A stretch of DNA of 64,000 bases, from assembly GCA_947385775.1 (NCBI GenBank), contig CANDMI010000005.1, forward strand, positions 1 through 64,000, written 5' to 3'. Source of the stretch: an uncultured Eubacterium sp. GTDB lineage: Bacteria; Bacillota; Clostridia; Lachnospirales; Lachnospiraceae. A program made the translations under genes and the position numbers. Shown piece after piece: positions 1 through 64,000 of this stretch (the first letter of the stretch is position 1; each line of letters starts with the position of its first letter). The notes beneath the pieces are model-generated. The model saw nothing but the letters and a program-made list of their open reading frames with translations, ran no database searches and was not told the DNA's origin.

Positions 1-131
1 TTGTGATACACCCTTTCTTTTTCTAACAGACTGTGTTATAATTTCATCTGTAACCGTTATATTGTTGGTTACGTCGCGAATAGATTTGTTACGGGGACTT
101 ACAAGCGTTATGCTATGCCCCGTATTGATGA

Positions 132-221
132 TTAATTGTCGGTGTTGGCTTCTAACGCTTCTTGCTCGGCTGGATACAAGATGTTATCAACTTTACCGAT
201 GTAACCGTACTCAGTGTACAT
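132..221 (-). CDS. possible 29-residue small ORF
   Basis: An ATG at 221 follows GAGGGTGATGGTC, a fair ribosome binding site, and the frame runs 29 codons (starting MYTEYGYIGK) to a TAA at 132-134. A different minus-strand frame stays open from about 170 to the window edge without an ATG, so the edge may hold part of a larger gene. I do not recognise either product. With so short a frame, chance is a real alternative. Confidence 0.25.
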   Translation of the reverse strand: MYTEYGYIGKVDNILYPAEQEALEANTDN

Positions 222-441
222 GACCATCACCCTCTATTCAATTTTATTTAAGATAAGCAAGGGAAAAAAGTTTGTCAGGCTTGTTCGCCCCTTGCTTTAT
301 CTTATGTACTTATTATACATTATATTTTTGAGTATGTATATGGACAGAACGTACAAATTATACTTTATAATTCCATGTATATTGCACACTATATTTCCAT
401 GTATAATTATGGTATTATATAAATAAAAGGATGGTGTTTTT
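222..441. other. AT-rich gap upstream of the small regulator gene
   Basis: This stretch is very AT-rich. It holds the likely promoter region of the gene at 442, including TATAAT- and TATTAT-like boxes near 400-420, and a pair of direct repeats described separately. A 70-codon open frame across it (214-426) is rich in Tyr, Leu and Ile and has no ribosome binding site, so I take it as spurious. Confidence 0.5.
371..405. repeat. direct repeat TTCCATGTATA x2 (candidate operator)
   Basis: The 11-mer TTCCATGTATA occurs at 371-381 and again at 395-405, a 24-bp period, just upstream of the small HTH-like regulator at 442. The second copy overlaps a TATAAT-like -10 box. Spacing of about two helical turns and the position suggest an autoregulatory operator. 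This is inference from position only. Confidence 0.35.
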
Positions 442-657
442 TTGATAAAATACAAAATAGATGTTATACAAGCATTGAAAAACAAAGGATATAGCACATA
501 CAAAATAAGAAAAGATAAAATATTCAATGAATCACAATTACAACAACTAAGAGACAATAGGCTACTAGCACAAGATGCATTAAATAAAGTATGCGCTTTA
601 TTAGATTGCCAGCCTGGAAACATTCTGGAATATGTGCCAGATCAAGAAAGGGGCTAA
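442..657 (+). CDS. small Cro/CI-type HTH regulator
   Basis: A 71-residue protein from a TTG start at 442, with AAAGG at 426-430 as a weak ribosome binding site. It has the organisation of compact Xre/Cro-type regulators of mobile elements: a basic N-terminal helix, a recognition-helix-like stretch (residues 15-45), then the usual ending 'LNKVCALLDCQPGNILEYVPD', which in this family packs the last helices of the domain. Such proteins bind operators as dimers and often control the adjacent accessory genes. The gene next to it overlaps in transcription order, with only two bases between this stop and the ATG at 659. The family call is good; the target is unknown. Direct repeats upstream could be its own operator. 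Confidence 0.75.
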   Translation: MIKYKIDVIQALKNKGYSTYKIRKDKIFNESQLQQLRDNRLLAQDALNKVCALLDCQPGNILEYVPDQERG

Positions 658-658
658 T

Positions 659-928
659 ATGAAAAATTATTACAGCACAGTGGATGGCATCATACTTACA
701 TTTTCTGATATAGAAGAAAATAATGGCTTTGATGAAATAACGGTGCGCTTTGAACGGCCGGATGGGCATGGTTTTGATTTTGCGGAAGGGAAACTTCCAA
801 ATAATATGTTTTACAAGTGTTCTGGATTTTCTGACGATGAATTGCTGGAGCTTGAAATGTATTTAAAAAACAACAGCTTCTTAATCTGGGAAATCGCAAG
901 GGAAAAAGGAGGCGTTACAGTTGCCTAA
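659..928 (+). CDS. hypothetical acidic protein paired with a DUF4160 gene
   Basis: An 89-residue acidic protein starting at ATG 659. The longer open frame begins at 632 inside the previous gene, but 659 directly follows GAAAGGGGC at the end of the upstream gene and is the better start. I do not recognise a named domain; the sequence alternates short strands and acidic turns and ends with a helix. It overlaps the next gene (a DUF4160 protein) by 8 bp, so the two are translationally linked. DUF4160 proteins commonly sit beside a DUF2442 partner in suspected toxin-antitoxin-like pairs. This product occupies that partner's place, but I cannot show that it is DUF2442. Confidence 0.6.
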   Translation: MKNYYSTVDGIILTFSDIEENNGFDEITVRFERPDGHGFDFAEGKLPNNMFYKCSGFSDDELLELEMYLKNNSFLIWEIAREKGGVTVA

Positions 929-1178
929 GCCATTGCTTGACTTTATAGGTTACGCTTTCTATTTTTGGTCAAATGAAAACGGTGAGCCGATCCATGTCCA
1001 TGTTTCGAAAGGGCATCCAGTAGAGAACGCAACAAAATTTTGGATTAAAAGGGACTCTATAGAATTAGTCCACAACAAAAGCAATATCCCAAACAGCGAC
1101 CTGAAGAAAATCCAAAAATATTTATGGGCTAACAGGGACACTATTATCGCTAGATGGTATCAATACTTTGCTTTGTAA
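921..1178 (+). CDS. DUF4160 family protein
   Basis: An 85-residue protein with the DUF4160 signature: an N-terminal 'GYAFYFWSNENGEPIHVHV' stretch (F-x-W-x-x-E-x-x-x-P-x-H-x-H-V), a central strand with a lysine-rich turn, and a C-terminal helix ending 'IIARWYQYF'. The start is TTG at 921, eight bases after a strong GGAGG (908-912). It overlaps the upstream ORF by 8 bp. Proteins of this family are small, common in mobile and accessory regions, and often listed with suspected toxin-antitoxin modules, but no biochemical role is established to my knowledge. The conserved histidines (residues 26 and 28) could bind metal. Confidence 0.8.
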   Translation: MPKPLLDFIGYAFYFWSNENGEPIHVHVSKGHPVENATKFWIKRDSIELVHNKSNIPNSDLKKIQKYLWANRDTIIARWYQYFAL

Positions 1179-1645
1179 TAAATAAAACCTAGACCTTTTC
1201 ACGCAGTATAAATCTTTTAACCGCATAGCCCCCCATCATCCAACCACATTCAAAAGACTAAACCCCGCGAAGTTTTAGCCTGCGACATTCATATTCCCAT
1301 AGCAATTTCAGCTGAGTAGATTATACACGAGGGCCGCTTGATTTTCAAATGGCTCTTTTAAAATTTCTAAACATAGCGCGGCATAACTATTTTCGTAGAC
1401 AGCATGGGATAGTTCACCCTTTTCGGAAATGGGGTTCTATGGATACGTTAGAATTTTCTTGCCACCCTACCGCCCGTTCAAACATACTACAACAAATATT
1501 TGGTAACTTCGCCTAGGTCATCAAAATATTTCTTTGCACACGAGCAGAAGGCATTATATTTCAATTTTGTAGCCCGCCTGTCCTGCTTCTCTATATCCTG
1601 ACTGGCAGTTTAAAAATGGAGAGGCGCTTGCCTCCCCTTAACTAT
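1179..1645. other. gap with no recognised gene
   Basis: About 470 bp with no convincing gene in either strand. It is AT-rich on the left and becomes mixed towards 1500. A weak inverted repeat (GACTAAAC ... GTTTTAGCC, near 1255-1282) is present. Nothing else was seen. Confidence 0.4.
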
Positions 1646-1837
1646 TCAATCCCAATTAATAGCTTCATGCGGTATAGCGCCGTTTTCCTCCCTGTCTCTC
1701 CGCCCTTCCATAATGGCTATTACTTCGTCTTGCTCTGGCTCTACTTCTGGAATAAACTTTACGACCACTTTGTATAATGTTTCGATGTCTTCTTCTGGAA
1801 CTAATTCTATCAACCCTTTTAACAATTCCTTGCTCAC
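1646..1837 (-). CDS. antitoxin-like protein (partner of broken RelE)
   Basis: A 63-residue acidic protein from GTG 1837, with AGGGGGTGAG just upstream. It has the pattern of short antitoxins that accompany RelE/ParE toxins in Clostridia: an N-terminal helix with 'LPEEDIETLYKVV', an acidic centre and a C-terminal tail ending 'HEAINWD', where the last residues wrap onto the toxin. It lies 12 bp downstream of the RelE-like reading frame at 1850-2086, so it is the likely antitoxin of that pair. The toxin is interrupted by a stop codon, which would leave this antitoxin without an active partner. A ribbon-helix-helix gene upstream (2122-2334) is an alternative antitoxin. Confidence 0.65.
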   Translation of the reverse strand: MSKELLKGLIELVPEEDIETLYKVVVKFIPEVEPEQDEVIAIMEGRRDREENGAIPHEAINWD

Positions 1838-1849
1838 ATTCTCACCCCC

Positions 1850-2086
1850 TTATAACCTCTTATATGCTTGACCTCTTGGTATGATATTATCAATATAAAC
1901 AGAATCCCCTTCAATTGAAAAAAGAACCCTTATATCCCCAACCCTTAAACGATACCCATTTTATACGCCTTGCAATTTTTTGATATCGCCAAATGGAATT
2001 TTTTCAATCGCTTTTTGCAGCCTTTTCTTTGTTGGCTTATCTGCGGAATTAATGTATTTTACCGCTTTCTTGCTGTATTCTATCAT
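1850..2086 (-). pseudogene. RelE/ParE-family toxin with one in-frame stop
   Basis: Reading the minus strand from ATG 2086 gives a RelE-type toxin of 78 positions: N-terminal helix 'MIEYSKKAVKYINSADKPTK', then 'IPFGDIKKLQGV', a TAA at 1961-1963, and in the same frame 'NGYRLRVGDIRVLFSIEGD' and 'VYIDNIIPRGQAYKRL'. The parts on both sides of the stop fit the family pattern (K-L-x-G-x-x-N-x-Y-R-L-R-V-G-D-x-R-V), so one base change explains the break. RelE toxins cleave mRNA at the ribosome. The truncated 41-residue product lacks the catalytic sheet and should be inactive. It stands between an RHH gene and the antitoxin-like gene in one direction. Confidence 0.8.
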
Positions 2087-2121
2087 GCTTCGTCCGCTCC
2101 CATTCCAATTGCTTGACATTG

Positions 2122-2334
2122 CTAAGTTTTACCTTCGTTATCTCTTTCTATTTTTTCCGCTATCGCTTGTTTGATGTAGCCGCCTAACGTCATATTATTT
2201 TTTTTTGCAATCCCTTTCAACTTTTCCTTATATTCCGGTGTAACATCTAACGGGATTCTACTATAATTTTCTTTTTGCCATTTAATGGATGCTTTTCTAT
2301 GGGCAGCCGTCGTTTTATATTCTTTTTCATTCAT
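2122..2334 (-). CDS. ribbon-helix-helix (Arc/MetJ-type) DNA-binding protein
   Basis: A 70-residue basic protein from ATG 2334 with a strong AGGAGGAGC site upstream. After a lysine-rich N-terminal tail it has the RHH layout: a strand 'YSRIPLDVT', helix 1 'PEYKEKLKGIAKKNN' and helix 2 'MTLGGYIKQAIAEKIERDN'. Proteins of this type bind DNA as dimers and are common as antitoxins or plasmid/ICE regulators. It is the first gene of a minus-strand group followed, 35 bp later, by a broken RelE toxin and a small antitoxin-like protein. It could therefore be the repressor of that toxin-antitoxin module. Confidence 0.75.
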   Translation of the reverse strand: MNEKEYKTTAAHRKASIKWQKENYSRIPLDVTPEYKEKLKGIAKKNNMTLGGYIKQAIAEKIERDNEGKT

Positions 2335-2486
2335 TTAGAAGCTCCTCCTTTCTACATGCCAAAAGCATTATAACATAAATTATAATAAATAACAATGTAC
2401 ATTTATGTATTTTGCCCATTGATATATAATTTTCTTACAAAGTCAAACAAGGAATTTATACAACAAATTTAGTGGAGGGATAACAT

Positions 2487-2855
2487 ATGAATAAAAAATA
2501 TTTTGAGAACGTAAACACATTAGAAGAATTATTAAAACACCACCACCCTGACAACGGCGGCAATGTGTCGGATATGCAGGAAATCAACGCTGAATACGAT
2601 AAGCTGTTTAAAGTATTGAAAGAACATCATAACAACGCTAAACAGGGCGATATAGGCTATGCCGATTCAGAGTACAGCAAGAATATGTACGACTGTGAGA
2701 ATGACAAGGCGTTGCGTGACATATTGAACAAGATCATTCATTTTACTGGCATAGACATAAAGTTAGTTGGACAATGGGTAAGGATGTCTGGCAATACATA
2801 CGCTTACAAGAAGGAGTTGAAAGGGATTGGGTTTAGGTGGGCGAGCCTAAAATAA
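2487..2855 (+). CDS. J-domain-like protein, C-terminally truncated
   Basis: A 122-residue protein from ATG 2487 with GGAGGG upstream. Residues 1-50 resemble a short J domain, including the HPD motif in 'HHHPDNGG' and 'MQEINAEYDKLFKVLKE'; J domains recruit Hsp70. This architecture (J domain, linker, then a small domain starting 'GQWVRMSGNTYAYKKELKGIGFRWAS') is frequent in mobile elements of Firmicutes, where the last part normally continues past 'RWA' with a Lys/Trp-rich segment. Here the frame stops two residues later, exactly where an inverted repeat begins (2852), so the end seems cut off. I rate the family call as good and the present function as doubtful. Confidence 0.7.
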   Translation: MNKKYFENVNTLEELLKHHHPDNGGNVSDMQEINAEYDKLFKVLKEHHNNAKQGDIGYADSEYSKNMYDCENDKALRDILNKIIHFTGIDIKLVGQWVRMSGNTYAYKKELKGIGFRWASLK

Positions 2856-2893
2856 GCATACATGCCTGTAACCTGACAAACATATATGCTTAT
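2852..2893. repeat. hairpin repeat ATAAGCATA...TATGCTTAT, copy 1
   Basis: Inverted arms ATAAGCATACATG (2852-2864) and CATATATGCTTAT (2881-2893) match at 12 of 13 positions with a 16-nt loop. A related copy is at 4355-4396, and the sequence after the right arm (ATGTC) is shared as well. It overlaps the stop codon of the truncated J-domain gene. Confidence 0.6.
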
Positions 2894-3095
2894 GGTAATG
2901 TCTAAATTATTTATAGATATGCGCTATGCCAATATTAAACCTAATACATATTAAGGCCCTTCATTTTTTATTTTTGGTGTACAATTGGTGTAAATATCTT
3001 TTTCCTGATGCTGGAAACAGCGGTAATTAAAGCTTTTTTACAAATAAGGCTTTCACCCTGCCCTGAAGATTTTATGCGGTTGCTTTCGTTATTAT
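2894..3095. other. gap with a GGTGTA direct repeat
   Basis: No gene is seen here. GGTGTA occurs at 2976-2981 and 2987-2992 (period 11). Paired short repeats of this kind are found at recombinase core sites, and the DNA to the left is the AT-rich accessory block, so this could mark the end of an integrated element. No integrase gene is in the window and the idea is weak. Confidence 0.25.
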
Positions 3096-3129
3096 AACCC
3101 ATTGTATGCGGTTATGCAAGTGGGTTTTT
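3096..3129 (+). terminator. probable rho-independent terminator
   Basis: AACCCA (3096-3101) pairs with TGGGTT (3121-3126) through an imperfect inner stem TTGTAT/ATGCAA and is followed by a T run. It would end transcription from the left. Confidence 0.4.
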
Positions 3130-3143
3130 GCGGGTTTTAGTCC

Positions 3144-3172
3144 GAACTGTTACAGTTCAGCCCGCGCCATTC
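3144..3172. repeat. GAACTGTTAC repeat fragment
   Basis: Contains GAACTGTTACAGTTC (3144-3158), nearly a perfect palindrome, followed by AGCCCGCGCCATTC. The reverse complement of this run recurs at 4287-4310 (GAATGGTGCGGGCTGAACTG...), so the two ends form an inverted repeat around a 1.1-kb segment. The motif belongs to the family of GTTACAG-bounded hairpins noted at other intergenic sites. Confidence 0.6.
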
Positions 3173-3295
3173 GCAATGACCGCCAATAAAAAACTTAGCT
3201 CCTTGATAATCGAATAAAGCTTTACACCTTTTACATAATCTGCTATGATTAAGACATAGCGATCATTACGGATCATAAGAAAGTAAAGTGATTAT

Positions 3296-3478
3296 ATGTC
3301 AGATAAAGAATTGATGCAAAAAAATATCGAAGAATTTGAAAGACTGCAAGATTATATGATATCATGTGATAAAGATTCTGAAGCGTACAAAAAGATGAAG
3401 AAGCGTTATATCGCATTAAAAATAATACTGACTTCATCCGGCATTAATCTCACAGAATTGGACATAATTAAAGAATAA
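3296..3478 (+). CDS. small helical hypothetical protein
   Basis: A 60-residue, mostly helical, charged protein from ATG 3296. Upstream bases (AGAAAGTAAAGTG) give only a weak ribosome binding site. The sequence has heptad-like spacing ('EEFERLQDYM', 'AYKKMKKRYIALKIIL') and an acidic N-terminus, typical of small accessory proteins of phage or conjugative elements. No family was recognised. It sits between a GTTACAG repeat and an IS256 scar, and codon use is like the AT-rich neighbours. It could be a chance frame, but the sequence composition looks protein-like. Confidence 0.5.
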   Translation: MSDKELMQKNIEEFERLQDYMISCDKDSEAYKKMKKRYIALKIILTSSGINLTELDIIKE

Positions 3479-3596
3479 TCACGGAATAACAGTAGCGCCC
3501 AACGAACCCAAAGATGTAAAATCTTATTAAAATCAGCGAGCATGAGAGGGGGGGGCGCAATCGGTCCCATATGGAGCGGCTGTTCCAATTATAGAA

Positions 3597-3757
3597 GTCA
3601 GTCTGAAAGTGATGTATACGACTAACGCAATCGAAACAGCCAACCCCAGTTTCCGGAAAGTAACAAAGAAAGGCTCTATCCCACATGAATACGCAGTCAG
3701 AAAAGCTCTTTATCGAATTGTAGAATTGTACAAAACATGAAATGACCGCCACTAAAA
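3597..3757 (+). pseudogene. IS256-family transposase C-terminal remnant
   Basis: Frame +3597 reads 'VSLKVMYTTNAIETANPSFR' and then 'KVTKKGSIPHEYAVRKALYR', 'IVELYKT', TGA (3738-3740), 'NDRH', TAA. This matches the well-known C-terminal block of Mutator/IS256 transposases (IRKVIYTTNAIESxNSxxRKxTKxxG ... LYKKWNxR); the TGA falls on the conserved Trp position. The N-terminal domain, the DDE residues and inverted ends are missing, so this is a dead scar. A similar AATGACCGCCA-TAAAA run occurs at 3174-3187, which may come from another copy. Confidence 0.8.
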
Positions 3758-3858
3758 CTTGCACATTGAACTTAACAAACCCAACACAAAGAAAACCTGC
3801 CAAAAGCAGGTTATTTCATTGCCTAAATTAAAACGCTCCAGCAAAAGACCTCCGCCCC

Positions 3859-4050
3859 TTACGCCTTAAGATCGATATTGCTCCCAATATGCGGCGCCAC
3901 GGAGCGCTCCATCGCGGCGCTATCCAGCATATCGATCATGCCTTTTCCCAATGTCTCGTTTAACTCCATCACATTGCTTAGCATTGCCACGCTAAAATCA
4001 CTTTGCGTTTTTGTCTGCGCCAGCGCGATCGATAATCCCGCTATATCCAT
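3859..4050 (-). CDS. YjfB family putative motility protein
   Basis: A 63-residue protein with the YjfB pattern: N-terminal 'MDIAGLSIALAQTKTQSDFSVAMLSNVM', a middle helix with 'GMIDMLDSAAMERSV', and the conserved ending 'APHIGSNIDLKA' (family: NPHLGxNIDIxL). AAAGGTG lies a suitable distance before ATG 4050. Members are annotated as putative motility proteins because they occur in flagellated Firmicutes and in some cases lie in the sigma-D regulon; no mechanism is known. It is a single gene here, but two chemoreceptor-like genes in the window make a motile host likely. Confidence 0.85.
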   Translation of the reverse strand: MDIAGLSIALAQTKTQSDFSVAMLSNVMELNETLGKGMIDMLDSAAMERSVAPHIGSNIDLKA

Positions 4051-4164
4051 ACGTTACACCTTTCACCTTTCTAAATGACCCTACTGACTGCGCTTACAGA
4101 TAGTATAAACCCAATATTTGATTTTTGCAACTTTTTATTTAAATGGAATTTGATAAGAAATATC

Positions 4165-4310
4165 AGTTCAGCCGTCGGCTGTAAGATGGGCGAATCATGC
4201 TTGCATGAATGAGCGCGTCTCACAGTCGATGAGCGGAGCGCACGTTTATGAAAAAAGCAGCGGGAAAGCGCCGCAGGCGCCTCCTCGAATGGTGCGGGCT
4301 GAACTGTTAC
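4165..4310. repeat. structured intergenic repeat bounded by AGTTCAGCC / GGCTGAACT
   Basis: AGTTCAGCC (4165-4173) and GGCTGAACT (4298-4306) are perfect inverted ends, and the right end continues GTTAC. Inside are perfect small hairpins TCATGC-TT-GCATGA (4194-4207) and GCGCC-GCA-GGCGC (4268-4280). The right end repeats, in inverse, the run at 3150-3172. It fills most of the gap 4079-4502. No gene was seen in it. Confidence 0.6.
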
Positions 4311-4354
4311 GATAAGGAATAGGAATGAAACGGGACCGATCTTACTCCATTTTT

Positions 4355-4396
4355 ATAAGCATATACGCCCGCCCCCAACAAGCATATATGCTTATA
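4355..4396. repeat. hairpin repeat ATAAGCATA...TATGCTTAT, copy 2
   Basis: Arms TATAAGCATATACG (4355-4368) and the palindrome AAGCATATATGCTT (4380-4393) plus ATA can fold as at 2852-2893. The trailing sequence CATATATGCTTATnnnAATGTC is shared between the two copies, showing common origin rather than chance. Confidence 0.55.
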
Positions 4397-4502
4397 TCAA
4401 TGTCAAAATCCAATAAACCGTTCTATACTTATGCTATCACGACCGCAACTCCAGTATATTTTCGATCCTGCCATAAAAGAGCCATAATTCCGCGCGGGTT
4501 TC

Positions 4503-6197
4503 TTACTCTACAAGCGCCGCTTTATCCTGCACCAGTTCAGTCATCATCTGCTGCGCGTCATCCATACCGGATTTCTCCAAATCTGAGATCATCTTGTCGT
4601 AAACTCCGTCAAACTCGCCCTCTTTGGCCATCACCGCGCTTACCAGGGAAGGCTGCGCAATCTCGTCCAGCTTTGTAATGATATCCGTTAATTCCTGCGG
4701 CTCCGCCATTGCCCAGATCGGGGAAAACGCCGGGACTTCAAACTCATCCTGCTGCGGGAACACGTCTAACAGTAAGTCTACGCCCCATGCTTTGCAGGCC
4801 GCTTTTTGCTCCTCATTGTATTCCGCGATCACGGAATCCCTGCTCGCTGTTGTATAAGTATTTCCGGTAGAATCTTCCACGCCTACGCCATAGCGCGGGA
4901 ATGGATATCCATGGAAGCCTACGCCCGTGGTTTTCTGATAGTTTTTATCGTTTTTCGACGCGTCGATTTCACTCTGCTCCCGGTAACGCTTACCGTTTTC
5001 GTCCACCTTGTAGTTTGTCCCTTCGATGCCCCAGTTCACAAGAACCTGGCCTTCATCGGAGCAAATATAGTCCAAAAACTTAATTGCCGCTTCCGGGTTT
5101 TCGCAGCTTGTAGTAATCCCAACGCCCTGACCGGTCGCAAGGCCCTGGTACATTAAAGTCGGGACTTTGATATCCTTATCCGCCGCCAGTGGAATCCCGC
5201 AATAGGTTTTTCCAAGCTTGTTATCCTGCTTTAAGATTTTTTCTCCGTCCTGATAGTCCCAAAGCGTATCCAATAGCGCAACTACGCGGCCGGAAGAGAT
5301 CTTTGCAATATAATCGTCGTGTGTCTGGGTTGCAAATTCCGGGTCTAACAGCCCCTCATTATACAGCTTGTTCAGCCATTTGAAATATTCACGCAGCTTA
5401 TCGGATGTAAATTTGTAGGTCGCATTATAATTTTCATCCACCAGCCACTGTCCATTATCCGGCGCGCCTGCCGCGATATATCCGGCCGGGTTGCCCAGCG
5501 TGATCATCCAGTGCCAGTCAGACGCGGACAGGGACAATCCGATGGTGTCCATGCCGTCTTCGGTCTTTGGATGGGCCGCAACGTAATCCTTTAACATCTG
5601 CTCGAACTCGTCTAAGGATTCCGGAATTTTATAATCGTTTTCCTTTAAGAAATCAAACTGCACCTGGGCCGTCCCGGAATCCTCGTATTTCGTACCGCCT
5701 TTTTCATAGGAGGACAATTGGTAAATCGAAGGGTCATCCTGGGAATGTTTTAGCTTATCCATCTCGTCGCCGTACATCTTTTTAATATTCGGGCCGTATT
5801 TTTCGATCAAATCCGTCATGTCGATCAACACCCCGGCATCGATCAGGCTGCTGGCGTCGCCCTTTGCGTAAATCATATCCGGAAATTTTTGTTCCGCGAT
5901 CATAAGGGCTACCTTTTCCTTATCTTCCCCTACCGGATGGTCTACTTCCAGCTTTACGCCTGTTTTTTCCGTCAATGCCTTTGCCACCGGATCTGTCCAA
6001 GGGTCGTCCTCCTGTAAATCCGCATTGTAAAACGTCAGCGTCGTTACTTCACCGCTTTGGGAATCATCCCCGCCTTCTGTGCCGGACTCCTGCTTTGTCC
6101 CTTTGTCATCGGATTTTTCCTTGCCTCCGCAGCCCGCCATCATTCCCGTTGCCATCGTAACGGCAAGCAGCAGCGCGCCTAATTTTTTTAACTTCAT
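4503..6197 (-). CDS. sugar ABC transporter substrate-binding lipoprotein (LplA-type)
   Basis: A 564-residue lipoprotein: signal peptide 'KLGALLLAVTMATGMMAGC' with Cys23 as the lipid-bearing residue, then a Glu/Ser/Gly-rich linker and a family-1-like solute-binding fold. 'TLTFYNADLQEDDPW', 'FPDMIYAKGDASSLIDAGVL' and 'YQGLATGQGVGITTSCENPEAAIKFLDYICSDEGQ' are typical of the large LplA/YtcQ binding proteins that pair with LplB/LplC permeases for oligosaccharides or polysaccharide fragments. It ends the minus-strand group GH94 phosphorylase, permease, permease, binding protein; a good AAGGAG site precedes ATG 6197. Cellobiose or cello-oligosaccharide is the natural guess for the ligand, from the phosphorylase; this is inference. 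No ATPase gene is present, which is normal because MsmX-type shared ATPases serve these systems. Confidence 0.9.
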   Translation of the reverse strand: MKLKKLGALLLAVTMATGMMAGCGGKEKSDDKGTKQESGTEGGDDSQSGEVTTLTFYNADLQEDDPWTDPVAKALTEKTGVKLEVDHPVGEDKEKVALMIAEQKFPDMIYAKGDASSLIDAGVLIDMTDLIEKYGPNIKKMYGDEMDKLKHSQDDPSIYQLSSYEKGGTKYEDSGTAQVQFDFLKENDYKIPESLDEFEQMLKDYVAAHPKTEDGMDTIGLSLSASDWHWMITLGNPAGYIAAGAPDNGQWLVDENYNATYKFTSDKLREYFKWLNKLYNEGLLDPEFATQTHDDYIAKISSGRVVALLDTLWDYQDGEKILKQDNKLGKTYCGIPLAADKDIKVPTLMYQGLATGQGVGITTSCENPEAAIKFLDYICSDEGQVLVNWGIEGTNYKVDENGKRYREQSEIDASKNDKNYQKTTGVGFHGYPFPRYGVGVEDSTGNTYTTASRDSVIAEYNEEQKAACKAWGVDLLLDVFPQQDEFEVPAFSPIWAMAEPQELTDIITKLDEIAQPSLVSAVMAKEGEFDGVYDKMISDLEKSGMDDAQQMMTELVQDKAALVE

Positions 6198-6253
6198 AAA
6201 TGTTCTCCTTTCTTACTTTACAATCTATAAATGACATTTCCTTTGGTTTTTCC

Positions 6254-7141
6254 TTAATCTTTTACCGCGCCAAGCGTCATGCCGCCCACAAAATATTTTT
6301 GCAGGAATGGATACACAACCAAAATCGGCACCGTAGCGACGATCGTGATCGCCATACGCACAGACATCGGGGATACCGCGTTTTTAACCTGGGAGGATAC
6401 CGAATGCGGGTCGATTTGGATCGTGGCCTGCTCCATAATTTCGTACAGCACGTATTGCAGCGTTGGAAGCTCCCTCGCATAAAGGTAGGTATCCATAAAG
6501 GAATTCCACTGGCCCACCGCCACAAACAACGCCACCGTCGCAAGGGACGGGGTGCAAAGCGGAAGGATGACCTTGCGCCAGATGGTAAAATCGTTTGCCC
6601 CATCCAGCTTCGCGGCCTCCTGTAACGCGTCCGGCAGCCCGTCGATGTAAGAGCGCATCAGTATGACGTTGTATACCCAGATCAAACCGGGAATTATATA
6701 AACCCAAAAGCTGTTGCTAAGCTTCAGCGTCCTTGTGATCAGCAGGTAATCCGGGATCATGCCGCCGCTTACATACATCGTGATGACGAATAATACGGTA
6801 AAAATTTTGTTAAAATAAAAATCTTTGCGGCTTAAGACATACGCCAGCATGGAAGTGCAGATCACGCCAAACACCGCGCCTACTACCGTCTTTAGCACGG
6901 ACATCATAAACGCTTCCCCCAGGTCATTTTCCCGGAATATGTACGTATAGTTGCTTAATGTAAATTTCCTTGGAATAATGAAATTTACATTACGCATCGT
7001 GTCCATGGAATCGTTTAATGAAATTGCCAGCACGTTCAAAAACGGATACACCGTAATTACGATCAGGAACAGGCAGAACACTACCAGCACATAGTCAAAG
7101 GCTTTCGCGCTGTTTGACGTTTTTAATTCTTTGCTTTTCAT
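6254..7141 (-). CDS. carbohydrate ABC transporter permease (LplC/YtcP-type)
   Basis: A 295-residue inner-membrane permease of the MalG-like class with six predicted membrane segments. The EAA loop that docks the ATPase is visible as 'DALQEAAKLDGANDFTIWRKVILPL'. A longer frame starts at TTG 7165, but GGAGGGGG lies nine bases before ATG 7141 and overlaps the end of the upstream permease gene, so 7141 is chosen. It works with the LplB-type permease next to it as a heterodimer to carry sugar delivered by the binding lipoprotein. The C-terminal 'VYPFLQKYFVGGMTLGAVKD' is the standard ending of this family. Confidence 0.92.
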   Translation of the reverse strand: MKSKELKTSNSAKAFDYVLVVFCLFLIVITVYPFLNVLAISLNDSMDTMRNVNFIIPRKFTLSNYTYIFRENDLGEAFMMSVLKTVVGAVFGVICTSMLAYVLSRKDFYFNKIFTVLFVITMYVSGGMIPDYLLITRTLKLSNSFWVYIIPGLIWVYNVILMRSYIDGLPDALQEAAKLDGANDFTIWRKVILPLCTPSLATVALFVAVGQWNSFMDTYLYARELPTLQYVLYEIMEQATIQIDPHSVSSQVKNAVSPMSVRMAITIVATVPILVVYPFLQKYFVGGMTLGAVKD

Positions 7142-7157
7142 CTGATCTAACCCCCTC

Positions 7158-8087
7158 CTATACAAGCTTACTCTCGCCCAGCATTCCGGCTATCTTATTT
7201 GCGACAAATAAAAGTATGACCCCGACCACGGACTGGAATACGCCGATGGCCGTGCCAAGCCCGTAATTATTGCTGCCGATGCCCCGGACATACGCAAACC
7301 AGGAAAGCACCATCGCATGGTCCTGTACCAGGCTGTTGCTTAAAAGCATCTGGCGCTCCATCCCTACATTTAAAGCAGAGCCGATATTCATGATCAGCAA
7401 TACGATGACCGTAGGCTTAATGCCAGGCAAAGTCACATGCCAGATCCTCTGAAAACGGTTTGCCCCGTCTACCTTCGCCGCCTCATAAAGCCCATGGTCA
7501 ATGCCCGCCATTGCGGAAAGGTAAATGATCGCGTTCCAGCCCATTTCCTTCCATACGTCCACTAGGCAGACCACAAACCAAATCACCGGGCTGTTCGTAG
7601 ACATTAAATGCAGCTTCGTGCCAAGCATCGTATCGATCGCGCCGCCGTCGTTAAACAGCATTTTCGCAATGCTTGCAATGATGACCCATGATACAAAGTG
7701 CGGCAGGTACGATACGGTCTGCGTAACCTTTTTAAACCGAGAAAAACAAAGCTCATTTAAGATCAGCGCAAATAAAACGGATGTGACCGTCCCAAGGGCA
7801 AGCCCCAGGATGCTGATGCCAATGGTATTGATCATCGTCTGCGGGAACAGGCGGTCTGTAAACGCGTCGATAAAATTCTGAAACCCTACAAATTTCCGCT
7901 CCCAGACCGGCAATGCAAACGACCCCGGCTTTACCTCCTGAAATGCCATCGTCCAGCCCCATAAAGGCACGTACTTAAAGATGATCAGCCAGACGACAAA
8001 CGGCACGGACATCAGTAAAAGATACCTTTGCCTCCACATGAGGTTCCAGGAAAATTTTTCTTTTACTTCTTTTTTCTTCTTTTTCAT
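7158..8087 (-). CDS. carbohydrate ABC transporter permease (LplB/YteP-type)
   Basis: A 309-residue MalF-like permease. The lysine-rich N-terminus is cytoplasmic, followed by six membrane segments; 'YVPLWGWTMAFQEVKPG' after the first segment is a hallmark of the LplB subfamily. The EAA loop is 'GLYEAAKVDGANRFQRIWHVTLPGI'. It starts after AGGAGG and is followed at once by the partner permease, whose ribosome binding site lies in its stop region. Together they form the channel of an oligosaccharide importer in an operon with cellobiose phosphorylase. A 172-bp gap with a TGCAGGC/GCCTGCA hairpin (8160-8187) separates it from the phosphorylase, so part of its expression may be uncoupled. Confidence 0.92.
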   Translation of the reverse strand: MKKKKKEVKEKFSWNLMWRQRYLLLMSVPFVVWLIIFKYVPLWGWTMAFQEVKPGSFALPVWERKFVGFQNFIDAFTDRLFPQTMINTIGISILGLALGTVTSVLFALILNELCFSRFKKVTQTVSYLPHFVSWVIIASIAKMLFNDGGAIDTMLGTKLHLMSTNSPVIWFVVCLVDVWKEMGWNAIIYLSAMAGIDHGLYEAAKVDGANRFQRIWHVTLPGIKPTVIVLLIMNIGSALNVGMERQMLLSNSLVQDHAMVLSWFAYVRGIGSNNYGLGTAIGVFQSVVGVILLFVANKIAGMLGESKLV

Positions 8088-8159
8088 ACTTCAACCTCCT
8101 TTTATCCTATTATACAAAGGCCGGACGCTTTTCTCATACCGTGTGATTTGTATGTATTT

Positions 8160-8187
8160 TGCAGGCATTTTTTTCTTCCCGCCTGCA
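8160..8187. promoter_or_regulatory. hairpin between phosphorylase and permease genes
   Basis: TGCAGGC (8160-8166) and GCCTGCA (8181-8187) form a perfect 7-bp stem with a 14-nt loop. It lacks a T run on the minus strand, so it is more likely an mRNA processing or stability element than a strong terminator. Confidence 0.4.
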
Positions 8188-8259
8188 TGGATTTACAAAT
8201 ATCCGATTTTTACAGGAAAAAAATCGAAAATTCACCCTTGCAATTCACGCAAGCCCCAT

Positions 8260-10696
8260 TTATCCCATAATAACCTCAACCTGATATTCCGCCACGCCCT
8301 GCCCTGGCACGATGCAGTTTCCTTCTGTCTTTACGCCGTTTACGGTCATGGATTTTACCCCCTTTTCCACATGCCCCGGATTTTTTACCGTAATATGGTA
8401 TAAAACGCCACGGTAACGCCTGTGCACCGTAAACCCATCCATTTGGGACGGTATACAAGGCTCCACCAAAAGCCCTTCAAACTCCGGCCGGATGCCAAGT
8501 ATATACTGGGACACGTTGACAAACGTCCAGGCCGCCGTGCCGGTAAGCCAGCTATTTTTGGCTTCTCCATGCTTTGGCGCGTCTTTTCCCGCGATCATCT
8601 GGGAGTATACATATGGCTCCGTACGGTGAATATCGCTGATATCCTCTATATAAGCCGGGCAGGTGCGGCGGTAAATTTCAAACGCGCGGTTTCCCCTTCC
8701 AATCCGCGTCTCCGCAATGGACACCCATGGATTATTGTGGCAAAAAATCCCCGCGTTTTCCTTATATCCCGGCGGATAAGAGGAAATCTCCCCCAGATTT
8801 AAGTAATAGCCGCAATACGCTGGCTGCTGGAGCATAATGCCGTATTCGGTATCCAGATGCTTTTTCACATTGTCCAAAGCCTGTTTTGCCCTGCCCTCTT
8901 TTATCCCGATATCCGCAAGGACAAGAAAGCCCTGGGGCTCGATATAAATTTTCCCTTCCCTGCATTCATGGGAGCCAACTTTTTCTCCATGAGCGTCATA
9001 AGCTCGCAAAAACCATCCGCCGTCCCATCCTGCGTCCATAACAGCCTGGTACATATCCGCCGCCGCATGATGCGCCCGCTCCGCCTCATGGCCATTGCCG
9101 CGCGTCTGCTGGATCTTTGCGTATTCCGCCGCGTATTTCACAAACATGCCCGCGATAAATACCGACTCGGCAACCGGCCCCTCCGACGGCCCAAAGGTCT
9201 GGAAAGACTCCCCCGGCTCTTTGGAAAAGCAGTTTAAATTCAGGCAGTCATTTCCAGTCCGCCCGTCCGATCAAAGGCAGCTTATGCGGCCCCAGATGCG
9301 TTAGCGTATAGTCAAAAGAACGCTTTAAGTGCTCGATCAAAGGCTCTGCCTTTGTATGGTCATTGTTAAAGTCAACCGGCTCCTCCAAAATCGTAAAATC
9401 CCCTGTTTCTTTCAAATACGCGGCAACGGCGGCAATGAGCCAGAGCGGGTCGTCGTTAAAGCCGCCTCCGATATCGGAATTTCCTTTTTTGGTCAAAGGC
9501 TGATACTGGTGATACGCGCTGCCATCCTCAAGCTGCGTGGCCGCAATATCCAAAATCCTCTGGCGCGCCCTTTCCGGTATCAAATGCACAAACCCAAGCA
9601 GATCCTGGCAGGAATCCCGAAATCCCATGCCCCGCCCCGTACCGGACTCATAATAAGACGCGGAGCGTGACATATTAAACGTAACCATGCACTGGTACTG
9701 GTTCCAGATATTGACCATGCGGTTTAGCTTATCGTCGGCGCTTTCTACGGAATAGGCGCTCAGTAGCCTGTCCCAATATTGCTTTAGCTGGTTTAACGCC
9801 TCCTCCACCTGCCCGTCTGTGGCAAATTCCGCCTTGACCGCCTTTGCCCGGTCTTTTTTGATAACGCCAAGCGCCTCCCATTTGTCATCCTGTGGATTTT
9901 GCGCGTAACCAAGCAGGAAGATAAAGCTTTTGCTCTCCCCCGGCGCAAGGGTTATTTTCAAATGATGGGAACCGATCACAGCGCCTCCGCTTGCGATGGA
10001 ATTAGAAGCCGTCCCTTCCCATACTGCTTTTGGACGCTCCACGCTCCCGTAAACCCCCAAAAACGCGTCGCGGCTTGTGTCAAATCCGTCAATATCCTGA
10101 TTGACCGTATAGTAAGCATAGTGGCTGCGCCGCTCCCTGTACTCCGTCTTGTGGTAAATGTCCGAACCGCAGACCTCCGCTTCCCCAATGCTTAGATTGC
10201 GCTGGAAATTAGAAGCGTCATCCACAGCGTTCCAGAAACAAAACTCCACATAGGAAGTCAGCGTAAGCTCCTGTATGGCATCCGTCTGATTGGATAATAC
10301 GAGCTGGTTTACCTCACATGCCCTTCCTAACGGCACAAACGCCGTCAGCTTTGCCGCAATCCCGTCTTTGGAAGACCGGAACACACTGTAGCCAAGCCCA
10401 TGGCGGCACTCATACTGATCCAGCCGCGTCTTTACCGGCTGCCAGGCCGGATTCCAGACGGTATCCCCGTGTTTGATAAAATAATACCGCCCGTTTGTAT
10501 CCGCCGGAACGTTATTATAACGATATCTTGTCAGGCGCAGCAGCTTTGCGTCCTTATAAAAGCTGTAGCCGCCGCAGGTGTTGGAAATCAGCGAGAAAAA
10601 ATCTTCATTTCCCAGATAATTGATCCAGGGCAGCGGGGTCTTCGGCGTAGTGATGACATATTCCCTGCGCGCGTCGTCAAAGTAACCATATTTCAT
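8260..10696 (-). pseudogene. cbpA: cellobiose phosphorylase (GH94), frameshifted
   Basis: The two open frames here (10696 to 9248 and 9147 to 8260) join into one cellobiose phosphorylase of 811 residues, the length of the Clostridium thermocellum enzyme, which it resembles closely along its whole length (e.g. '[20 protein letters not shown]', '[20 protein letters not shown]', '[15 protein letters not shown]'). The enzyme splits cellobiose with phosphate into glucose 1-phosphate and glucose in the cytoplasm. The break is an AAA where AA is expected (9251-9253): the frame reads GRADWK-stop instead of [14 protein letters not shown], the motif that carries the general-acid aspartate region. GGAGG precedes ATG 10696; the TTG at 10711 overlaps this site and is rejected. 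A real mutation or a base-call error in a short A run are both possible. If real, neither half should be active. Confidence 0.88.
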
Positions 10697-10906
10697 AGCT
10701 ATAACCTCCAAAGTTTTACAGATATCTTATCTAAAAAGCCCCGTGCCGGAAAACGGAAAAATCTTTGGAAAAACACCGTAAAAATCCGACATTTTTCAGA
10801 CAATACCGCAAAAAATGATTTTCTATACATTTTATTTCTGATTTTAAGGGTATATAGGCAGCGTATGCTGTGATAAAATAAGGAATAAAATATACAGAGG
10901 AAATAT

Positions 10907-12694
10907 ATGAAAAAAAGAAATCGAAGAATCTTATTTTACATGGCCCTGGCAGGGGCGGCTGTTTTTGCAGGCTGTAAAATAAAAGGCGAAGGCCAAAAAT
11001 ACCAGGAATTTATAACCGTAGACGTATTTGACCCGGTGGCCAATTACCAGGGCATTCAATCCGGGTGGTTCGCAAAAATCGTAAAAGACAAATTTAATAT
11101 GGAGCTAAACATTATTTCCCCTAACGTAACCGGCGGCGAATCCTTATTTGAAACCCGTTTTTCCGCGGGAAACCTGGGCGACCTTATTATTTCCGGCACG
11201 GAGGGCGGACGGTTTAAAAATATGGTAAGCGCCGGGCTTTTGATGGAACTTACAGACTTATTAAAAGATAAGGATGTCTTAAAAAACTATGGCACGGCGA
11301 TTGAAATGGCAAATAAACAAGCCGGGCAGGATGGCATTTACGCGGTTCCAAGCGAAATTTCCGTCCAGTCTCCGGAAACCTCCACTGACGGGATCGACCC
11401 GCTTGTAGCCCCGTTTGTACGGTGGGACGCTTATAAAGCGGCGGGCTATCCCAAAATGCAGACGCTGGAAGACTGGATTCCGGTAATGAAACAGCTCCAA
11501 AAGCTGGTTCCAAAAAGCGACAGCGGAAAAAAGACCTATGCCATTTCTCTGTTTAAAGACTGGGACGGCAATATGATGATGTGCGCCAAAAATTACGCCT
11601 CCTTTTATGGATATAATGAGCTGGGGTTTGTATTAAGCAGCGCGGACGGCAGCGATATGCAGGATATTTTAGACGATAACGGCCAGTATGTAAGGGCGCT
11701 GCGGTTTTTATTTACCGCAAACCAAAACGGGCTGGTAGATCCCCAGTCCCATTTGCAAAATTATGATACTTTATCCGATAAGTACCGCGACGGGCAGATC
11801 CTTACGTCTATCTGGTCCTGGCAGGGGCGGGACATTTACAACAAGGAAACCGACCCGGCAAACGGGAAAACCCATAAGGAGCTTGGCAAAGGTTTTTTCC
11901 CGGCTATGATAGAGGATATCAAATGCTATTCCCACGGATGCTATTCCCAGGGAAACGCAAAACTTATCATCGCAATCGGAAGCAAAGCCAAAGACCCGAA
12001 ACGCCTGGCGGATTTTATAGACTGGCTCTATTCTCCTGAGGGCATGGAAATCGCGGGCCAGGCCGCCGGTTCCGCAGGCCCAAGGGGGCTTACCTGGGAA
12101 ATGAAAGAGGGCAGCCCGGTATATACGGAGTTTGGTATGCGCGCGCTCCCTTCAAACGACGTGCCTGTCCCGGATGGATGGGGGGGCGGTTCCTGGAAGG
12201 ACGGCATTTGCGCGCTGAACTTTAAAGCCCTCTCCCCAGTTGACATTGACCCCAACACAAACGAACCGTATATGGCCGCAATGTGGCCTTCCGTATTGGC
12301 GCAAAACCAGACCGAAATCGATTTAGACTGGCAGGCATATGCGGGCGGCGCAAAGACAAGCATTGAATTTTTAAAATCCAAAAACGCGCTGGCCGTCGCC
12401 CCCGGCACCTCTTATATCGCGCCGGAGGAAAACCCGGATATCACCATACTGCGCAACCAGTGCAAATCTGTCATTATAGACCGCTCCTGGAAAATGGTGT
12501 TTGCGGAAAATGAAGCGGAGTTTGACAGGCTGCTTGAGGATATGCAAAAGACGGTTAATGGGCTTGGGTATGAAAAGGTGCTGGAGGTTGATATGAGAAA
12601 TATGAGAGCGGAAATCGCATCCAGGAAGCGGGCGGTGGCGGATTATGTACCTGGGGGTAAAGGGGGAATGCAAAGCAGTAGCCGTTTAGATTAG
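10907..12694 (+). CDS. second sugar-binding lipoprotein (LplA-type)
   Basis: A 595-residue lipoprotein with lipobox 'VFAGC' (Cys at 23). The body is a large solute-binding protein: 'VDVFDPVANYQGIQSGWFAKIVKDKFNMEL' near the N-terminus, 'LGDLIISGTEGGRFKNMVSAGLLMELTDLL', and a hinge-side block 'AIGSKAKDPKRLADFIDWLYSPEGMEIAGQAAGSAG'. It is distantly related to the binding protein at 4503. It diverges from the phosphorylase operon and has no permease next to it, so it may share the permeases of that operon or work as a sensor. AGAGGAAAT precedes ATG 10907. The ligand is not evident. Confidence 0.85.
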   Translation: MKKRNRRILFYMALAGAAVFAGCKIKGEGQKYQEFITVDVFDPVANYQGIQSGWFAKIVKDKFNMELNIISPNVTGGESLFETRFSAGNLGDLIISGTEGGRFKNMVSAGLLMELTDLLKDKDVLKNYGTAIEMANKQAGQDGIYAVPSEISVQSPETSTDGIDPLVAPFVRWDAYKAAGYPKMQTLEDWIPVMKQLQKLVPKSDSGKKTYAISLFKDWDGNMMMCAKNYASFYGYNELGFVLSSADGSDMQDILDDNGQYVRALRFLFTANQNGLVDPQSHLQNYDTLSDKYRDGQILTSIWSWQGRDIYNKETDPANGKTHKELGKGFFPAMIEDIKCYSHGCYSQGNAKLIIAIGSKAKDPKRLADFIDWLYSPEGMEIAGQAAGSAGPRGLTWEMKEGSPVYTEFGMRALPSNDVPVPDGWGGGSWKDGICALNFKALSPVDIDPNTNEPYMAAMWPSVLAQNQTEIDLDWQAYAGGAKTSIEFLKSKNALAVAPGTSYIAPEENPDITILRNQCKSVIIDRSWKMVFAENEAEFDRLLEDMQKTVNGLGYEKVLEVDMRNMRAEIASRKRAVADYVPGGKGGMQSSSRLD

Positions 12695-12715
12695 ATAGGT
12701 TGTTACGTTTAAGCA

Positions 12716-12970
12716 AACCGGACGCTGGGATATGGGAAACTGGCCTGGCCTCCGGCTCCAATTCCAGAATGCAAGAAGCCCTAAGCATCCTGCTTTTACT
12801 TTTTCACAGCCGGACGGACGCAGCGCCTAGTCCGCTCTGGCCTTCGCCAGAAGCTAAAGGCGCCGCTTACGGCTTCGCCGCCTGTTTATCATGCAGGACG
12901 CTAAGGGCTTCTAGCATTCTTCCATACGTCACCGAAAGCCAGGCCAGTTCCCCATATCCCGGCTGGGTTT
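12716..12970 (-). ncRNA. long-hairpin element 1 (candidate structured RNA)
   Basis: Arms 12716-12793 and 12893-12970 pair over about 75 bp with few interruptions, enclosing a 79-nt GC-rich core (12805-12883) that itself folds (perfect TCTGGC/GCCAGA stem). Element 2 (13113-13365) has the same core, the same hairpin plan and matching ends in the opposite orientation. The core is nearly identical in the two, while the arms differ in sequence but keep pairing by two-sided changes (for example GCCC/GGGC here versus GTTC/GAAC there). G-U pairs, where pairing is imperfect, are consistent only with the minus strand here. Alternatives are a palindromic mobile element or a DNA cruciform. No protein frame of note is inside. 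Confidence 0.65.
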
Positions 12971-13112
12971 CAATAAGTTTTACGTGTCAAAACTGCTGCC
13001 CTGCCTTGAAATGAAACGTTTTTAACCACCTGTTATACTCGTATGTGGGTAGGTAAAACAAGATATCGCCTGTCTGATAGAAATTACGTATAAAATATAC
13101 CGTAACGCATGT
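12971..13112. other. spacer between the two hairpin elements
   Basis: An AT-richer 142-bp spacer. If the elements are transcribed on the strands proposed, they diverge from here, and TATACT (13034-13039) and TAAAAT (13091-13096) could serve as -10 boxes. No clear -35 partner was found. Confidence 0.3.
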
Positions 13113-13365
13113 GAAAACCAGCCTGGAGAGTGGATTTGCCCGGCCTGGCTGGGGCGTATGGAAGAATGTTTAGAGGTTCTTAGTATTCTGCTTGGTACAC
13201 AGGCGGCGAAGCCGTAAGCGGCGCCTTTAGCTTCTGGCTTACGCCGGGAGCGGACTAGGCGCCGCGTCCGTCCGGCTGTGCAAACGTATATGCAGAATAC
13301 TTAGAACCTCTTACATTCTGGAATGGCCCCAGCCAGGCCGGGCAAATCCACTCTCCAGCGTCCGT
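13113..13365 (+). ncRNA. long-hairpin element 2 (candidate structured RNA)
   Basis: Arms 13121-13191 and 13292-13359 pair almost completely (GGAGAGTGGATTTGCC with its complement, then GGCCTGGCTGGGGC, then AGAATG/CATTCT). Its core 13202-13280 matches element 1 in inverse orientation, with the inner GCGGCGCC/GGCGCCGC stem. The loop hairpin TCTGGC-TTAC-GCCGGG uses U-G pairs only if the plus strand is the RNA. Conserved flanking words (GTATGGAAGAATG before the core, CATTCTGGAAT after it) are shared with element 1. It lies in the leader of the YesL-like/GH29 operon, 77 bp before the first start codon, so a cis role is possible. Confidence 0.65.
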
Positions 13366-13441
13366 CTTTACCAAACATAACAGCCTATCTACACTAAACG
13401 GCAAATACGTATTCGTGCATATTACAACTAAGGAGGTCTTT

Positions 13442-14065
13442 ATGGGAACCGAAAAATTAAACCCGTTTATGGATATGTTAAATACGATGATCCACTTTGT
13501 GATGTTAAATGTAATATTTTTACTCACCTGCCTTCCGGTATTCACAACCGGGGCGGCGCTTGCTTCTTTATATTATGTCCTGATAAAAGAAGTAAAGGGC
13601 GAATACGGATATGTGACGCGGACTTACTTAAAGGAGCTGAAGCGAAATTTTAAAACCGGGACGGCTGCGTTTTTTATCCTTTTTCTCACGGGCGCGCTGC
13701 TTTTATTTAACCTGCTGTTTTGGCCAGCCCAGGGAAACGGCTTTTCCTATGCGGTCACAGGGCTTTTAGCGGCGCTTACCGTAATCTGGCTTACCATATC
13801 GCATTACACTTATCCGCTAATCGGCCGGTTTGTCAATACCCCGGTCCAATCAATTAAAAACGCCTGGGGGCTGGCGATTCGCAACCTGAAAACGACAGGG
13901 CTTTTACTGGCGATGGATGCCTGTATTGTGTGTTTCCTCCTGTTTAGCCCGATGAAGCTTTTGCTGCTGGCGCTGCCGCTGTGCGGCGTTGTGCTGCCGG
14001 CTTACCTAAGGGCTAAAATATTGGCTGGGGTGTTTGCGCCATATGAAAATGATAGTGAGGATTAA
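13442..14065 (+). CDS. DUF624 / YesL-family membrane protein
   Basis: A 207-residue membrane protein with four to five hydrophobic segments. The N-terminal region 'MDMLNTMIHFVMLNVIFLLTCLPVFTTGAALASLYYVL' is the DUF624 signature. AAGGAGG (13430-13436) fixes ATG 13442 as the start; a frame beginning at 13415 overlaps that site. YesL-like proteins are found next to LplABC-type transporters and glycan utilisation genes; a role in the transporter or its signalling is suspected but not proven. It is followed 6 bp later by a GH29 fucosidase gene, and preceded by the hairpin element 2. Confidence 0.88.
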   Translation: MGTEKLNPFMDMLNTMIHFVMLNVIFLLTCLPVFTTGAALASLYYVLIKEVKGEYGYVTRTYLKELKRNFKTGTAAFFILFLTGALLLFNLLFWPAQGNGFSYAVTGLLAALTVIWLTISHYTYPLIGRFVNTPVQSIKNAWGLAIRNLKTTGLLLAMDACIVCFLLFSPMKLLLLALPLCGVVLPAYLRAKILAGVFAPYENDSED

Positions 14066-14071
14066 ATAAAA

Positions 14072-15547
14072 ATGTTAAGCTTACCAGAATACTTACAAAA
14101 AATCGACTCCGTAATCAAACAGGGGCCTTACCGTGATTCCTGGGATTCCCTTTGTACGGCGCCCATCCCAGACTGGTTTTCAAAGGCAAAGTTTGGGATT
14201 TTCATACACTGGGGCTTATACAGCGTTGCCGCCCATGGCAACGAATGGTACTCCAGAAATATGTACATAAAAGAAAAAGAAGAATGGGAATACCACCGGA
14301 AAACCTTTGGAAAACACAGCGAATTTGGCTACAAGGATTTTATCCCGCTGTTTCACGCAAAACGCTTTGATCCAAAAGCATGGGCAAAGCTATTTGCGGA
14401 CGCAGGCGCAAAATATGTGATGCCTGTTGCGGAACACCACGATGGATTTCAGATGTATGATAGCGGCATCTCCAAATATAATGCGGCCAATATGGGGCCT
14501 AACAGGAATATTTTAGGGGAATTAAAGGCGGCATGTGAACAGGAGGGACTGCATTTTTGCGCTTCCTCCCACCGGGCGGAGCACTGGTTTTTTATGTCCC
14601 ATGGCAGGGAATTTGACAGCGACATAAAAGAACCGCTTAAAATCGGTGACTTTTACTGGCCTGCCATGCCAGAGCCAGACCCGCAGGACTTACAAAGCAC
14701 GCCGTATCCATCCAGGCTGTTTTTGGAAGACTGGCTGGCTAGAACCTGTGAACTGGTTGAGCGCTATATGCCAAAGCTATTGTATTTCGATTGGTGGGTT
14801 CAGCACGAAGCGTTTAAGCCTTATCTGAAAAAAGCCGCGGCCTTTTACTATAACCTTGGGGCGGCCCGCGGTATGCAGGCCGCAATCTGCTATAAGCATG
14901 ATGCGATGGCCTGGGGCAGCGGCATCCCCGAGGTCGAGCGCGGCGGCTTTCGGGACGCAAAGCCTTATGTCTGGCAGACCGATACCGCGGTGGCAAATAA
15001 TTCCTGGTGCTATACCGATACGCTGGAATATAAGGACGCGGCGCAGATCATCTGTTCGCTTATTGATGTGGTCAGTAAAAACGGAAACCTGCTTTTAAAT
15101 ATCGGCCCAAAGGGCGACGGCAGTATTGCGGATATGGATTTAAAAATACTTACCAGAATCGGGAGCTGGCTAAAGGTAAACGGAGAAGCCATTTATGGCA
15201 GCCAGGTATGGCGCAGATCCGGGGAAGGCCCTACATCTGCAAAGGAGGGGCAGTTTACCGATCTACAGGCGCCAGAATACCAGGAACAGGATTTTCGTTT
15301 TACGGCAAAAGACGGCGTTATTTATGTATTCGCAATGAATTATCCAGAGCATGGGAGCATTACCGTCCGTTCGCTTGCAAAAAGCAAAGATCAGAATATG
15401 CCACAGTTTCATGGGCTGATTTTGGATGTTAGAGCGCTTGGCGAAACTCGGCTACCACAGTGGAATGTGGACGGGGAGGGGCTTCATATACAGATGCGGC
15501 TGGGGAGGCGGGAGTTTCCGGTTGTTTGGCGGGTGGAGGTAAAATAA
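14072..15547 (+). CDS. alpha-L-fucosidase (GH29), cytoplasmic
   Basis: A 491-residue glycoside hydrolase family 29 enzyme. Visible landmarks are 'FGIFIHWGLYS' (residues 41-51), 'EHHDGFQMYDS' (121-131) and 'LLYFDWW' (236-242), where Asp240 fits the catalytic nucleophile. 'GNLLLNIGPKGDGSI' is the typical C-terminal part of the barrel; a small sandwich domain follows. No signal peptide is present, so it would act on fucosylated oligosaccharides after uptake. It forms an operon with the YesL-like gene. Together with the transporter genes nearby, it suggests use of host mucin or milk-type glycans. The linkage specificity cannot be read from the sequence. Confidence 0.92.
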   Translation: MLSLPEYLQKIDSVIKQGPYRDSWDSLCTAPIPDWFSKAKFGIFIHWGLYSVAAHGNEWYSRNMYIKEKEEWEYHRKTFGKHSEFGYKDFIPLFHAKRFDPKAWAKLFADAGAKYVMPVAEHHDGFQMYDSGISKYNAANMGPNRNILGELKAACEQEGLHFCASSHRAEHWFFMSHGREFDSDIKEPLKIGDFYWPAMPEPDPQDLQSTPYPSRLFLEDWLARTCELVERYMPKLLYFDWWVQHEAFKPYLKKAAAFYYNLGAARGMQAAICYKHDAMAWGSGIPEVERGGFRDAKPYVWQTDTAVANNSWCYTDTLEYKDAAQIICSLIDVVSKNGNLLLNIGPKGDGSIADMDLKILTRIGSWLKVNGEAIYGSQVWRRSGEGPTSAKEGQFTDLQAPEYQEQDFRFTAKDGVIYVFAMNYPEHGSITVRSLAKSKDQNMPQFHGLILDVRALGETRLPQWNVDGEGLHIQMRLGRREFPVVWRVEVK

Positions 15548-15622
15548 GGATAGCGTTGTTTTATAAAAGCCTTAAAAGCTGTGCAAGCTTATGCGGCTTA
15601 TTTGTAACAAACCAAATATATT

Positions 15623-16036
15623 TCAAATCACCATCAAAAGCGTCCCCGCCCCGATCAACGCGCACCCGATCAAAGATTTCATCGAAAAACTTTCGTGCAG
15701 GAATACAAATGCCATAATAAGCGTTATCACTACGCTTAGCTTATCAACCGGGACAACCTTTGACGCGTTTCCCAACTGTAACGCCCTGTAATAGCACAAC
15801 CAGGACGCTCCGGTCGCCACTCCCGAAAGTATCAAAAAAAGCCAGCTCTTTTTTCCAATGCCGGCAATGCCGGCCTGCGCATTTGTCAAAAAAACCATTC
15901 CCCACGCCATCACCAGCACGACAACCGTCCTTATTGCCGTAGCCAGGTTCGAATTTACCCCGTCAATCCCAATTTTTGCCAGAATGCTGGTCAGCGCTGC
16001 AAATATCGATGATAATAATGCAAATAAAAGCCACAT
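15623..16036 (-). CDS. single-domain EamA (DMT) transporter
   Basis: A 137-residue membrane protein with five hydrophobic segments and one EamA domain, half the size of the usual two-domain carriers. It must therefore dimerise, as in EmrE-like proteins. Landmarks are 'ILAKIGIDGVNSNLATAIRTVVV' at the N-terminus and 'WLCYYRALQLGNASKVVPVDKLSVVITLIMAFVFLHE', standard in this family. AAGAAAGGGGG precedes ATG 16036. It is a single gene convergent with the fucosidase. A perfect 11-bp inverted repeat lies in its leader. The substrate is unknown. Confidence 0.88.
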   Translation of the reverse strand: MWLLFALLSSIFAALTSILAKIGIDGVNSNLATAIRTVVVLVMAWGMVFLTNAQAGIAGIGKKSWLFLILSGVATGASWLCYYRALQLGNASKVVPVDKLSVVITLIMAFVFLHESFSMKSLIGCALIGAGTLLMVI

Positions 16037-16069
16037 ACGATTTCCCCCTTTCTTGCTTTATGATGTTCT

Positions 16070-16121
16070 ACTCACGAGCGATAAAGTTTACCATTTGAAT
16101 GAGATAACAACGCTCGTGAGT
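16070..16121 (-). promoter_or_regulatory. 11-bp perfect inverted repeat in the EamA leader
   Basis: ACTCACGAGCG (16070-16080) and CGCTCGTGAGT (16111-16121) form a perfect stem with a 30-nt loop, 34 bp upstream of the EamA start codon. It could be a structured RNA leader or an operator. It does not match a riboswitch I recognise. Confidence 0.5.
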
Positions 16122-16317
16122 CGGCGTTATTGGCAAATTTTAGTGATCATGAGTATATATTAGCATAAAACCAATTGATTTTACAGCATTATTATGGCTC
16201 CAGCTGGCAGACTTAAAAGAAAGGGGATTTGGAGGAATCAGCCAAAAGAAACTGGAAAAGCTAAGCTTCGGATCATACCGCATACAACTTCTCCTTCACA
16301 AAATTTTCACAATTTTA

Positions 16318-16344
16318 TTAGCACTCACCCTTGACGAGTGCTAA
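16318..16344 (+). promoter_or_regulatory. CIRCE operator (HrcA site)
   Basis: TTAGCACTC-N9-GAGTGCTAA is an exact copy of the CIRCE consensus, the binding site of the heat-shock repressor HrcA. It overlaps the -35 box of the promoter at 16331-16359, so HrcA binding should block transcription of hsp20 until heat stress. Confidence 0.95.
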
Positions 16345-16359
16345 TAATTGTGTTATAAC
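16331..16359 (+). promoter_or_regulatory. sigma-A promoter of hsp20
   Basis: TTGACG (16331-16336), 17-bp spacer, TATAAC (16354-16359). The -35 box and part of the spacer lie within the CIRCE element. Transcription would start near 16366, leaving a leader of about 280 nt before hsp20. Confidence 0.85.
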
Positions 16360-16466
16360 ATAATCAAGCAAAGGGAAATAAAAAATACAAAACATAACAG
16401 CCCGTAAAGTTACCAAAACTGTTATTCATAAAAATATCGATCCCGGAGCAAAATAACAAACATATC

Positions 16467-16604
16467 GTTACAGTTCCGCCTTTGGCTTCACTATAACGAT
16501 ATCCGGCTCATTGGAAATTTGCTTTTGCAAAGAGCCGGATTGCCACACCAAGCTTTATCATACGGACTTTGCAGTAAATGCAAAGTCCTGGGATGAACTG
16601 TAAC
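16467..16604 (+). repeat. GTTACAGTT-bounded three-hairpin repeat in the hsp20 leader
   Basis: The element is bounded by GTTACAGTT (16467-16475) and AACTGTAAC (16596-16604). Inside are ATCCGGCTC/GAGCCGGAT (16501-16509 and 16532-16540) and GGACTTTGCA/TGCAAAGTCC (16564-16573 and 16579-16588), both perfect. The first 60 bp recur on the minus strand at 24010-24070. It lies between the CIRCE promoter and hsp20, so it should be transcribed. Confidence 0.7.
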
Positions 16605-16647
16605 AACATATCAATATATTTTTCATATAAGAATGGAGGAATGACCT

Positions 16648-17091
16648 ATGTTAATGCCTAGTATTTTTGGAGAAAACTTATTTGACGACTTTTTTAATGA
16701 AATGACCCGCCCGGCGAGATCTTTTATGTCTTACAATACACCGACGAGCAATATCATGCGCACCGATGTAAAAGAGCTGGAGCATGGCTATGAGCTGGAT
16801 ATTGACCTTCCGGGTTACAAGAAAGAGGATGTGCAGGCGGAATTAAAGGACGGATATCTTACCATCAGCGCTTCTACGAAAAAGGAAAACGATGAAAAAG
16901 ACACGAACGGGAAATATATCCGCAGGGAGCGCTATGCCGGGACTTGCAGCAGAAGCTTTTATGTAGGGGAAGACACGACGCAGGAGGATATCAAAGCAAA
17001 ATTTGAGGACGGCACATTAAAAATCTCCTTCCCGAAAAAAGAGGCAAAGCCAGCTATCGAAGAAAGCAAATTTATTTCGATTGAAGGCTAA
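16648..17091 (+). CDS. Hsp20/alpha-crystallin small heat-shock protein
   Basis: A 147-residue small heat-shock protein. The N-terminal 'MLMPSIFGENLFDDFFNEMTRP' is followed by an alpha-crystallin domain (about residues 35-140) with 'DIDLPGYKKEDVQAELKDGYLTISA' and the 'RRERYAGTCSRSFYVGED' block; 'FEDGTLKISFPKKEAKP' closes it, where the family usually has the G-x-L motif. It holds unfolded proteins as an ATP-independent chaperone. GGAGG precedes ATG 16648. A perfect CIRCE site at 16318 predicts HrcA control, and an unusually long structured leader separates promoter and gene. Confidence 0.95.
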   Translation: MLMPSIFGENLFDDFFNEMTRPARSFMSYNTPTSNIMRTDVKELEHGYELDIDLPGYKKEDVQAELKDGYLTISASTKKENDEKDTNGKYIRRERYAGTCSRSFYVGEDTTQEDIKAKFEDGTLKISFPKKEAKPAIEESKFISIEG

Positions 17092-17141
17092 CGGATCAAA
17101 GGCTAACGGATTAAAGGTTAACGGATCGAAAGCTAACGCAA
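17086..17141 (+). repeat. 15-bp tandem repeat over the hsp20 stop codon
   Basis: Units GGCTAACGGATCAAA (17086), GGCTAACGGATTAAA (17101), GGTTAACGGATCGAA (17116) and a partial AGCTAACG (17131). The first unit contains the TAA stop of hsp20, so the array looks like a duplication of the gene's last bases. Confidence 0.8.
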
Positions 17142-17162
17142 CCGTTTAAACTGGCAAATCGC

Positions 17163-17202
17163 AAAAATGCTGTAGCATAGTTTCCTATGCTACAGCATTT
17201 TT
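17163..17202. terminator. bidirectional terminator between hsp20 and marR
   Basis: AAATGCTGTAGCATAG and CTATGCTACAGCATTT form a perfect 16-bp stem with a 4-nt loop, with a T run after it and an A run before it. It should end both the hsp20 transcript and the fab operon transcript. Confidence 0.92.
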
Positions 17203-17643
17203 TTAGGAATAAACCTGCCTAAAATAATCCATCAGCCGCTCCAGCGCCCCCCGCAGCACCCGGCTTTCTTCGTCGCTTACATTATCTAAAACAAACGCGA
17301 TCATATCCTGGTGAAAGCGCTCATGGTGCCGGTAGGCATGGACTCCCTTGTCTGTAAGGATGATATTTACAACTCGCTTGTCGTTACGGCTGCGTTCCCT
17401 GCGCACATATCCCTTTTTTTCCAATGCGTCCATAGATTTCGTCAGGGTTCCGGTGGTAACGGCAAGCTTTTTTGCAATCTGTGACATTTTCAAAGGCTCA
17501 TCCAGCCCGATGGCTTCGATTACATGCATGTCGTTGTAGGTAATGTCTGAAAATTCGTCTGTGATCAGCTTTTTTTCTTCCAGCTCCATGATGTATTTAA
17601 AAAAACTGACTAAAAGCCGGTTCAGCGTCTGTTCTGTTTCCAT
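17203..17643 (-). CDS. fabT: MarR-family regulator, FabT-like
   Basis: A 146-residue winged-helix regulator. The DNA-binding part is 'LKMSQIAKKLAVTTGTLTKSMDALEKKGYVRRERSRNDKRVVNIILTDKG', which matches the FabT/FadR-type MarR proteins that sit in fatty-acid gene clusters of Firmicutes. FabT represses fab genes when bound to acyl-ACP. GGAGGGG precedes ATG 17643. It is the last gene of the cluster, rather than near the front as in streptococci, so its own level would follow that of the operon it may repress. Putative FabT-like dyads lie just after the operon promoter (23903-23940). The FabT identity rests on context and family. Confidence 0.8.
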   Translation of the reverse strand: METEQTLNRLLVSFFKYIMELEEKKLITDEFSDITYNDMHVIEAIGLDEPLKMSQIAKKLAVTTGTLTKSMDALEKKGYVRRERSRNDKRVVNIILTDKGVHAYRHHERFHQDMIAFVLDNVSDEESRVLRGALERLMDYFRQVYS

Positions 17644-17657
17644 CTGGCCCCTCCATT

Positions 17658-19415
17658 TTAAAACTTACGGAACCGCTCATACCGCTCCCTGACAAAATCT
17701 TCCCCGCTTTTTCCATGCTGTTTTGACAAATATTCCAGCAAAAGCTTTTTCATATACATCGAAATCGAGCCTACGGTCACTTCGTCGGCGTCCCCGTATT
17801 CCGGGATAATCTCATCGGCTACCCCAAGCTTATATAAATCCTGGGCGGTCATCTTCATGACCCCCGCCGCTTCTTCGGCCCGGCTTCCGTCCTTCCATAA
17901 TATCGAAGCAAAGCCTTCCGGTGAAAGCACGGAATAAACGGCATGTTCCATCATCCATACCTGGTTTCCGGCAGCCAGCGCCAGCGCCCCGCCGCTTCCG
18001 CCCTCCCCGGCCATAATGCAGATTACCGGAATCTTTAATGCGGACATCTCATAGAGGTTTCGGGCGATGGCCTCTCCCTGCCCTTCTTCCTCCGCTTTGA
18101 CCCCGCAATACGCCCCCGGGGTATTGACAAACGTAATGACCGGGCGGTGGAATTTTTCCGCCTGCTTCATCAGGCGCAGCGCCTTTCGATAACCCTCCGG
18201 CGATGGCATCCCAAAATTACAGGTTTTGCATTCTTCCACGGTCTTGCCTTTTTGAACGCCAATGACCGTAACCGGCATTCCATCCAGATAGGCAATGCCC
18301 CCTATAACCGCGGAGTCGTCCCCGGAAAGCCTGTCGCCATGCAGCTCCATAAAATCATCAAATATAGTCCGTATATAATCCATTGTGGAAGGGCGGCTGA
18401 CCTGGCGGGCGGCTTTTACGATCTCCCATGCATTACGCTCCTTTGCCTTGGACATATGCTCCAGGCTCCGTTCATCCGGCCTTACCGCCTCATCCAGCAT
18501 TTTTAAGCTGTCGGCTTCCTGTTTGCGGTGGGTTTTTAAAATCTGCACCAGCGTTTGTTTTAAATCCTTACGCTCCACAACCGCGTCCAAAAACCCGTGT
18601 TCTAACTGGAACTCCGCCCGCTGAAACCCCTCCGGCAGCTTCTCGCCGATGGTCTGCTCAATTACCCTTTGCCCCGCAAACCCGATCAGCGCGCCAGGCT
18701 CCGCTAAAATAATATCCCCAAGCATGGCAAAGCTTGCGGTCACGCCCCCGGTGGTGGGATCGGTGAGCACGGAAACATACAAAAGCCCCGCGTCGCTGTG
18801 CTGCTTTAATGCCGCAGAAGTCTTTGACATCTGCATCAGGGAAATGATGCCCTCCTGCATCCTGGCCCCTCCCGAGCAGCAAAATAATATGACAGGCAGG
18901 CGCATTTTCGTCGCCCGCTCCACCGCGAGCGTAATTTTCTCCCCAGTGGCATGGCCCATGCTGCCCATTAAAAAACGGGCGTCGCAGATTCCGATTACCG
19001 CCGGTTCTCCGCCGATTTTGGCATAGCCGACGGTGACGCTGTCTTTCAGCTTCGTCTTTTCCTGCACTTCGGAAAGCTTTTCGGCATATCCCGGAAATTC
19101 CAAAGGGTCGGTCTGGCCCACGTCTTCAAACCATGGCTCAAACGTCCCGGCATCCGCCGTCATCTTTATCCGGTTTTTGGTACGGACGCGGAAATGGTAG
19201 CCGCATTTGGAGCATACATACTTATTTGCAACCGCCTCCGGCTTTAACAGGGTGGCGCCGCACTTTTTACAGACTACCGCGTCCGGCTTTTCCTGCGCTT
19301 TCGTATCCTCCGAATCTTTTTTTCCAAAAGGGCGCGCATTTTTTTCACCCGCATCCTGGATGATAGGAATATACCTGCGCCGTTTCCATTTTTCCCTAAC
19401 CTTATTCACCCACAT
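17658..19415 (-). CDS. accDA: acetyl-CoA carboxylase carboxyltransferase, AccD-AccA fusion
   Basis: A 585-residue fusion of the beta (AccD) and alpha (AccA) subunits of acetyl-CoA carboxyltransferase, which makes malonyl-CoA. Residues 1-290 are AccD, with a zinc ribbon (Cys49, Cys52, Cys68, Cys71) and '[23 protein letters not shown]'; the rest is AccA, with '[23 protein letters not shown]' and '[35 protein letters not shown]'. In most bacteria these are separate genes; single-chain forms occur in some Clostridia. No accB or accC lies in this window, so biotin carrier and carboxylase must be encoded elsewhere. AGTGGAGAAGAA precedes ATG 19415. Confidence 0.93.
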
Positions 19416-19477
19416 CGATTCTTCTCCACTTCTACACCTAAATTCATTTTATTTGGAACTTGGACGAACTGTAACTT

Positions 19478-19927
19478 TTATTTCTCCGGCGTATCCCCAT
19501 CTCCGATCGCAAACATAATCTCCGCCGATGCCGCCAGCTTCCCGTCCACATACGCGCTTCCTTTTCCGATGCCGATCGGCCCTTTCATCTTTACGATCTC
19601 CACATCCAGCTCTAACACATCCCCTGGCAAAACCTTACGTTTGAATTTTGCCGACTGGATGCCTGCAAAATACGCGGTCTTTCCTTTCAACTGCGGCAGG
19701 GAAAGGACCGCCACCGCCCCGGCCTGGGCCATCGCTTCTACGATCAGCACGCCTGGCATAACCGGCTCTTTTGGAAAATGCCCTGCAAAAAACGGTTCGT
19801 TGTAGCTGACGCATTTACGGGCGCGCACCCGCTTGCCAGGCTCCATTTCTTCAACGGTATCCAAAAGCATAAACGGCTGCCTGTGAGGAATAATTTCCAT
19901 AATCTGCGATGCATTTAATAATGGCAT
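19478..19927 (-). CDS. fabZ: 3-hydroxyacyl-ACP dehydratase
   Basis: A 149-residue hot-dog-fold enzyme that dehydrates 3-hydroxyacyl-ACP in the elongation cycle. The catalytic His is in '[27 protein letters not shown]' with the partner Glu in the same block; '[23 protein letters not shown]' at the N-terminus is the FabZ signature. Length matches the family. It is placed between fabF and accDA on the minus strand, with short gaps on both sides, as part of one operon. A word GAACTGTAAC related to the intergenic hairpin family occurs just 3' of it (19464-19473). Confidence 0.94.
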
Positions 19928-19942
19928 ATCATACCCTCCATT

Positions 19943-21178
19943 TTATAAGTCATACTTTGAAACCACAAGCGAGGCGTTGTGCCCGCCAAATCCAAGGGAA
20001 TCCGTCAACGCGTGGCGAACCTCCTCCTCATATGGCTCCTTGCAGTAATTAAGCCCCAGCTCCTCGTCCGGCGTTGTGTATCCGGCTGTCGCATGGATGA
20101 AGCTTTCCTCGATCGCCTTTACGCAGACAATAAACTCAACCGCGCCTGCCGCGCCAAGCAGATGCCCGATAACCGATTTGGTGGAATTGATGCGCAGCTT
20201 TTCCGCGTGGCTTCCAAAAGCTAAGCGGATCGCCTTTGTTTCAAACAAATCATTATGATGCGTCGCCGTGCCATGGGCGTTGACGTAGGTAATGTCCTCC
20301 GGCTTTAATCCGGCGTCCGCGATCGCGTATTCCATTGATTTCGCCGCACCCGCGCCTTCCCTGTCCGGGGATGTAATGTGGTAAGCGTCCGACGCGCAGC
20401 CATAGCCGGCCAGCTTCGCATAGATATGCGCCCCGCGTTTTTTTGCGTGCTCCAACTCCTCTAAAATAACTACGCCCGCGCCTTCCCCCATGACAAAGCC
20501 GCTGCGGTCTTTATCGAACGGAAGGGAGCAGCGCGCCGGGTCGTCTACCGTAGATAACGCCGTTAAGGTCGTAAACCCGGCGATGCCGATTGGGGTAATG
20601 CTGCTTTCACAGCCCCCCGCCACCATAACGTCCGCGTCCCCGTACTGAATCGTGCGCATCGCTTCCCCGATGCAGTTGGTACCGGTGGCGCAGGCGGTAA
20701 CCGCATTTAAGCTTTTTCCCTTTAACCCAAAGGCGATGGACACATTTCCGGCTGCCATATTGGAAATCATAAGCGGCACCAAAAGCGGGTTTACCCTTGC
20801 AGGCCCCTTTTGCAGCAGCTTTTTATGCTCCCTTTCGATAGCTTCTAAGCCGCCGATGCCGGAACCGATCGAGCAGCCGACCCGGTACGGATCTTCCTTT
20901 TCCATATCCAGCCCCGCGTCCTCTATCGCTTCCTTTGCCGCGGCGATGGCAAACTGGCTGAACCGCTCCATTCGCTTCGCCGATTTAAAATCCATATAAT
21001 TTTTTGCGTCAAAGCCTTTGACTTCCGCCGCTATATGGCATTTGTAGCCTGTCGTGTCAAAGCTTGTAATAGGCCCAAACCCAATTTTTGACTGCCTTAC
21101 GGAATCCCAAAATTCCCCTACGTTTAACCCAACTGGGGTAATCGCCCCCATTCCGGTCACTACCACTGTACGTGCCAT
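19943..21178 (-). CDS. fabF: beta-ketoacyl-ACP synthase II
   Basis: A 411-residue condensing enzyme that extends acyl-ACP with malonyl-ACP. The Cys-His-His triad is visible: Cys in 'AVTACATGTNCIGEA', His in 'VNAHGTATHHND' and His in 'KSVIGHLLGAAG'. The longer frame from 21205 adds nine residues, but AGGAGG lies six bases before ATG 21178, so the shorter start is chosen; the protein then begins 'MARTVVVTGMGAITPVGLN', as is usual. It is in the middle of the fab operon. FabH, the initiating synthase, and ACP are not in the window. Confidence 0.95.
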   Translation of the reverse strand: MARTVVVTGMGAITPVGLNVGEFWDSVRQSKIGFGPITSFDTTGYKCHIAAEVKGFDAKNYMDFKSAKRMERFSQFAIAAAKEAIEDAGLDMEKEDPYRVGCSIGSGIGGLEAIEREHKKLLQKGPARVNPLLVPLMISNMAAGNVSIAFGLKGKSLNAVTACATGTNCIGEAMRTIQYGDADVMVAGGCESSITPIGIAGFTTLTALSTVDDPARCSLPFDKDRSGFVMGEGAGVVILEELEHAKKRGAHIYAKLAGYGCASDAYHITSPDREGAGAAKSMEYAIADAGLKPEDITYVNAHGTATHHNDLFETKAIRLAFGSHAEKLRINSTKSVIGHLLGAAGAVEFIVCVKAIEESFIHATAGYTTPDEELGLNYCKEPYEEEVRHALTDSLGFGGHNASLVVSKYDL

Positions 21179-21212
21179 TTTTATCCTCCTACCTGACATG
21201 CTCATTTACCCG

Positions 21213-21962
21213 CTACATCGCCATTCCGCCGTCTACACAAAGCACCTGCCCGGTAACATAGGAAGCCGCGTCGGATGCAAAAAACAAGACCGCGTCCGCG
21301 ATTTCCTCCGACGAAGCCATCCGCTGAAACGGAATCTGCGCCGACAGGTTCTCTTTTACTTTGTCCGAAAGGCTGCGCGTCATATCCGTGTCCACAAGCC
21401 CCGGAGCTACCGCGTTGACATTGATGCCCCGGGACGCTAATTCTTTTGCCGCACTTTTTGTAAGGCCGATCACTCCCGCCTTGGACGCGCAGTAATTTGC
21501 CTGCCCCGCATTGCCCCGCACGCCGGATATGGACGTGATGTTTACAATCCGGCCGCTTTTTTGCCGCAGCAGATATTTGGACGCATGGCGGATCGTATGA
21601 AACGTCCCTTTTAAATTTGTATTTAATACCGCGTCGTATTCTTCTTCTGACATTTTCATCAATAAATTGTCTCTTGTAATCCCGGCATTGTTGACAATAA
21701 TATCTAAGCTGCCGCTTTTTTTCACAATCTGGTCGATCATTTCCTTACATGCCAAAAAGTCTGACGTATCACATTGCACTGCCTCCGCTTTTCCTGCGGA
21801 TTGTATGATCTCATCGACTGCCTGTATCGCTTTTTCTTTGGAATTACAATAATTTAAATAAACGTATGCGCCGTTTTCCGCCAGCTTTTTTGCCACCGCA
21901 AGGCCGATTCCCCTGCTTGCGCCTGTCACCAGCGCGATTTTATTTTCGATGCCCTTGTACAT
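21213..21962 (-). CDS. fabG: 3-oxoacyl-ACP reductase
   Basis: A 249-residue short-chain dehydrogenase that reduces 3-oxoacyl-ACP with NADPH. The cofactor motif is 'VTGASRGIGLAVAKKL' and the catalytic Ser-Tyr-Lys set is at 'ITSISGVRGNAGQANYCASKAGVIG'; the C-terminal 'DAASYVTGQVLCVDGGMAM' is standard for FabG. It overlaps the end of fabD by 23 bp, with GAGGA within fabD's last codons, so the two are translationally coupled. Confidence 0.95.
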   Translation of the reverse strand: MYKGIENKIALVTGASRGIGLAVAKKLAENGAYVYLNYCNSKEKAIQAVDEIIQSAGKAEAVQCDTSDFLACKEMIDQIVKKSGSLDIIVNNAGITRDNLLMKMSEEEYDAVLNTNLKGTFHTIRHASKYLLRQKSGRIVNITSISGVRGNAGQANYCASKAGVIGLTKSAAKELASRGINVNAVAPGLVDTDMTRSLSDKVKENLSAQIPFQRMASSEEIADAVLFFASDAASYVTGQVLCVDGGMAM

Positions 21963-22863
21963 ATGCGTCTAAATCCTCCGGTTTTTCTATATGATATACG
22001 GTTTTGCTTCGGTCAATTTTTTTCAAAAAGCTGCTTAACGTGCGCCCAGGCCCGATTTCCACAAATTCCTCCGCGCCGTTTTCAATCAGCTTTTCCACAC
22101 TCTGCTGCCAGCGCACCGGGGAGGATATCTGCTTTTGCAAAAGCTCCTTTACCATGGACTTGTCGGTTACAAAATCCGCCGTCACATTGGATACGTATGG
22201 CGCTTCGATGGAATGTATCCGGATTTCCTTTAATTCCTCCGCCAGCTTTTCTCCGGCTTCCTCCAGCATCTTAGAATGGAACGGCCCGCTGACATTTAGC
22301 GGCACGACGCGCTTTGCGCCCGCCTGCTTACATGCTTCCCCCGCAAGCTCTACGGCCTTTTGCTCTCCGGTAATGACGATCTGTCCCGGGCAGTTGTAGT
22401 TTGCAACCGATACGATGCCCTGCGTCTGCCCGCAGGCCGCTTCTACCTTATCCGCATCCAATCCCATAACAGCCGCCATCCCGCCGCCTGTCGGCACCGC
22501 GTCCTGCATCAGAATGCCGCGCTTTCTTATTACTGTAAACGCGTCCTTTGGATCTAACGCTTTCGAAGCGATCAACGCCCCGTACTCCCCAAGGCTAAGC
22601 CCCGCCGTATAATCCGGCTTTAAGCAGCGCTGCTCCATCGCCATAAAAATCGCCGCTTCCACCGTCAGCATCGCAATCTGGGTATATTCCGTCTGGTTGA
22701 TCTTCTCATTTTCCTCAAAGCAAAGCGCCGCAACGTCCAGCCCGGACGCGCTTGACGCAAGATCAAATACCGCCCTGCACACATCCTCTGTTTCATAAAA
22801 TTCTTTGCCCATTCCGACATATTGCGCCCCCTGTCCAGGGAACATATAAACTGTTTTTCCCAT
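21940..22863 (-). CDS. fabD: malonyl-CoA:ACP transacylase
   Basis: A 307-residue transacylase that loads malonyl groups onto ACP. The catalytic Ser lies in 'GLSLGEYGALIAS' (the usual GHSLGE has Leu in place of His, as in many clostridial enzymes) and the catalytic His in 'NVSGPFHSKMLEEAG'. 'MFPGQGAQYVGMGKEFYE' at the N-terminus is a family signature. AAAATGGAGGCGG precedes ATG 22863. It is second in the operon, after fabK. Confidence 0.94.
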   Translation of the reverse strand: MGKTVYMFPGQGAQYVGMGKEFYETEDVCRAVFDLASSASGLDVAALCFEENEKINQTEYTQIAMLTVEAAIFMAMEQRCLKPDYTAGLSLGEYGALIASKALDPKDAFTVIRKRGILMQDAVPTGGGMAAVMGLDADKVEAACGQTQGIVSVANYNCPGQIVITGEQKAVELAGEACKQAGAKRVVPLNVSGPFHSKMLEEAGEKLAEELKEIRIHSIEAPYVSNVTADFVTDKSMVKELLQKQISSPVRWQQSVEKLIENGAEEFVEIGPGRTLSSFLKKIDRSKTVYHIEKPEDLDAYVQGHRK

Positions 22864-22919
22864 AAATCCGCCTCCATTTTATTGCCGCTTCCCCTGCTTT
22901 TTAAGGTATAGCCGCCTAG

Positions 22920-23846
22920 TTAACCTACGCGCATCAGTTTTTCCGCGCCGTTTATAATCTCGTCTATGATTTCTTTACATGTATTTTCCTCATGGATCAG
23001 CCCCGCAATCTGGCCCGCCATTAAGCTGCCGCTTTTTACGTCGCCCTCCATCACTGCACGCCTCAGCGACCCTAAGGTCAGCCGTTCTAATTCTTCAAAG
23101 GCTGCGCCTTCTTTTTCCATTTTTAAATATTCGCGGCTCATAGGATTGCGCAGCACCCGAATCGGATGCCCGGTTGTTCTGCCGGTGACCTCCGAATCGA
23201 TGTCCTTTGCTTTGATTACCCGCTCTTTATAATTCTCATGCACAATGGATTCCTTTGCCGTTAAAAACCGCGTCCCGATCTGAACCGCCTCGGCTCCCAG
23301 CATCCTTGCCGCCGCAAATCCCCTTGCGTCCGCGATGCCGCCTGCCGCTACGACCGGAACCTGCACCGCATCCACTACCTGCGGCACTAAAACCATCGTT
23401 GTAATATCCCCGATATGCCCGCCGGATTCCATTCCTTCTGCTATGATCGCATCCGCGCCCGCGCGCTCCATCATCTTTGCCATTGCCACGCTTGCCACCA
23501 CAGGCATGACCTTAATCCCCGCCTCTTTCCACATCGGCATGTATTTTCCAGGATTCCCGGCCCCAGTGGTGACGGCTTTTATCCCTTCTTCCACAACCAC
23601 TTCCGCTACCTTCGGCGCGTCCGGGCTCATCAGCATGATATTTACGCCAAAGGGCTTATCCGTCAGCTTTTTCGCTTCCTGTATCTGCCTGCGGACTTCC
23701 TGGGGCGGCGCGCTTGCCGCCCCGATAATCCCAAAGCCCCCCGCATTGGATACCGCCGCCGCCAGATGATATTCCCCCGCCCAGGCCATGCCGCCCTGGA
23801 AGATCGGCTGCTCTATTCCTAACAGTTCGGTAATTCTCGTTTTCAT
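22920..23846 (-). CDS. fabK: enoyl-ACP reductase II (FMN)
   Basis: A 308-residue FMN-dependent enoyl-ACP reductase, a TIM-barrel of the nitronate-monooxygenase superfamily. 'GIEQPIFQGGMAWAGEYHLAAAVSNAGGFGIIGAAS', 'AEGMESGGHIGD' and 'VVAAGGIADARGFAAARMLGAEAVQIGTRFL' are diagnostic. FabK performs the last reduction of each elongation cycle in place of FabI and is typically insensitive to triclosan. It is the first gene of the operon, starting about 96 nt after the predicted transcription start; no fabI was seen. Confidence 0.93.
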   Translation of the reverse strand: MKTRITELLGIEQPIFQGGMAWAGEYHLAAAVSNAGGFGIIGAASAPPQEVRRQIQEAKKLTDKPFGVNIMLMSPDAPKVAEVVVEEGIKAVTTGAGNPGKYMPMWKEAGIKVMPVVASVAMAKMMERAGADAIIAEGMESGGHIGDITTMVLVPQVVDAVQVPVVAAGGIADARGFAAARMLGAEAVQIGTRFLTAKESIVHENYKERVIKAKDIDSEVTGRTTGHPIRVLRNPMSREYLKMEKEGAAFEELERLTLGSLRRAVMEGDVKSGSLMAGQIAGLIHEENTCKEIIDEIINGAEKLMRVG

Positions 23847-23902
23847 ACTCTACCTCATTACAATACAATGGCTGCATACTGCATGCAGATTTGATATATA
23901 AC

Positions 23903-23940
23903 TTGATTGTCAAAATGTTTGATAGTCAAATTTCTTGACT
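23903..23940 (-). promoter_or_regulatory. tandem FabT-like dyads
   Basis: Three overlapping or adjacent dyads: TTGATTGTCAA (23903-23913), TTTGATAGTCAAA (23918-23930) and AGTCAAATTTCTTGACT (23924-23940). The first two have the TTTGA-N3-TCAAA shape of FabT sites in streptococci and lactococci. They lie directly downstream of the fab promoter, where a bound repressor would block transcription. Confidence 0.65.
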
Positions 23941-23948
23941 CGCAAATT

Positions 23949-23977
23949 ATCATAATACGGGTGGAAAAATTTGTCAA
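23949..23977 (-). promoter_or_regulatory. sigma-A promoter of the fab operon
   Basis: On the minus strand TTGACA (23977-23972), 17 bp, TATGAT (23954-23949), close to consensus. The start would be near 23942. Confidence 0.85.
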
Positions 23978-24009
23978 GCGGGTTTTTTTATTGACTATAT
24001 AAAAATTTT

Positions 24010-24070
24010 CCTTCGGCAAACTTCTAATGAGCCGAATTCTGTTACAGTGAAGCCGAGGCTAAACTGTAAC
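24010..24070 (-). repeat. GTTACAGTT hairpin repeat, copy in the fabK/SBP gap
   Basis: On the minus strand it begins GTTACAGTTT (24070-24061), continues GCC-CGGCTTCACTGTAAC and then ATTCGGCTCATTAGAA. This matches the first 60 bp of the element at 16467. TGTTACAGT and ACTGTAACA (24040-24048 and 24063-24071 in the plus direction) form a perfect 9-bp stem. The second half of the longer element is missing. Confidence 0.7.
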
Positions 24071-24100
24071 ACGGAAATATCTGTCCGGCTTTTCGTTCTA

Positions 24101-24129
24101 TTGCAACTGCCGACTATCAATGCTATAAT
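24101..24129 (+). promoter_or_regulatory. sigma-A promoter of the SBP-chemoreceptor operon
   Basis: TTGCAA (24101-24106), 17 bp, TATAAT (24124-24129). The start near 24136 leaves a leader of about 140 nt. Confidence 0.8.
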
Positions 24130-24151
24130 ATTTCCAGAAAAATGAGAATCG

Positions 24152-24221
24152 ATATAGATGGAATCTTAATATAGATGGAATCCTAAAAAACGAAGATACG
24201 ATATAAGAAGATACGCTATAA
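24152..24221 (+). repeat. two short tandem duplications in the leader
   Basis: ATATAGATGGAATCTTA/ATATAGATGGAATCCTA (17-bp units) then GAAGATACGATATAA/GAAGATACGCTATAA (15-bp units, 24192-24221). They sit between the promoter and the binding-protein gene. Confidence 0.75.
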
Positions 24222-24278
24222 GATTAGTTCAAAACAGGATTAAATTAAAATCAAAGACAGGATAAGGACGGGTTCACA

Positions 24279-25595
24279 ATGAAAAGGAAATTATGCCGGC
24301 TGTTTTTTGGCATTCTGTGCGCCGTTTCACTTACCGGATGCGGCAAGGGCGGAAAAACAGACTCTAAAAACACAAATAAGAATGAAATGGAAAACAATAT
24401 TTCGGAAAACAAAACTTCTAAGAATAACGTTTCTGAAAATGACGCTTCGAAAAACAATGCATTAAAAAAAGTCGAGCTTGTCGTCTGGGGCGCGAAAGAA
24501 GATACCGAGCTGATGCAGGAGGTCACCTCGGGTTTTAAGGAAAACTACAAAGGGCAGGCGGATTTTCAGATTACCTTCCAGGAACAGGGGGAGTCCCAGT
24601 GCAAGGACGCCCTGCTTGGCGCCTTAGAAGATGGCGCGGACGTATTCACCTTTGCAGACGACCAGTTAAACGCCCTTGCCGCGGCCGGAGCGTTAGAGCC
24701 AATTGAACACGCGGATAAAATAAAAAGCGAAAACCTTTCCAGCGCGGTTGACGCCGCCACCGTAAACGGAAAATTGTACGCCTATCCGTTAACCGCGGAT
24801 AATGGGTATTTTCTATATTACAATAAACAGTATATTACGAAAAAACAGTTAAAAACGCTGGACGGGATATTAGACGCCGCGGCAAAATGCGGCGGGCAGT
24901 TTACCATGGACTGGTCATCGGCATGGTATGTCTATTCGTTTTTTGGAAACACCGGGCTTGAAGTCGGCCTAAACAACGACGGCATCACAAACTACTGCAC
25001 CTGGAACCAGGCGGACGGAGACATCCGCGGGATTGACGTTGCAAACGCAATGCTTAAAATCGCGGGGCATCCGGGCTTTGCAAGCTGTACCGACGAAGAA
25101 TTTTTAAACGGAGTTCAAAACGGCTCCGTAGCCGCCGGGGTCAGCGGCGTATGGAATGCCGTTGCGATAGAAAAAGCCTGGGGCGAACATGCCGGGGCCG
25201 CAAAGCTTCCAACCTTTACCTGCAACGGAAAACAGGTGCAGATGGCTTCATTTTCCGGCTGCAAACTGATCGGCGTAAACGCTTATTCCAAATATCCGAA
25301 ATGGGCCGCAAGGCTTGCCGAATGGATCACAAATGAAAAGAACCAGCAGCTTCGTTTCCAAATGCGCGGGCAGGGGCCGTCCAACATCGCGGTTGCAGAC
25401 TCAAAGGAAATCCAACGCTCCTTTGCGATCGCCGCCCTTTTAGAGCAATCCGAGTTTTCACAGCTTCAGCGGGTTGGGGGCAAATTTTGGGAGCCGGTTT
25501 CGAAATTCGCGGGAAATATGGCATCCGGCAACCTTTCCGGCCAAAGCCTGCAAGAACAGTTAGACGAAATGGCAGAGGGGATCTGCGCAAGATAA
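24279..25595 (+). CDS. sugar-binding lipoprotein, paired with a chemoreceptor
   Basis: A 438-residue lipoprotein: lipobox 'VSLTGC' (Cys at 21), then a long Asn/Lys/Ser-rich linker ('NKNEMENNISENKTSKN', about residues 30-65), then a maltose-binding-like fold ('VELVVWGAKEDTELMQEVTSGFKE', 'YAYPLTADNGYFLYYNKQYITKKQL', 'GVSGVWNAVAIEKAWGEHAGAAKLPTF'). The next gene, 30 bp on, is a chemoreceptor and no permease is near, so it probably presents a sugar, likely a maltose-type oligosaccharide, to the receptor rather than to a transporter. The linker would let it reach the receptor from the membrane. The ligand is not proven. Confidence 0.85.
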   Translation: MKRKLCRLFFGILCAVSLTGCGKGGKTDSKNTNKNEMENNISENKTSKNNVSENDASKNNALKKVELVVWGAKEDTELMQEVTSGFKENYKGQADFQITFQEQGESQCKDALLGALEDGADVFTFADDQLNALAAAGALEPIEHADKIKSENLSSAVDAATVNGKLYAYPLTADNGYFLYYNKQYITKKQLKTLDGILDAAAKCGGQFTMDWSSAWYVYSFFGNTGLEVGLNNDGITNYCTWNQADGDIRGIDVANAMLKIAGHPGFASCTDEEFLNGVQNGSVAAGVSGVWNAVAIEKAWGEHAGAAKLPTFTCNGKQVQMASFSGCKLIGVNAYSKYPKWAARLAEWITNEKNQQLRFQMRGQGPSNIAVADSKEIQRSFAIAALLEQSEFSQLQRVGGKFWEPVSKFAGNMASGNLSGQSLQEQLDEMAEGICAR

Positions 25596-25625
25596 ATATA
25601 TGTCGAAAGGATTTGTGATCGCACT

Positions 25626-27212
25626 ATGAAGAAAAAACTCACGATACAGCAACGCCTGATACTCCCAATCATCCTGCTGGGAGCTGTGGCGCTGATCTCC
25701 AATGCTCTGTCGGTATTTAATATCCGAAATGTAAATTCCAACGCTACAGACATTGTAGACGACTACATGGCAGGCTCCGAAACGCTGCAAAATATCCGCC
25801 ATACAACCACAAACATTCATAAAATGGCATTGTCCCATATCGTCGCGACGGATTATCAAACCATGATCACCGTCGTTGGGCAGATCAAAGAGGAAGAAAA
25901 GACGCTGGAAGCCTATTTAAAAGATTATCAAAAATATGTGGTGAAAAACGAAGAAGAAACCTATTCTAAGCTGCTGCAAAACTACGACTCTTTCCGGCAC
26001 GCTTTAGTGTTTCTTGTATGCGCAAGCGCGGACAGCAAGACGCAGGACGCCTATGCTTACGCAAATGGGGACGTGGCCCGCTTCGGGGACGCGATCGCCC
26101 AAAACGCCGATACGCTTTATGCATCCGTCAGCGCAAGGACCGCAAACGCAAAGCAAAAGCTTCTGCACGTCTATGCCCTCTCGCTTGCCATCGGCGCGGC
26201 ATCGATCGTATGCTGCCTGTTATTGGTGATCGCGGCTGTACGGCTTATTAAAAAGTATGTGATTAAGCCGATCAAAGGCACGGTAACGACGCTCCAGGAA
26301 AGCTCGCAAAAGCTGGACCAGGTGACAAACGAGGTGCTAAAGCGCACCCGCACCTCCGGGAAAAGCGTTCGGGGCCTTTCCTCCCTTGCAGGCTCCTTAT
26401 CTATGGCGATCCAAAAGGTGGCAAATAACGCGACTTCTATTAACGGCAGCGCCGCGGGCATCAAAGCAGATGTACATGATATGGCGGCGGAATGCAGCGC
26501 CATTACGGAATATTCCTCTGAAATGAAGGCGCGGGCAACCGAAATGGAAACAACCGCACAGACAAGTACGGAAATCATTCAAAGAAAAACCGCTGACATT
26601 CTGTCCGTCCTGGACGAAGCGATCGAAAACAGCAAAAGCGTAGACCAGGTAAACAGCCTTACAAAGGATATCCTGTCAATTTCTTCCACGACCAACCTGA
26701 TCGCGCTAAACGCATCCGTAGAAGCCACCCACGCCGGTGAAGCCGGGAAAGGCTTTGCGATCGTTGCGTCGGAAATCAAATCTTTGGCGGACTCTTGCAG
26801 CGAAACCGCCGGGCGCATCCAGGAAATTAACAAAAGCGTTACCAACGCCGTACATAACCTGTCAAAGCATTCCCAGGATATGGCAGACTATTTAAGCGAA
26901 ACGATTTTGACGGAATTTCAGGAATTTGTCCACTCCGGCAGGCAGTATAAAGAAGATGCCGAATATGTCAAAGAAATGATCGACGCATTCCACAGCCGAA
27001 CCGACCGGCTGAAAAGCTCTGTGGTTGAAATCGCGGATTCTATCGAAAGCATTACAAAGGCGATCGATGACGGCGCGGGCGGCATTAACGGGGTGGCGGG
27101 AAGCGCGAAGGATCTGGTGAATGATATGGCGGATATTACGGGACGCATGGATACGAACCGGGAGATCGTAGAGGGGTTGAAAAAGCAGATGGGGGTGTTT
27201 GCGGATTTTTAA
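25626..27212 (+). CDS. methyl-accepting chemotaxis protein
   Basis: A 528-residue transmembrane chemoreceptor. One membrane segment (about residues 13-35), an outer four-helix sensor (about 36-185), a second segment (about 186-208), a HAMP-like linker and a cytoplasmic coiled coil with the hairpin tip 'TTNLIALNASVEATHAGEAGKGFAIVASEIKSLADS' (about 355-392). It would bind CheA/CheW at the tip and be tuned by methylation. It follows the sugar-binding lipoprotein gene at once (GAAAGGA site) in one transcript ended by the terminator at 27225. A sugar-loaded lipoprotein docking to the sensor is the likely input. Confidence 0.93.
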   Translation: MKKKLTIQQRLILPIILLGAVALISNALSVFNIRNVNSNATDIVDDYMAGSETLQNIRHTTTNIHKMALSHIVATDYQTMITVVGQIKEEEKTLEAYLKDYQKYVVKNEEETYSKLLQNYDSFRHALVFLVCASADSKTQDAYAYANGDVARFGDAIAQNADTLYASVSARTANAKQKLLHVYALSLAIGAASIVCCLLLVIAAVRLIKKYVIKPIKGTVTTLQESSQKLDQVTNEVLKRTRTSGKSVRGLSSLAGSLSMAIQKVANNATSINGSAAGIKADVHDMAAECSAITEYSSEMKARATEMETTAQTSTEIIQRKTADILSVLDEAIENSKSVDQVNSLTKDILSISSTTNLIALNASVEATHAGEAGKGFAIVASEIKSLADSCSETAGRIQEINKSVTNAVHNLSKHSQDMADYLSETILTEFQEFVHSGRQYKEDAEYVKEMIDAFHSRTDRLKSSVVEIADSIESITKAIDDGAGGINGVAGSAKDLVNDMADITGRMDTNREIVEGLKKQMGVFADF

Positions 27213-27224
27213 ATTTAGAATGGC

Positions 27225-27269
27225 AAGCGCCCCGCCCGGCAGTTTTCTGCCTGGACGGGGCGCTTTTTT
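27225..27269. terminator. bidirectional terminator
   Basis: AGCGCCCCG-CCCGGCAG-TTTT-CTGCC-GG-CGGGGCGCT followed by a T run; a long GC stem between convergent genes (chemoreceptor and secreted protein). Confidence 0.9.
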
Positions 27270-28569
27270 ATGCCTTTTTCCTTTTCACCCTGCTCCATGC
27301 GCTGTAGTATACTTTCCCTTCGGATTTCTTATAGCATCTTACCCTGACATAATAAGTTTTCCCACGCTTCATGCTTATAGATATTGACGTTTTGGAAACG
27401 GATTTTACTTTCTTTGTCACCTTCTGCTTTTTGAAATCAGAAGACCTTGCGTATTGGAGCTGGTAACCGCTTGCTTTTTTGTTCTTCTGCCACTTTACCG
27501 CCGTCTTTGTGGACTTGCCTGTCAGCTTTTTGATGGACGGGGCTTGCAGGCGGTAGATTTTTATGCCTTTTTTGTTATACGCGCTTACTTTCTTGCCCTT
27601 GTATGCCTTTACCGTATAAAAATAAGCCTTGCCATTTTTGGATTTTACCGCTTTGTCGGTGTAGCTGGTTTTATTTTTCCCGCTTACCTTTGCGATCCGG
27701 CTCCAGCTGCCGCCGGAGGCCCTGCGGTATACGTAGTAGCCGGAAGCGTTGGACGACTTTGACCACTTTATCGTAATGCCAGAGGCTGCGTTTTTCGCCT
27801 CCTTTAACGCAGGCTTTTTAATCGCTTTTTCTTCTGCCGGCTGCTGCGGTTTGTCCGGCTCTGTGGGCTGTGTCGTCGGGGGGTGCAAAACGTCCTCCGG
27901 TTTGTTATCTGGTTTTTCCCCATTGTCCTGGGCAGGCGGCGTTGGCTGGTACGGATATGTGGCGCCCGGATAATAGCCGCCGCTTCCATTTGAGCTATCC
28001 GAACTGCCGGAGCCTTCCGAAATCCGTATGGACTGGGACACATCCCGGTCTTCTAAAAATATTCCGCGCACAACCTTTACATCCCCGGCATGGACCGTTG
28101 TTTCATTTCCCTCGCCCTTTACAGCCGTAACGCTTCCAATTACAAGTGTATCGCTTCCCTGCGCATAAAGCGGCTGCGTTCCCGCGATATAAATATCCAG
28201 CTTATTTTTCCCGTCGCCTGCGTATGCTTCCGTTACTTTTGCAACCCCTGCCAGCTCAGGCGCAAATGTAAATTTGGAAAATGTGCCGCCGTCAATCGAC
28301 AGCTTCATCTGGAGCGAGGACAGCTTTTCATCCGCCGCATAGGGCATGACCAGCTTTATTGTAATCACGTCTCCCTGTCTTTCCAGTAAAAGCTGGTCTT
28401 TGATCTGGCTTTCTTCCTCACCGCTTTCCGATCGCAGGCTGGCAGCCTGGGCGGGAGCAAAGTCCCGCCCGGATAAGCCGTTCCCCTCCGCGCCAGCTGC
28501 CGGAAGCGGGGACAGCGCGCCTGCAACCATCGCGCCTGACAGTAAAATCGCTGCGAATCGCTTTTTCAT
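27268..28569 (-). CDS. secreted protein with cohesin-like and two FN3 domains
   Basis: A 433-residue secreted protein. Signal peptide (1-26, ends 'PLPAAGA'); a beta-rich region (about 55-190: 'GDVITIKLVMPYAADEKLSSLQMKLSIDGGTFSKFTFAPELAG', 'YIAGTQPLYAQGSDTLVIGSV') with the layout of a cohesin-type module; a Pro/Asn-rich linker; then two fibronectin-III domains (about 255-345 and 350-433), ending in a Lys-rich tail. Its ATG overlaps the stop of the M60 peptidase gene upstream (ATGA), so the two are translationally coupled. The upstream protein carries a dockerin-like repeat, so a cohesin-dockerin pair is plausible. The cohesin call comes from pattern and position and is not certain. Confidence 0.65.
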   Translation of the reverse strand: MKKRFAAILLSGAMVAGALSPLPAAGAEGNGLSGRDFAPAQAASLRSESGEEESQIKDQLLLERQGDVITIKLVMPYAADEKLSSLQMKLSIDGGTFSKFTFAPELAGVAKVTEAYAGDGKNKLDIYIAGTQPLYAQGSDTLVIGSVTAVKGEGNETTVHAGDVKVVRGIFLEDRDVSQSIRISEGSGSSDSSNGSGGYYPGATYPYQPTPPAQDNGEKPDNKPEDVLHPPTTQPTEPDKPQQPAEEKAIKKPALKEAKNAASGITIKWSKSSNASGYYVYRRASGGSWSRIAKVSGKNKTSYTDKAVKSKNGKAYFYTVKAYKGKKVSAYNKKGIKIYRLQAPSIKKLTGKSTKTAVKWQKNKKASGYQLQYARSSDFKKQKVTKKVKSVSKTSISISMKRGKTYYVRVRCYKKSEGKVYYSAWSRVKRKKA

Positions 28570-31500
28570 GTCCCACTCCCTTCTACGCCGCCATCCGCGG
28601 ATGCGTTTGATCCTCCAATGGATTCGATTTCAATCGAAGGCAATTCCGAAATCGAAGGAATCGTAATAAAGTCCGTATCGCTGACCAGCCTTTCTCCTTC
28701 ATTTGTCTCGGCATTATCGACGCGATACAGCTCCGCCCGAACTTTCTTTCCTGCCATCTCCTTTAGCCAAGCCTCTGCGTATTGCGGCTCGATGTAATAA
28801 ATCCATTTTCCATCACCCACGTTTTGTATCGGCCCGTCTTTTGGCACGTCTGCCAAGAGAAGCTGGCCGGCATTTATGCTTCCGTCGGCGCCCTTTCCAC
28901 CGACCTCATTTCCATCTTCGTCATAAAGCATGACTACATTATACGCCGGGTTTCCTCTATAAGAGCCGGTAAATACGATCGCGCCCGGTGAGATAACGTC
29001 CTCTTGTTTGTTTCCATACTTGAACGCATTTTGCAATACGCCAACGTTTACCGTATTGCCATTATATGGTAAGCCAAACTCTACATTATCCCCGGCAACC
29101 CTGATTACGTCAATCTCGTTTACCGTAATCGGTTCCTGTCCCGTGTACTCCAGCTTTAACGCATCGGTATAATAAGCCAACTCATTTTTGTTATCGCTTA
29201 AATACGTAATTCCCCCTGCGATCAGCTGCTTTTCGATTTTCTTCCATTGTTTATCGACATCCCGAATGTAAACATTGCAGGAATCAGCGCTTCCACAGTA
29301 GCGCAAAGCCGTAACCGCATAGGATTTATCAAATTCCAGTATCAGCTGAGCATTTTGCCCATCCGCCACTGTTCCCGTAAAGAAGGTATCGTCATCACCG
29401 TCGGTCGCCTTTTTCAGCGCGGCCTGCGCCAGCGCGTCTTTCTCCTCCTTACAGTCCATATCGCCGGCAGAATCGCTCTCGCCGCCAGAAGCGTCCTTTC
29501 TGACAGAAGCCTCTGTTTCGCCAGAAGTAAAATCGGATACATCCGAGCTTGCTTTCATCGTCAGATTTTCCGCTTTGATTTCCCAGGCGGACTTATCGAT
29601 ATAGCTTTCCAGGCTGACTTTGATCGGATTCAGAGTTTTTGTCGCCACGCGGTTTAAAAACTGATCTACCAAAGTGATCTCGTATGTGATCGCACGGTTA
29701 TTCATCGTAGTGACTTTATCTTTAAACTCTACCGTGCCAGCGCCTTTTGGAACGGCGAAGCCTGCCAGCTGCCTCTCTGTCGTTTTCCCACCTGGCGCTT
29801 TGACCGTACGCGCGATCTCATACCCTAATACCTGATCCTCAATTCCAGAAGGAAGGTTTACGGTTATGCTTACTGCGCCATTCTCCTGATTTACAGCCGC
29901 AGTATTCAAGTTTGCCTGCTCCTTAGTCAGTGCGGAATTGCCTTCTGTCAGCTGATAAGCCCTGGCATTGTCGCTCGCATAATAAATCGCCCGCGTTTCT
30001 TCCGGAAACTGCGCCGCGTAGCTTTCCGTCTCCGCATCCGGCGTCATTCCCCAGCGCCTGAAAAATTCCAGGATATTTTTTCCTGCCGCCGCACAGGATA
30101 AGCGCATCAATTGCTGGTCTTTATCTCCGGTCAGCGTTAAGTTGTTAGGCGCATTCGCCGGAGTCCTGGCATAGGAATCCACCCTTGCAAAAAACAGGTT
30201 TTCAAGCTGCTCTTTATAGTCGTCATACGTCTTATAGTTATAGCCTTTATCATACGCCAGATGCAGCTGCCAGTACATGCCAAGCTGGGTAAATACATTG
30301 GTGGCGCGGCCTTTTTCATTGGAGGTCACCTTCTTATAAACCTCGTCATAAGAAAACCGCACGCTGTCATTTCGGTCTTTTGCCTGTGCAAGCACGGAAA
30401 AATAATTGTTTGTAATTTCCGCGATGGCGTATGCCCCCTGGTTGATGCAATGCCCGATTTCATGCGCAATGCCCCAGCCAAAAAACCGCCCGCTCTGATA
30501 TCTGCCCTGTGCGTCCGCGGTCACAGATGGCGAATTTACCATGCCTGCCGTTTCATTATATTCAATTCCCACATGGTTGCCGGACGCGTACATAAACGCC
30601 CCCGCAAACATCCTCTGGTAACGGATGTTTTGATGGCCGGACGGGATTTTATCAACCGCGTTTGTCGCATTTTGATTCAACCCCTTATGCTGGTAAAACA
30701 GATGCATCATATCTTCCAGCGACTGCATGGACTTTGCAAGCGTCCCTGCCTTATCCCCTGTGCCAATTCCCTTTATGACCTGGGTCGCAGGAAGGGATAG
30801 CATCATCGTATCCAGCATGATATCCGTTGCGCCAAGGATACAGTTTTCCTTTTCATAAGCGTACTTCACATTCTGGTTTTTCGAGCCCATATGCAGCTGC
30901 TCATGCGTTTGCGGCATCGTGTTTACATATGCTTCCAGTTTGGATATGTAATCGTTTATCCGCTGCATCCGCACGGATTCGTCCGTTACCTTATATAAAT
31001 CCAGTATCGGAACCTGTACGCCGCCGTTTACGCGCACCGCATAATCGTCATTGGCGCCCGCTCCTGTATACTGTACGTATAATGCGCCCCCCCGTTCCTT
31101 GTCAATCGAGCCGATCTGTGGGATCGTAATGTCATTTCGCCCGATTTTTAACGTGGCAACGACTTTAAACATCGGGCTTGATTCCGAATGGTACTGGGTC
31201 GCCACAAGCTGCAACTGGGTCGAATCCCCCGTCCGCTTGCTTCCATGCCCCGCATAAACGGTAATCTCGTCGCCCGCGGCTGCCGTAATGCCGATCGGCT
31301 GCCATGCATTCAGCCCGCCAAAGCCGCGGTTTACATCCTTCGTCGTAATCCCGCTGTGGATGCGCACCGACTCGCTTGGCTTGTCGTTTAAAATATCCTC
31401 CGCAGTCTGAAGCTCTCTTAAAAGCATCTCCCGGTCTGGATGGTATTCTCCGCTTTCCGCCTCCTTTGTATTGACCCGCGCCCGCAAACCTTCAATCGTC

Positions 31501-33878
31501 TTTTTTGTCACATCCGAACGCAGCACGGTATGAAGGTCGTCGGTATAAAGCGCCATTATCTCATCCTCCAGCGGATCGTAATGGTAGAAATAAATCTCGG
31601 AAACCGCGATCGTCCCGCTTGCAACGCTTCTGGCAAGCCCGATCTGGATCTTTTTCGCCGTGATCGCATAAGGCAGACGAAGCTTATAATATACCCTTCC
31701 TTCTTCATCCGTTTTCTTCTGTACCGATATCTGCCCGTATTGCAACAGCGTTTCTTTCCCATCCGCGTCCCAGTAACGCACCTGGGCATAGGCATAGCCG
31801 ATATCCTGGCTGACTGGCTCCTGTAAGTTGATCACCTGCATTTTATACGCTTCGTCAAATTCCACAAAAATCCCGTTTTTCCCAAGCGAATTAAAACCGC
31901 CGCTGTCCCAGCTGTTTAGCAGATAATAGGAAGCGATGTTTTGATCCACACAGCCCCATGCCGTATTGCCGGAATCTTTCGCGCTGCCTTCCATTCCGCC
32001 GCTTCCGGTATACGCGTTTGCAATATGAGGGCTGACCTGGCCGTTTTTCACTCGATTGATCAGCTTATATTTTGGCACGTTTGCAAGCTCCATGCTTGTC
32101 GTAACGGCGCTTGAAGTCAGGGAAGGCTTTCCTTCTCCGAGCTGGTTTACGCCTGTCACATAAACCATGTATTTGACCCGTTCTCCCAGCCCTGTCAGCG
32201 TATAGGCGTTTTCCGTGATCCCTTCGATCTTCGTATACTGCGATTCCTCCGCCCTTTTATAATACAGGTTATAAGATTCGCTGTCCTTCATTTTCTTCCA
32301 GGACACCTGTATGGATTTATATTTTCCAACCGCGCTTACATTATCCGGCGCGTCCGGAGGCGACGTAGGCTTTGGCTCCACCGTCACAAAATCGCTGTAG
32401 CCGCTTCGCCAAAGGCCGTTTACAGAACGCACCCTGGCTTTATATTTTTTATAGTTTTCCACCTTCTTATCATCGGAAAGGGACGACACCGACAGCGTAT
32501 TGCCTGTCACTTGTATGACCACCGGTTCATTTTTCTCTTCTTCCTTTGCGTCCCCTTCCTGTCCTGTTTCCTCTGTACTGACTTCGACTTCGTATCCGGT
32601 GATATTCTCACACGCATCCCAGTCCAGCGTAAACGACGCGCTTCCAGGCAGCGCCTTTAAATTCGTTGGGATATCCGTTTCCGGCTCCGGGATACGGCTT
32701 GCCATATCGCCAATAAACGTAACCTTGGATATTTCCGCTAAAGTCTGCTTTGCGCCTCCAACTCCTGTAATTTTAAAGACCACCCTTTTTACAGCTACCT
32801 GCGTCCCGAAGTTAATGCTGATCGTGCCGTTTTCGCTTTGCTTTACGGTTACGCCCGAGCGTGCCTGACGCAGGGAGCGTACGCTCGCGCTGTTTTTATC
32901 TGGAATCTGAATCGTCTGTTTCGTACCGTCTGCATCTGTAACTTCTATTTCCCCTTTTGTAATCGGATTGGCCGGATTGGTTTCGATTTCCATGCCTCCC
33001 GTCGATGCATTGCCGCCCTCTGCGGCAACTTCAAACGTGATCTCAACAGGCTGACCCTCTTCAATCTTTTTACCGTCATTGCGCGATAATTCAATCAGGC
33101 TTCCGTATGTTAACAGTTCCTCCGGTTTTCCTCCTGATACCTTCGTGTCCGCATGCGTCTCAACCGTTACGACGGATGCAGGAATGCCCGTTTCCACAGT
33201 GGACTGGGCTTTTCTTGCTTCCTGATATCCTTTTGAAAAATATTCCAGATCGGCTAAGTCGACCTTTCCATCCCTGTTTAAATCCGTGCACACGCTTCCG
33301 CTGTCTGCGTCTTTGCTTTTTTGCTGCGACGCGCCATCGCCCGTATCCTTCCCGGCAGCGTCCACCGCATTTGTCAATAGCTCCTTGTCCTTGCCGTCAA
33401 TTTTCCCATCCCCGTTTACGTCCCCGATCAGAAGGACTCCAGGATGCGCGCTGTTTTCATAATCATAACCGGAAACAAATCCAGTCATCAATTTGACCCG
33501 GTGCGCCCGGTCTGCTTCAACCGTAATATCCTGGCTGTAGCCTGCAAATCCAGGAGCCGTCACTTTCAGCTTATAGCTTCCAGGCTCCAGGTCTGCAAAG
33601 GACGTTTCCGCCCTTTCCGGGAACTGTTTCTCCGGGTCGTCTTCTAAAAGCGTTAACTGCTTCTCCTTATTTGTTGTTTTCCCTGCCAGCTTCACCGAAA
33701 AGTCCACCTCTCCGGCCATTTTCAGCGCCGAAATGATGGCCACATCAACCTGACCGGCTGCGGCCTTTCTGCCCGCCTGCGCTTGTTCTGGCTTATCCCC
33801 CGCCGCAGCATAGGCCGCCTTTTGGCACGGCGTTAATATCAGGATCATTGCCAGCATAAATGAAAGAAACCGCTTCAT
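28566..33878 (-). CDS. giant secreted M60-like (enhancin) metallopeptidase with dockerin-like module
   Basis: A 1770-residue secreted protein. After a signal peptide (about 1-27) come a carboxypeptidase-regulatory-like module (about 50-140), a dockerin-like pair of calcium loops (about 151-222: 'DVNGDGKIDGKD', 'DLNRDGKVDLAD'), a sheet-rich part, two fibronectin-III domains (about 405-600), a discoidin-like part and the M60 catalytic domain, with HEIGH (His1141-His1145 by the longer frame) in 'GWGIAHEIGHCINQGAYAIAEITNN'. The C-terminal third has more sandwich modules. M60 peptidases of gut bacteria cut mucins beside O-glycans. A GTG at 33884 is possible, but ATG 33878 follows GGAGAGAGGTGAG. 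Confidence 0.88.
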   Translation of the reverse strand: MKRFLSFMLAMILILTPCQKAAYAAAGDKPEQAQAGRKAAAGQVDVAIISALKMAGEVDFSVKLAGKTTNKEKQLTLLEDDPEKQFPERAETSFADLEPGSYKLKVTAPGFAGYSQDITVEADRAHRVKLMTGFVSGYDYENSAHPGVLLIGDVNGDGKIDGKDKELLTNAVDAAGKDTGDGASQQKSKDADSGSVCTDLNRDGKVDLADLEYFSKGYQEARKAQSTVETGIPASVVTVETHADTKVSGGKPEELLTYGSLIELSRNDGKKIEEGQPVEITFEVAAEGGNASTGGMEIETNPANPITKGEIEVTDADGTKQTIQIPDKNSASVRSLRQARSGVTVKQSENGTISINFGTQVAVKRVVFKITGVGGAKQTLAEISKVTFIGDMASRIPEPETDIPTNLKALPGSASFTLDWDACENITGYEVEVSTEETGQEGDAKEEEKNEPVVIQVTGNTLSVSSLSDDKKVENYKKYKARVRSVNGLWRSGYSDFVTVEPKPTSPPDAPDNVSAVGKYKSIQVSWKKMKDSESYNLYYKRAEESQYTKIEGITENAYTLTGLGERVKYMVYVTGVNQLGEGKPSLTSSAVTTSMELANVPKYKLINRVKNGQVSPHIANAYTGSGGMEGSAKDSGNTAWGCVDQNIASYYLLNSWDSGGFNSLGKNGIFVEFDEAYKMQVINLQEPVSQDIGYAYAQVRYWDADGKETLLQYGQISVQKKTDEEGRVYYKLRLPYAITAKKIQIGLARSVASGTIAVSEIYFYHYDPLEDEIMALYTDDLHTVLRSDVTKKTIEGLRARVNTKEAESGEYHPDREMLLRELQTAEDILNDKPSESVRIHSGITTKDVNRGFGGLNAWQPIGITAAAGDEITVYAGHGSKRTGDSTQLQLVATQYHSESSPMFKVVATLKIGRNDITIPQIGSIDKERGGALYVQYTGAGANDDYAVRVNGGVQVPILDLYKVTDESVRMQRINDYISKLEAYVNTMPQTHEQLHMGSKNQNVKYAYEKENCILGATDIMLDTMMLSLPATQVIKGIGTGDKAGTLAKSMQSLEDMMHLFYQHKGLNQNATNAVDKIPSGHQNIRYQRMFAGAFMYASGNHVGIEYNETAGMVNSPSVTADAQGRYQSGRFFGWGIAHEIGHCINQGAYAIAEITNNYFSVLAQAKDRNDSVRFSYDEVYKKVTSNEKGRATNVFTQLGMYWQLHLAYDKGYNYKTYDDYKEQLENLFFARVDSYARTPANAPNNLTLTGDKDQQLMRLSCAAAGKNILEFFRRWGMTPDAETESYAAQFPEETRAIYYASDNARAYQLTEGNSALTKEQANLNTAAVNQENGAVSITVNLPSGIEDQVLGYEIARTVKAPGGKTTERQLAGFAVPKGAGTVEFKDKVTTMNNRAITYEITLVDQFLNRVATKTLNPIKVSLESYIDKSAWEIKAENLTMKASSDVSDFTSGETEASVRKDASGGESDSAGDMDCKEEKDALAQAALKKATDGDDDTFFTGTVADGQNAQLILEFDKSYAVTALRYCGSADSCNVYIRDVDKQWKKIEKQLIAGGITYLSDNKNELAYYTDALKLEYTGQEPITVNEIDVIRVAGDNVEFGLPYNGNTVNVGVLQNAFKYGNKQEDVISPGAIVFTGSYRGNPAYNVVMLYDEDGNEVGGKGADGSINAGQLLLADVPKDGPIQNVGDGKWIYYIEPQYAEAWLKEMAGKKVRAELYRVDNAETNEGERLVSDTDFITIPSISELPSIEIESIGGSNASADGGVEGSGT

Positions 33879-33884
33879 ACTCAC

Positions 33885-34076
33885 CTCTCTCCTTTCCTTT
33901 TACTGCTATTTTTCCATTTTGTTCCTTCTATTATAATGGCCCTGATCGGTTATCGTCAACACTTTTATTTTTATGTTTGCGTGACCGCGGCCGGACGCGA
34001 AATTTCTGTAGCTATTATATTCCATTCGTGTTATAATAAATAAATTCGAATTTCTTTTTTTCAAGGGGGTGAGCTT
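33885..34076. other. divergent upstream gap
   Basis: Holds TATAAT (34033-34038) and an AAGGGGGTGAG site before a small plus-strand gene. No clear promoter for the M60 gene was picked out. Confidence 0.3.
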
Positions 34077-34220
34077 ATGGCAACACACGGTGAACTGATC
34101 AAAGAATTAGCGGAAAAATTAGAACGTCAGATTATTATAGACGCATTGAGCAAAATCGAATCTATGGAGGAGCTGCAAGAGTATATCGAAAAGCTCCGGG
34201 CAAAAAATGAAATGTCATAA
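34077..34220 (+). CDS. 47-residue helical small protein
   Basis: ATG 34077 is preceded by AAGGGGGTGAG, a good site; the frame has 47 codons and ends at TAA 34218. The product is a charged amphipathic helix ('ELIKELAEKLERQIIIDALS', 'KIESMEELQEYIEKLRAKN') with a heptad-like pattern. TATAAT lies 39 bp upstream and a structured terminator follows at 34348. I do not know the family. The size and helicity suggest a small regulator or a coiled-coil partner. Confidence 0.65.
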   Translation: MATHGELIKELAEKLERQIIIDALSKIESMEELQEYIEKLRAKNEMS

Positions 34221-34299
34221 GCGGTGAAAATCCGGTATCGCAAATTACGCCCATATGCAACCGAGTAAGGAAAGCGCCATCTTCCCTGCTCGCCGCGCC

Positions 34300-34341
34300 G
34301 CCGATGCGCCACTTTAGTGGCATAGTTCATCTGCATCGGCG
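34300..34341. other. structured stem between the small gene and its terminator
   Basis: GCCGATGC (34300-34307) and GCATCGGC (34333-34340) enclose a perfect GCCACT-TT-AGTGGC hairpin. It lies between the 47-residue gene and the terminator at 34348, so it would be a 3' RNA structure of that transcript. Confidence 0.5.
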
Positions 34342-34347
34342 TGCGCA

Positions 34348-34389
34348 TAAAAAAGAGGATGGAAAAATCGAACGCCATCCTCTTTTTTC
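34348..34389. terminator. bidirectional terminator
   Basis: AAAAAAGAGGATGG and CCATCCTCTTTTTT form a 14-bp stem between the small plus-strand gene and the minus-strand methyltransferase gene. Both sides have T/A runs, so it can end both transcripts. Confidence 0.88.
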
Positions 34390-34395
34390 ATATAT

Positions 34396-35154
34396 CTATA
34401 ATCTATACGATTTTTTCCCGCATTCTCTCGCCAGCACATAAACCCGCCCACAGTCCTCCCCCACCGGGCCAAGGGTGTCCGCGTCATATGCCTGGACAAA
34501 ACGCATCCCGGACTGCTCCAATAATCCGATCACGTCCTTTAGGCTATACGCCCGCTCATAATGGACTTCCTCGTATTTTTGGTACAACCCCTGGCGCTGG
34601 CGGATAAATAGGGTCAGTCTGTATTCATTGATCTTTTGGGCTTTATCATAATAATTATCCCATACCAGACTGCCCTGCGGCCTGTCGTCAAAGAACACCC
34701 GCTCCCCCATCAGCTCTCGAAATTTGTATTCGGTGTTTAGATCAAATAAAAACAGCCCGCCTGGGTCCAGATAATTGTTTACGAGGCGAAATACTTTAAG
34801 CAGGTCTTCTTTTTCCAGCAGATAGTTCATCGTATCGCAAACGCTGACTACAGCCCGCACCGTCCCATACAGTTCAAAGCTTCTGATATCCTGGTTTAAA
34901 TATAAAATATCCCTTCCGCCAGATTCCCTGGCAATGCTTAGCATTTCGTCGGAAGCGTCTATGCCAATCATATCGTAGCCGCTTTCCGCCAAAAGCCTGG
35001 TCATTTTGCCGGTGCCGCAGCCAAGCTCGCAGATCAGCCCGTCATGTATCCCCGCCTGACGCAGCTGCTTTACAATATGCTCTTTCCATGTAACGTATGG
35101 CACATCGTCCATAAACAGGTCATAAACCTGCGCAAATCCAGTATACGCTTCCAT
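34396..35154 (-). CDS. class I SAM-dependent methyltransferase
   Basis: A 252-residue methyltransferase. The SAM motif I is 'LICELGCGTGKMTRLLAESG', with the acidic end of strand 2 in 'MIGIDASDEML' and motif IV in 'VVSVCDTMNYLLEKEDL'. The start 'MEAYTGFAQVYDLFMDDVPY' is typical of small clostridial methyltransferases of unknown substrate. It is a single gene following the BlaI/MCP-like/DUF1002 group on the same strand, 93 bp after it. The substrate cannot be named. Confidence 0.88.
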   Translation of the reverse strand: MEAYTGFAQVYDLFMDDVPYVTWKEHIVKQLRQAGIHDGLICELGCGTGKMTRLLAESGYDMIGIDASDEMLSIARESGGRDILYLNQDIRSFELYGTVRAVVSVCDTMNYLLEKEDLLKVFRLVNNYLDPGGLFLFDLNTEYKFRELMGERVFFDDRPQGSLVWDNYYDKAQKINEYRLTLFIRQRQGLYQKYEEVHYERAYSLKDVIGLLEQSGMRFVQAYDADTLGPVGEDCGRVYVLARECGKKSYRL

Positions 35155-35247
35155 TCAAAATCCATCCCCACAAGCCATTTCATCGTATGGCTATTCTGCC
35201 ACATCTGGTTTCATTTGATTCTGATCTTCTTCTGATCTTCTGATCCG

Positions 35248-36507
35248 TTACGAAAATATGCCCTGGATAAAGGAAACGATCGCGTCCGCAATCTTTTTGA
35301 AAAACGCCACGATCCCCGCAAAAAAACCAGTCTTATCTTCCATGTCCGCGATCGAATCATAGATCGCGCCGGCCTGCTCCAACAAGCTGTCCACATCGAT
35401 ATCCAAAGAGCCGATCTTTTCCATTAAAGACACAATGCGCTCCTTATTTTCATCCGACAAAGAAACCTGGAACTTGTCGCAAGCTTCTGAAACCGCGCCC
35501 TGTATCTCCTTTGCGCTGTCCAGCCCGTCTTCTAGCACCTTCTTTTTTACATACGCGATCAGCTGCTCCGACTGCTCTTTATCCCCCAGGTTTTCACTTA
35601 ACTCCCCGGTTACGACGATCTCATTCATTGCCGCGTCCAGGCTTTCTTTATCGACCTTGGTATCCTCCATGTCCGCGTATGCCTTCACCGCGCCGATCAG
35701 CGCGGCTGTCCCGGATATCGGAAACGGCGCGGCTACGATCACATCCGCGTCTTCCAGCCCCGCCGTCGCCAGCGCGTTTTTGTACATCCCGATCGTGCAG
35801 TAGGAAATGTTTTTCGTGGAAATATGAATGCCGTCCCCAGCGTCCCGCTTTACGATCACAACCGAAGACAACGCCCTTGTCCCGATCGTCTTTGCATCCA
35901 GGTATGCATCCAGATACTGATGCTCTTCCTCGTTTTTTACGGTTACAAGGTTATAGCTTCCGATATCAGCTGGATTTATCCCCATCAGCTCTAACACCTG
36001 GCTTTTTTGCGCGCTTGTTAAATCCGCGCCAAGCGCAAGGTAAGGCTTATCGTCCTCTTTGATCACTACGTTATCGTCATCGGTCTGTGTCGCGTCGCTG
36101 ATCTTAGCCTGCACATCGGTATCCGCCGAGGTAATGTCCGCCCGAACCGGGTCGTCTGTTTTGGCTTTATTGGAAATCTCGGACATCGCCGGATTTTGCG
36201 GGTCATTTAAATACGCGTCGTCCTCTGGCGTATCTGATCCCGCATCTCCCATATCCGAATCCTCCAAATCCGAGCTCTTCGTATCCGCATCCTCTAAGTC
36301 CGAAGCTTTTGAATCCGAATCCTTTGAATCCGAAGCTTTTGAATCCGAACTTCCAGTCGAAAGATTTTCATCCGAAATGTTTCCAGCCGCAAAAACCTCC
36401 ATTCCCGTAAATCCGAAAGCCGGGCTTATGATCCCCGCCACAGCGATCAGCGCCGCCAAAAATACCGCCTGTAATGCTTTGTTACGTCGTTTCCAAAATT
36501 TTTTCAT
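35248..36507 (-). CDS. DUF1002 (YpuA-like) secreted protein
   Basis: A 419-residue exported protein: signal peptide 'AVFLAALIAVAGIISPAFGF', then a Ser/Asp/Lys-rich low-complexity tract (about residues 45-90, built from SDSK/SDLE units), then the DUF1002 domain (about 140-330) with 'YCTIGMYKNALATAGLEDADVIVAAPFPISGTAALIGAVKAYADM', and a C-terminal helix pair with a hydrophobic tail ('FFKKIADAIVSFIQGIF'). The longest frame starts at 36735 in the upstream gene's region; GGGAG is seven bases before ATG 36507, so that start is chosen. It follows an MCP-like gene by 14 bp. DUF1002 function is unknown; the tail could act at the membrane. Confidence 0.85.
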   Translation of the reverse strand: MKKFWKRRNKALQAVFLAALIAVAGIISPAFGFTGMEVFAAGNISDENLSTGSSDSKASDSKDSDSKASDLEDADTKSSDLEDSDMGDAGSDTPEDDAYLNDPQNPAMSEISNKAKTDDPVRADITSADTDVQAKISDATQTDDDNVVIKEDDKPYLALGADLTSAQKSQVLELMGINPADIGSYNLVTVKNEEEHQYLDAYLDAKTIGTRALSSVVIVKRDAGDGIHISTKNISYCTIGMYKNALATAGLEDADVIVAAPFPISGTAALIGAVKAYADMEDTKVDKESLDAAMNEIVVTGELSENLGDKEQSEQLIAYVKKKVLEDGLDSAKEIQGAVSEACDKFQVSLSDENKERIVSLMEKIGSLDIDVDSLLEQAGAIYDSIADMEDKTGFFAGIVAFFKKIADAIVSFIQGIFS

Positions 36508-36521
36508 TTTCCATCTCCCGC

Positions 36522-37472
36522 CTAATGGAATTGCGAAGACACCTGCGAAGCGATCTCTTCCAGCTCCTTGCGCGCTTCCTGCTCTTCCATAAAGCTTTTG
36601 CCTATATGCTCCATTTCGTCTAAGGTCTGCTGTTGCAGCACGCCGATCGCATGCTGGCTTTGGGACATTCTTTTTAGGCAGTCCGTAAGGGTCGCCATTT
36701 TCTTTGGAACCGCCCGCTTTGTGGCGTTGGCGCACAATTCTTCCTGATTCGCGATCGCTTTGGATAGCTGCGTCATGCCCGACTGTCCGTCCGCCAGCCC
36801 CTTTGTAAGGGAAAGAGCCTGCTTTTCCAGCTCCCGAAGCCTGCCCTCCATCTCCGCAAGCTGGTCCAGCGCGGACTGCGCCGCCTGCTCATAGGCGCTG
36901 GACATCTGTCTGACATCCTCCGCCGCCGCGATAAACCGCCTGCCGCTTTCCCCCATGCGCCCCGCTTCGATCGCGCAATTTAAGGACAGCACACCCATAT
37001 CTTTTGAAAAATCAACCATCTGCGTCAAACGGTTTTGCATATGCTCCATACTGGCAGTTAGCTGTTCCCCGGTCTTTTGAACCTGTCCGGAGAGGTCAGC
37101 GCACTGTTTATATTTTTCCACAGCCGCCTGCGCCTGCGCCGCCTGCTTATGCACGGATTCGCTGATCTTATTTCGTTCCGCTTCATCCTCCTGCAACAAA
37201 GAGCGCACATTGGTAAATTCGATCGCAAGCTGCTCTAACGCCTGCCCGTTCTCATGGTTTTCCTCCATCGTGTTGTGGGTATAGCCTACGATTTTCGTCA
37301 GATCCTTATCCATCTCGCTTTGAGCGATGATCTGGGACTCAAAGCAAGGCAGCATTTGCTGCACGCTGCCTGCTGCCTGTTTCATTTTTTCCTGGAACGA
37401 TTCCAGTTCCGATTCCGCCTTTGTGATTCTTTCCTGCAATTCCTTGGTATATTCCTGTTTTTTTCCAAACAC
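36522..37472 (-). CDS. soluble MCP-like coiled-coil protein
   Basis: A 316-residue, almost wholly helical cytoplasmic protein without a membrane segment. 'MVDFSKDMGVLSLNCAIEAGRMGESGRRFIAAAEDVRQMSSAYEQAAQ' is a recognisable, degenerate form of the chemoreceptor signalling hairpin (standard: [32 protein letters not shown]). Long coiled-coil arms lie on both sides. It is in an operon with a BlaI-type repressor upstream and a secreted DUF1002 protein downstream, an unusual set of neighbours for a chemoreceptor. It may be a signalling adaptor with no methylation role. The tip is close enough to bind CheA or CheW but not certain. Confidence 0.75.
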   Translation of the reverse strand: MFGKKQEYTKELQERITKAESELESFQEKMKQAAGSVQQMLPCFESQIIAQSEMDKDLTKIVGYTHNTMEENHENGQALEQLAIEFTNVRSLLQEDEAERNKISESVHKQAAQAQAAVEKYKQCADLSGQVQKTGEQLTASMEHMQNRLTQMVDFSKDMGVLSLNCAIEAGRMGESGRRFIAAAEDVRQMSSAYEQAAQSALDQLAEMEGRLRELEKQALSLTKGLADGQSGMTQLSKAIANQEELCANATKRAVPKKMATLTDCLKRMSQSQHAIGVLQQQTLDEMEHIGKSFMEEQEARKELEEIASQVSSQFH

Positions 37473-37486
37473 AATGTCATCCCCCG

Positions 37487-37888
37487 CTAACCGTTTGTCA
37501 GATCCACTAAAAGCTGCTGCACCCGCTCGCTTTCATCCGGCCTTAGCACCGACCTGCCGCAAAACGCCGCCGCAACCTCTTCAAACGCGGTCATGCCAAA
37601 TTCGCGCTTTAGCTTGTCCTTAAAAAATGCCTGCATATACTCCTGCTTCGTAAACTTTGGGGTATAGATATAATGCCTGCCGTTTTGCTTTACCGTCAGC
37701 ATTCCTTTGTTCACGATCCTGTGTAAGATCGTGGTTTTTGTCCCCAACGCCTGGCTGAACCTTGCATAGATGTCCTCGCTGCTGATCCCCTGGGGATTTT
37801 CCCAGATGACATCCATAAACTTTAATTCTGTCCCGGATAACTTTTTGATCCCTAATGGTTTTAATGCCTTCTGTGGTGTTTTTGCCAT
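37487..37888 (-). CDS. BlaI/MecI-family transcriptional repressor
   Basis: A 133-residue winged-helix repressor: 'KLSGTELKFMDVIWENPQGISSEDIYARFSQALGTKTTILHRIVNKGMLTVKQNGRHYIYTPKFTKQEYM' is the BlaI DNA-binding domain, and the C-terminal 'EVAAAFCG' region is the dimerisation part. In BlaI systems a BlaR1 peptidase (M56) usually stands next to the repressor. Here there is none; instead an MCP-like gene and a DUF1002 gene follow on the same strand. A 17-bp inverted repeat in the leader (37922-37938) could be its own operator. Cleavage by another peptidase or a different signal remains open. Confidence 0.88.
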   Translation of the reverse strand: MAKTPQKALKPLGIKKLSGTELKFMDVIWENPQGISSEDIYARFSQALGTKTTILHRIVNKGMLTVKQNGRHYIYTPKFTKQEYMQAFFKDKLKREFGMTAFEEVAAAFCGRSVLRPDESERVQQLLVDLTNG

Positions 37889-37921
37889 TTCATCCTCCCT
37901 TTGATGCTGTGCAATTAATTT

Positions 37922-37938
37922 ACTATTTTAGAGTAACA
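37922..37938 (-). promoter_or_regulatory. candidate BlaI operator
   Basis: TTACT-N7-AGTAA, a perfect 5-bp dyad, lies 34 bp upstream of the BlaI-type gene and overlaps a weak -10 region. BlaI sites elsewhere have the TACA-x-TGTA form, so the match is only general. Confidence 0.4.
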
Positions 37939-38034
37939 TGGTTTGGGAGGAATTTCAATGGTTTTATTTACTTTTTTAAGAAATTGTAAGTTAGTAGTGT
38001 ATAGCTTTAAACCAGAAAAGCATAGCGCTGCATC

Positions 38035-38063
38035 TTGCATCCCCCAAATTCATATGCTATAAT
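38035..38063 (+). promoter_or_regulatory. sigma-A promoter of the TSCPD gene
   Basis: TTGCAT (38035-38040), 17 bp, TATAAT (38058-38063), followed 26 bp later by the start codon of the gene at 38089. Confidence 0.8.
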
Positions 38064-38088
38064 TCCAATCAATAAAGGGGGACAGCTC

Positions 38089-38367
38089 ATGGAAAATGAA
38101 ACCAAAAAAACACAATACAACTACCGCACCCACTCCACCTGCTCTACCAACATCAGATTCGACATCGAAGGCGATGTGATCCGAAACGTCGTATTCACCG
38201 GCGGGTGCAATGGCAATTTAAAAGCGGTGTCACGGCTCGTAGAGGGTCTTACGGTAGAACAGATCGAAGAACGGTGCAAAGGCATCACCTGCGGGTTTAA
38301 GCCGACATCCTGCGCGGACCAGCTTGCGCACGCTGTCAGAGAAGCTTACGAGTCCATACAAAAATAG
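38089..38367 (+). CDS. TSCPD domain protein
   Basis: A 92-residue protein with the TSCPD-type fold: 'THSTCSTNIRFDIEGDVIRNVVFTGGCNGNLKAVSRLVEGLTVEQIEERCKGITCGFKPTSCADQL', with cysteines at conserved places (Cys-x(24)-GGC... and C-G-F-K-P-T-S-C). The start is ATG 38089 after AAAGGGGGAC; 38035 is an extended frame. This single-domain type also forms the C-terminal part of some anaerobic ribonucleotide reductases and is abundant as a separate protein in Clostridia. The cysteines could bind metal. The gene ends 4 bp from the convergent pdxT. Confidence 0.88.
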   Translation: MENETKKTQYNYRTHSTCSTNIRFDIEGDVIRNVVFTGGCNGNLKAVSRLVEGLTVEQIEERCKGITCGFKPTSCADQLAHAVREAYESIQK

Positions 38368-38371
38368 CTTT

Positions 38372-38956
38372 TTACAGGCAGTTCTCAAAAAAATACCGAT
38401 GCACCCTAAGATCCTTTGTCAATTCCGGGTGAAATGCGCACGCCAGCTGGTTTTTCTGGCGTGCCGCTACGATCTTCCCGTTTACCCTCGCTAATATTTC
38501 CACATCCTCGTACGCCTTTTCAATATACGGCGCGCGGATAAACGTCATCGGGACTTTTCCAATCCCCAAAAATCCTTCCTCCGTATGAAAGCTGCCAAGC
38601 TGTCTCCCATACGCATTGCGCCTCACCCGGATATCCATTGTCCCAAGCGCGCCGGCGCTGACCGCGCCGCCCTCGCTGTTTTCCACTTCTTTTGCTAATA
38701 AAATAAGCCCGGCGCAGGTGCCAAACGCGGGCATCCCAGCCCGAAGCTTATTTAAAATCAGATCCGAAAGCCCCGATTCCCGCAAAAGCTTTCCCATTAC
38801 CGTACTCTCGCCCCCTGGTAAGATCAAAGCGTCTATCGGCGGATTAAATTCAAGATCCGCCGGCTTTCTTATTTCAAAATGGGAGATCCCTAATTGATCC
38901 AGCGCCTTCCCGTGCTCTGCAAACGCCCCCTGCAAAGCCAATATCCCTGCCGTCAT
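38372..38956 (-). CDS. pdxT: pyridoxal 5'-phosphate synthase, glutaminase subunit
   Basis: A 194-residue class I glutamine amidotransferase that supplies ammonia to PdxS. The nucleophilic Cys is in 'PAFGTCAGLILLAKEV', the His-x-Glu in 'CAFHPELTKDLRVHRYF'. 'MTAGILALQGAFAEHGKAL' is the PdxT start. It follows pdxS on the same strand with a 1-bp gap, so the two are co-expressed in the usual order. It makes vitamin B6 in the DXP-independent way. Confidence 0.95.
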   Translation of the reverse strand: MTAGILALQGAFAEHGKALDQLGISHFEIRKPADLEFNPPIDALILPGGESTVMGKLLRESGLSDLILNKLRAGMPAFGTCAGLILLAKEVENSEGGAVSAGALGTMDIRVRRNAYGRQLGSFHTEEGFLGIGKVPMTFIRAPYIEKAYEDVEILARVNGKIVAARQKNQLACAFHPELTKDLRVHRYFFENCL

Positions 38957-38957
38957 G

Positions 38958-39833
38958 CTATTTCCCCCGCTCTGCCATTAATAGCTTAATCTCCTGCTCG
39001 TTGATCCCCACCATGGCTTCGCCCAGATCCTCGGAAAGCTCCGCGAGTAGCGCCGCGTCGTTAAAATTCGTTACCGCCTTTACGATCGCGGCCGCGCGTT
39101 TTTCGGGATTGCCGGATTTAAAAATGCCGGAGCCTACAAAAACGCCCTCCGCGCCAAGCTGCATCAAAAGCGCCGCGTCCGCCGGAGTCGCCACGCCCCC
39201 CGCCGCAAAATTAACTACCGGAAGCTTCCCGTTGGCATGAACGTACTGCACCAGCTCCACCGGGGCTCCAAGCCGCTTTGCCGCTTCAAACAGTTCGTCC
39301 GGGCGCATGGATTGCAGCTTTCTTATATCCGCGTTCATCGCGCGCATATGGCGGACCGCCTGCACCACATCCCCGGTTCCAGGCTCCCCTTTCGTGCGGA
39401 TCATCGAAGCGCCTTCCGCAATGCGCCTAAGCGCCTCCCCGAGATCTTTTGCCCCACAGACAAACGGCACGCGAAAATCACGCTTTCTTATATGATACAC
39501 GTCGTCCGCCGGAGAAAGCACTTCGCTTTCGTCAATATAATCAATCTCAATGGCTTCCAACACCTGCGCCTCTGCAAAATGCCCGATCCTGCACTTTGCC
39601 ATAACCGGAATGGACACCGCCTGCTGGATGCCTTTTATCATCTTCGGATCGCTCATTCTGGAAACCCCTCCGGCCGCGCGGATATCCGCCGGGATCTTTT
39701 CTAACGCCATTACGGCGCAGGCCCCCGCATCCTGTGCGATCTTCGCCTGATCCGGCGTTGTTACATCCATAATTACGCCGCCCTTTAACATCTGCGCCAG
39801 TTGTTTATTTAATTCATACCTGTCTTCTTTCAT
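38958..39833 (-). CDS. pdxS: pyridoxal 5'-phosphate synthase, synthase subunit
   Basis: A 291-residue TIM-barrel subunit that builds PLP from ribose 5-phosphate, glyceraldehyde 3-phosphate and ammonia. The conserved N-terminal '[39 protein letters not shown]' and '[29 protein letters not shown]' hold the two active lysines of the family. GGTGGAAGG is nine bases before ATG 39833; the longer frame from 39899 runs into the leader. With pdxT it forms one operon. A perfect 16-bp palindrome lies upstream (39857-39872). Confidence 0.96.
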
Positions 39834-39856
39834 AATGACCTTCCACCTTTCCAATG

Positions 39857-39872
39857 CCGTTTTGCAAAACGG
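39857..39872. promoter_or_regulatory. perfect palindrome upstream of pdxS
   Basis: CCGTTTTGCAAAACGG is a complete 16-bp palindrome, 24 bp before the pdxS start. It could be an operator; the binding protein is unknown. Confidence 0.4.
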
Positions 39873-39949
39873 ATTCCCATATGCAGCTATATGCAACATT
39901 TGATTTCCGATTTGTGTACACAGTCATTACTATAAATCAGACTGGCGAT

Positions 39950-42388
39950 TTATAAAGGGCCAGTTTTGCAGTTTTTATCCATGCCAGTTGCCCGCCTGTA
40001 TACGCTAAAACAAAAGCGCGCGTCCTCCTTAGCGATCCCATCCTTTGAAAAGACCGCTTTCTTTGCCAATTCCATAAAACGAGCCCAGTCTGCGCCGGAT
40101 ACGGCTGGAAAGGCTGATTTTAGCCGCTTTTCATATGCCGCGTCCGTCAAACCAGAGCCAATGGGCTTCCCGCGCAGCCACAGCCTTCGCCTGATCCTGC
40201 GGTTGATACGGTATACCGCGGCGGCGTACCTGCCTTTTTCTATCTCCTTTTTCGGATAACCGCAATATATACGCGCCAAACGGTACAGCGCATACGCCAA
40301 AGCTCCAAAGGCGGCAGCCAAAATCGCCCCTTGGCAGATCCCGCGCATCCAATCCCGCCCGCTTTTTTGCCCGCTTAGTCCAACTGGATTTTCTTTCGTT
40401 TTACTGTCTGTCTCTTCCTCGTCCGGCTTTTTTTCCTCTGGCTTTTTTTCGTCCTCCTTTTTCTGATCCGCTCCATCCGTATGCACAGCCTGTCCCGCGC
40501 CCGATGCGCCCTGGCTGCTATGCGCCGCCTGCCGCCTTGCCGCTGGCGTAGGATCTACGGGTATCCAGCCAATTCCTTTCAAATAAATCTCCACCCAGGC
40601 GTGGGCGTCCTCATCCTTTACAGAAGCCTCATATCCATCCTCCGTTTCCTGAAACGCCCGGAAATTTACAAGATATCCCGACGCATACCGGACAGGTACG
40701 CCACACCTTTTAAGCATCCAGGCGGCGGCGCTGGCAAAATGCACGCAGTATCCTCTCCCGCTTACATTCAGAAAATATTCCACCGCGTCTTCCCCTTCAG
40801 GAACCGCATCCAGATGCAGGCTGTATTCATAGTTTTCCTTTAACGCCCTGCACACGAACTGGGCGCACACGATCCGCCCTTCGTTGCTTTCCGTCAACCC
40901 TTCAAACATCTGCAAATAAGCGTCGTAGTCTGTATTTACATTCATCAGCCGCTTTGGAATAGCGCAGTACGCTTTGTCCGCAAATTGGTCATACTCCAAA
41001 AATACGTCTGAGATATCATTAAGCTTCGGGGCAAATTCCAAGATCGCATAGCCAAGGCTGCGGTTGATCCCATGAAAGCGCATCGTACGCTTTCCCCAGT
41101 TTTTTTGAACCGCCCCATCCCCCAAAAACGAGATTTCATCCGAAACGCCGGATAAATCCATTAAATAGGGAATGTAGGCAAACCGGTTCCAGATCCCGGT
41201 ATATTTTATCGTTACTACAGTCTGTCGCCTGTCTATTTCATACGGGCTTTCTTTTAAAAGCTCGTAGGGCATATTCAGTAACGTCTCCGCCATATCCTGC
41301 CGTCCCCAGCCGTTTTTTTCACATGCGTCATGAAAAGGCGTCTCATTATAAACCCAGCTGCCGTTTTGATATTGCGTGCCGCAAAAGCCTTTTAAATACA
41401 TGGAGGATAACGGCTTTTGGGAAGCAGTGACCCGCATGACCTCTTTGCCCGTATATTGCGGAGCGTTATTATTTACATCCGCTCTTTTTTGGGTCAAAAA
41501 GGCCGAGGAGATCTGCGACGCCTTACGTTCCACGGACTTTTGAAACTGAAACGCCGCTTTTGACGTTTCCAAAAAACCCTGCGCGGGCGCGTCCCATACG
41601 ATACAGATCGCCGCATACGCCATGATCGCAAACGCCGCCGCGCCTGCCGGCACAAAAATCCGGGAAAACTTTATAAAAAAACGCCGCCTGCCCTGCGCAG
41701 GATAAATAGATTCAGCCTGCATCTTCCTTTTTTTGCCCCATTTTTTGGAATAGCGCCATATTTCCACACGCCCTCCGGCGTTTGTGGCGGACAAAAACAA
41801 CGCCGCCGCCAAAAACAGCCCAAGCCCCCTTGGGCCAGGCGCAAATCCCACTAAGAGCAAAGCGCAAAGCGCCACAGACGGCAATAGGAGCAAAAACACG
41901 CGCCTGCATACGCACATCGAAAGGCAAAGCGTCGCCAAAAGAGCCAGCATCATACAGGCCGAAAAGGAAAATGAGATCATTTCCGCTTTCCCGCTCCAGA
42001 TCTCCCAGTCAGTATTCATTTTAACATTCCATTTTTCTAAATACTGGGATGCAAACGCGCACGCCCCGTCCTCAAAATCGATCCGGTACGGCTCCAGCCC
42101 TTCTTTAGAAACCATCACATAACCAAACGCCAAAGCCAGGCGAAACAGCGCCCTGCACCTTGGCGCGAGCCTGACCCCAACTTCATAAAAACCCGCAGTA
42201 AACAATATGACCGCCCAAACCGCCCGGTGGGTTTTATGCATCAGCTCCCAGTCTGGAAATACATCCTGTAGCATCCATAAAGCCGCGTAAAAGCACAAAA
42301 AAGCCGTTATGCATGTGGCAGCCATCTGAAACCATGCATCCGACCAGTTTTCCCGAAACGAGCCTGTTTTCTTTTGACGCTTTTGCAT
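39950..42388 (-). CDS. TgpA-type transglutaminase-like membrane protein
   Basis: An 812-residue protein. About eight membrane segments in the first 270 residues, an outer transglutaminase-like domain (about 480-610) with catalytic Cys in 'SGRGYCVHFASAAAWMLKRCG', His in 'KDEDAHAWVEIYL' and Asp in 'GWIPVDPTPAARR', then a Glu/Lys-rich linker, another membrane segment near 680-705, and a cytoplasmic DUF4129-like end. It is the last gene of MoxR, DUF58, TgpA, a set found in many bacteria and thought to act in envelope or protein assembly. AGGAGG precedes ATG 42388. Confidence 0.9.
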   Translation of the reverse strand: MQKRQKKTGSFRENWSDAWFQMAATCITAFLCFYAALWMLQDVFPDWELMHKTHRAVWAVILFTAGFYEVGVRLAPRCRALFRLALAFGYVMVSKEGLEPYRIDFEDGACAFASQYLEKWNVKMNTDWEIWSGKAEMISFSFSACMMLALLATLCLSMCVCRRVFLLLLPSVALCALLLVGFAPGPRGLGLFLAAALFLSATNAGGRVEIWRYSKKWGKKRKMQAESIYPAQGRRRFFIKFSRIFVPAGAAAFAIMAYAAICIVWDAPAQGFLETSKAAFQFQKSVERKASQISSAFLTQKRADVNNNAPQYTGKEVMRVTASQKPLSSMYLKGFCGTQYQNGSWVYNETPFHDACEKNGWGRQDMAETLLNMPYELLKESPYEIDRRQTVVTIKYTGIWNRFAYIPYLMDLSGVSDEISFLGDGAVQKNWGKRTMRFHGINRSLGYAILEFAPKLNDISDVFLEYDQFADKAYCAIPKRLMNVNTDYDAYLQMFEGLTESNEGRIVCAQFVCRALKENYEYSLHLDAVPEGEDAVEYFLNVSGRGYCVHFASAAAWMLKRCGVPVRYASGYLVNFRAFQETEDGYEASVKDEDAHAWVEIYLKGIGWIPVDPTPAARRQAAHSSQGASGAGQAVHTDGADQKKEDEKKPEEKKPDEEETDSKTKENPVGLSGQKSGRDWMRGICQGAILAAAFGALAYALYRLARIYCGYPKKEIEKGRYAAAVYRINRRIRRRLWLRGKPIGSGLTDAAYEKRLKSAFPAVSGADWARFMELAKKAVFSKDGIAKEDARFCFSVYRRATGMDKNCKTGPL

Positions 42389-42417
42389 ACGGCCTCCTTT
42401 CCTTATTGATAGCCTTT

Positions 42418-43524
42418 CTACAAAACCAATTCCAGCCCCTCTAGTATTTTCTCCCAGTCCTTGCCCGCAAATTTTACGATCCGCTCCCCGTTTTTTAAAA
42501 GCTCCAGCCTGTCGTTTAGCATAAGCTGCGCAACATAAGACTCCCCACGGTACTTGTCCTTATATTCCACAGGCAGATCCAGCGTTTTTTCTGTAAATTC
42601 ATCCGAAAGATAGGCGCAGAAAAACAGATAAAGCCCTTCCTCTCCATCCACGCGCATACGCACAAGATCCTTTTGGACAGCGCTGTGCCATGCCACGTAG
42701 AAAGGACATCCCGCGTCCATAATCGAAAAAGATACGCTCTCCATAATTCCAAGAAACGCGTCCGAATGGGCCGCGCCCTTCGCCCCGCCCTGATTTTTTG
42801 CACTGTAGTCTAATAAAAAAACGACCGGGCAGGCCAAAGGCATGCTGCCTTCCCGCACGAACAGCTCGTCCATGCGCGCGCTTAGCTTCCAGTGCACCTG
42901 CCTTAGCCGGTCGCCGTTTTGAAAAGGACGGGTCTGAAACAATTCGCTGTAATCGCCTCCTGGCATATGGTCATCAAACACATCCGCGTCCTGGGTAAAA
43001 TTTTTGACGCGCTGCGTAAGCTGTACGCCGATCTCCCGCATTTTGGGAAACACCTGGATCTGGCTTGCGCCGTCCACTTTTTTTTGCAAATAAAACAATC
43101 CCGCCGGGTCATAAACGCGAATTTTCTTCAAGGCCAGGCGATAATTGCCGCTGCCCTCAAATTCCAGCGAAAAGCGGTAGCGGTTTTCCCCGTTTAAGAC
43201 AACGCCGCCCCGCAGCCATCTATATTCTGTCCGTTTCAAAAAGCTGCCGCTTAGCTCCACAAGGCACCATACCTTCGCGCTTGGAATGCGCCCTTTATTT
43301 TCTACAATAAGCTGCGCTGAAAAAGGCCGCGCCTGCTGCGCCACCGTAACCGGGACAAACAGACGACACCTCATCCGAGACAAACGGACCACGCAAAATA
43401 CGCCAGATAAGGCGAATAACGCAGCGCTGGCATACCCAAGGTGCGCCAGCGCTGTACTGTGATACAATAAAGAAGTGTAGAGCAAAAGCCCTGTGATAAA
43501 AATCCCACGAATAACACTAACCAT
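42418..43524 (-). CDS. DUF58 domain protein
   Basis: A 368-residue protein with two N-terminal membrane segments and a VWA-like DUF58 domain. 'FSLEFEGSGNYRLALKKIRVYDPAGLFYLQKK' and 'DHMPGGDYSELFQTRPFQNGDRLRQVHWKLSARMDELFVREG' are the DUF58 signatures. These proteins pair with MoxR ATPases, which may act as their chaperones. It overlaps the end of the MoxR gene by 8 bp and precedes the transglutaminase gene by 29 bp, so all three are one unit. The direct function is unknown. Confidence 0.9.
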   Translation of the reverse strand: MVSVIRGIFITGLLLYTSLLYHSTALAHLGYASAALFALSGVFCVVRLSRMRCRLFVPVTVAQQARPFSAQLIVENKGRIPSAKVWCLVELSGSFLKRTEYRWLRGGVVLNGENRYRFSLEFEGSGNYRLALKKIRVYDPAGLFYLQKKVDGASQIQVFPKMREIGVQLTQRVKNFTQDADVFDDHMPGGDYSELFQTRPFQNGDRLRQVHWKLSARMDELFVREGSMPLACPVVFLLDYSAKNQGGAKGAAHSDAFLGIMESVSFSIMDAGCPFYVAWHSAVQKDLVRMRVDGEEGLYLFFCAYLSDEFTEKTLDLPVEYKDKYRGESYVAQLMLNDRLELLKNGERIVKFAGKDWEKILEGLELVL

Positions 43525-44485
43525 ATCTGCCCGCCCTTTTCATCCGGTAAGCCGCTGGCTGTCTGACTTCGGATAAAATCCCAAAGATCACGGCATCCTT
43601 TTGCATGTGCGCGACCCTCGCCTTTGTATTTAAGGTCAGGCGGTGCTTTCCGATATCCGGGAAAATATCCGCCGCATCCTGTGGCTCCACATAGTCCCTT
43701 CCATGTAAAAACGCCCATGCCTTTGCCATCCTCGTACAGCAGATCGTGCCCCGGGGACTGACGCCAAGCTCGATATAATCGTTTTCCCGGGTTGCCTGCA
43801 CGAGCCTTACGATATAATCGTATATGCTGTCATGGATGTAAACCTGCTCCACCACCCCCTGCAATGCAACAAGCTCCTGGGCTAAGATTACAGGGCGCAC
43901 CTCCTTCACGCCGCCATGGACGCTTTTGCCCCTTGCGATATCCATCTCGCTTTGCATGTCAGGATATCCCATGCTCATACAGACCATAAATCGGTCAAGC
44001 TGGGACTCGGGCAAAAGCTGGGTTCCCGCGCTCCCGGACGGGTTTTGGGTCGCCATTACGATAAACGGCTTAGGCACCCGCCTGCTTACGCCGTCCACCG
44101 TAACGCGCCCCTCCTCCATAACCTCAAGCAGCGCGGACTGGGTTTTCGGGGATGTCCGGTTGATCTCATCCGCCAAAAATAAATTGCACATGACCGCGCC
44201 CGGATAAAACACAAAATCCCCCGTCTCTTTCTGATACATATTAAACCCGGACAAATCCGAGGGCATGACATCCGGCGTAAACTGCACCCTGCGATGGTCA
44301 AGCGCCATCGCTTTGGAAAACGCCACCGCAAGCGTCGTCTTTCCGACCCCCGGCACATCCTCGATCAAAAGATGCCCGCCTGCCAGTATCGTCGCAAACG
44401 CTTTGTAAATACAGTCATCCTTGCCGCTTAATACCTTTCGGACTTCTTCTATTACCGCGGCGGCTTTCTCTTGCCATTCCTGCAT
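43517..44485 (-). CDS. MoxR-family AAA+ ATPase
   Basis: A 322-residue AAA+ ATPase: Walker A 'GGHLLIEDVPGVGKTTLAVAFSKA', Walker B 'LFLADEINRTSPKTQSALLEVM' and sensor-1 'FIVMATQNP'. The longer frame starts at 44548, inside the upstream gene; GGAGG is ten bases before ATG 44485, which gives the standard N-terminus. MoxR proteins are thought to insert cofactors or assemble partner VWA proteins. It heads the group of MoxR, DUF58 and TgpA. Confidence 0.93.
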   Translation of the reverse strand: MQEWQEKAAAVIEEVRKVLSGKDDCIYKAFATILAGGHLLIEDVPGVGKTTLAVAFSKAMALDHRRVQFTPDVMPSDLSGFNMYQKETGDFVFYPGAVMCNLFLADEINRTSPKTQSALLEVMEEGRVTVDGVSRRVPKPFIVMATQNPSGSAGTQLLPESQLDRFMVCMSMGYPDMQSEMDIARGKSVHGGVKEVRPVILAQELVALQGVVEQVYIHDSIYDYIVRLVQATRENDYIELGVSPRGTICCTRMAKAWAFLHGRDYVEPQDAADIFPDIGKHRLTLNTKARVAHMQKDAVIFGILSEVRQPAAYRMKRAGRYG

Positions 44486-44523
44486 ATGCGCTTTTCCTCC
44501 AGCCTGAATCTGTTTTTCGGCGC

Positions 44524-47010
44524 TTACCGCGCTGCCAGTACCTCGCACACCATTCCAAATACCGCCGCATCCAACTTCATAGATAACAGCGTCGCCAGAG
44601 CGTCACGTCCCTGGGATTTTATCACATCCATAATTTCAGACTTCGTATTATATTCTATCTGCGCTTTTTCCAAAAGCCCATAGCAGCGCCCTTCCAGATC
44701 ATTTTGTGAAATAGCAAGCCCCCTGGAATCCATAAACGCGACGCAGATTTCCTTTTCTATGGAAGTAAACGGTATTTCCACGGTAAGCATGGCTTTTGCG
44801 GCATCGTAGCTGCTATCCGCCTGCACTTTTACTCCATCCGCCGTCACTTCCACATCCGCTTTATCTATGTTATTTACGCCTGTAAACACAAGCTTCCAGC
44901 TTCTTTCCTTTGGAATCACATCCAGATTTCCTTTTGCCTTTTCAATGACAAACTGCCGCCCTTTCTGATTCCAGCTTAATTTTGTAGCCGCCCAGTTTTC
45001 CGCGCGGTCAACCGCCGTATCGCCCGCATCCTCCCAAAGGGTAAACTGCCCGTCCGCCGCCGGGAAAATGCGCGCCTCCATTTTAGCCGGGTTTTCAATA
45101 CAGTTGCTAATCTCACGCATATCCGCCATCGGCACAATGGCTCCCGCCTTCATCAATACCGGGATATTTTCCACGCCGCGCCATAAATCCATCATGCGCC
45201 CGCCGCGGTAAACCATTCCGTCAAAGAAATCCGCCCAAAGACCTTCCGGCAGCCAGGTCTTTGCTTTCGCAGCCCTTGCCCTTTGATCCTGCGGGTCTGT
45301 GATCGGAGAAACCAAAAGCTCGGAGCCAAAATAATATTCGTTTGGCGCATGGTAAGCCTCCTCCCGTTTTGGCTCTTTATAGTACAATGGCTGGATCAGC
45401 GGCAGATCCTCCTCATGCGCCCGTTTGTTCATCGTATATAAATACGGGATCAGGCCATGGCGCAATCTTAAGTATTCCTCCATGACGCTTCTTGTGATCT
45501 TGTCAAATTTCCAAGGCTCTTTTCCATTAAACGGGTTGTCCGTGCTGTGCAGCCTGTTGATCGGGGAAAATACGCCGTACTGCACCCAGCGCGCCATCAG
45601 CTCGTCGTCTCTTACGCCCAACATATGCCCGCCGATATCATGGCTCCACCAGCCGTAGCCGATATTGCTGGCTGTGTTTGTAAAATATGGCTGAAACCTT
45701 AGGCTGTCCCAGGATATGACCGTATCGCCGGAAAATCCCACCGGATACCTGTGGCTGCCCGGCCCCGCATATCTGGAAAAGGTGATCGGCCTTGTGCCCT
45801 TCCATGCGCTGTCCAGATAATGGTAATGGTTCAGCATCCAAAGCGGATCAAGGCCCGGCGTTTTCGTAACCGTCCCCTGCTGCCAGTCCAGCCACCAGAA
45901 ATCCACGCCCTGCTCCTCTAATGGATGGTGCAGCTCCTTGAAATAGACCTCCATAAAATCCGGATCGGCAGGGTCAAAGGTTACCGGAAGCTCGCTTTTT
46001 GGATCAATCCCTAATTTTTTGGCAACCCGTTCATAAAGCTCCTCATACGCCCGCACGCCGTCCGCCGGATGGACATTTAACGTGATCTTCATCCCATGCT
46101 CATGCAGCCAGGCCATAAAGCCCTCCGGGTCCGGGAAAAACTTTTTGTTCCATGTATATCCCGTCCAGCCGCTTCCGTATTTTGGGTCTACATCGTCCAC
46201 AAGATGCCAGTCCATATCGATCACGGCAACGGAAAACGGCAGTCCCTCCGCTTCAAACCGCTCCACCAGCTCTTTGTATTCCATTTCGGTATAACGATGA
46301 TAGCGGCTCCACCAGTTTCCAAGGGCATACCTTGGAAGCAGCGGCGTTTTTCCGCAAAGGTAATAAAAATCCTTTAAGCAGTCCAGATAGCGCGTCCCGT
46401 ACCCAAAGAAATAATAATCCGCCGTCCCTTCTTCCCTTGGTTCGATCCAGCCATCCTCGGTTAACGCCATAGAGCGGCTGTCGTCGATGACCGAATAGCC
46501 CTCTCTGGAGATCACCCCATGCTCCATCGGAATTTTTCCTATGATCTTATCATCGATCGGAGTTTCCCCTTTCGCAAACGGAAGGTTGCTAAGCACATAG
46601 GCACCGTCCGTCATATCCAGCGTCCTTGCCGTTCCTCCTAAGTCCTCCGGCTCCTGCCCAAAATGCCAGGTACGCCCGCGCCCGCCGTTTACCTTAATTT
46701 GCAGCCCGCTTGCGCAAAAAGGCCGCTTGTTATAATGCAGCTCCAGCTCCCCTGTATACAAGGAAAGCTCCGTTTCCGATTCCTCCAGACGAAACTCTGG
46801 CGCCGGAAAATCCCTGTTCCATACCGACTGGGTCGCCCGGTCCTCAAACACGCCCTTTTCATTGTATTCCAGCCGAAGCAGCGCCGGCGTTAAGACCGTG
46901 ATCCGGTATTTCTCCCCCTGGATCGCCGCTTCTTTCCTGCATTTTGGATGCGCACCCGTTTCATAAGCTTCCATCCCCATATTTCTATACTTAACTCCTT
47001 TCTTTTTCAT
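44524..47010 (-). CDS. alpha-glucosidase family protein (GH31)
   Basis: An 818- to 828-residue GH31 enzyme. The catalytic nucleophile is in 'GVDFWWLDWQQGTVTKTPG', preceded by 'VAVIDMDWHLVDD', and the acid/base region is near 'RYPVGFSGDTVISWDSLRFQPYF'. 'GYGWWSHDIGGHMLGVRDDELMARWVQYGVFSPINRLHS' also fits. The family includes alpha-glucosidases, isomaltosidases and alpha-xylosidases; the DWQQ form is known from Ruminococcus obeum alpha-glucosidase. No signal peptide, so it works in the cytoplasm. The start is unsettled: ATG 47010 has no ribosome binding site, while ATG 46980 has AAGGAG 14 bases before it. It lies 7 bp after pyrD, in line with the pyr genes. Confidence 0.9.
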   Translation of the reverse strand: MKKKGVKYRNMGMEAYETGAHPKCRKEAAIQGEKYRITVLTPALLRLEYNEKGVFEDRATQSVWNRDFPAPEFRLEESETELSLYTGELELHYNKRPFCASGLQIKVNGGRGRTWHFGQEPEDLGGTARTLDMTDGAYVLSNLPFAKGETPIDDKIIGKIPMEHGVISREGYSVIDDSRSMALTEDGWIEPREEGTADYYFFGYGTRYLDCLKDFYYLCGKTPLLPRYALGNWWSRYHRYTEMEYKELVERFEAEGLPFSVAVIDMDWHLVDDVDPKYGSGWTGYTWNKKFFPDPEGFMAWLHEHGMKITLNVHPADGVRAYEELYERVAKKLGIDPKSELPVTFDPADPDFMEVYFKELHHPLEEQGVDFWWLDWQQGTVTKTPGLDPLWMLNHYHYLDSAWKGTRPITFSRYAGPGSHRYPVGFSGDTVISWDSLRFQPYFTNTASNIGYGWWSHDIGGHMLGVRDDELMARWVQYGVFSPINRLHSTDNPFNGKEPWKFDKITRSVMEEYLRLRHGLIPYLYTMNKRAHEEDLPLIQPLYYKEPKREEAYHAPNEYYFGSELLVSPITDPQDQRARAAKAKTWLPEGLWADFFDGMVYRGGRMMDLWRGVENIPVLMKAGAIVPMADMREISNCIENPAKMEARIFPAADGQFTLWEDAGDTAVDRAENWAATKLSWNQKGRQFVIEKAKGNLDVIPKERSWKLVFTGVNNIDKADVEVTADGVKVQADSSYDAAKAMLTVEIPFTSIEKEICVAFMDSRGLAISQNDLEGRCYGLLEKAQIEYNTKSEIMDVIKSQGRDALATLLSMKLDAAVFGMVCEVLAAR

Positions 47011-47017
47011 GCAAATG

Positions 47018-47923
47018 CTACTGCTTAACCGCCCCGATCAATTCCCGGATATCCTCGATCCCCTGCTCTACCATAAACTGGTTCATATCGTTTATGATAT
47101 CCACCGTGACCGTCGGGTTCGTAAAATTCGCGGTTCCGACCGCAACCGCCGTCGCGCCCGCTAATAGCATTTCTAACGCGTCCATAGCGTTCATTACGCC
47201 GCCCATCCCGATGATCGGAATGTTAACCGCCTGCGCCGTTTCATAAACCATACGCACCGCCACCGGATGCACCGCAGGCCCGGACAGCCCTCCGGTCTTA
47301 TTTGCCAGCGCAAACTTTCTCGTGCGCACATCAATCTTCATGCCCGTGATCGTATTGATCAAAGAAACCGCATCCGCGCCCTCGGCTTCCACCGCTTTGG
47401 CAATTTCCGCGATATGGGTCACGTTCGGGCTAAGCTTCATAATAAACGGATGCTTCGACACCCGCCGCACATCCTTTGCCACACGCGCCGCCATTTTCGG
47501 GTCCTGTCCAAATCCGATCCCGCCCTCTTTCACGTTCGGGCAGGAAATATTGATCTCAAGCATATCTACCGGCTGGTCATTTAACCGCTCTACCACATCC
47601 AGGTATTCGAACATCGAATGCCCGCATACATTTACAATGATCTTCGTATCGTATTTTTTCAAAAACGGAATGTCTCGCTCGATCAGCGTCTCCACCCCCG
47701 GATTTTGCAGGCCCACGGCGTTTAGCATACCGCCGTAGACTTCCGCGACCCTCGGCGTAGGGTTACCTTCCCAAGGGACATTCGATACGCCCTTTGTCAC
47801 AACGCCCCCCAGACGGCTTAGATTTACAAACTGGGAATATTCCTCTCCGGCTCCAAACGTGCCGGACGCTGTCAGGATCGGATTTTTAAAGGTGATGCCT
47901 GCGATCGTCACTTTTGTATTCAA
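47018..47923 (-). CDS. pyrD: dihydroorotate dehydrogenase B, catalytic subunit
   Basis: A 301-residue FMN enzyme of class 1B that oxidises dihydroorotate with NAD+ through PyrK. 'NPILTASGTFGAGEEYSQFVNLSRLGGVVTKGVS' and 'MLEINISCPNVKEGGIGFGQDP' (with the catalytic Cys in ISCPN) are diagnostic. It overlaps the end of pyrK by 4 bp and is followed by the GH31 gene. This is the fourth step of pyrimidine synthesis. Confidence 0.95.
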   Translation of the reverse strand: MNTKVTIAGITFKNPILTASGTFGAGEEYSQFVNLSRLGGVVTKGVSNVPWEGNPTPRVAEVYGGMLNAVGLQNPGVETLIERDIPFLKKYDTKIIVNVCGHSMFEYLDVVERLNDQPVDMLEINISCPNVKEGGIGFGQDPKMAARVAKDVRRVSKHPFIMKLSPNVTHIAEIAKAVEAEGADAVSLINTITGMKIDVRTRKFALANKTGGLSGPAVHPVAVRMVYETAQAVNIPIIGMGGVMNAMDALEMLLAGATAVAVGTANFTNPTVTVDIINDMNQFMVEQGIEDIRELIGAVKQ

Positions 47924-48693
47924 GAAATCTCCACCTCCTCAGCTAAAAATACCGGGCCTTCCGTACAGATGCGTTTGTTTTTCACCCGGGTATGCTCGTC
48001 CTTGATCGTAGATTTGCAGACGCACCCAAGACACGCGCCCACCCCGCAGGCCATGCGCTCTTCCAAAGAAATCCAGCATTCCATGTCCCGATCCTTTGCG
48101 AACGCCTTGACCGCCCGAAGCATTGGAAGCGGCCCGCAGGCATAAATAATATCCGCGTTCAGATTATGCGCCAAGATCGCGTCTAAAACCGTGCCCTTTG
48201 TGCCGATCGAGCCGTCCTCCGTCGCAATATAGACCGCGCCGTAAGAACGAAACTGCGGGCTTAGGAAAATCTCTTTATCCCGGTATCCCAAAATGATCTG
48301 CTTTTCGCACCTTAGCTCCTTTACTAACTGCAAAAGCGGTGGTATGCCGATGCCGCCGCCTATGACAAACGCTTTTTTGGACTTGATCGGAAACCCATTG
48401 CCAAGCGGCCCTATGACATTTAACGGCATTCCGGTGCGCATAAAGGAAAATTCATGCGTCCCTTTTCCGGCTATGCGGTATACGATCCGTACCGCCTGGT
48501 CGTCCTTATCGATCTCGCAAATGCTGATCGGCCTTGGCAGCAGCCTGCTGCCGTCCCTGCTGTAAACCCCAAGGAACTGCCCCGGCTGCGCCTCCTGCGG
48601 GATTTTATCAACATGAAGCCACATACTGTAAATATCTGTTGCGATCTCCTCCTGTCTGATGATCACGGCCTCTTCCTTAAATTTTCCTGCCAT
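47920..48693 (-). CDS. pyrK: dihydroorotate dehydrogenase electron-transfer subunit
   Basis: A 257-residue FAD/[2Fe-2S] protein that passes electrons from PyrD to NAD+. The flavin domain has 'DGSRLLPRPISICEIDKDD', the NAD part 'VIGGGIGIPPLLQLVKELR', and the iron-sulfur cysteines are in 'MACGVGACLGCVCKSTI' and a further Cys near the end ('KRICTEGPVF'). It is coupled to pyrD by a 4-bp overlap. AAAGGGG lies upstream of ATG 48693. Confidence 0.94.
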   Translation of the reverse strand: MAGKFKEEAVIIRQEEIATDIYSMWLHVDKIPQEAQPGQFLGVYSRDGSRLLPRPISICEIDKDDQAVRIVYRIAGKGTHEFSFMRTGMPLNVIGPLGNGFPIKSKKAFVIGGGIGIPPLLQLVKELRCEKQIILGYRDKEIFLSPQFRSYGAVYIATEDGSIGTKGTVLDAILAHNLNADIIYACGPLPMLRAVKAFAKDRDMECWISLEERMACGVGACLGCVCKSTIKDEHTRVKNKRICTEGPVFLAEEVEIS

Positions 48694-48725
48694 TCCTATG
48701 TATACACCCCTTTACATTTTCTAAT

Positions 48726-49658
48726 CTATTTTTTTGCCGCCTGCAACGCCCCGTTAATGTCCGCGATCATATCTAGGACCGCCTGCCTGGAAGCGTCCGC
48801 ATACGCCGCTTCTGTAAACCGCGCATATTTTTCCTGCTTATACGCCGCAATGATCCCCCTGGAGGAATTTACGATCGCGCCTAACCCGTCTTTATTAAAA
48901 TAATGCGCCAGATCGGAAGCCTTGCCCCCCTGCGCGCCATATCCCGGCACTAAAATATACGTCTTTGGCATCAAAGCGCGCATTGCCTTTCCAACTTCCG
49001 GATAGGTGGCCCCTACGACAGCCCCGATATAGCTGTATTCCTCACCCATATGCATACCGCCCCATTCCACAACCTTTTGCGCCACATATTCATACAGCGG
49101 CCTGCCGTCTATAAGCTTATCCTGAAATTCCCCGCTGGACGGATTTGAGGTTTTCACAAGGACAAACAGCCCTTTTTTATGCTCCCTGCACACATCCACA
49201 AAAGGTTTTACGCCGTCTGTCCCAAGATATGGATTGACTGTCGCAAAATCCTCTCCAAACGCCGAAAGCTCTTTGCCGCCTACCGAAGCCTTCCCAAGAT
49301 GCGCCGTCGCATAAGCCGCGGACGTAGAGCCGATATCCCCTCGCTTTACATCTCCGATGACCGTCAGCCCTTTTTCATGGCAGTAATCCACCGTTTTTTG
49401 AAACGCCATAAGCCCCGGCACGCCAAACTGCTCATACATGGCAATTTGCGGCTTCACCGCCGGGATCAGGTCATACGTACTGTCAACAATCCCTTTGTTA
49501 AACTGCCAGATCGCGTCCGCCGCCCCTTCTAATGTCTCGCCAAATTCCCCGAAAGATTTTTGCAATATAGGCTGCGGCACATAAGACAACATCGGGTCCA
49601 GCCCCACTACCACCGGGGCGTTTTTCTTTTTTATATCTTCAATCAGCTTATTTATCAT
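48726..49658 (-). CDS. pyrF: orotidine 5'-phosphate decarboxylase (type 2)
   Basis: A 310-residue OMP decarboxylase of the larger, type 2 subfamily. 'VVVGLDPMLSYVPQ' at the N-terminus and the catalytic Lys/Asp in 'VIGDVKRGDIGSTSAAYA' are visible; 'ILVPGYGAQGGKASDLAHYFNKDGLGAIVNSSRGIIAAYK' closes the barrel. AAAGGA precedes ATG 49658. It follows pyrC and precedes pyrK in one direction. An unusual poly-pyrimidine repeat lies in the gap before it. Confidence 0.95.
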   Translation of the reverse strand: MINKLIEDIKKKNAPVVVGLDPMLSYVPQPILQKSFGEFGETLEGAADAIWQFNKGIVDSTYDLIPAVKPQIAMYEQFGVPGLMAFQKTVDYCHEKGLTVIGDVKRGDIGSTSAAYATAHLGKASVGGKELSAFGEDFATVNPYLGTDGVKPFVDVCREHKKGLFVLVKTSNPSSGEFQDKLIDGRPLYEYVAQKVVEWGGMHMGEEYSYIGAVVGATYPEVGKAMRALMPKTYILVPGYGAQGGKASDLAHYFNKDGLGAIVNSSRGIIAAYKQEKYARFTEAAYADASRQAVLDMIADINGALQAAKK

Positions 49659-49680
49659 AATTTTCCTTTATCTTTCTTTT

Positions 49681-49745
49681 ATTTTTCTTATATTTTTATT
49701 TTTATTTCTATTTTTATTTCTATTTTTATTTCTATTTTTCTATCT
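49681..49745. repeat. 12-bp tandem repeat between pyrC and pyrF
   Basis: Four or so copies of a TATTTTTATTTC-type unit on the plus strand, all T/A/C with one purine type. Such arrays are prone to slippage. On the minus strand, they lie in the pyrC-pyrF intercistronic region, upstream of the pyrF ribosome binding site. Confidence 0.75.
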
Positions 49746-49757
49746 TTTATTTTCCCT

Positions 49758-51041
49758 TTATCTTTCCTGATATATGACCCTGCCGCCCGCGACCGTAGCC
49801 CGCACCGCGCCGGTTACTTCCCATCCGTCAAACGGGGTGTTTCTGCCCTTGGACGCAAATTCGTCGGCTTTTATCGTATAAACCTTGTTCGGGTCAAATA
49901 CGACGATATCGGCTGCGCTTTTCGGAGACAGGCTGCCTTTCCCGCACCGGATGACCTGCGCCGGGTTGTAGCTCATCTTTTCCGCCATCTGCATCGGCGT
50001 TAAATACCCGCCAAGCACAAGCTGCGTATAGGTTAACGCCGCCGCCGTTTCCAACCCCACGATGCCAAAAGGCGCCCGCAGCATGGAATCGTTTTTTTCT
50101 TCTTTCGTATGCGGGGCGTGGTCTGTAGAGATCACATCCATCACGCCGTCCCTTAACCCCTGCCGCAGCGCTTCTACGTCCTCTCTCGTACGAAGCGGCG
50201 GGTTCATTTTATAATTCGTATCGTCCTTTGGCATATCGTCGGAAGTGAGGGTAAAATGATGCGGGCAGACTTCCGCCGTCACGGATATGCCCATCTCCTT
50301 TGCCATTTTTACGATCGAAACGCTGCCGCTTGTGGAGCAATGGCATAGATGCAGCCTCGCCCCGGTTTCTTTTGCAAGCATAACGTCACGGATGGCTATA
50401 ATATCCTCCACCGCGTTGCTGATTCCCGGCAAATCTCTTTTTTTCGCATTGGCATCGTCGTTTACGACCCCGCCATGCACAAGGCTTATGTCCTCGCAAT
50501 GGGATAAAACCGGGATATCCAGCTCTTTTGCGATAAGCATCGCCCTTTTTAACAGGTAAGAATCCATCACCGACTTTCCGTCCTCGCTGATCGCGGGGCT
50601 TCCAGCCCGCACCATATTTGCGATATCCGACAGTTCCTTACCGGCCATCCCTTTTGTGATCGCCCCTGCCTGTAGCACATTGGTCTTTTCTTCACTTTTT
50701 GCTTTGTTGTGGACATAATTTACAATATCCGCATTGTCCACCACGGGCCTTGTGTTTGGCATGGCGACGATCGTCGTAAAGCCGCCCCGCGCCGCCGCCG
50801 CAACGCCTGTGACCACAGTCTCTTTACGCTCTAATCCTGGATCGCGCAGATGCACATGCAGATCGATAAACCCCGGCATTACAAAGCATCCCGACGCGTC
50901 TAAGACCTGCGCGCCCTCCACCTGGATATCCGGCTCGGCTTTTACGATCACGCCATTTTCGACTAACAGGTCTGACACCGCATCCATCCTCATCTCCGGA
51001 TCCGGATTCAACACCCTGCCATTTTTGATCAAAAGCGCCAT
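49758..51041 (-). CDS. pyrC: dihydroorotase
   Basis: A 427-residue amidohydrolase that closes carbamoyl-aspartate to dihydroorotate. Metal site 'GFIDLHVHLRDPGLERKE' and 'ISTDHAPHTKEEKND' and the carboxylated-Lys region are present, as in class I dihydroorotases. AGGGAGGTGG precedes ATG 51041. It is the first of the pyr genes in this group, and no carbamoyl-phosphate synthase or pyrB lies in the window. Confidence 0.94.
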   Translation of the reverse strand: MALLIKNGRVLNPDPEMRMDAVSDLLVENGVIVKAEPDIQVEGAQVLDASGCFVMPGFIDLHVHLRDPGLERKETVVTGVAAAARGGFTTIVAMPNTRPVVDNADIVNYVHNKAKSEEKTNVLQAGAITKGMAGKELSDIANMVRAGSPAISEDGKSVMDSYLLKRAMLIAKELDIPVLSHCEDISLVHGGVVNDDANAKKRDLPGISNAVEDIIAIRDVMLAKETGARLHLCHCSTSGSVSIVKMAKEMGISVTAEVCPHHFTLTSDDMPKDDTNYKMNPPLRTREDVEALRQGLRDGVMDVISTDHAPHTKEEKNDSMLRAPFGIVGLETAAALTYTQLVLGGYLTPMQMAEKMSYNPAQVIRCGKGSLSPKSAADIVVFDPNKVYTIKADEFASKGRNTPFDGWEVTGAVRATVAGGRVIYQER

Positions 51042-51067
51042 ATTCCACCTCCCTGTAACGGTAAATA

Positions 51068-52069
51068 TTACCTTGTTTTTAAAAATTCGTACTCCCGCTT
51101 CGCCTGTTCGTCATTCGGGTAACACTCCAGATACGCTTCCATCTCCCGCCTTGCGCCGGAAAAATCGCCCTGATGCTCCATAGCGGCGATCTTTCCCGCC
51201 CAAAGCCTGGACTTGACCGCTATGATGTCCGGGCATTCCAGCCCTTTTTGAAAATAGGAAGCCGCCTGCTCATAATCTTCCTTTTCAAACGCGATCTTTC
51301 CTAACGCGTACAGCGTCCTTGCGTCCTTGGCATGGTCTTTCGCATACGCTTCGTAGTATTCCTTTGCTTTTTCATTATCGCCCTGCACCCTGGCGGTTTC
51401 CCCAAGATAAAAATTGGCTTCCGGCTCCTCTTTTTTTAACGCGTCCTCCAGCTCGATCTGCGCCTGGTCATAGGCTCCGCTTGCAAGGTAGAGCCGCCCG
51501 CGTGAAAGGCAGGATAAGGCATCGTCTCCTTTTATTTTTAATCCCTGCTCTAAATACTGGGACGCTTCGTCGATCAGCCCGGCAAGCATCAGCTGCTCGT
51601 AAATCCCGGCGTACAGCTCGCCCCTGTCCTTTTTATGCTCCACCGCCTGTTTAAAATCCTCTACCGCCTGCTTTTCATTTCCAGAGGAAAGGTATGCAAG
51701 CCCCCGCAGGTAATACGCGTCCCCGTTCTTTTTGTCATATTCGATCAGAGCCGTATACGTCTCCACCGCGTCTTTTGTCTGTCCCATTTCCATCTGCGCG
51801 TACGCCTTGTAAAAATTAATGTCCTCTTCTAAGGCCGTCACCTTGCCCGCCCGTTCATTCAAGGCTTTATTAAACGCGTTTACCGCGCTTTCGTAATTTC
51901 CGTTTTCCAGCTGGTTTAACCCGATCTTTCGATACGATTCTTCATTTTCAAGCCGCCTCTTGCCGTCGCAGCCTGACAGCGCAAACACAGACGCGGCCAG
52001 GATGCAGGCAAACGCCGCCATATTTTTTATAGACCGCTTTGCAGCTTGTTTCGTAACTTTATTTTTCAT
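51068..52069 (-). CDS. TPR-repeat lipoprotein
   Basis: A 333-residue lipoprotein: signal peptide with lipobox 'FALSGC' (Cys at 34), then about seven tetratricopeptide repeats (for example 'KIGLNQLENGNYESAVNAFNKALNE', 'DAYYLRGLAYLSSGNEKQAVEDFKQAVEH', 'TLYALGKIAFEKEDYEQAASYFQKGLEC'). TPR arrays bind partner proteins. It is between pyrC and asnS on the same strand, with short gaps. A role in the cell envelope is likely but no partner is shown. Confidence 0.88.
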   Translation of the reverse strand: MKNKVTKQAAKRSIKNMAAFACILAASVFALSGCDGKRRLENEESYRKIGLNQLENGNYESAVNAFNKALNERAGKVTALEEDINFYKAYAQMEMGQTKDAVETYTALIEYDKKNGDAYYLRGLAYLSSGNEKQAVEDFKQAVEHKKDRGELYAGIYEQLMLAGLIDEASQYLEQGLKIKGDDALSCLSRGRLYLASGAYDQAQIELEDALKKEEPEANFYLGETARVQGDNEKAKEYYEAYAKDHAKDARTLYALGKIAFEKEDYEQAASYFQKGLECPDIIAVKSRLWAGKIAAMEHQGDFSGARREMEAYLECYPNDEQAKREYEFLKTR

Positions 52070-52104
52070 ATGATTTCCTGATAACCTGTTTTTTCACTAT
52101 ATTG

Positions 52105-53496
52105 TTACAGCACGCAGTTGTTGACCGTCCGTGGAAACGCCTCCACATCCCGGATGTTCGTCATTCCAGTTAAATACATCACAAGCCGCTCAAACCCCAG
52201 CCCAAAGCCCGCGTGCCTGGCGGAGCCATATTTGCGCAGATCCAGGTAAAAGCCGTAATCTTCTTCCCGTAATCCCAGCTCCTGCATCCTCGTAAGCAGT
52301 TTCTCGTAATCGTCCTCACGCTGGCTGCCGCCGACGATCTCCCCGATCCCAGGAACCAGGCAGTCGACCGCCGCCACCGTTTTTCCATCGTCATTTTGCT
52401 TCATATAAAACGCTTTTAGATCCTTCGGATAATCCGTTACAAATACCGGACATTTGTAAGTATGCTCGGTCAGGTAACGCTCATGCTCGGTCTGTAGATC
52501 GCAGCCCCAGGATACCTTGTATTCAAACTTGCTGTTATGCTTTTCTAAAATGCGGACCGCATCCGTATAAGTCACCCTTGCAAACTCGGAGCCTGCCACA
52601 TGCTCTAGCCGCTCCACCAGCCCTTTATCCACAAACTGGTTAAAAAACCTCATTTCTTCCGGTGCATGGTCTAAGACATAGCGGATTACATATTTTAGCA
52701 TACTCTGTGCAAGCATCATATCGTCATCCAAATCCGCGAACGCCATCTCCGGCTCGATCATCCAAAACTCCGCCGCATGCCTTGCGGTATTGGAATTTTC
52801 CGCCCGAAACGTCGGCCCAAAGGTATAAATATTTTTAAACGCCATCGCATAGGCTTCCCCGTTTAACTGCCCGCTGACCGTAAGGCTGGTCTGTTTTCCA
52901 AAAAAGTCTTTGGAATAGTCCACGCCGCCGTTTTCCTTCTTTGGCACATTTTCCAGATCCAGCGTCGTCACCTGGAACATTTCCCCCGCGCCCTCACAGT
53001 CGCTTCCGGTTATGATCGGCGTATGGACGTATACAAAATCCCGCTCCTGGAAAAATCTGTGGATCGCGTACGCCGCAAGGGAGCGGACGCGGAAAACCGC
53101 TTCAAAGGTATTCGTCCTTGGCCTTAAATGCGCGATGGTGCGCAGATATTCAAAGCTGTGCCGCTTTTTTTGAAGCGGGTACTCCGGCGCGGAGGCTCCT
53201 TCGATCTTAACACGAAACGCCTGGATCTCAAAGGGCTGCTTCGCGTCCGGGGTTTCCACCATCGTCCCGGTTACGATCACCGCCGCGCCTACGTTTGCCT
53301 TGCTGATCTCGTCAAAATTTTCTAACCCGTCCGCGTATACGACCTGCACCGGCTCAAAAAACGTGCCGTCGTTTACGACTAAAAAACCAAAGGCTTTCGA
53401 CCCCCGGTTGCTTCGCACCCAGCCGCCGATCGACACCTGCTTGTCCACATATTGTTTCCGCCCCCGGAACAATTCCCTGATATTGATAAGCTCCAT
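52105..53496 (-). CDS. asnS: asparaginyl-tRNA synthetase
   Basis: A 463-residue class IIb synthetase. An N-terminal OB-fold for the anticodon ('[31 protein letters not shown]'), then motif 2 in '[24 protein letters not shown]', and motif 3 in '[31 protein letters not shown]'. The Asn-type loops, rather than Asp-type, decide the identity. AAAGGGAGGACGG precedes ATG 53496. Its stop is 36 bp from the TPR gene. Confidence 0.96.
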
Positions 53497-53536
53497 ACCG
53501 TCCTCCCTTTTTTCTATCTAATTTCAAATAAACCTG

Positions 53537-54679
53537 TCAGGACTTTTTTTCCGAACCCGTTTCTACCTTCGCGTCCTCCACGACCTTGTCTAACGCCTTG
53601 TTGCAGATATAGATCTTACGGGCAAATTTTTCGCCCTCCTTCGCGTCCGAATTGTAAACATTATAAAACGCGTCCTCGTCCTGATAGCCATATGAGGACA
53701 TCTGCTGGTTTACATACTCTTTAAACGCGTCCTCATCCAAAGACATCCCTTCTTTTTTCACGATCGCTTCTAGGATCAGCTCTGTATGCAGGGAGTCCTT
53801 TAATTCCGCGGAGGATTCCGATCGAAATTCCTCCACCGTCTTTCCGTTATAATTATCTTTCAGATAATCCTCTAATGTAGTTTCCTTGCAGTTTTGCGCT
53901 TCAAACCGTTTGACGTAATCCGTTACGCGCTCATCCAAAACCCCGTTCGGCTCCTTTACCGTACAGATCTCTTTTAGCTTATTGATGACCGCCTGCCTGA
54001 TATCGGACTGCTTTTGATTTTCATTTTGCAGCTCCAGCTGGTCTTTGATCTGCTTTTTATATTCCTTTACCGAATCGCAGCTTAGGTTTTCTTTTGCAAA
54101 TTCGTCCGTCAGCTTAAATTTTACAGAAGTGTCTTCCTTTGCAATCTTATTAATCTTAACCGTAAACACCACATCCGCCCCTGCCAGGTCCTTGTTCGGA
54201 TACTGCGTCGGGAACGTCAGGTTTAAATCCACGGTCTCGCCGACTTTTTTTCCAATCAGCCCATCCTCAAACCCGTCGATAAAATCATTCGAGCCAATGG
54301 TCAGATAATGCCCCTGGGCCGTTCCTCCGTTAAACGCCACGCCGTCTTTTTTTCCTTCGTAATCAATGTTGACCGTATCCCCTTCCTCTACGACCTTTTT
54401 ATCCGTATCCTTATATACCGGCTTGGCCTGTTGCTTTGCGTTGTACAGCGCGTATTCCTCCACCTGGTCTTTTGTCACCTCATAGCTGCCCGCCAACGTC
54501 ACAGTAAGGCCGGAATATTCTCCAAGCGTTACATAATCGTCTATTTTATAATCAGATTGTATGCCGCTTTTATCCGCGCTCCCCTGCTCCGTTTTCTCTT
54601 TTTCTTTTCCACTGCTGCACGCACAGGTCGTAGACGCCATAACAACAGCAAACAGCAGCATGATCAGTTTCTTTTTCAT
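53537..54679 (-). CDS. trigger-factor-like FKBP lipoprotein
   Basis: A 380-residue lipoprotein: signal peptide with lipobox 'ASTTCAC' (Cys near 19), then an FKBP-type peptidyl-prolyl isomerase domain (about 90-185: 'VVEEGDTVNIDYEGKKDGVAFNGGTAQGHYLTIGSNDFIDGFEDGLIGKKVGETVDLNLTFPTQYPNKDLAGADVVFTVKINKI') and a helical end like the trigger factor C-terminal domain (about 190-370). The ribosome-binding domain of real trigger factor is missing. It would act outside the membrane as a foldase, in parallel with PrsA. This form is common in Clostridia. AAAGGA precedes ATG 54679. Confidence 0.88.
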   Translation of the reverse strand: MKKKLIMLLFAVVMASTTCACSSGKEKEKTEQGSADKSGIQSDYKIDDYVTLGEYSGLTVTLAGSYEVTKDQVEEYALYNAKQQAKPVYKDTDKKVVEEGDTVNIDYEGKKDGVAFNGGTAQGHYLTIGSNDFIDGFEDGLIGKKVGETVDLNLTFPTQYPNKDLAGADVVFTVKINKIAKEDTSVKFKLTDEFAKENLSCDSVKEYKKQIKDQLELQNENQKQSDIRQAVINKLKEICTVKEPNGVLDERVTDYVKRFEAQNCKETTLEDYLKDNYNGKTVEEFRSESSAELKDSLHTELILEAIVKKEGMSLDEDAFKEYVNQQMSSYGYQDEDAFYNVYNSDAKEGEKFARKIYICNKALDKVVEDAKVETGSEKKS

Positions 54680-54789
54680 TGTATTTTTCCTTTCTTTCGC
54701 TTTTTTCTTCCTTATTATATTCCTTTCTTTCCATGTTACACCACAACAACATTAGAATAACACACAGACGCAAAAAATTAAAGGTTTTA

Positions 54790-54818
54790 TTGATTTTTCT
54801 CAAAAACAATGCTAAAAT
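54790..54818 (+). promoter_or_regulatory. promoter of the 171-residue membrane protein gene
   Basis: TTGATT (54790-54795), 17 bp, TAAAAT (54813-54818). The leader is about 75 nt and contains two AGGAGG-like sites (54846-54852 and 54886-54891). Confidence 0.65.
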
Positions 54819-54899
54819 GTAGAAACCGGTGTAACGACCGCCTACAGGAGGATTGTTGCAGGACGAAAATTTTGAAATGAAAACTAGGAGGATACCAAT

Positions 54900-55415
54900 G
54901 TGAAAACCTGGCAGATTGTTTTACTGGTAATCACCATTATTCTGGTCATTGCCCTGATCGCTTTGTATTTCGTCGGAAAAAAGCTTCAAAAAAAGAAAGA
55001 CGAATCGGACCGGCAGATGGCGGCTGCTGCCCAAACGGTTCCAATGTTGATCATTGATAAGAAAAAAATGAAGATCAAAGACGCAGGACTTCCCGCTATT
55101 GTATACGAACAAACGCCCAAAATGCTGCGCAGGCAGAAAGTCCCGATCGTGAAGGCAAAAGTCGGGCCAAAGATCCAGACATTTATGTGCGACGCCGCGG
55201 TATTTGACGATATCCCCCTCAAAAAAGAAGTCCGCGTCACCGTCAGCGGCCTTTACATCACAAATGTCAAGGGGTTGCGAAAGCCATTGGAAAAGCCCGC
55301 ATCCCCGAAAAAGAAAAAGCTTCGCGAACGCCTTTTAGAAAAATCAAAAAGCCTACAGGCTCAGGCAGACGAGGCAAATAAAGCAAGCGCCGCAAAAGGC
55401 AAAAAGAAAAAATAA
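54900..55415 (+). CDS. single-pass membrane protein with basic tail
   Basis: A 171-residue protein from GTG 54900 (after AGGAGGATACCAAT). One N-terminal membrane segment (about 5-27), a short soluble domain ('VPMLIIDKKKMKIKDAGLPAIVYEQTPKMLRRQKVPIVKAKVGPKIQTFMCDAAVFDDIPLKKEVRVTVSGLYI', about 47-125) and a Lys/Ala-rich helical tail. The domain seems conserved in Lachnospiraceae but I cannot name it. It is a lone plus-strand gene that converges on a DUF1934 gene. Confidence 0.75.
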   Translation: MKTWQIVLLVITIILVIALIALYFVGKKLQKKKDESDRQMAAAAQTVPMLIIDKKKMKIKDAGLPAIVYEQTPKMLRRQKVPIVKAKVGPKIQTFMCDAAVFDDIPLKKEVRVTVSGLYITNVKGLRKPLEKPASPKKKKLRERLLEKSKSLQAQADEANKASAAKGKKKK

Positions 55416-55426
55416 CGCTTTCCCAC

Positions 55427-55479
55427 ACTGTTACCGGATTCCTTTGGATTTTTAATCCACAGGATTCCCACGTAACAGT
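55427..55479. repeat. CTGTTAC/GTAACAG-bounded hairpin at the end of DUF1934
   Basis: ACTGTTAC (55427-55434) and GTAACAGT (55472-55479) are perfect inverted ends, with an inner TGGATT-TTT-AATCCA hairpin (55445-55459). The right half codes for the last residues of the DUF1934 gene (ELLRGNPVD), so the repeat seems to have extended that frame. It belongs to the family at 16467 and 24010 by its ends, not by its inner sequence. Confidence 0.6.
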
Positions 55480-55925
55480 TCTTTTGACAGCTCTTTTGAT
55501 TTCACCTGCAATTGTATCGTGCAGTCCGCCAGATGCTCGTAGTTTACATCCAGCGCGTATTCGATCTGGGCGTTCAGCTCCCCGTTTGACTCGTCGATCG
55601 TAATGCTCCTTGCGTCAATCCCCATCAACATACTGCCAAATGGCGTAGTATAACAGGTCATATTCTTTTTATCCTTTTCAAAAACCATATGGGCGTTGGA
55701 ATTGCCGCGCTTTGTGATTTCCAGGCAGTCTTCCTTAAGCTTTAGGACGTTTTTGGTTACGGAGGAAAAGCCCTCTAAAAATTCATCGTATAGAATATAA
55801 TGTTTGCCGTTTTTAAAATAATATTCGCCAGGCGTGATAATTTCTACCGGTTCCGGCTCTCCCGAGTCGTCGTTGTCCGAGCTGAATTGCAGCCCGCTTA
55901 TTTTTAACAGCACATCTTTCGTCAT
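55452..55925 (-). CDS. DUF1934 protein (lipocalin-like beta barrel)
   Basis: A 157-residue protein with the DUF1934 pattern: 'MTKDVLLKISGLQFSSD', 'ITPGEYYFKNGKHYILYDEFLEG', 'VLKLKEDCLEITKRGNSNAHMVFEKDKKNMTCYTTPFGSMLMGIDARSITI'. The fold is a calycin-like barrel; function is not known. AAAGAGGG precedes ATG 55925. Its C-terminal residues are encoded within a GTAACAG hairpin. Confidence 0.85.
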   Translation of the reverse strand: MTKDVLLKISGLQFSSDNDDSGEPEPVEIITPGEYYFKNGKHYILYDEFLEGFSSVTKNVLKLKEDCLEITKRGNSNAHMVFEKDKKNMTCYTTPFGSMLMGIDARSITIDESNGELNAQIEYALDVNYEHLADCTIQLQVKSKELSKELLRGNPVD

Positions 55926-56055
55926 AATTTCCCTCTTTCCATTGGATTTTCATTCAATCAAAGCTTTGAATGCTCCTCTACGGCTTTTGGGTTTATTATA
56001 TGCGAAAATGTCCGGCATCGCAAGCGCTTTTTTATCTGATCCTATTTCACGCATC

Positions 56056-57150
56056 TTATTTCATTGTAACCGACACCCCAGGGCTGCACTCCAACGCCGT
56101 CCGGTACTCCTCCACATGCCCTTGGTATTCGCGGTAAAGCTCTGGCGCCTCCATCGCAAGCCTTCGGTAGCTGTCCGTAATGTCCGCCTGGTTTTCCTCC
56201 ATCTGGTTCCAGAACGCCTGGAGTATTTTTTCCTGTAACATGCTTTCCACCGCGGATTTTAACGCGCTTCCCGAAACCAGCTTCGCATCCGCGCTGACCA
56301 AAACCTGCTGCACGACCTTCCCGCCCTGCGCCTTAAACTTTCGCTTGCATTTTAATCCGCTAAGCCGCACCTGCGCGCCGTAGTCAAGCTTTAGATCCAT
56401 CTGCTTTAAGCCATTTTCCAGTAAAAAATAGATCTGCGCTTCCTCCATGCTGGCTGTCCCCTTTGGCGAAAAATCCTGCAACACCTTATAATGGGTGACG
56501 GCAGGCTGGCCATTTTCCTCTTTGATCACGGGCAAAAAAAGCGTCCGGTTTTGGTTTGCCTGCTCATTTAACAAATTCCCAAGGGTCAACGCCGTGCGTT
56601 CCTTTTGGTCCTGCTCATTTTCCACCATCTGCTCTAAATAGCTGCCCAGCGGCACGTCCATCTTACTGTTTAGCTTTTGGAGCTTTTCCATGCTGCTCTC
56701 CGTTAAAAAAACAAGGGTATTTCTGGCATAGGTGTTTTCTTTTCTAACGGTGTCTAAAAACCGCACAAACTCCTTATTGTCTATCATATCTTCCTGAAAG
56801 ATCAAAGCTTTCGTATGGGAAAGATCCAGCTTGCAGCGGTTATTTTTTTCAAAGGACTTTTGCGCTTCATAATAAGTCGTGCCGCCCGCGCCCTCCGCGG
56901 TCTGATTTCCCCCGTCGGCGCGTTCGTTCGCCACCTCCGACAGATCCTGGGAAAGGTAACAAACGTCGTATTTTTGCCGCCCGGCTTCCAAAAGCGTCGC
57001 CAGAGGGAAATATTTATTTTCCAGCTCCGTCCCCGCGCACCCGGAAAAACAAAACGAGAAGGAAATCGCAGATAACAGGAAAAAAAACGCCTTTTTTTTA
57101 TTCTTTTTTTGCTTTTTTTGAAAACCTATTTTATTTCTATGGTCATTCAT
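56056..57150 (-). CDS. gerAC: spore germination lipoprotein, GerAC/GerKC family
   Basis: A 364-residue Ger(x)C-type lipoprotein (lipobox 'FCFSGC' at residue 38 after a Lys-rich start). Its N-terminal domain has 'LENKYFPLATLLEAGRQKYDVCYL' and 'EDMIDNKEFVRFLDTVRKENTYARNTLVFLTE', and its C-terminal domain 'ILQAFWNQMEENQADITDSYRRLAMEAPELYREY'. This subunit is bound to the spore inner membrane and works with GerAA and GerAB to sense germinants. It starts 2 bp after gerAB; AGGAAAAG lies inside the end of that gene. Confidence 0.85.
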   Translation of the reverse strand: MNDHRNKIGFQKKQKKNKKKAFFFLLSAISFSFCFSGCAGTELENKYFPLATLLEAGRQKYDVCYLSQDLSEVANERADGGNQTAEGAGGTTYYEAQKSFEKNNRCKLDLSHTKALIFQEDMIDNKEFVRFLDTVRKENTYARNTLVFLTESSMEKLQKLNSKMDVPLGSYLEQMVENEQDQKERTALTLGNLLNEQANQNRTLFLPVIKEENGQPAVTHYKVLQDFSPKGTASMEEAQIYFLLENGLKQMDLKLDYGAQVRLSGLKCKRKFKAQGGKVVQQVLVSADAKLVSGSALKSAVESMLQEKILQAFWNQMEENQADITDSYRRLAMEAPELYREYQGHVEEYRTALECSPGVSVTMK

Positions 57151-57152
57151 TC

Positions 57153-58328
57153 TTACGCTTTTCCTCCGTCAACGTTTTCTTTTGTCCCCCTTTTCCCCCG
57201 CAGCCAGGAAATCCCCAGCGCGGCTAACGGGACGACTACCGCAAACGGCGTGACAAGCAGGTAAAACAGCGCGCTAAGCTTTTCACGCACGGCCGACGAC
57301 TGATGGAAAAAATAAGCCGCCCCATATATGATAAGCGCCGCAACAAAAAACCAGGCGCATTTCGTTTTCAGACCCTGCTTTTCCAGCCTGCCCGCCCCGT
57401 CAGGGTCGTCCGGCAAAGCCGCAAACGCCTGGTACATCAGCGACACGCCATAATAAAAAGAAGCCGCGACCAGCGCATACAGGGTAAAAAACCACACGCT
57501 TACCATCACCGCGTCCATCCGCTTGATAAAATCCCCGGGTATTTTTACCATGCCCATCAGCGTCACCACCGGATATTCCTCTGCCGCAAGCGCTTTTGCG
57601 CCAAATATCCCAATTAAGATCAGATAGACCGCCGCAAGAGAAACCGCGCTGATCACAAGCGCCCATGCCGAAGAACGGGCGGATTTTTTCTTTTTTTGCA
57701 AATTGGGCAGCAGGAAAAGGAAAAACGTCAGCGGCAAAAATGCCGCAAAACACTGCCACGCCCCGCTCCAAAAGCTGCCAAGGCTATCCTGCCCAGGCTG
57801 TCGAAACAGCGGGAACCACTGCACCGGCTGCACCTGTCGGATGCAGAATAACAGCATCAAAACAAACGGGGCCGCCAACACCCAAAACAACACCTCATAC
57901 ACCCTCGCCCTTGCTTCCAGCCCGGCAATGCCGCCGTAAACCGCCAAAAGCAGGACGAGAAACAGCGCGACCGGGTATTCCTTGTCATCTAATAATGTGG
58001 CGCACGCAAGCTCCGATAAAATTTTTGCCGCCCAGGCGCATACGATCGTCCCGATTGCAGCGTAGATCACATAAAGCGCCCTTGCAAGCAGCTTTCCAAA
58101 GCTGTCCCGCAAATACGTAAAATAATCCTGCTTTGCCTTCGCTCCTAAAAACACAAGCAGCCACAAATACAAAAACGCCATCACCGAACCAGCCAGGATG
58201 CTCCATAGCCCGATGCCTCCGGCTTTCGCAAGCTGCGCGGGCAAAAGCAGGGAGCTTGCGCCAAACAAGTCAAAAATAAGAAGCCGCTTTATCTGCCGTG
58301 GGGATATTTTGTCATTATTGGAAAACAC
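57153..58328 (-). CDS. gerAB: spore germination permease, GerAB family
   Basis: A 391-residue integral membrane protein of the amino-acid/polyamine permease type, with ten hydrophobic segments. 'KISPRQIKRLLIFDLFGASSLLLPAQLAKAGGIG' at the start is a GerAB signature. GerAB is the germinant-binding subunit. It starts with GTG 58328 four bases after gerAA and ends 2 bp before gerAC, so the three are one unit. Confidence 0.9.
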   Translation of the reverse strand: MFSNNDKISPRQIKRLLIFDLFGASSLLLPAQLAKAGGIGLWSILAGSVMAFLYLWLLVFLGAKAKQDYFTYLRDSFGKLLARALYVIYAAIGTIVCAWAAKILSELACATLLDDKEYPVALFLVLLLAVYGGIAGLEARARVYEVLFWVLAAPFVLMLLFCIRQVQPVQWFPLFRQPGQDSLGSFWSGAWQCFAAFLPLTFFLFLLPNLQKKKKSARSSAWALVISAVSLAAVYLILIGIFGAKALAAEEYPVVTLMGMVKIPGDFIKRMDAVMVSVWFFTLYALVAASFYYGVSLMYQAFAALPDDPDGAGRLEKQGLKTKCAWFFVAALIIYGAAYFFHQSSAVREKLSALFYLLVTPFAVVVPLAALGISWLRGKRGTKENVDGGKA

Positions 58329-58331
58329 CGC

Positions 58332-59903
58332 TTACCTTTCCTTCCCTTTTGCCTTTTTCACTCCAAACGCCAGCCTTGTGCGCCGCCCCCTCTTTGCATA
58401 GACCGGCCTTTTTTTCATCCTCGCCATCGGGTAGCGTATCAGGCTGTCCCGCTCATCCTCGTAATCGCTTAATTCCGCGCCCACATACGGCATCAGGTAT
58501 GGGATGCCAAAGCTTTTTAAGCTTGCTAAATGAATAAAAATACTAAGCGCGGACACTAAAAACCCAAACATCCCAAGCCAGGCGGACATCGCGATCATAT
58601 AAAACTTTAAGATCCGAAAGGCCGTTGCCAGCTCCTCGTTTGGGATCGCAAAGGAGCTAAGGGCTGTAAACGCCACGACAATGACCACGATCGGGCTTAC
58701 CAGGTTTGCGTCCACCGCGGCCTGCCCGATGATCAGGCCGCCCACGATCCCAATCGTATTTCCCATGGCCCCGGGGAGCCGCACGCCCGCTTCCCGAAGC
58801 AGCTCAAAGGAAAACTCCATTAAAAGCACCTCCACGACCGCCGGAAACGGCACCCCCTGCCTTGCCGCCGCAAAGGAAAGCAAAAGGGAGGTGGGCAACA
58901 GCTGGGTATGGAAATTGGTTACCGCAAGATACAACGCCGGAAACGCCAGCGCAAACACCGACGCCAAGTAGCGGATAAACCGCTCCAGCGAAGCGATCTC
59001 AAAACGGTTAAAATAATCATCGCTTGTTTTTAACAGGGAATTATAATCGGTAGGCAGTATCAACGCCGACGGGGAGTTGTCGCACAAAAGCACCACCCTG
59101 CCCTCAAGCACCGCCATCGCCGCCCGGTCCGGGCGCTGGGTCGCCTGAAACTGGGGAAACGGCGAATACCAGTTATCCTCTGTAAGCTGTTCCACCATCC
59201 CGCTGTCCATGATCCCGTCGATCATATAGGAATCCAGCCGTTTTTCAATATCCTCCAACAAAGACGGATACACAAGCCCGTCCATATACACAAGGTCAAT
59301 ATTCGTATGGGAATAAAGCCCCGCGCGCACCTCTTTGACCCTCACCTTCGTGGAACGGATGCGCTTTCGGATCAGCGCCGTATTGACCTTTACGGAATCC
59401 GCAAAACCCTCCTGGGAACCGCGAATCACTTTTTCTGATTCCGGCTTTGTCACGCCCATGTTCGGATAGCCCTTATCCGGTATTTTCAGCGCGCTTGCAA
59501 ACCCGTCTATAAATAAAAGCACGTCTCCGGTCAACATTCCAAGCTGCAAAGCGTCCTCCATATACGCAAATGGAGTAACGTCGCAAAGCCCCTGCCCGTT
59601 TCTTGCTAACGTCTCATAGATCTCTTCGGCTCCCAATTCCGAAAGGTCATTTAAAAGCCGCCCCACCAGCGAATTTTCAAACGCAAGGGAGCCTGCCGTG
59701 ATCTCGATATAAGCCGCAAGGCAGCGCACCTGGTCTTTTCCAAGAACCATTTCCCGCATTTTAATATCCGCGCTGTTTGCAAACATATCCTCTATAAACT
59801 GTTTATTTTCACTGACCTGCGTCGACACCGGATGGGGGGATTCCACCGTCGTCTGCTTATCCATCTGGTTGATACGAGCCTGCCTTGGCGCATTTTTTTC
59901 CAT
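58332..59903 (-). CDS. gerAA: spore germination protein, GerAA family
   Basis: A 523-residue GerAA-type subunit: an N-terminal soluble part ('NKQFIEDMFANSADIKMREMVLG', 'PESEKVIRGSQEGFADSVKVNTALIRKRIRSTKVRVKEVRAG'), then 'VLEGRVVLLCDNSPSALILPTDY' and four to five membrane segments. The longer frame from TTG 59954 would start upstream of the sigma-G -10 box; ATG 59903, with GAGGGA before it and inside the transcript, is the better start. GerAA forms the channel-like subunit of the germinant receptor. Confidence 0.92.
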   Translation of the reverse strand: MEKNAPRQARINQMDKQTTVESPHPVSTQVSENKQFIEDMFANSADIKMREMVLGKDQVRCLAAYIEITAGSLAFENSLVGRLLNDLSELGAEEIYETLARNGQGLCDVTPFAYMEDALQLGMLTGDVLLFIDGFASALKIPDKGYPNMGVTKPESEKVIRGSQEGFADSVKVNTALIRKRIRSTKVRVKEVRAGLYSHTNIDLVYMDGLVYPSLLEDIEKRLDSYMIDGIMDSGMVEQLTEDNWYSPFPQFQATQRPDRAAMAVLEGRVVLLCDNSPSALILPTDYNSLLKTSDDYFNRFEIASLERFIRYLASVFALAFPALYLAVTNFHTQLLPTSLLLSFAAARQGVPFPAVVEVLLMEFSFELLREAGVRLPGAMGNTIGIVGGLIIGQAAVDANLVSPIVVIVVAFTALSSFAIPNEELATAFRILKFYMIAMSAWLGMFGFLVSALSIFIHLASLKSFGIPYLMPYVGAELSDYEDERDSLIRYPMARMKKRPVYAKRGRRTRLAFGVKKAKGKER

Positions 59904-59933
59904 AAACCATTCCCTCGCATTCTTTTCTGACGC

Positions 59934-59963
59934 TAGTATCCGCATTCTTTCCAAAATTATTCA
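59934..59963 (-). promoter_or_regulatory. sigma-G-type promoter of the gerA operon
   Basis: On the minus strand TGAATA (59963-59958), 17 bp, GATACTA (59940-59934). The sigma-G consensus is TGAATA-N17-CATACTA, so only one base differs. Transcription would start near 59927, about 24 nt before the gerAA ATG. It predicts forespore-specific expression. Confidence 0.75.
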
Positions 59964-59971
59964 TAAAAAAC

Positions 59972-60007
59972 GCCGGAAAAGCCTCAAAAAGGCTGTTCCG
60001 GCTTTTT
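59972..60007 (-). terminator. terminator of the dxs-mannosidase group
   Basis: GCCGGAA...TTCCGGC with inner AGCCT/AGGCT and A/T runs on both sides. It directly follows the beta-mannosidase stop and keeps that transcript apart from the gerA operon. Confidence 0.85.
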
Positions 60008-60013
60008 CCATAT

Positions 60014-62533
60014 TTAAAATGCGTAAGAATCACACAAAGACCTCACCCGTACCTTCGGCAGCCCCGGATATCCTTCCGGCAGCCGCCCGGTGACTTCGCG
60101 CTGCTTTGCGTCTGTTAAATGCATAAAATTATCCGATAACACCATATCAACATCCGTTTGTATTTCCACGAAAAACGCAGGCGCATCGCTTTGTAGCGTA
60201 AAATAGGCAAAATCACCGTCTCTTCTGCAATGACAGGAAATGTTCGCCTTTTTGATATGCATATGCTTATATGGCTTTTTCATTTTCACCTGATGGCTGA
60301 CGGTCCCGTCAGAATGCTGAAACAGCGCTTCCACAAAAATATATCCAAAAATATCCTCAAAATCATCCTGGAAAACCGGCTCCCTTTTTTGAAGCGCCGA
60401 AAGCTTTAGGGAAACCGGCTCCAAATCCAAAACTCCAAGCGCGCCGCATTCCGCTTGTACGCTGTACGCATATAGCGTATTCCCATCCATGTCCTTTACC
60501 GAAAGACAAAGATTCGTACTGCAAGAGCGCATCGTTTCATTTTGAATAAACGGCCTCACCAAAGCCTTATCCCAATCCACCTTTATTCCGCCTAAGATAT
60601 CCGCATAAAAATGCCTTGCCATATACTGCAAAGCCTTCCATCGTCCGAAATAGTCTATGCTTGACCAGGACGCAACCGGCCAGTTGTCGTTTAACTGCCA
60701 GTAGATCGCGCCCATACACCGCCCTCTGTGCCTGCGCCAGTGCTCCACGCCTTCTTTTATCGCGACCCCCTGCAAAATCTGGCTGATATAAACAAGGCTA
60801 TCCAGATCTTTTGGATACAAAAAGTTGTCCGAAATATATTTTAGGATCTTTCCATTCGCGGCCCCGTTTTTCTGATGGCTTTCCATGACCTCGGAAAAAA
60901 TGTTGCGATCGCTTTTTTCTGTAAACGCCTGGATGGTTTTCATTTCCGGAAATGACTGGAAGCCAAATTCCGAGCAAAACCGGAAATAATAACGCTCGTA
61001 GTCTGAAAACGGTTTTTCCCCATGCCATACATCCCAATAATGGCGGTCGCCGGCGTCGTCGCTGTCCGGATCTAAAAACTGCCCGCCGCAGGATGGCGAC
61101 GACGGCCAATAAAACGCGTCTTCCTGCTCGGAATGCAGCGTATCCGGTATCAGGTTTTCAAATATCGTAAGGTAATCCTGCCGCAGCAATTTGGAATGTC
61201 CGCGAAAACCTTCCCAATGCCGCCAGGCGGATTCGATCTCATTATTGCCGCACCAAAGCCCAAGGCTTGCATGATGCCTAAGGCGCCTTACGTTATCCCT
61301 TACTTCGTCTTTGATGCTCTGGCGCAAATCTTGCGTTAAATCATAAATATTACATGCAAACATAAAATCCTGCCAGACGATCAGCCCCAATTCGTCGCAG
61401 CAGTCATAAAATTCCTGCGACGGGTAATAGCCCCCGCCCCATACGCGGATGCAATTAAATCCACACTCTGCGGCCGCGCCAAGCAGGGCGTGGATTTTAT
61501 CAGATGTAATCCTGGAATAAACGCAGTCCTGCGGAATATAATTCGCTCCTTTGGCAAAAATTTTAACTCCATTGATCTGAAACGCAAATTCTTCTCCCCA
61601 TGCGTCTTTTTGCCGGCTGACGCTTAGCGTGCGCAGTCCGATGCGGCATTGCTTCTCACTGACAAGCTCCCCGTCTATGGAAACCGCCGCCTTAAGCGTA
61701 TACAACGGCTGTTTTCCGTAGCGGTTTGGCCACCAAAGCTTCGGGGCTTCCACCGTACATCTGCCATCGATAAAATGTAAGACATCGCCATCCGGCGTCT
61801 CCAGCGTGATATCTTCCTGTAGATGCGGCATTCTCTTTTTCGCTTCCAAAATGGAAGCTTCATGAAAATACGCATCCTTAGTAGAAAGCTTTACAAACAG
61901 CTCCGCAGACACCTCCACCTTCCCGTTTTCATGCTTCTGACGGATCTTTACGTCTGAAATGACCGCGCCCGTAAACCCGCGTATCCAGATATCGCGCCAG
62001 ATTCCCATATCCGGCAGCTGTGGGCCCCAATCCCATCCAAACATCGAATGTGCTTTTCGGATATACTGGTTTTTTTCCATCGCGCCGCATGGAGTATACG
62101 TAATCTCCTTGCCCGGGCTTGGCGTATATTCTTCAATATAGCGTATCGGCGACCAAATCTTAATTTTCAGCTCATTGACGCCGCGCCGCAGAAAATCTGT
62201 ACATGGGACGCGGTAGCTTAAATGCATATTTTGCACTCTTTTTAATAATTTTCCATTTAAGAAAATGTCCGCGACTGTGTCAATCCCATCACAGCACAAT
62301 TCATAGAAAAATCCATCCTTTTTTTCCACGCAAAAGGTTTTTGTGAAAATAAAATCCTGACGTAAAAAATCTCTTGCAGCGTATTCATTCGTCCGCCAGT
62401 ACGGGTCCGCAAGCGCTCCCTGGTCGATCGCCGCGCTTAATACAGAGCCGGGTATTTTTGCGGCGCACATGATCTTGCCATCCGCGCTTTTCATCTCCCA
62501 GTCTCCATTCAGCATGATGCATTGCTGCTTCAT
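60014..62533 (-). CDS. beta-mannosidase (GH2)
   Basis: An 839-residue GH2 enzyme. The N-terminal sugar-binding domain, the sandwich domain and the barrel are in order; the acid/base Glu is in 'SLGLWCGNNEIESAWRHWEG' and the nucleophile in 'YFRFCSEFGFQSFPEMKTI'. 'MFGWDWGPQLPDMGIWRDIWI' and 'RWPLN'-like 'AIYWQLNDNWPVASWSSIDYFGRWKALQYMARHFYAD' are typical of beta-mannosidases. Without a signal peptide it should act in the cytoplasm on mannosides from N-glycans or mannan. Its ATG overlaps the stop of dxs (ATGA), an unusual coupling. Confidence 0.92.
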   Translation of the reverse strand: MKQQCIMLNGDWEMKSADGKIMCAAKIPGSVLSAAIDQGALADPYWRTNEYAARDFLRQDFIFTKTFCVEKKDGFFYELCCDGIDTVADIFLNGKLLKRVQNMHLSYRVPCTDFLRRGVNELKIKIWSPIRYIEEYTPSPGKEITYTPCGAMEKNQYIRKAHSMFGWDWGPQLPDMGIWRDIWIRGFTGAVISDVKIRQKHENGKVEVSAELFVKLSTKDAYFHEASILEAKKRMPHLQEDITLETPDGDVLHFIDGRCTVEAPKLWWPNRYGKQPLYTLKAAVSIDGELVSEKQCRIGLRTLSVSRQKDAWGEEFAFQINGVKIFAKGANYIPQDCVYSRITSDKIHALLGAAAECGFNCIRVWGGGYYPSQEFYDCCDELGLIVWQDFMFACNIYDLTQDLRQSIKDEVRDNVRRLRHHASLGLWCGNNEIESAWRHWEGFRGHSKLLRQDYLTIFENLIPDTLHSEQEDAFYWPSSPSCGGQFLDPDSDDAGDRHYWDVWHGEKPFSDYERYYFRFCSEFGFQSFPEMKTIQAFTEKSDRNIFSEVMESHQKNGAANGKILKYISDNFLYPKDLDSLVYISQILQGVAIKEGVEHWRRHRGRCMGAIYWQLNDNWPVASWSSIDYFGRWKALQYMARHFYADILGGIKVDWDKALVRPFIQNETMRSCSTNLCLSVKDMDGNTLYAYSVQAECGALGVLDLEPVSLKLSALQKREPVFQDDFEDIFGYIFVEALFQHSDGTVSHQVKMKKPYKHMHIKKANISCHCRRDGDFAYFTLQSDAPAFFVEIQTDVDMVLSDNFMHLTDAKQREVTGRLPEGYPGLPKVRVRSLCDSYAF

Positions 62534-64000
62534 ATTCCCTCCTCGTCTTTTTTATTCCGATACATCTCCTCCACGCTTGCGGCGATGCCCTCTTCATCCA
62601 GGCCAAGCGTTTGCTTTAATATCTGCACGCTTCCATGGGGAACAAACGCATCCGCAAACGCCACATTCATAACCATAGCCCCCGCGCCGATTTCTTCCAA
62701 ATAAGACCGGACGGCCTCCCCCATTCCGCCCGCTTTTACATTTTCTTCCATTGTCACAACCAGCTTATGCCTGCCCGCCGCCCGCTTTAACATCTGCGTA
62801 TCCAAAGGCTTTGCAAATCGCATGTTGATCAGCGCGCATTCTATGCCCCGCTTTTGCAGACGCTTTCGCACGCCCTCCGCCGTCTTTACCATGCTGCCAT
62901 ACGCCAAAAGCGCGACCTCCCCTTTTGGATAAAGGATCTCGCTTTTCCCACACACGATCGGCGCTCGAAACCGCTCCAGCCCATCGTACGCCTCTCCTCT
63001 TGGATACCGCACCGCGATCGGGCCGTTAAAATCAATTGCAAATTTAATCATGTCTGATAATTCCCATTTATTCTTGGGCGCCATCAGAGTCATGTTTGGC
63101 ATGGACATCAGGTAAGAAATGTCAAACACGCCCTGGTGCGTTTCCCCGTCGCTGCCTACAAGCCCCGCCCGGTCGATCGCGAATACGACGTGTAAATTCT
63201 GCATACAGACATCGTGCAAAACCTGGTCATAGGCGCGCTGTAAAAATGAGGAATATACCGCAAACACCGGCTTTTGCCCTCCGGCGGCTAACCCTGCCGC
63301 AAAGGTGACGGCATGCCCCTCCGCGATCCCCACGTCAAAAAAACGCTCCGGAAACATATTGTGAAAGCGCTTTAAGCCGGTTCCCGTCTCCATTGCCGCC
63401 GTGATCACCACAACCCGGCTGTCTCTATCGCCTAATTTGCGCATCACGGTAGAAAAGATATCTGTATAATCCGCCTTTAATTTTTTGCTTTTTACAAGGC
63501 CCGTATCAATATAAAACGGAGCCGTGCCATGAAACCTTGCCGGATGGCGCACCGCAGGCTCATATCCGCGCCCTTTTTGCGTTAACACATGCACAAGCAC
63601 AGGGCCGTTAAACCGGGCGGCTTTTTGGAACATCGCGACCATTTTATCGATATCGTGCCCATCCACCGGCCCAAGATACAAAATTCCCATATCTTCAAAT
63701 AACATGCCAGGGATCAAAAGCTGCTTGATGCCGCTTTTCGTCTTTCGGATCCTTTTTACGATCCGCTCGCCATAAACCGGTATTTTATTCAAAGACTCCA
63801 TAACGCCGCTTTTTAACCCCTGGTAAGCGTCCGCGGTGCGGATGCTGCCAAGATACTGGGACATTCCTCCCACATTTGGGGAAATCGACATATCATTATC
63901 ATTTAAAACGATAATAAAATTTGTCTTTAATTTCGAAGCGTTATTTAGCGCCTCAAACGCCATCCCTCCGGTCAGCGCGCCGTCGCCAATGACGGAAATG
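62530..64000 (-). CDS. dxs: 1-deoxy-D-xylulose-5-phosphate synthase, 3' part
   Basis: The frame is open to the window edge and reads 'ISVIGDGALTGGMAFEALNN' at its first codons, so the N-terminus (about 140 residues) lies outside. The enzyme joins pyruvate and glyceraldehyde 3-phosphate with thiamine diphosphate to make DXP for isoprenoids. 'LGPVDGHDIDKMV', 'DRAGLVGSDGETHQGVFDISYL' and 'MPNMTLMAPKNKWELSDMIKFA' are DXS blocks. The end 'NKKDEEGI' is followed directly by the GH2 gene with a 4-bp overlap. The ATG at 63963 is internal, not the start. Confidence 0.95.
   Translation of the reverse strand, partial: ISVIGDGALTGGMAFEALNNASKLKTNFIIVLNDNDMSISPNVGGMSQYLGSIRTADAYQGLKSGVMESLNKIPVYGERIVKRIRKTKSGIKQLLIPGMLFEDMGILYLGPVDGHDIDKMVAMFQKAARFNGPVLVHVLTQKGRGYEPAVRHPARFHGTAPFYIDTGLVKSKKLKADYTDIFSTVMRKLGDRDSRVVVITAAMETGTGLKRFHNMFPERFFDVGIAEGHAVTFAAGLAAGGQKPVFAVYSSFLQRAYDQVLHDVCMQNLHVVFAIDRAGLVGSDGETHQGVFDISYLMSMPNMTLMAPKNKWELSDMIKFAIDFNGPIAVRYPRGEAYDGLERFRAPIVCGKSEILYPKGEVALLAYGSMVKTAEGVRKRLQKRGIECALINMRFAKPLDTQMLKRAAGRHKLVVTMEENVKAGGMGEAVRSYLEEIGAGAMVMNVAFADAFVPHGSVQILKQTLGLDEEGIAASVEEMYRNKKDEEGI

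Follow-up and report, generated by a model that had tools for sequence, protein, structure and literature searches.

The window, by which we mean the whole 64,000-nt stretch of DNA analysed here, carries a composite of about 720 bp at 12681-13402 that consists of two hairpins of about 250 bp in inverted order. It lies between a solute-binding protein gene (10907..12694, plus strand; PF13416, PF01547) and a DUF624 (YesL-like) gene (13442..14065, plus strand; PF04854), the latter followed by an alpha-L-fucosidase gene (14072-15547; PF01120). From left to right, the composite comprises an outer inverted repeat (12681..12728, plus strand), an A-type hairpin (element 1, about 12716..12972, minus strand, with a minus-strand reading from CCAGCC... 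to ...AGCGTCCG), a spacer of about 140 bp (12973..13112, plus strand), a B-type hairpin (element 2, about 13110..13365, plus strand) and a second outer inverted repeat (13355..13402, plus strand). The A and B labels come from a motif rule specific to this analysis. The outer repeats are 48 bp long and 79% complementary to each other; the left one, whose consensus as judged by eye across several copies is about GTAACNGTTYAGATAAGGTGTTAC, runs into the end motif CGGACGC and contains the final codons of the solute-binding protein gene. The 5' ends of the two hairpins point inward, toward each other across the spacer, of which the part 13055-13112 is alignable in several other copies. A coding role for the spacer was rejected, as it holds no long ORF, and the count of promoter-like matches in the window is not above that of shuffled sequences.

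Both hairpins fold far better than shuffled versions of themselves, with element 2 (13110-13365, plus strand) reaching −170.7 kcal/mol against −92.9 kcal/mol for shuffles (sd 5.0, z −15.4) and element 1 (12716-12970, minus strand) reaching −160.2 against −95.1 kcal/mol (sd 5.0, z −13.0); for each element, 0 of 200 shuffles fold as well as the real sequence. The cores are identical at 75 of 80 aligned bases (plus one gap) and the whole elements at 199 of 248 (plus gaps), and the paired arms with changing sequence described in the original prediction are confirmed for both hairpins. The covariation claimed there also holds generally: of the 36 pairs in an alignment of 45 core sequences, 21 have changed on both sides, compared with a shuffled mean of 9.7 and with none of 500 shuffles reaching 21. 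In the same alignment 93.4% of cells are paired, as against 86.4% when shuffled and 37-46% when the partners are slid, the last of these being a control that favours any structure drawn from one row, as the structure used here was. The outer helices are 95.6-99.6% paired and the core helices 80-90%, with two-sided changes in 15 of 22 outer pairs and 6 of 14 core pairs, and among 70 hairpins single arm positions show four or more standard pair types. The U-U mismatch noted in the original prediction is present in the inner stem and recurs: among 27 remote loci, a crude rule detects it on one strand in 15 and misses it in the other 12; a T-T count among the relatives was discarded as circular, the pattern used to fetch them having itself required T-T. 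The covariation thus reflects real structure, yet it is not by itself proof of an RNA.

A fast gathering-filter scan of the whole window against Rfam gave no match, but with permissive filters element 2 matched TwoAYGGAY RNA (RF01731, clan CL00106) at 13157..13325 on the plus strand, with 49.0 bits against a gathering score of 43 and over the full length of the model, the AYGGAY terminal loops being missing. Element 1 has no RF01731 match. Since the family was published in 2010, the suggestion of a new large ncRNA class has to be abandoned. In the accessible part of Weinberg 2010 (PMC2864571), TwoAYGGAY is tabulated as “probably RNA” and not as cis-regulatory; the class is also treated in available portions of Rfam 15 (PMC11701678), a stability analysis (PMC11661157) and CaCoFold (PMC7657543), and the portions at hand of these four sources and of PMC4333381 make no mention of mobility. 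A literature search on mobile hairpins or MITEs in this clade found nothing relevant.

The relation to the published family becomes clearer when the rest of the genus is considered. Out of 17 genus loci scanned for RF01731, 10 have no match at E ≤ 1, and two of the seven matching loci (L021 and L030) match only below the cut-off. In the window's own genome only six places were scored, all at more than 100 bits, and the pairs L046 and L048 (102-108 bits) combine canonical loops with the same end motifs and the same inverted-pair layout, which makes them a bridge between the canonical and window forms inside one genome. At a greater distance, ten of the remote loci found with R1, a covariance model of the genus, were compared with Rfam under permissive filters and all match RF01731 (106-132 bits), and three further remote loci gave 117 bits, 53 bits and no match. 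R1 was built in part from five canonical-type sequences (L027, L046 and L048) and for this reason finds remote TwoAYGGAY more readily; the palindromic nature of the element also puts several R1 matches on the wrong strand. Four duplicate loci (L049, L058, L067 and L075) were dropped, and two wrongly oriented rows of the seed alignment were removed and re-entered on the other strand.

The conserved outer stem enclosing two hairpins that characterizes TwoAYGGAY is present, whereas the loops are where the two forms part. GGANG occurs twice in the core of 80 of 82 relatives as against 4 of 70 genus hairpins (those of L046 and L048), and the window hairpins have no GGANG loops; the strict AYGGAY motif occurs at least once in 65 of the 82 relatives, only two of which have it twice, and in 5 or 6 of the 70 genus hairpins depending on the search range. 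Because the loops are lost, element 1 is unmatched and many genus loci are unmatched as well, we describe the window pair as a divergent relative of TwoAYGGAY and stop short of counting it among the members. The full-length model match of element 2 and the coexistence with canonical-loop pairs in one genome tie it to the family, while its inverted A+B composites set it apart, and the Rfam model excludes the long variable arms and inverted-repeat ends of these elements.

The hairpins are dispersed. Element 2 has 71 blast matches in its own genome (both strands, with fragments counted), and the loci fetched from that genome contain 37 hairpins with a length of 200 bp or more. Among 61 genomes searched, DNA matches occur in 9 of 13 from the genus and in 0 of 48 others, and R1 matches 18 of 397 family genomes, the window's own included. 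Large parts of the window composite align in one piece with own-genome copies (e.g., L022, L023, L025, L031 and L032). The hairpin pair identified in the original prediction is real, but the true repeat is the larger 12681-13402 unit, bounded by 48-bp inverted repeats, and its hairpins represent two distinct arm types instead of a single element present twice. All ten pairs of full-length window-type hairpins consist of one A-type and one B-type hairpin, with an arm identity of 0.81 between A-types, 0.86 between B-types and 0.67 between A and B, which argues that the composite has spread as a unit; solo hairpins occur too.

Within these A+B pairs the cores resemble each other more than would be expected, with an identity of 0.904 as compared to 0.834 for permuted partners (none of 5000 permutations as good), in a ten-pair test that leaves out three own-genome pairs with a different core. 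At two loci from other species of the genus (L077 and L052) the cores are identical with arm identities of 0.84 and 0.73, whereas L064 and L072, with core against arm identities of 0.74 vs. 0.81 and 0.68 vs. 0.68, speak against homogenization. The simplest cause of homogenized cores is conversion or inversion between the inverted copies.

Sites without the element can be found in close relatives. At the L024 locus, 5 bp separate the flanks in the sister species G010, against 1005 bp including a composite in the window genome, the flanks of the two genomes being 87% identical, and at the L034 locus G001 and G006, two genomes without an element match by DNA search, have 185 and 343 bp, as against 734 and 712 bp in the window genome. 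These sites could also be losses, and only the L024 case in G010 is tight. Among 15 composites tested in the window genome, target duplications gave no significant signal by permutation, with 183 of 3000 permutations as good for n = 8, 1447 of 3000 for n = 7 and 326 of 3000 for n = 9. The outer repeat itself has 19 matches in this genome and the reversed control 17, so that weak matches away from the hairpins were left unused.

More direct signs of mobility come from relatives in the family. RF01731 matches at E ≤ 1e-3 number 52, 50, 47, 32 and 31 in five other family genomes and 2-18 in twelve further ones, with 0 of 14 control genomes matched, and a sample of 398 genomes from across the phylum contains 40 with a match at E ≤ 1e-4, of which 34 exceed the cut-off. 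In G350 the aligned elements are palindromes, most with sharp common ends and terminal inverted repeats, and 7 of 15 bounded elements have perfect 8/8 target duplications of 8 bp, compared with 0 of 210 mismatched flank pairs and 0 of 5000 permutations as good; the 15 come from 18 elements, three of which have no recognizable end repeat, and a further two of the 20 places fetched extend past the end of their contig. For Lachnospiraceae bacterium 28-4 (G431), 20 places were picked by the end repeat, of which 18 are bounded and two have no end-repeat pair, and four perfect 8-bp duplications among the 18 compare with 1 of 306 mismatched pairs (again 0 of 5000 permutations as good). An RF01731 match lies in 16 of these 18 bounded elements, the exceptions being L294, whose core is split by an insertion sequence, and L307, and the end repeat occurs 142 times in this genome against 7 for its reversed control. 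Palindromic, ending in inverted repeats and flanked by target duplications of 8 bp, the elements of both genomes have the look of MITE-like foldback transposons.

Taken together, we consider it probable, at roughly 70%, that the window composite is a copy of a palindromic transposable element of the foldback, MITE-like kind, non-autonomous and with a TwoAYGGAY-related hairpin body, arranged as an A+B composite with outer inverted repeats that spread as a unit. The second possibility raised in the original prediction, a palindromic mobile element carrying a structured RNA, fits the dispersed copies, the target duplications in two related genomes and the element-free sites, and the further homologues and covariation that it proposed to look for both exist. 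In this genus the element consists of two diverged hairpins, A and B, standing head to head in the ~720-bp composite, and it is presumably moved by a DDE-type transposase acting in trans on the inverted repeats. Complementarity of the arms may be kept in part by correction of one arm from the other through template switching or conversion, and the two cores of a pair would be homogenized by conversion or inversion as described above. Selection probably acts on the core separately, in the form of a folded single strand that would be either RNA made by read-through or DNA. The core is better conserved than the arms and ends, and its constancy across genera with different ends suggests that it is probably retained in its own right. 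Two findings count against the transposon reading. One is this difference of the end repeats between genera, which would not be expected of MITEs that share a single transposase. The other is that the end-repeat searches in G350 and G431 found no transposase with matching ends; IS256 was rejected as a general mobilizer because its transposase is absent from 6 of the 8 genomes tested. As for transcription, the ends of the G350 elements coincide with the hairpin base and leave no room for a conserved outside promoter, and promoter-like matches in the window are at chance, so transcription, if any, is probably by read-through.

Whether the hairpins act as RNA at all bears on a different account, in which they function purely as folded DNA and the RNA match is incidental; hairpins acting as folded DNA are known from attC sites and BIMEs. 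The G-U pairs are informative in this respect. The original prediction held that G-U pairs fall on one strand only and that this argues for RNA over DNA; the strand bias is clear for element 1 (9 on the RNA strand, 3 on the other) but not for element 2 (5 and 3). In the outer arms of the genus there is a moderate G-U excess (65 G-U vs. 31 A-C cells), with 31 hairpins G-U-rich, 12 A-C-rich and 27 tied, whereas from 50 nt outwards the outer arms of 78 relatives obtained by pattern search have 90 G-U vs. 140 A-C cells, and those of G350 have 42 of each; these cells count sequences and not events, which makes the numbers indicative only. The argument from G-U pairs for an RNA is therefore weakly supported, by the genus and not by the outer arms of the relatives. 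The lack of a G-U excess in those arms means that the covariation may partly arise in DNA, and the persistence of arm pairing through rapid sequence change also fits a DNA-only role. The genus excess and the better folding of both window hairpins on the RNA strand speak against such a role, even if the excess does not decide between RNA and DNA, as G-T is also tolerated in folded single-stranded DNA. On balance a purely DNA-level function seems rather unlikely to us.

Our preferred reading of a non-autonomous foldback element can be extended to the family as a whole. TwoAYGGAY would then be no classical non-coding RNA; it would be the constant core of a class of transposons that need this folded core, as RNA or single-stranded DNA, in order to multiply, and not fixed ends. 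Ends and arms would be replaced from genus to genus around the retained core, and the loop-less lineage would have formed the two-hairpin composite. We put this forward as a speculation that is rather unlikely.

Alternatively, the short composites could be deletion derivatives of a larger transposon, either autonomous or carrying cargo, whose termini the hairpins would represent. Two pairs in the window genome do enclose genes, namely a transglutaminase-like gene in L035 (PF01841; L035:1367-1996) and a 303-aa ORF in L036 (L036:1688-2596), but these differ from each other, neither is a recognized transposase, and most own-genome pairs have short spacers. The only wide pair inspected among the G350 and G431 end-repeat matches listed, a 1.9-kb pair in G431 that had been a candidate autonomous element, is an insertion sequence nested in a hairpin loop. 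We consider a larger parent transposon quite improbable. The 303-aa ORF has no Pfam match and, by eye, may resemble Rpn-type proteins.

The least convincing account is that of a conventional trans-acting sRNA gene family, for example a CsrA sponge, multiplied by ordinary duplication with a promoter for each copy. CsrA binding was proposed for TwoAYGGAY in 2014, according to the accessible part of PMC4333381, and the structured core with covariation, the two GGANG loops of nearly all relatives and the presence of csrA in 16 of 17 RF01731-positive genomes, compared with 14 of 24 among other relatives (an imbalance that may simply reflect shared ancestry), agree with it. Given this distribution of csrA, the CsrA idea may still apply to the canonical loops. 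It cannot be carried over as it stands to the window type, which has no exposed GGA hairpin loops of the kind associated with CsrA binding although csrA is present in its genome, as it is in 11 of 13 genomes of the genus. With the G350 elements stopping at the hairpin base and so having no conserved outside sequence as a promoter, with target duplications showing insertion in G350 and G431, and with 15 RF01731 matches in G393, where csrA was not found in an assembly that is 91% complete, such a gene family is very unlikely. Loss of csrA as the cause of loop loss was also dismissed, the window genome having the gene.

Bacterial MITEs are short, high-copy elements with inverted-repeat ends and no transposase of their own, and the elements described here resemble them in being short, dispersed and multicopy, in their inverted-repeat ends and lack of a transposase, and in the 8-bp target duplications of the two related genomes. 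They differ from MITEs in forming a single giant palindrome from end to end in relatives such as G350, and in preserving the core across genera that differ in their ends. REP/BIME elements are likewise dispersed hairpins in inverted pairs, with a 28-4 insertion sequence in the hairpin loop (see below) as a further parallel, but they measure a few tens of nucleotides, whereas the present hairpins are ~250 nt long and show target duplications in relatives. Since its publication in 2010, TwoAYGGAY has stood as an orphan class of RNA, and high-copy palindromes with target duplications give it a natural history that bears on the published CsrA idea. The case also serves as a warning that covariation alone can stem from the maintenance of a palindrome in DNA, and the A/B composite with homogenized cores lends itself to experiments on how arms are corrected and cores converted.

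Several smaller observations accompany these results. The insertion sequence of 28-4 (L321, L323-L327) encodes a 440-aa DDE transposase (PF01609) and is, we assume, of the IS4 type; it is present in eight copies that are 99-100% identical, one of them truncated. Six of the eight lie at the same point of a GGA-type loop in different TwoAYGGAY hairpins, the loop-inserted copies being flanked by 10-bp duplications (e.g., CCATCCATGG), and the insertion sequence seems to home to these loops. Four short elements of G350 (L290-L293, 54-166 bp) have the same end repeats without a full core, and at least some of them look like deletion derivatives. A TwoAYGGAY-like element (L248) comes from a contig whose title names Muribaculaceae, perhaps through a binning error; among the matches listed, every other title that names a family gives Lachnospiraceae. 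A pattern match in Eisenbergiella tayi (L212) was set aside for its unrelated core. In Roseburia hominis (G157; L159, L167, L169 and L171) the element is also found within a longer repeated module. In G010, five head-to-tail partial copies of the first ~80 positions of the hairpin, spaced at ~104 bp, adjoin a full element (L051:1852-2334). Finally, three of the 18 bounded 28-4 elements (L294, L307 and L311) have palindromic flanks matching at 12-14 of 14 positions, where 1 of 306 mismatched pairs reaches 12, and to judge from these flanks they appear as though inserted into the loop of an intrinsic terminator.
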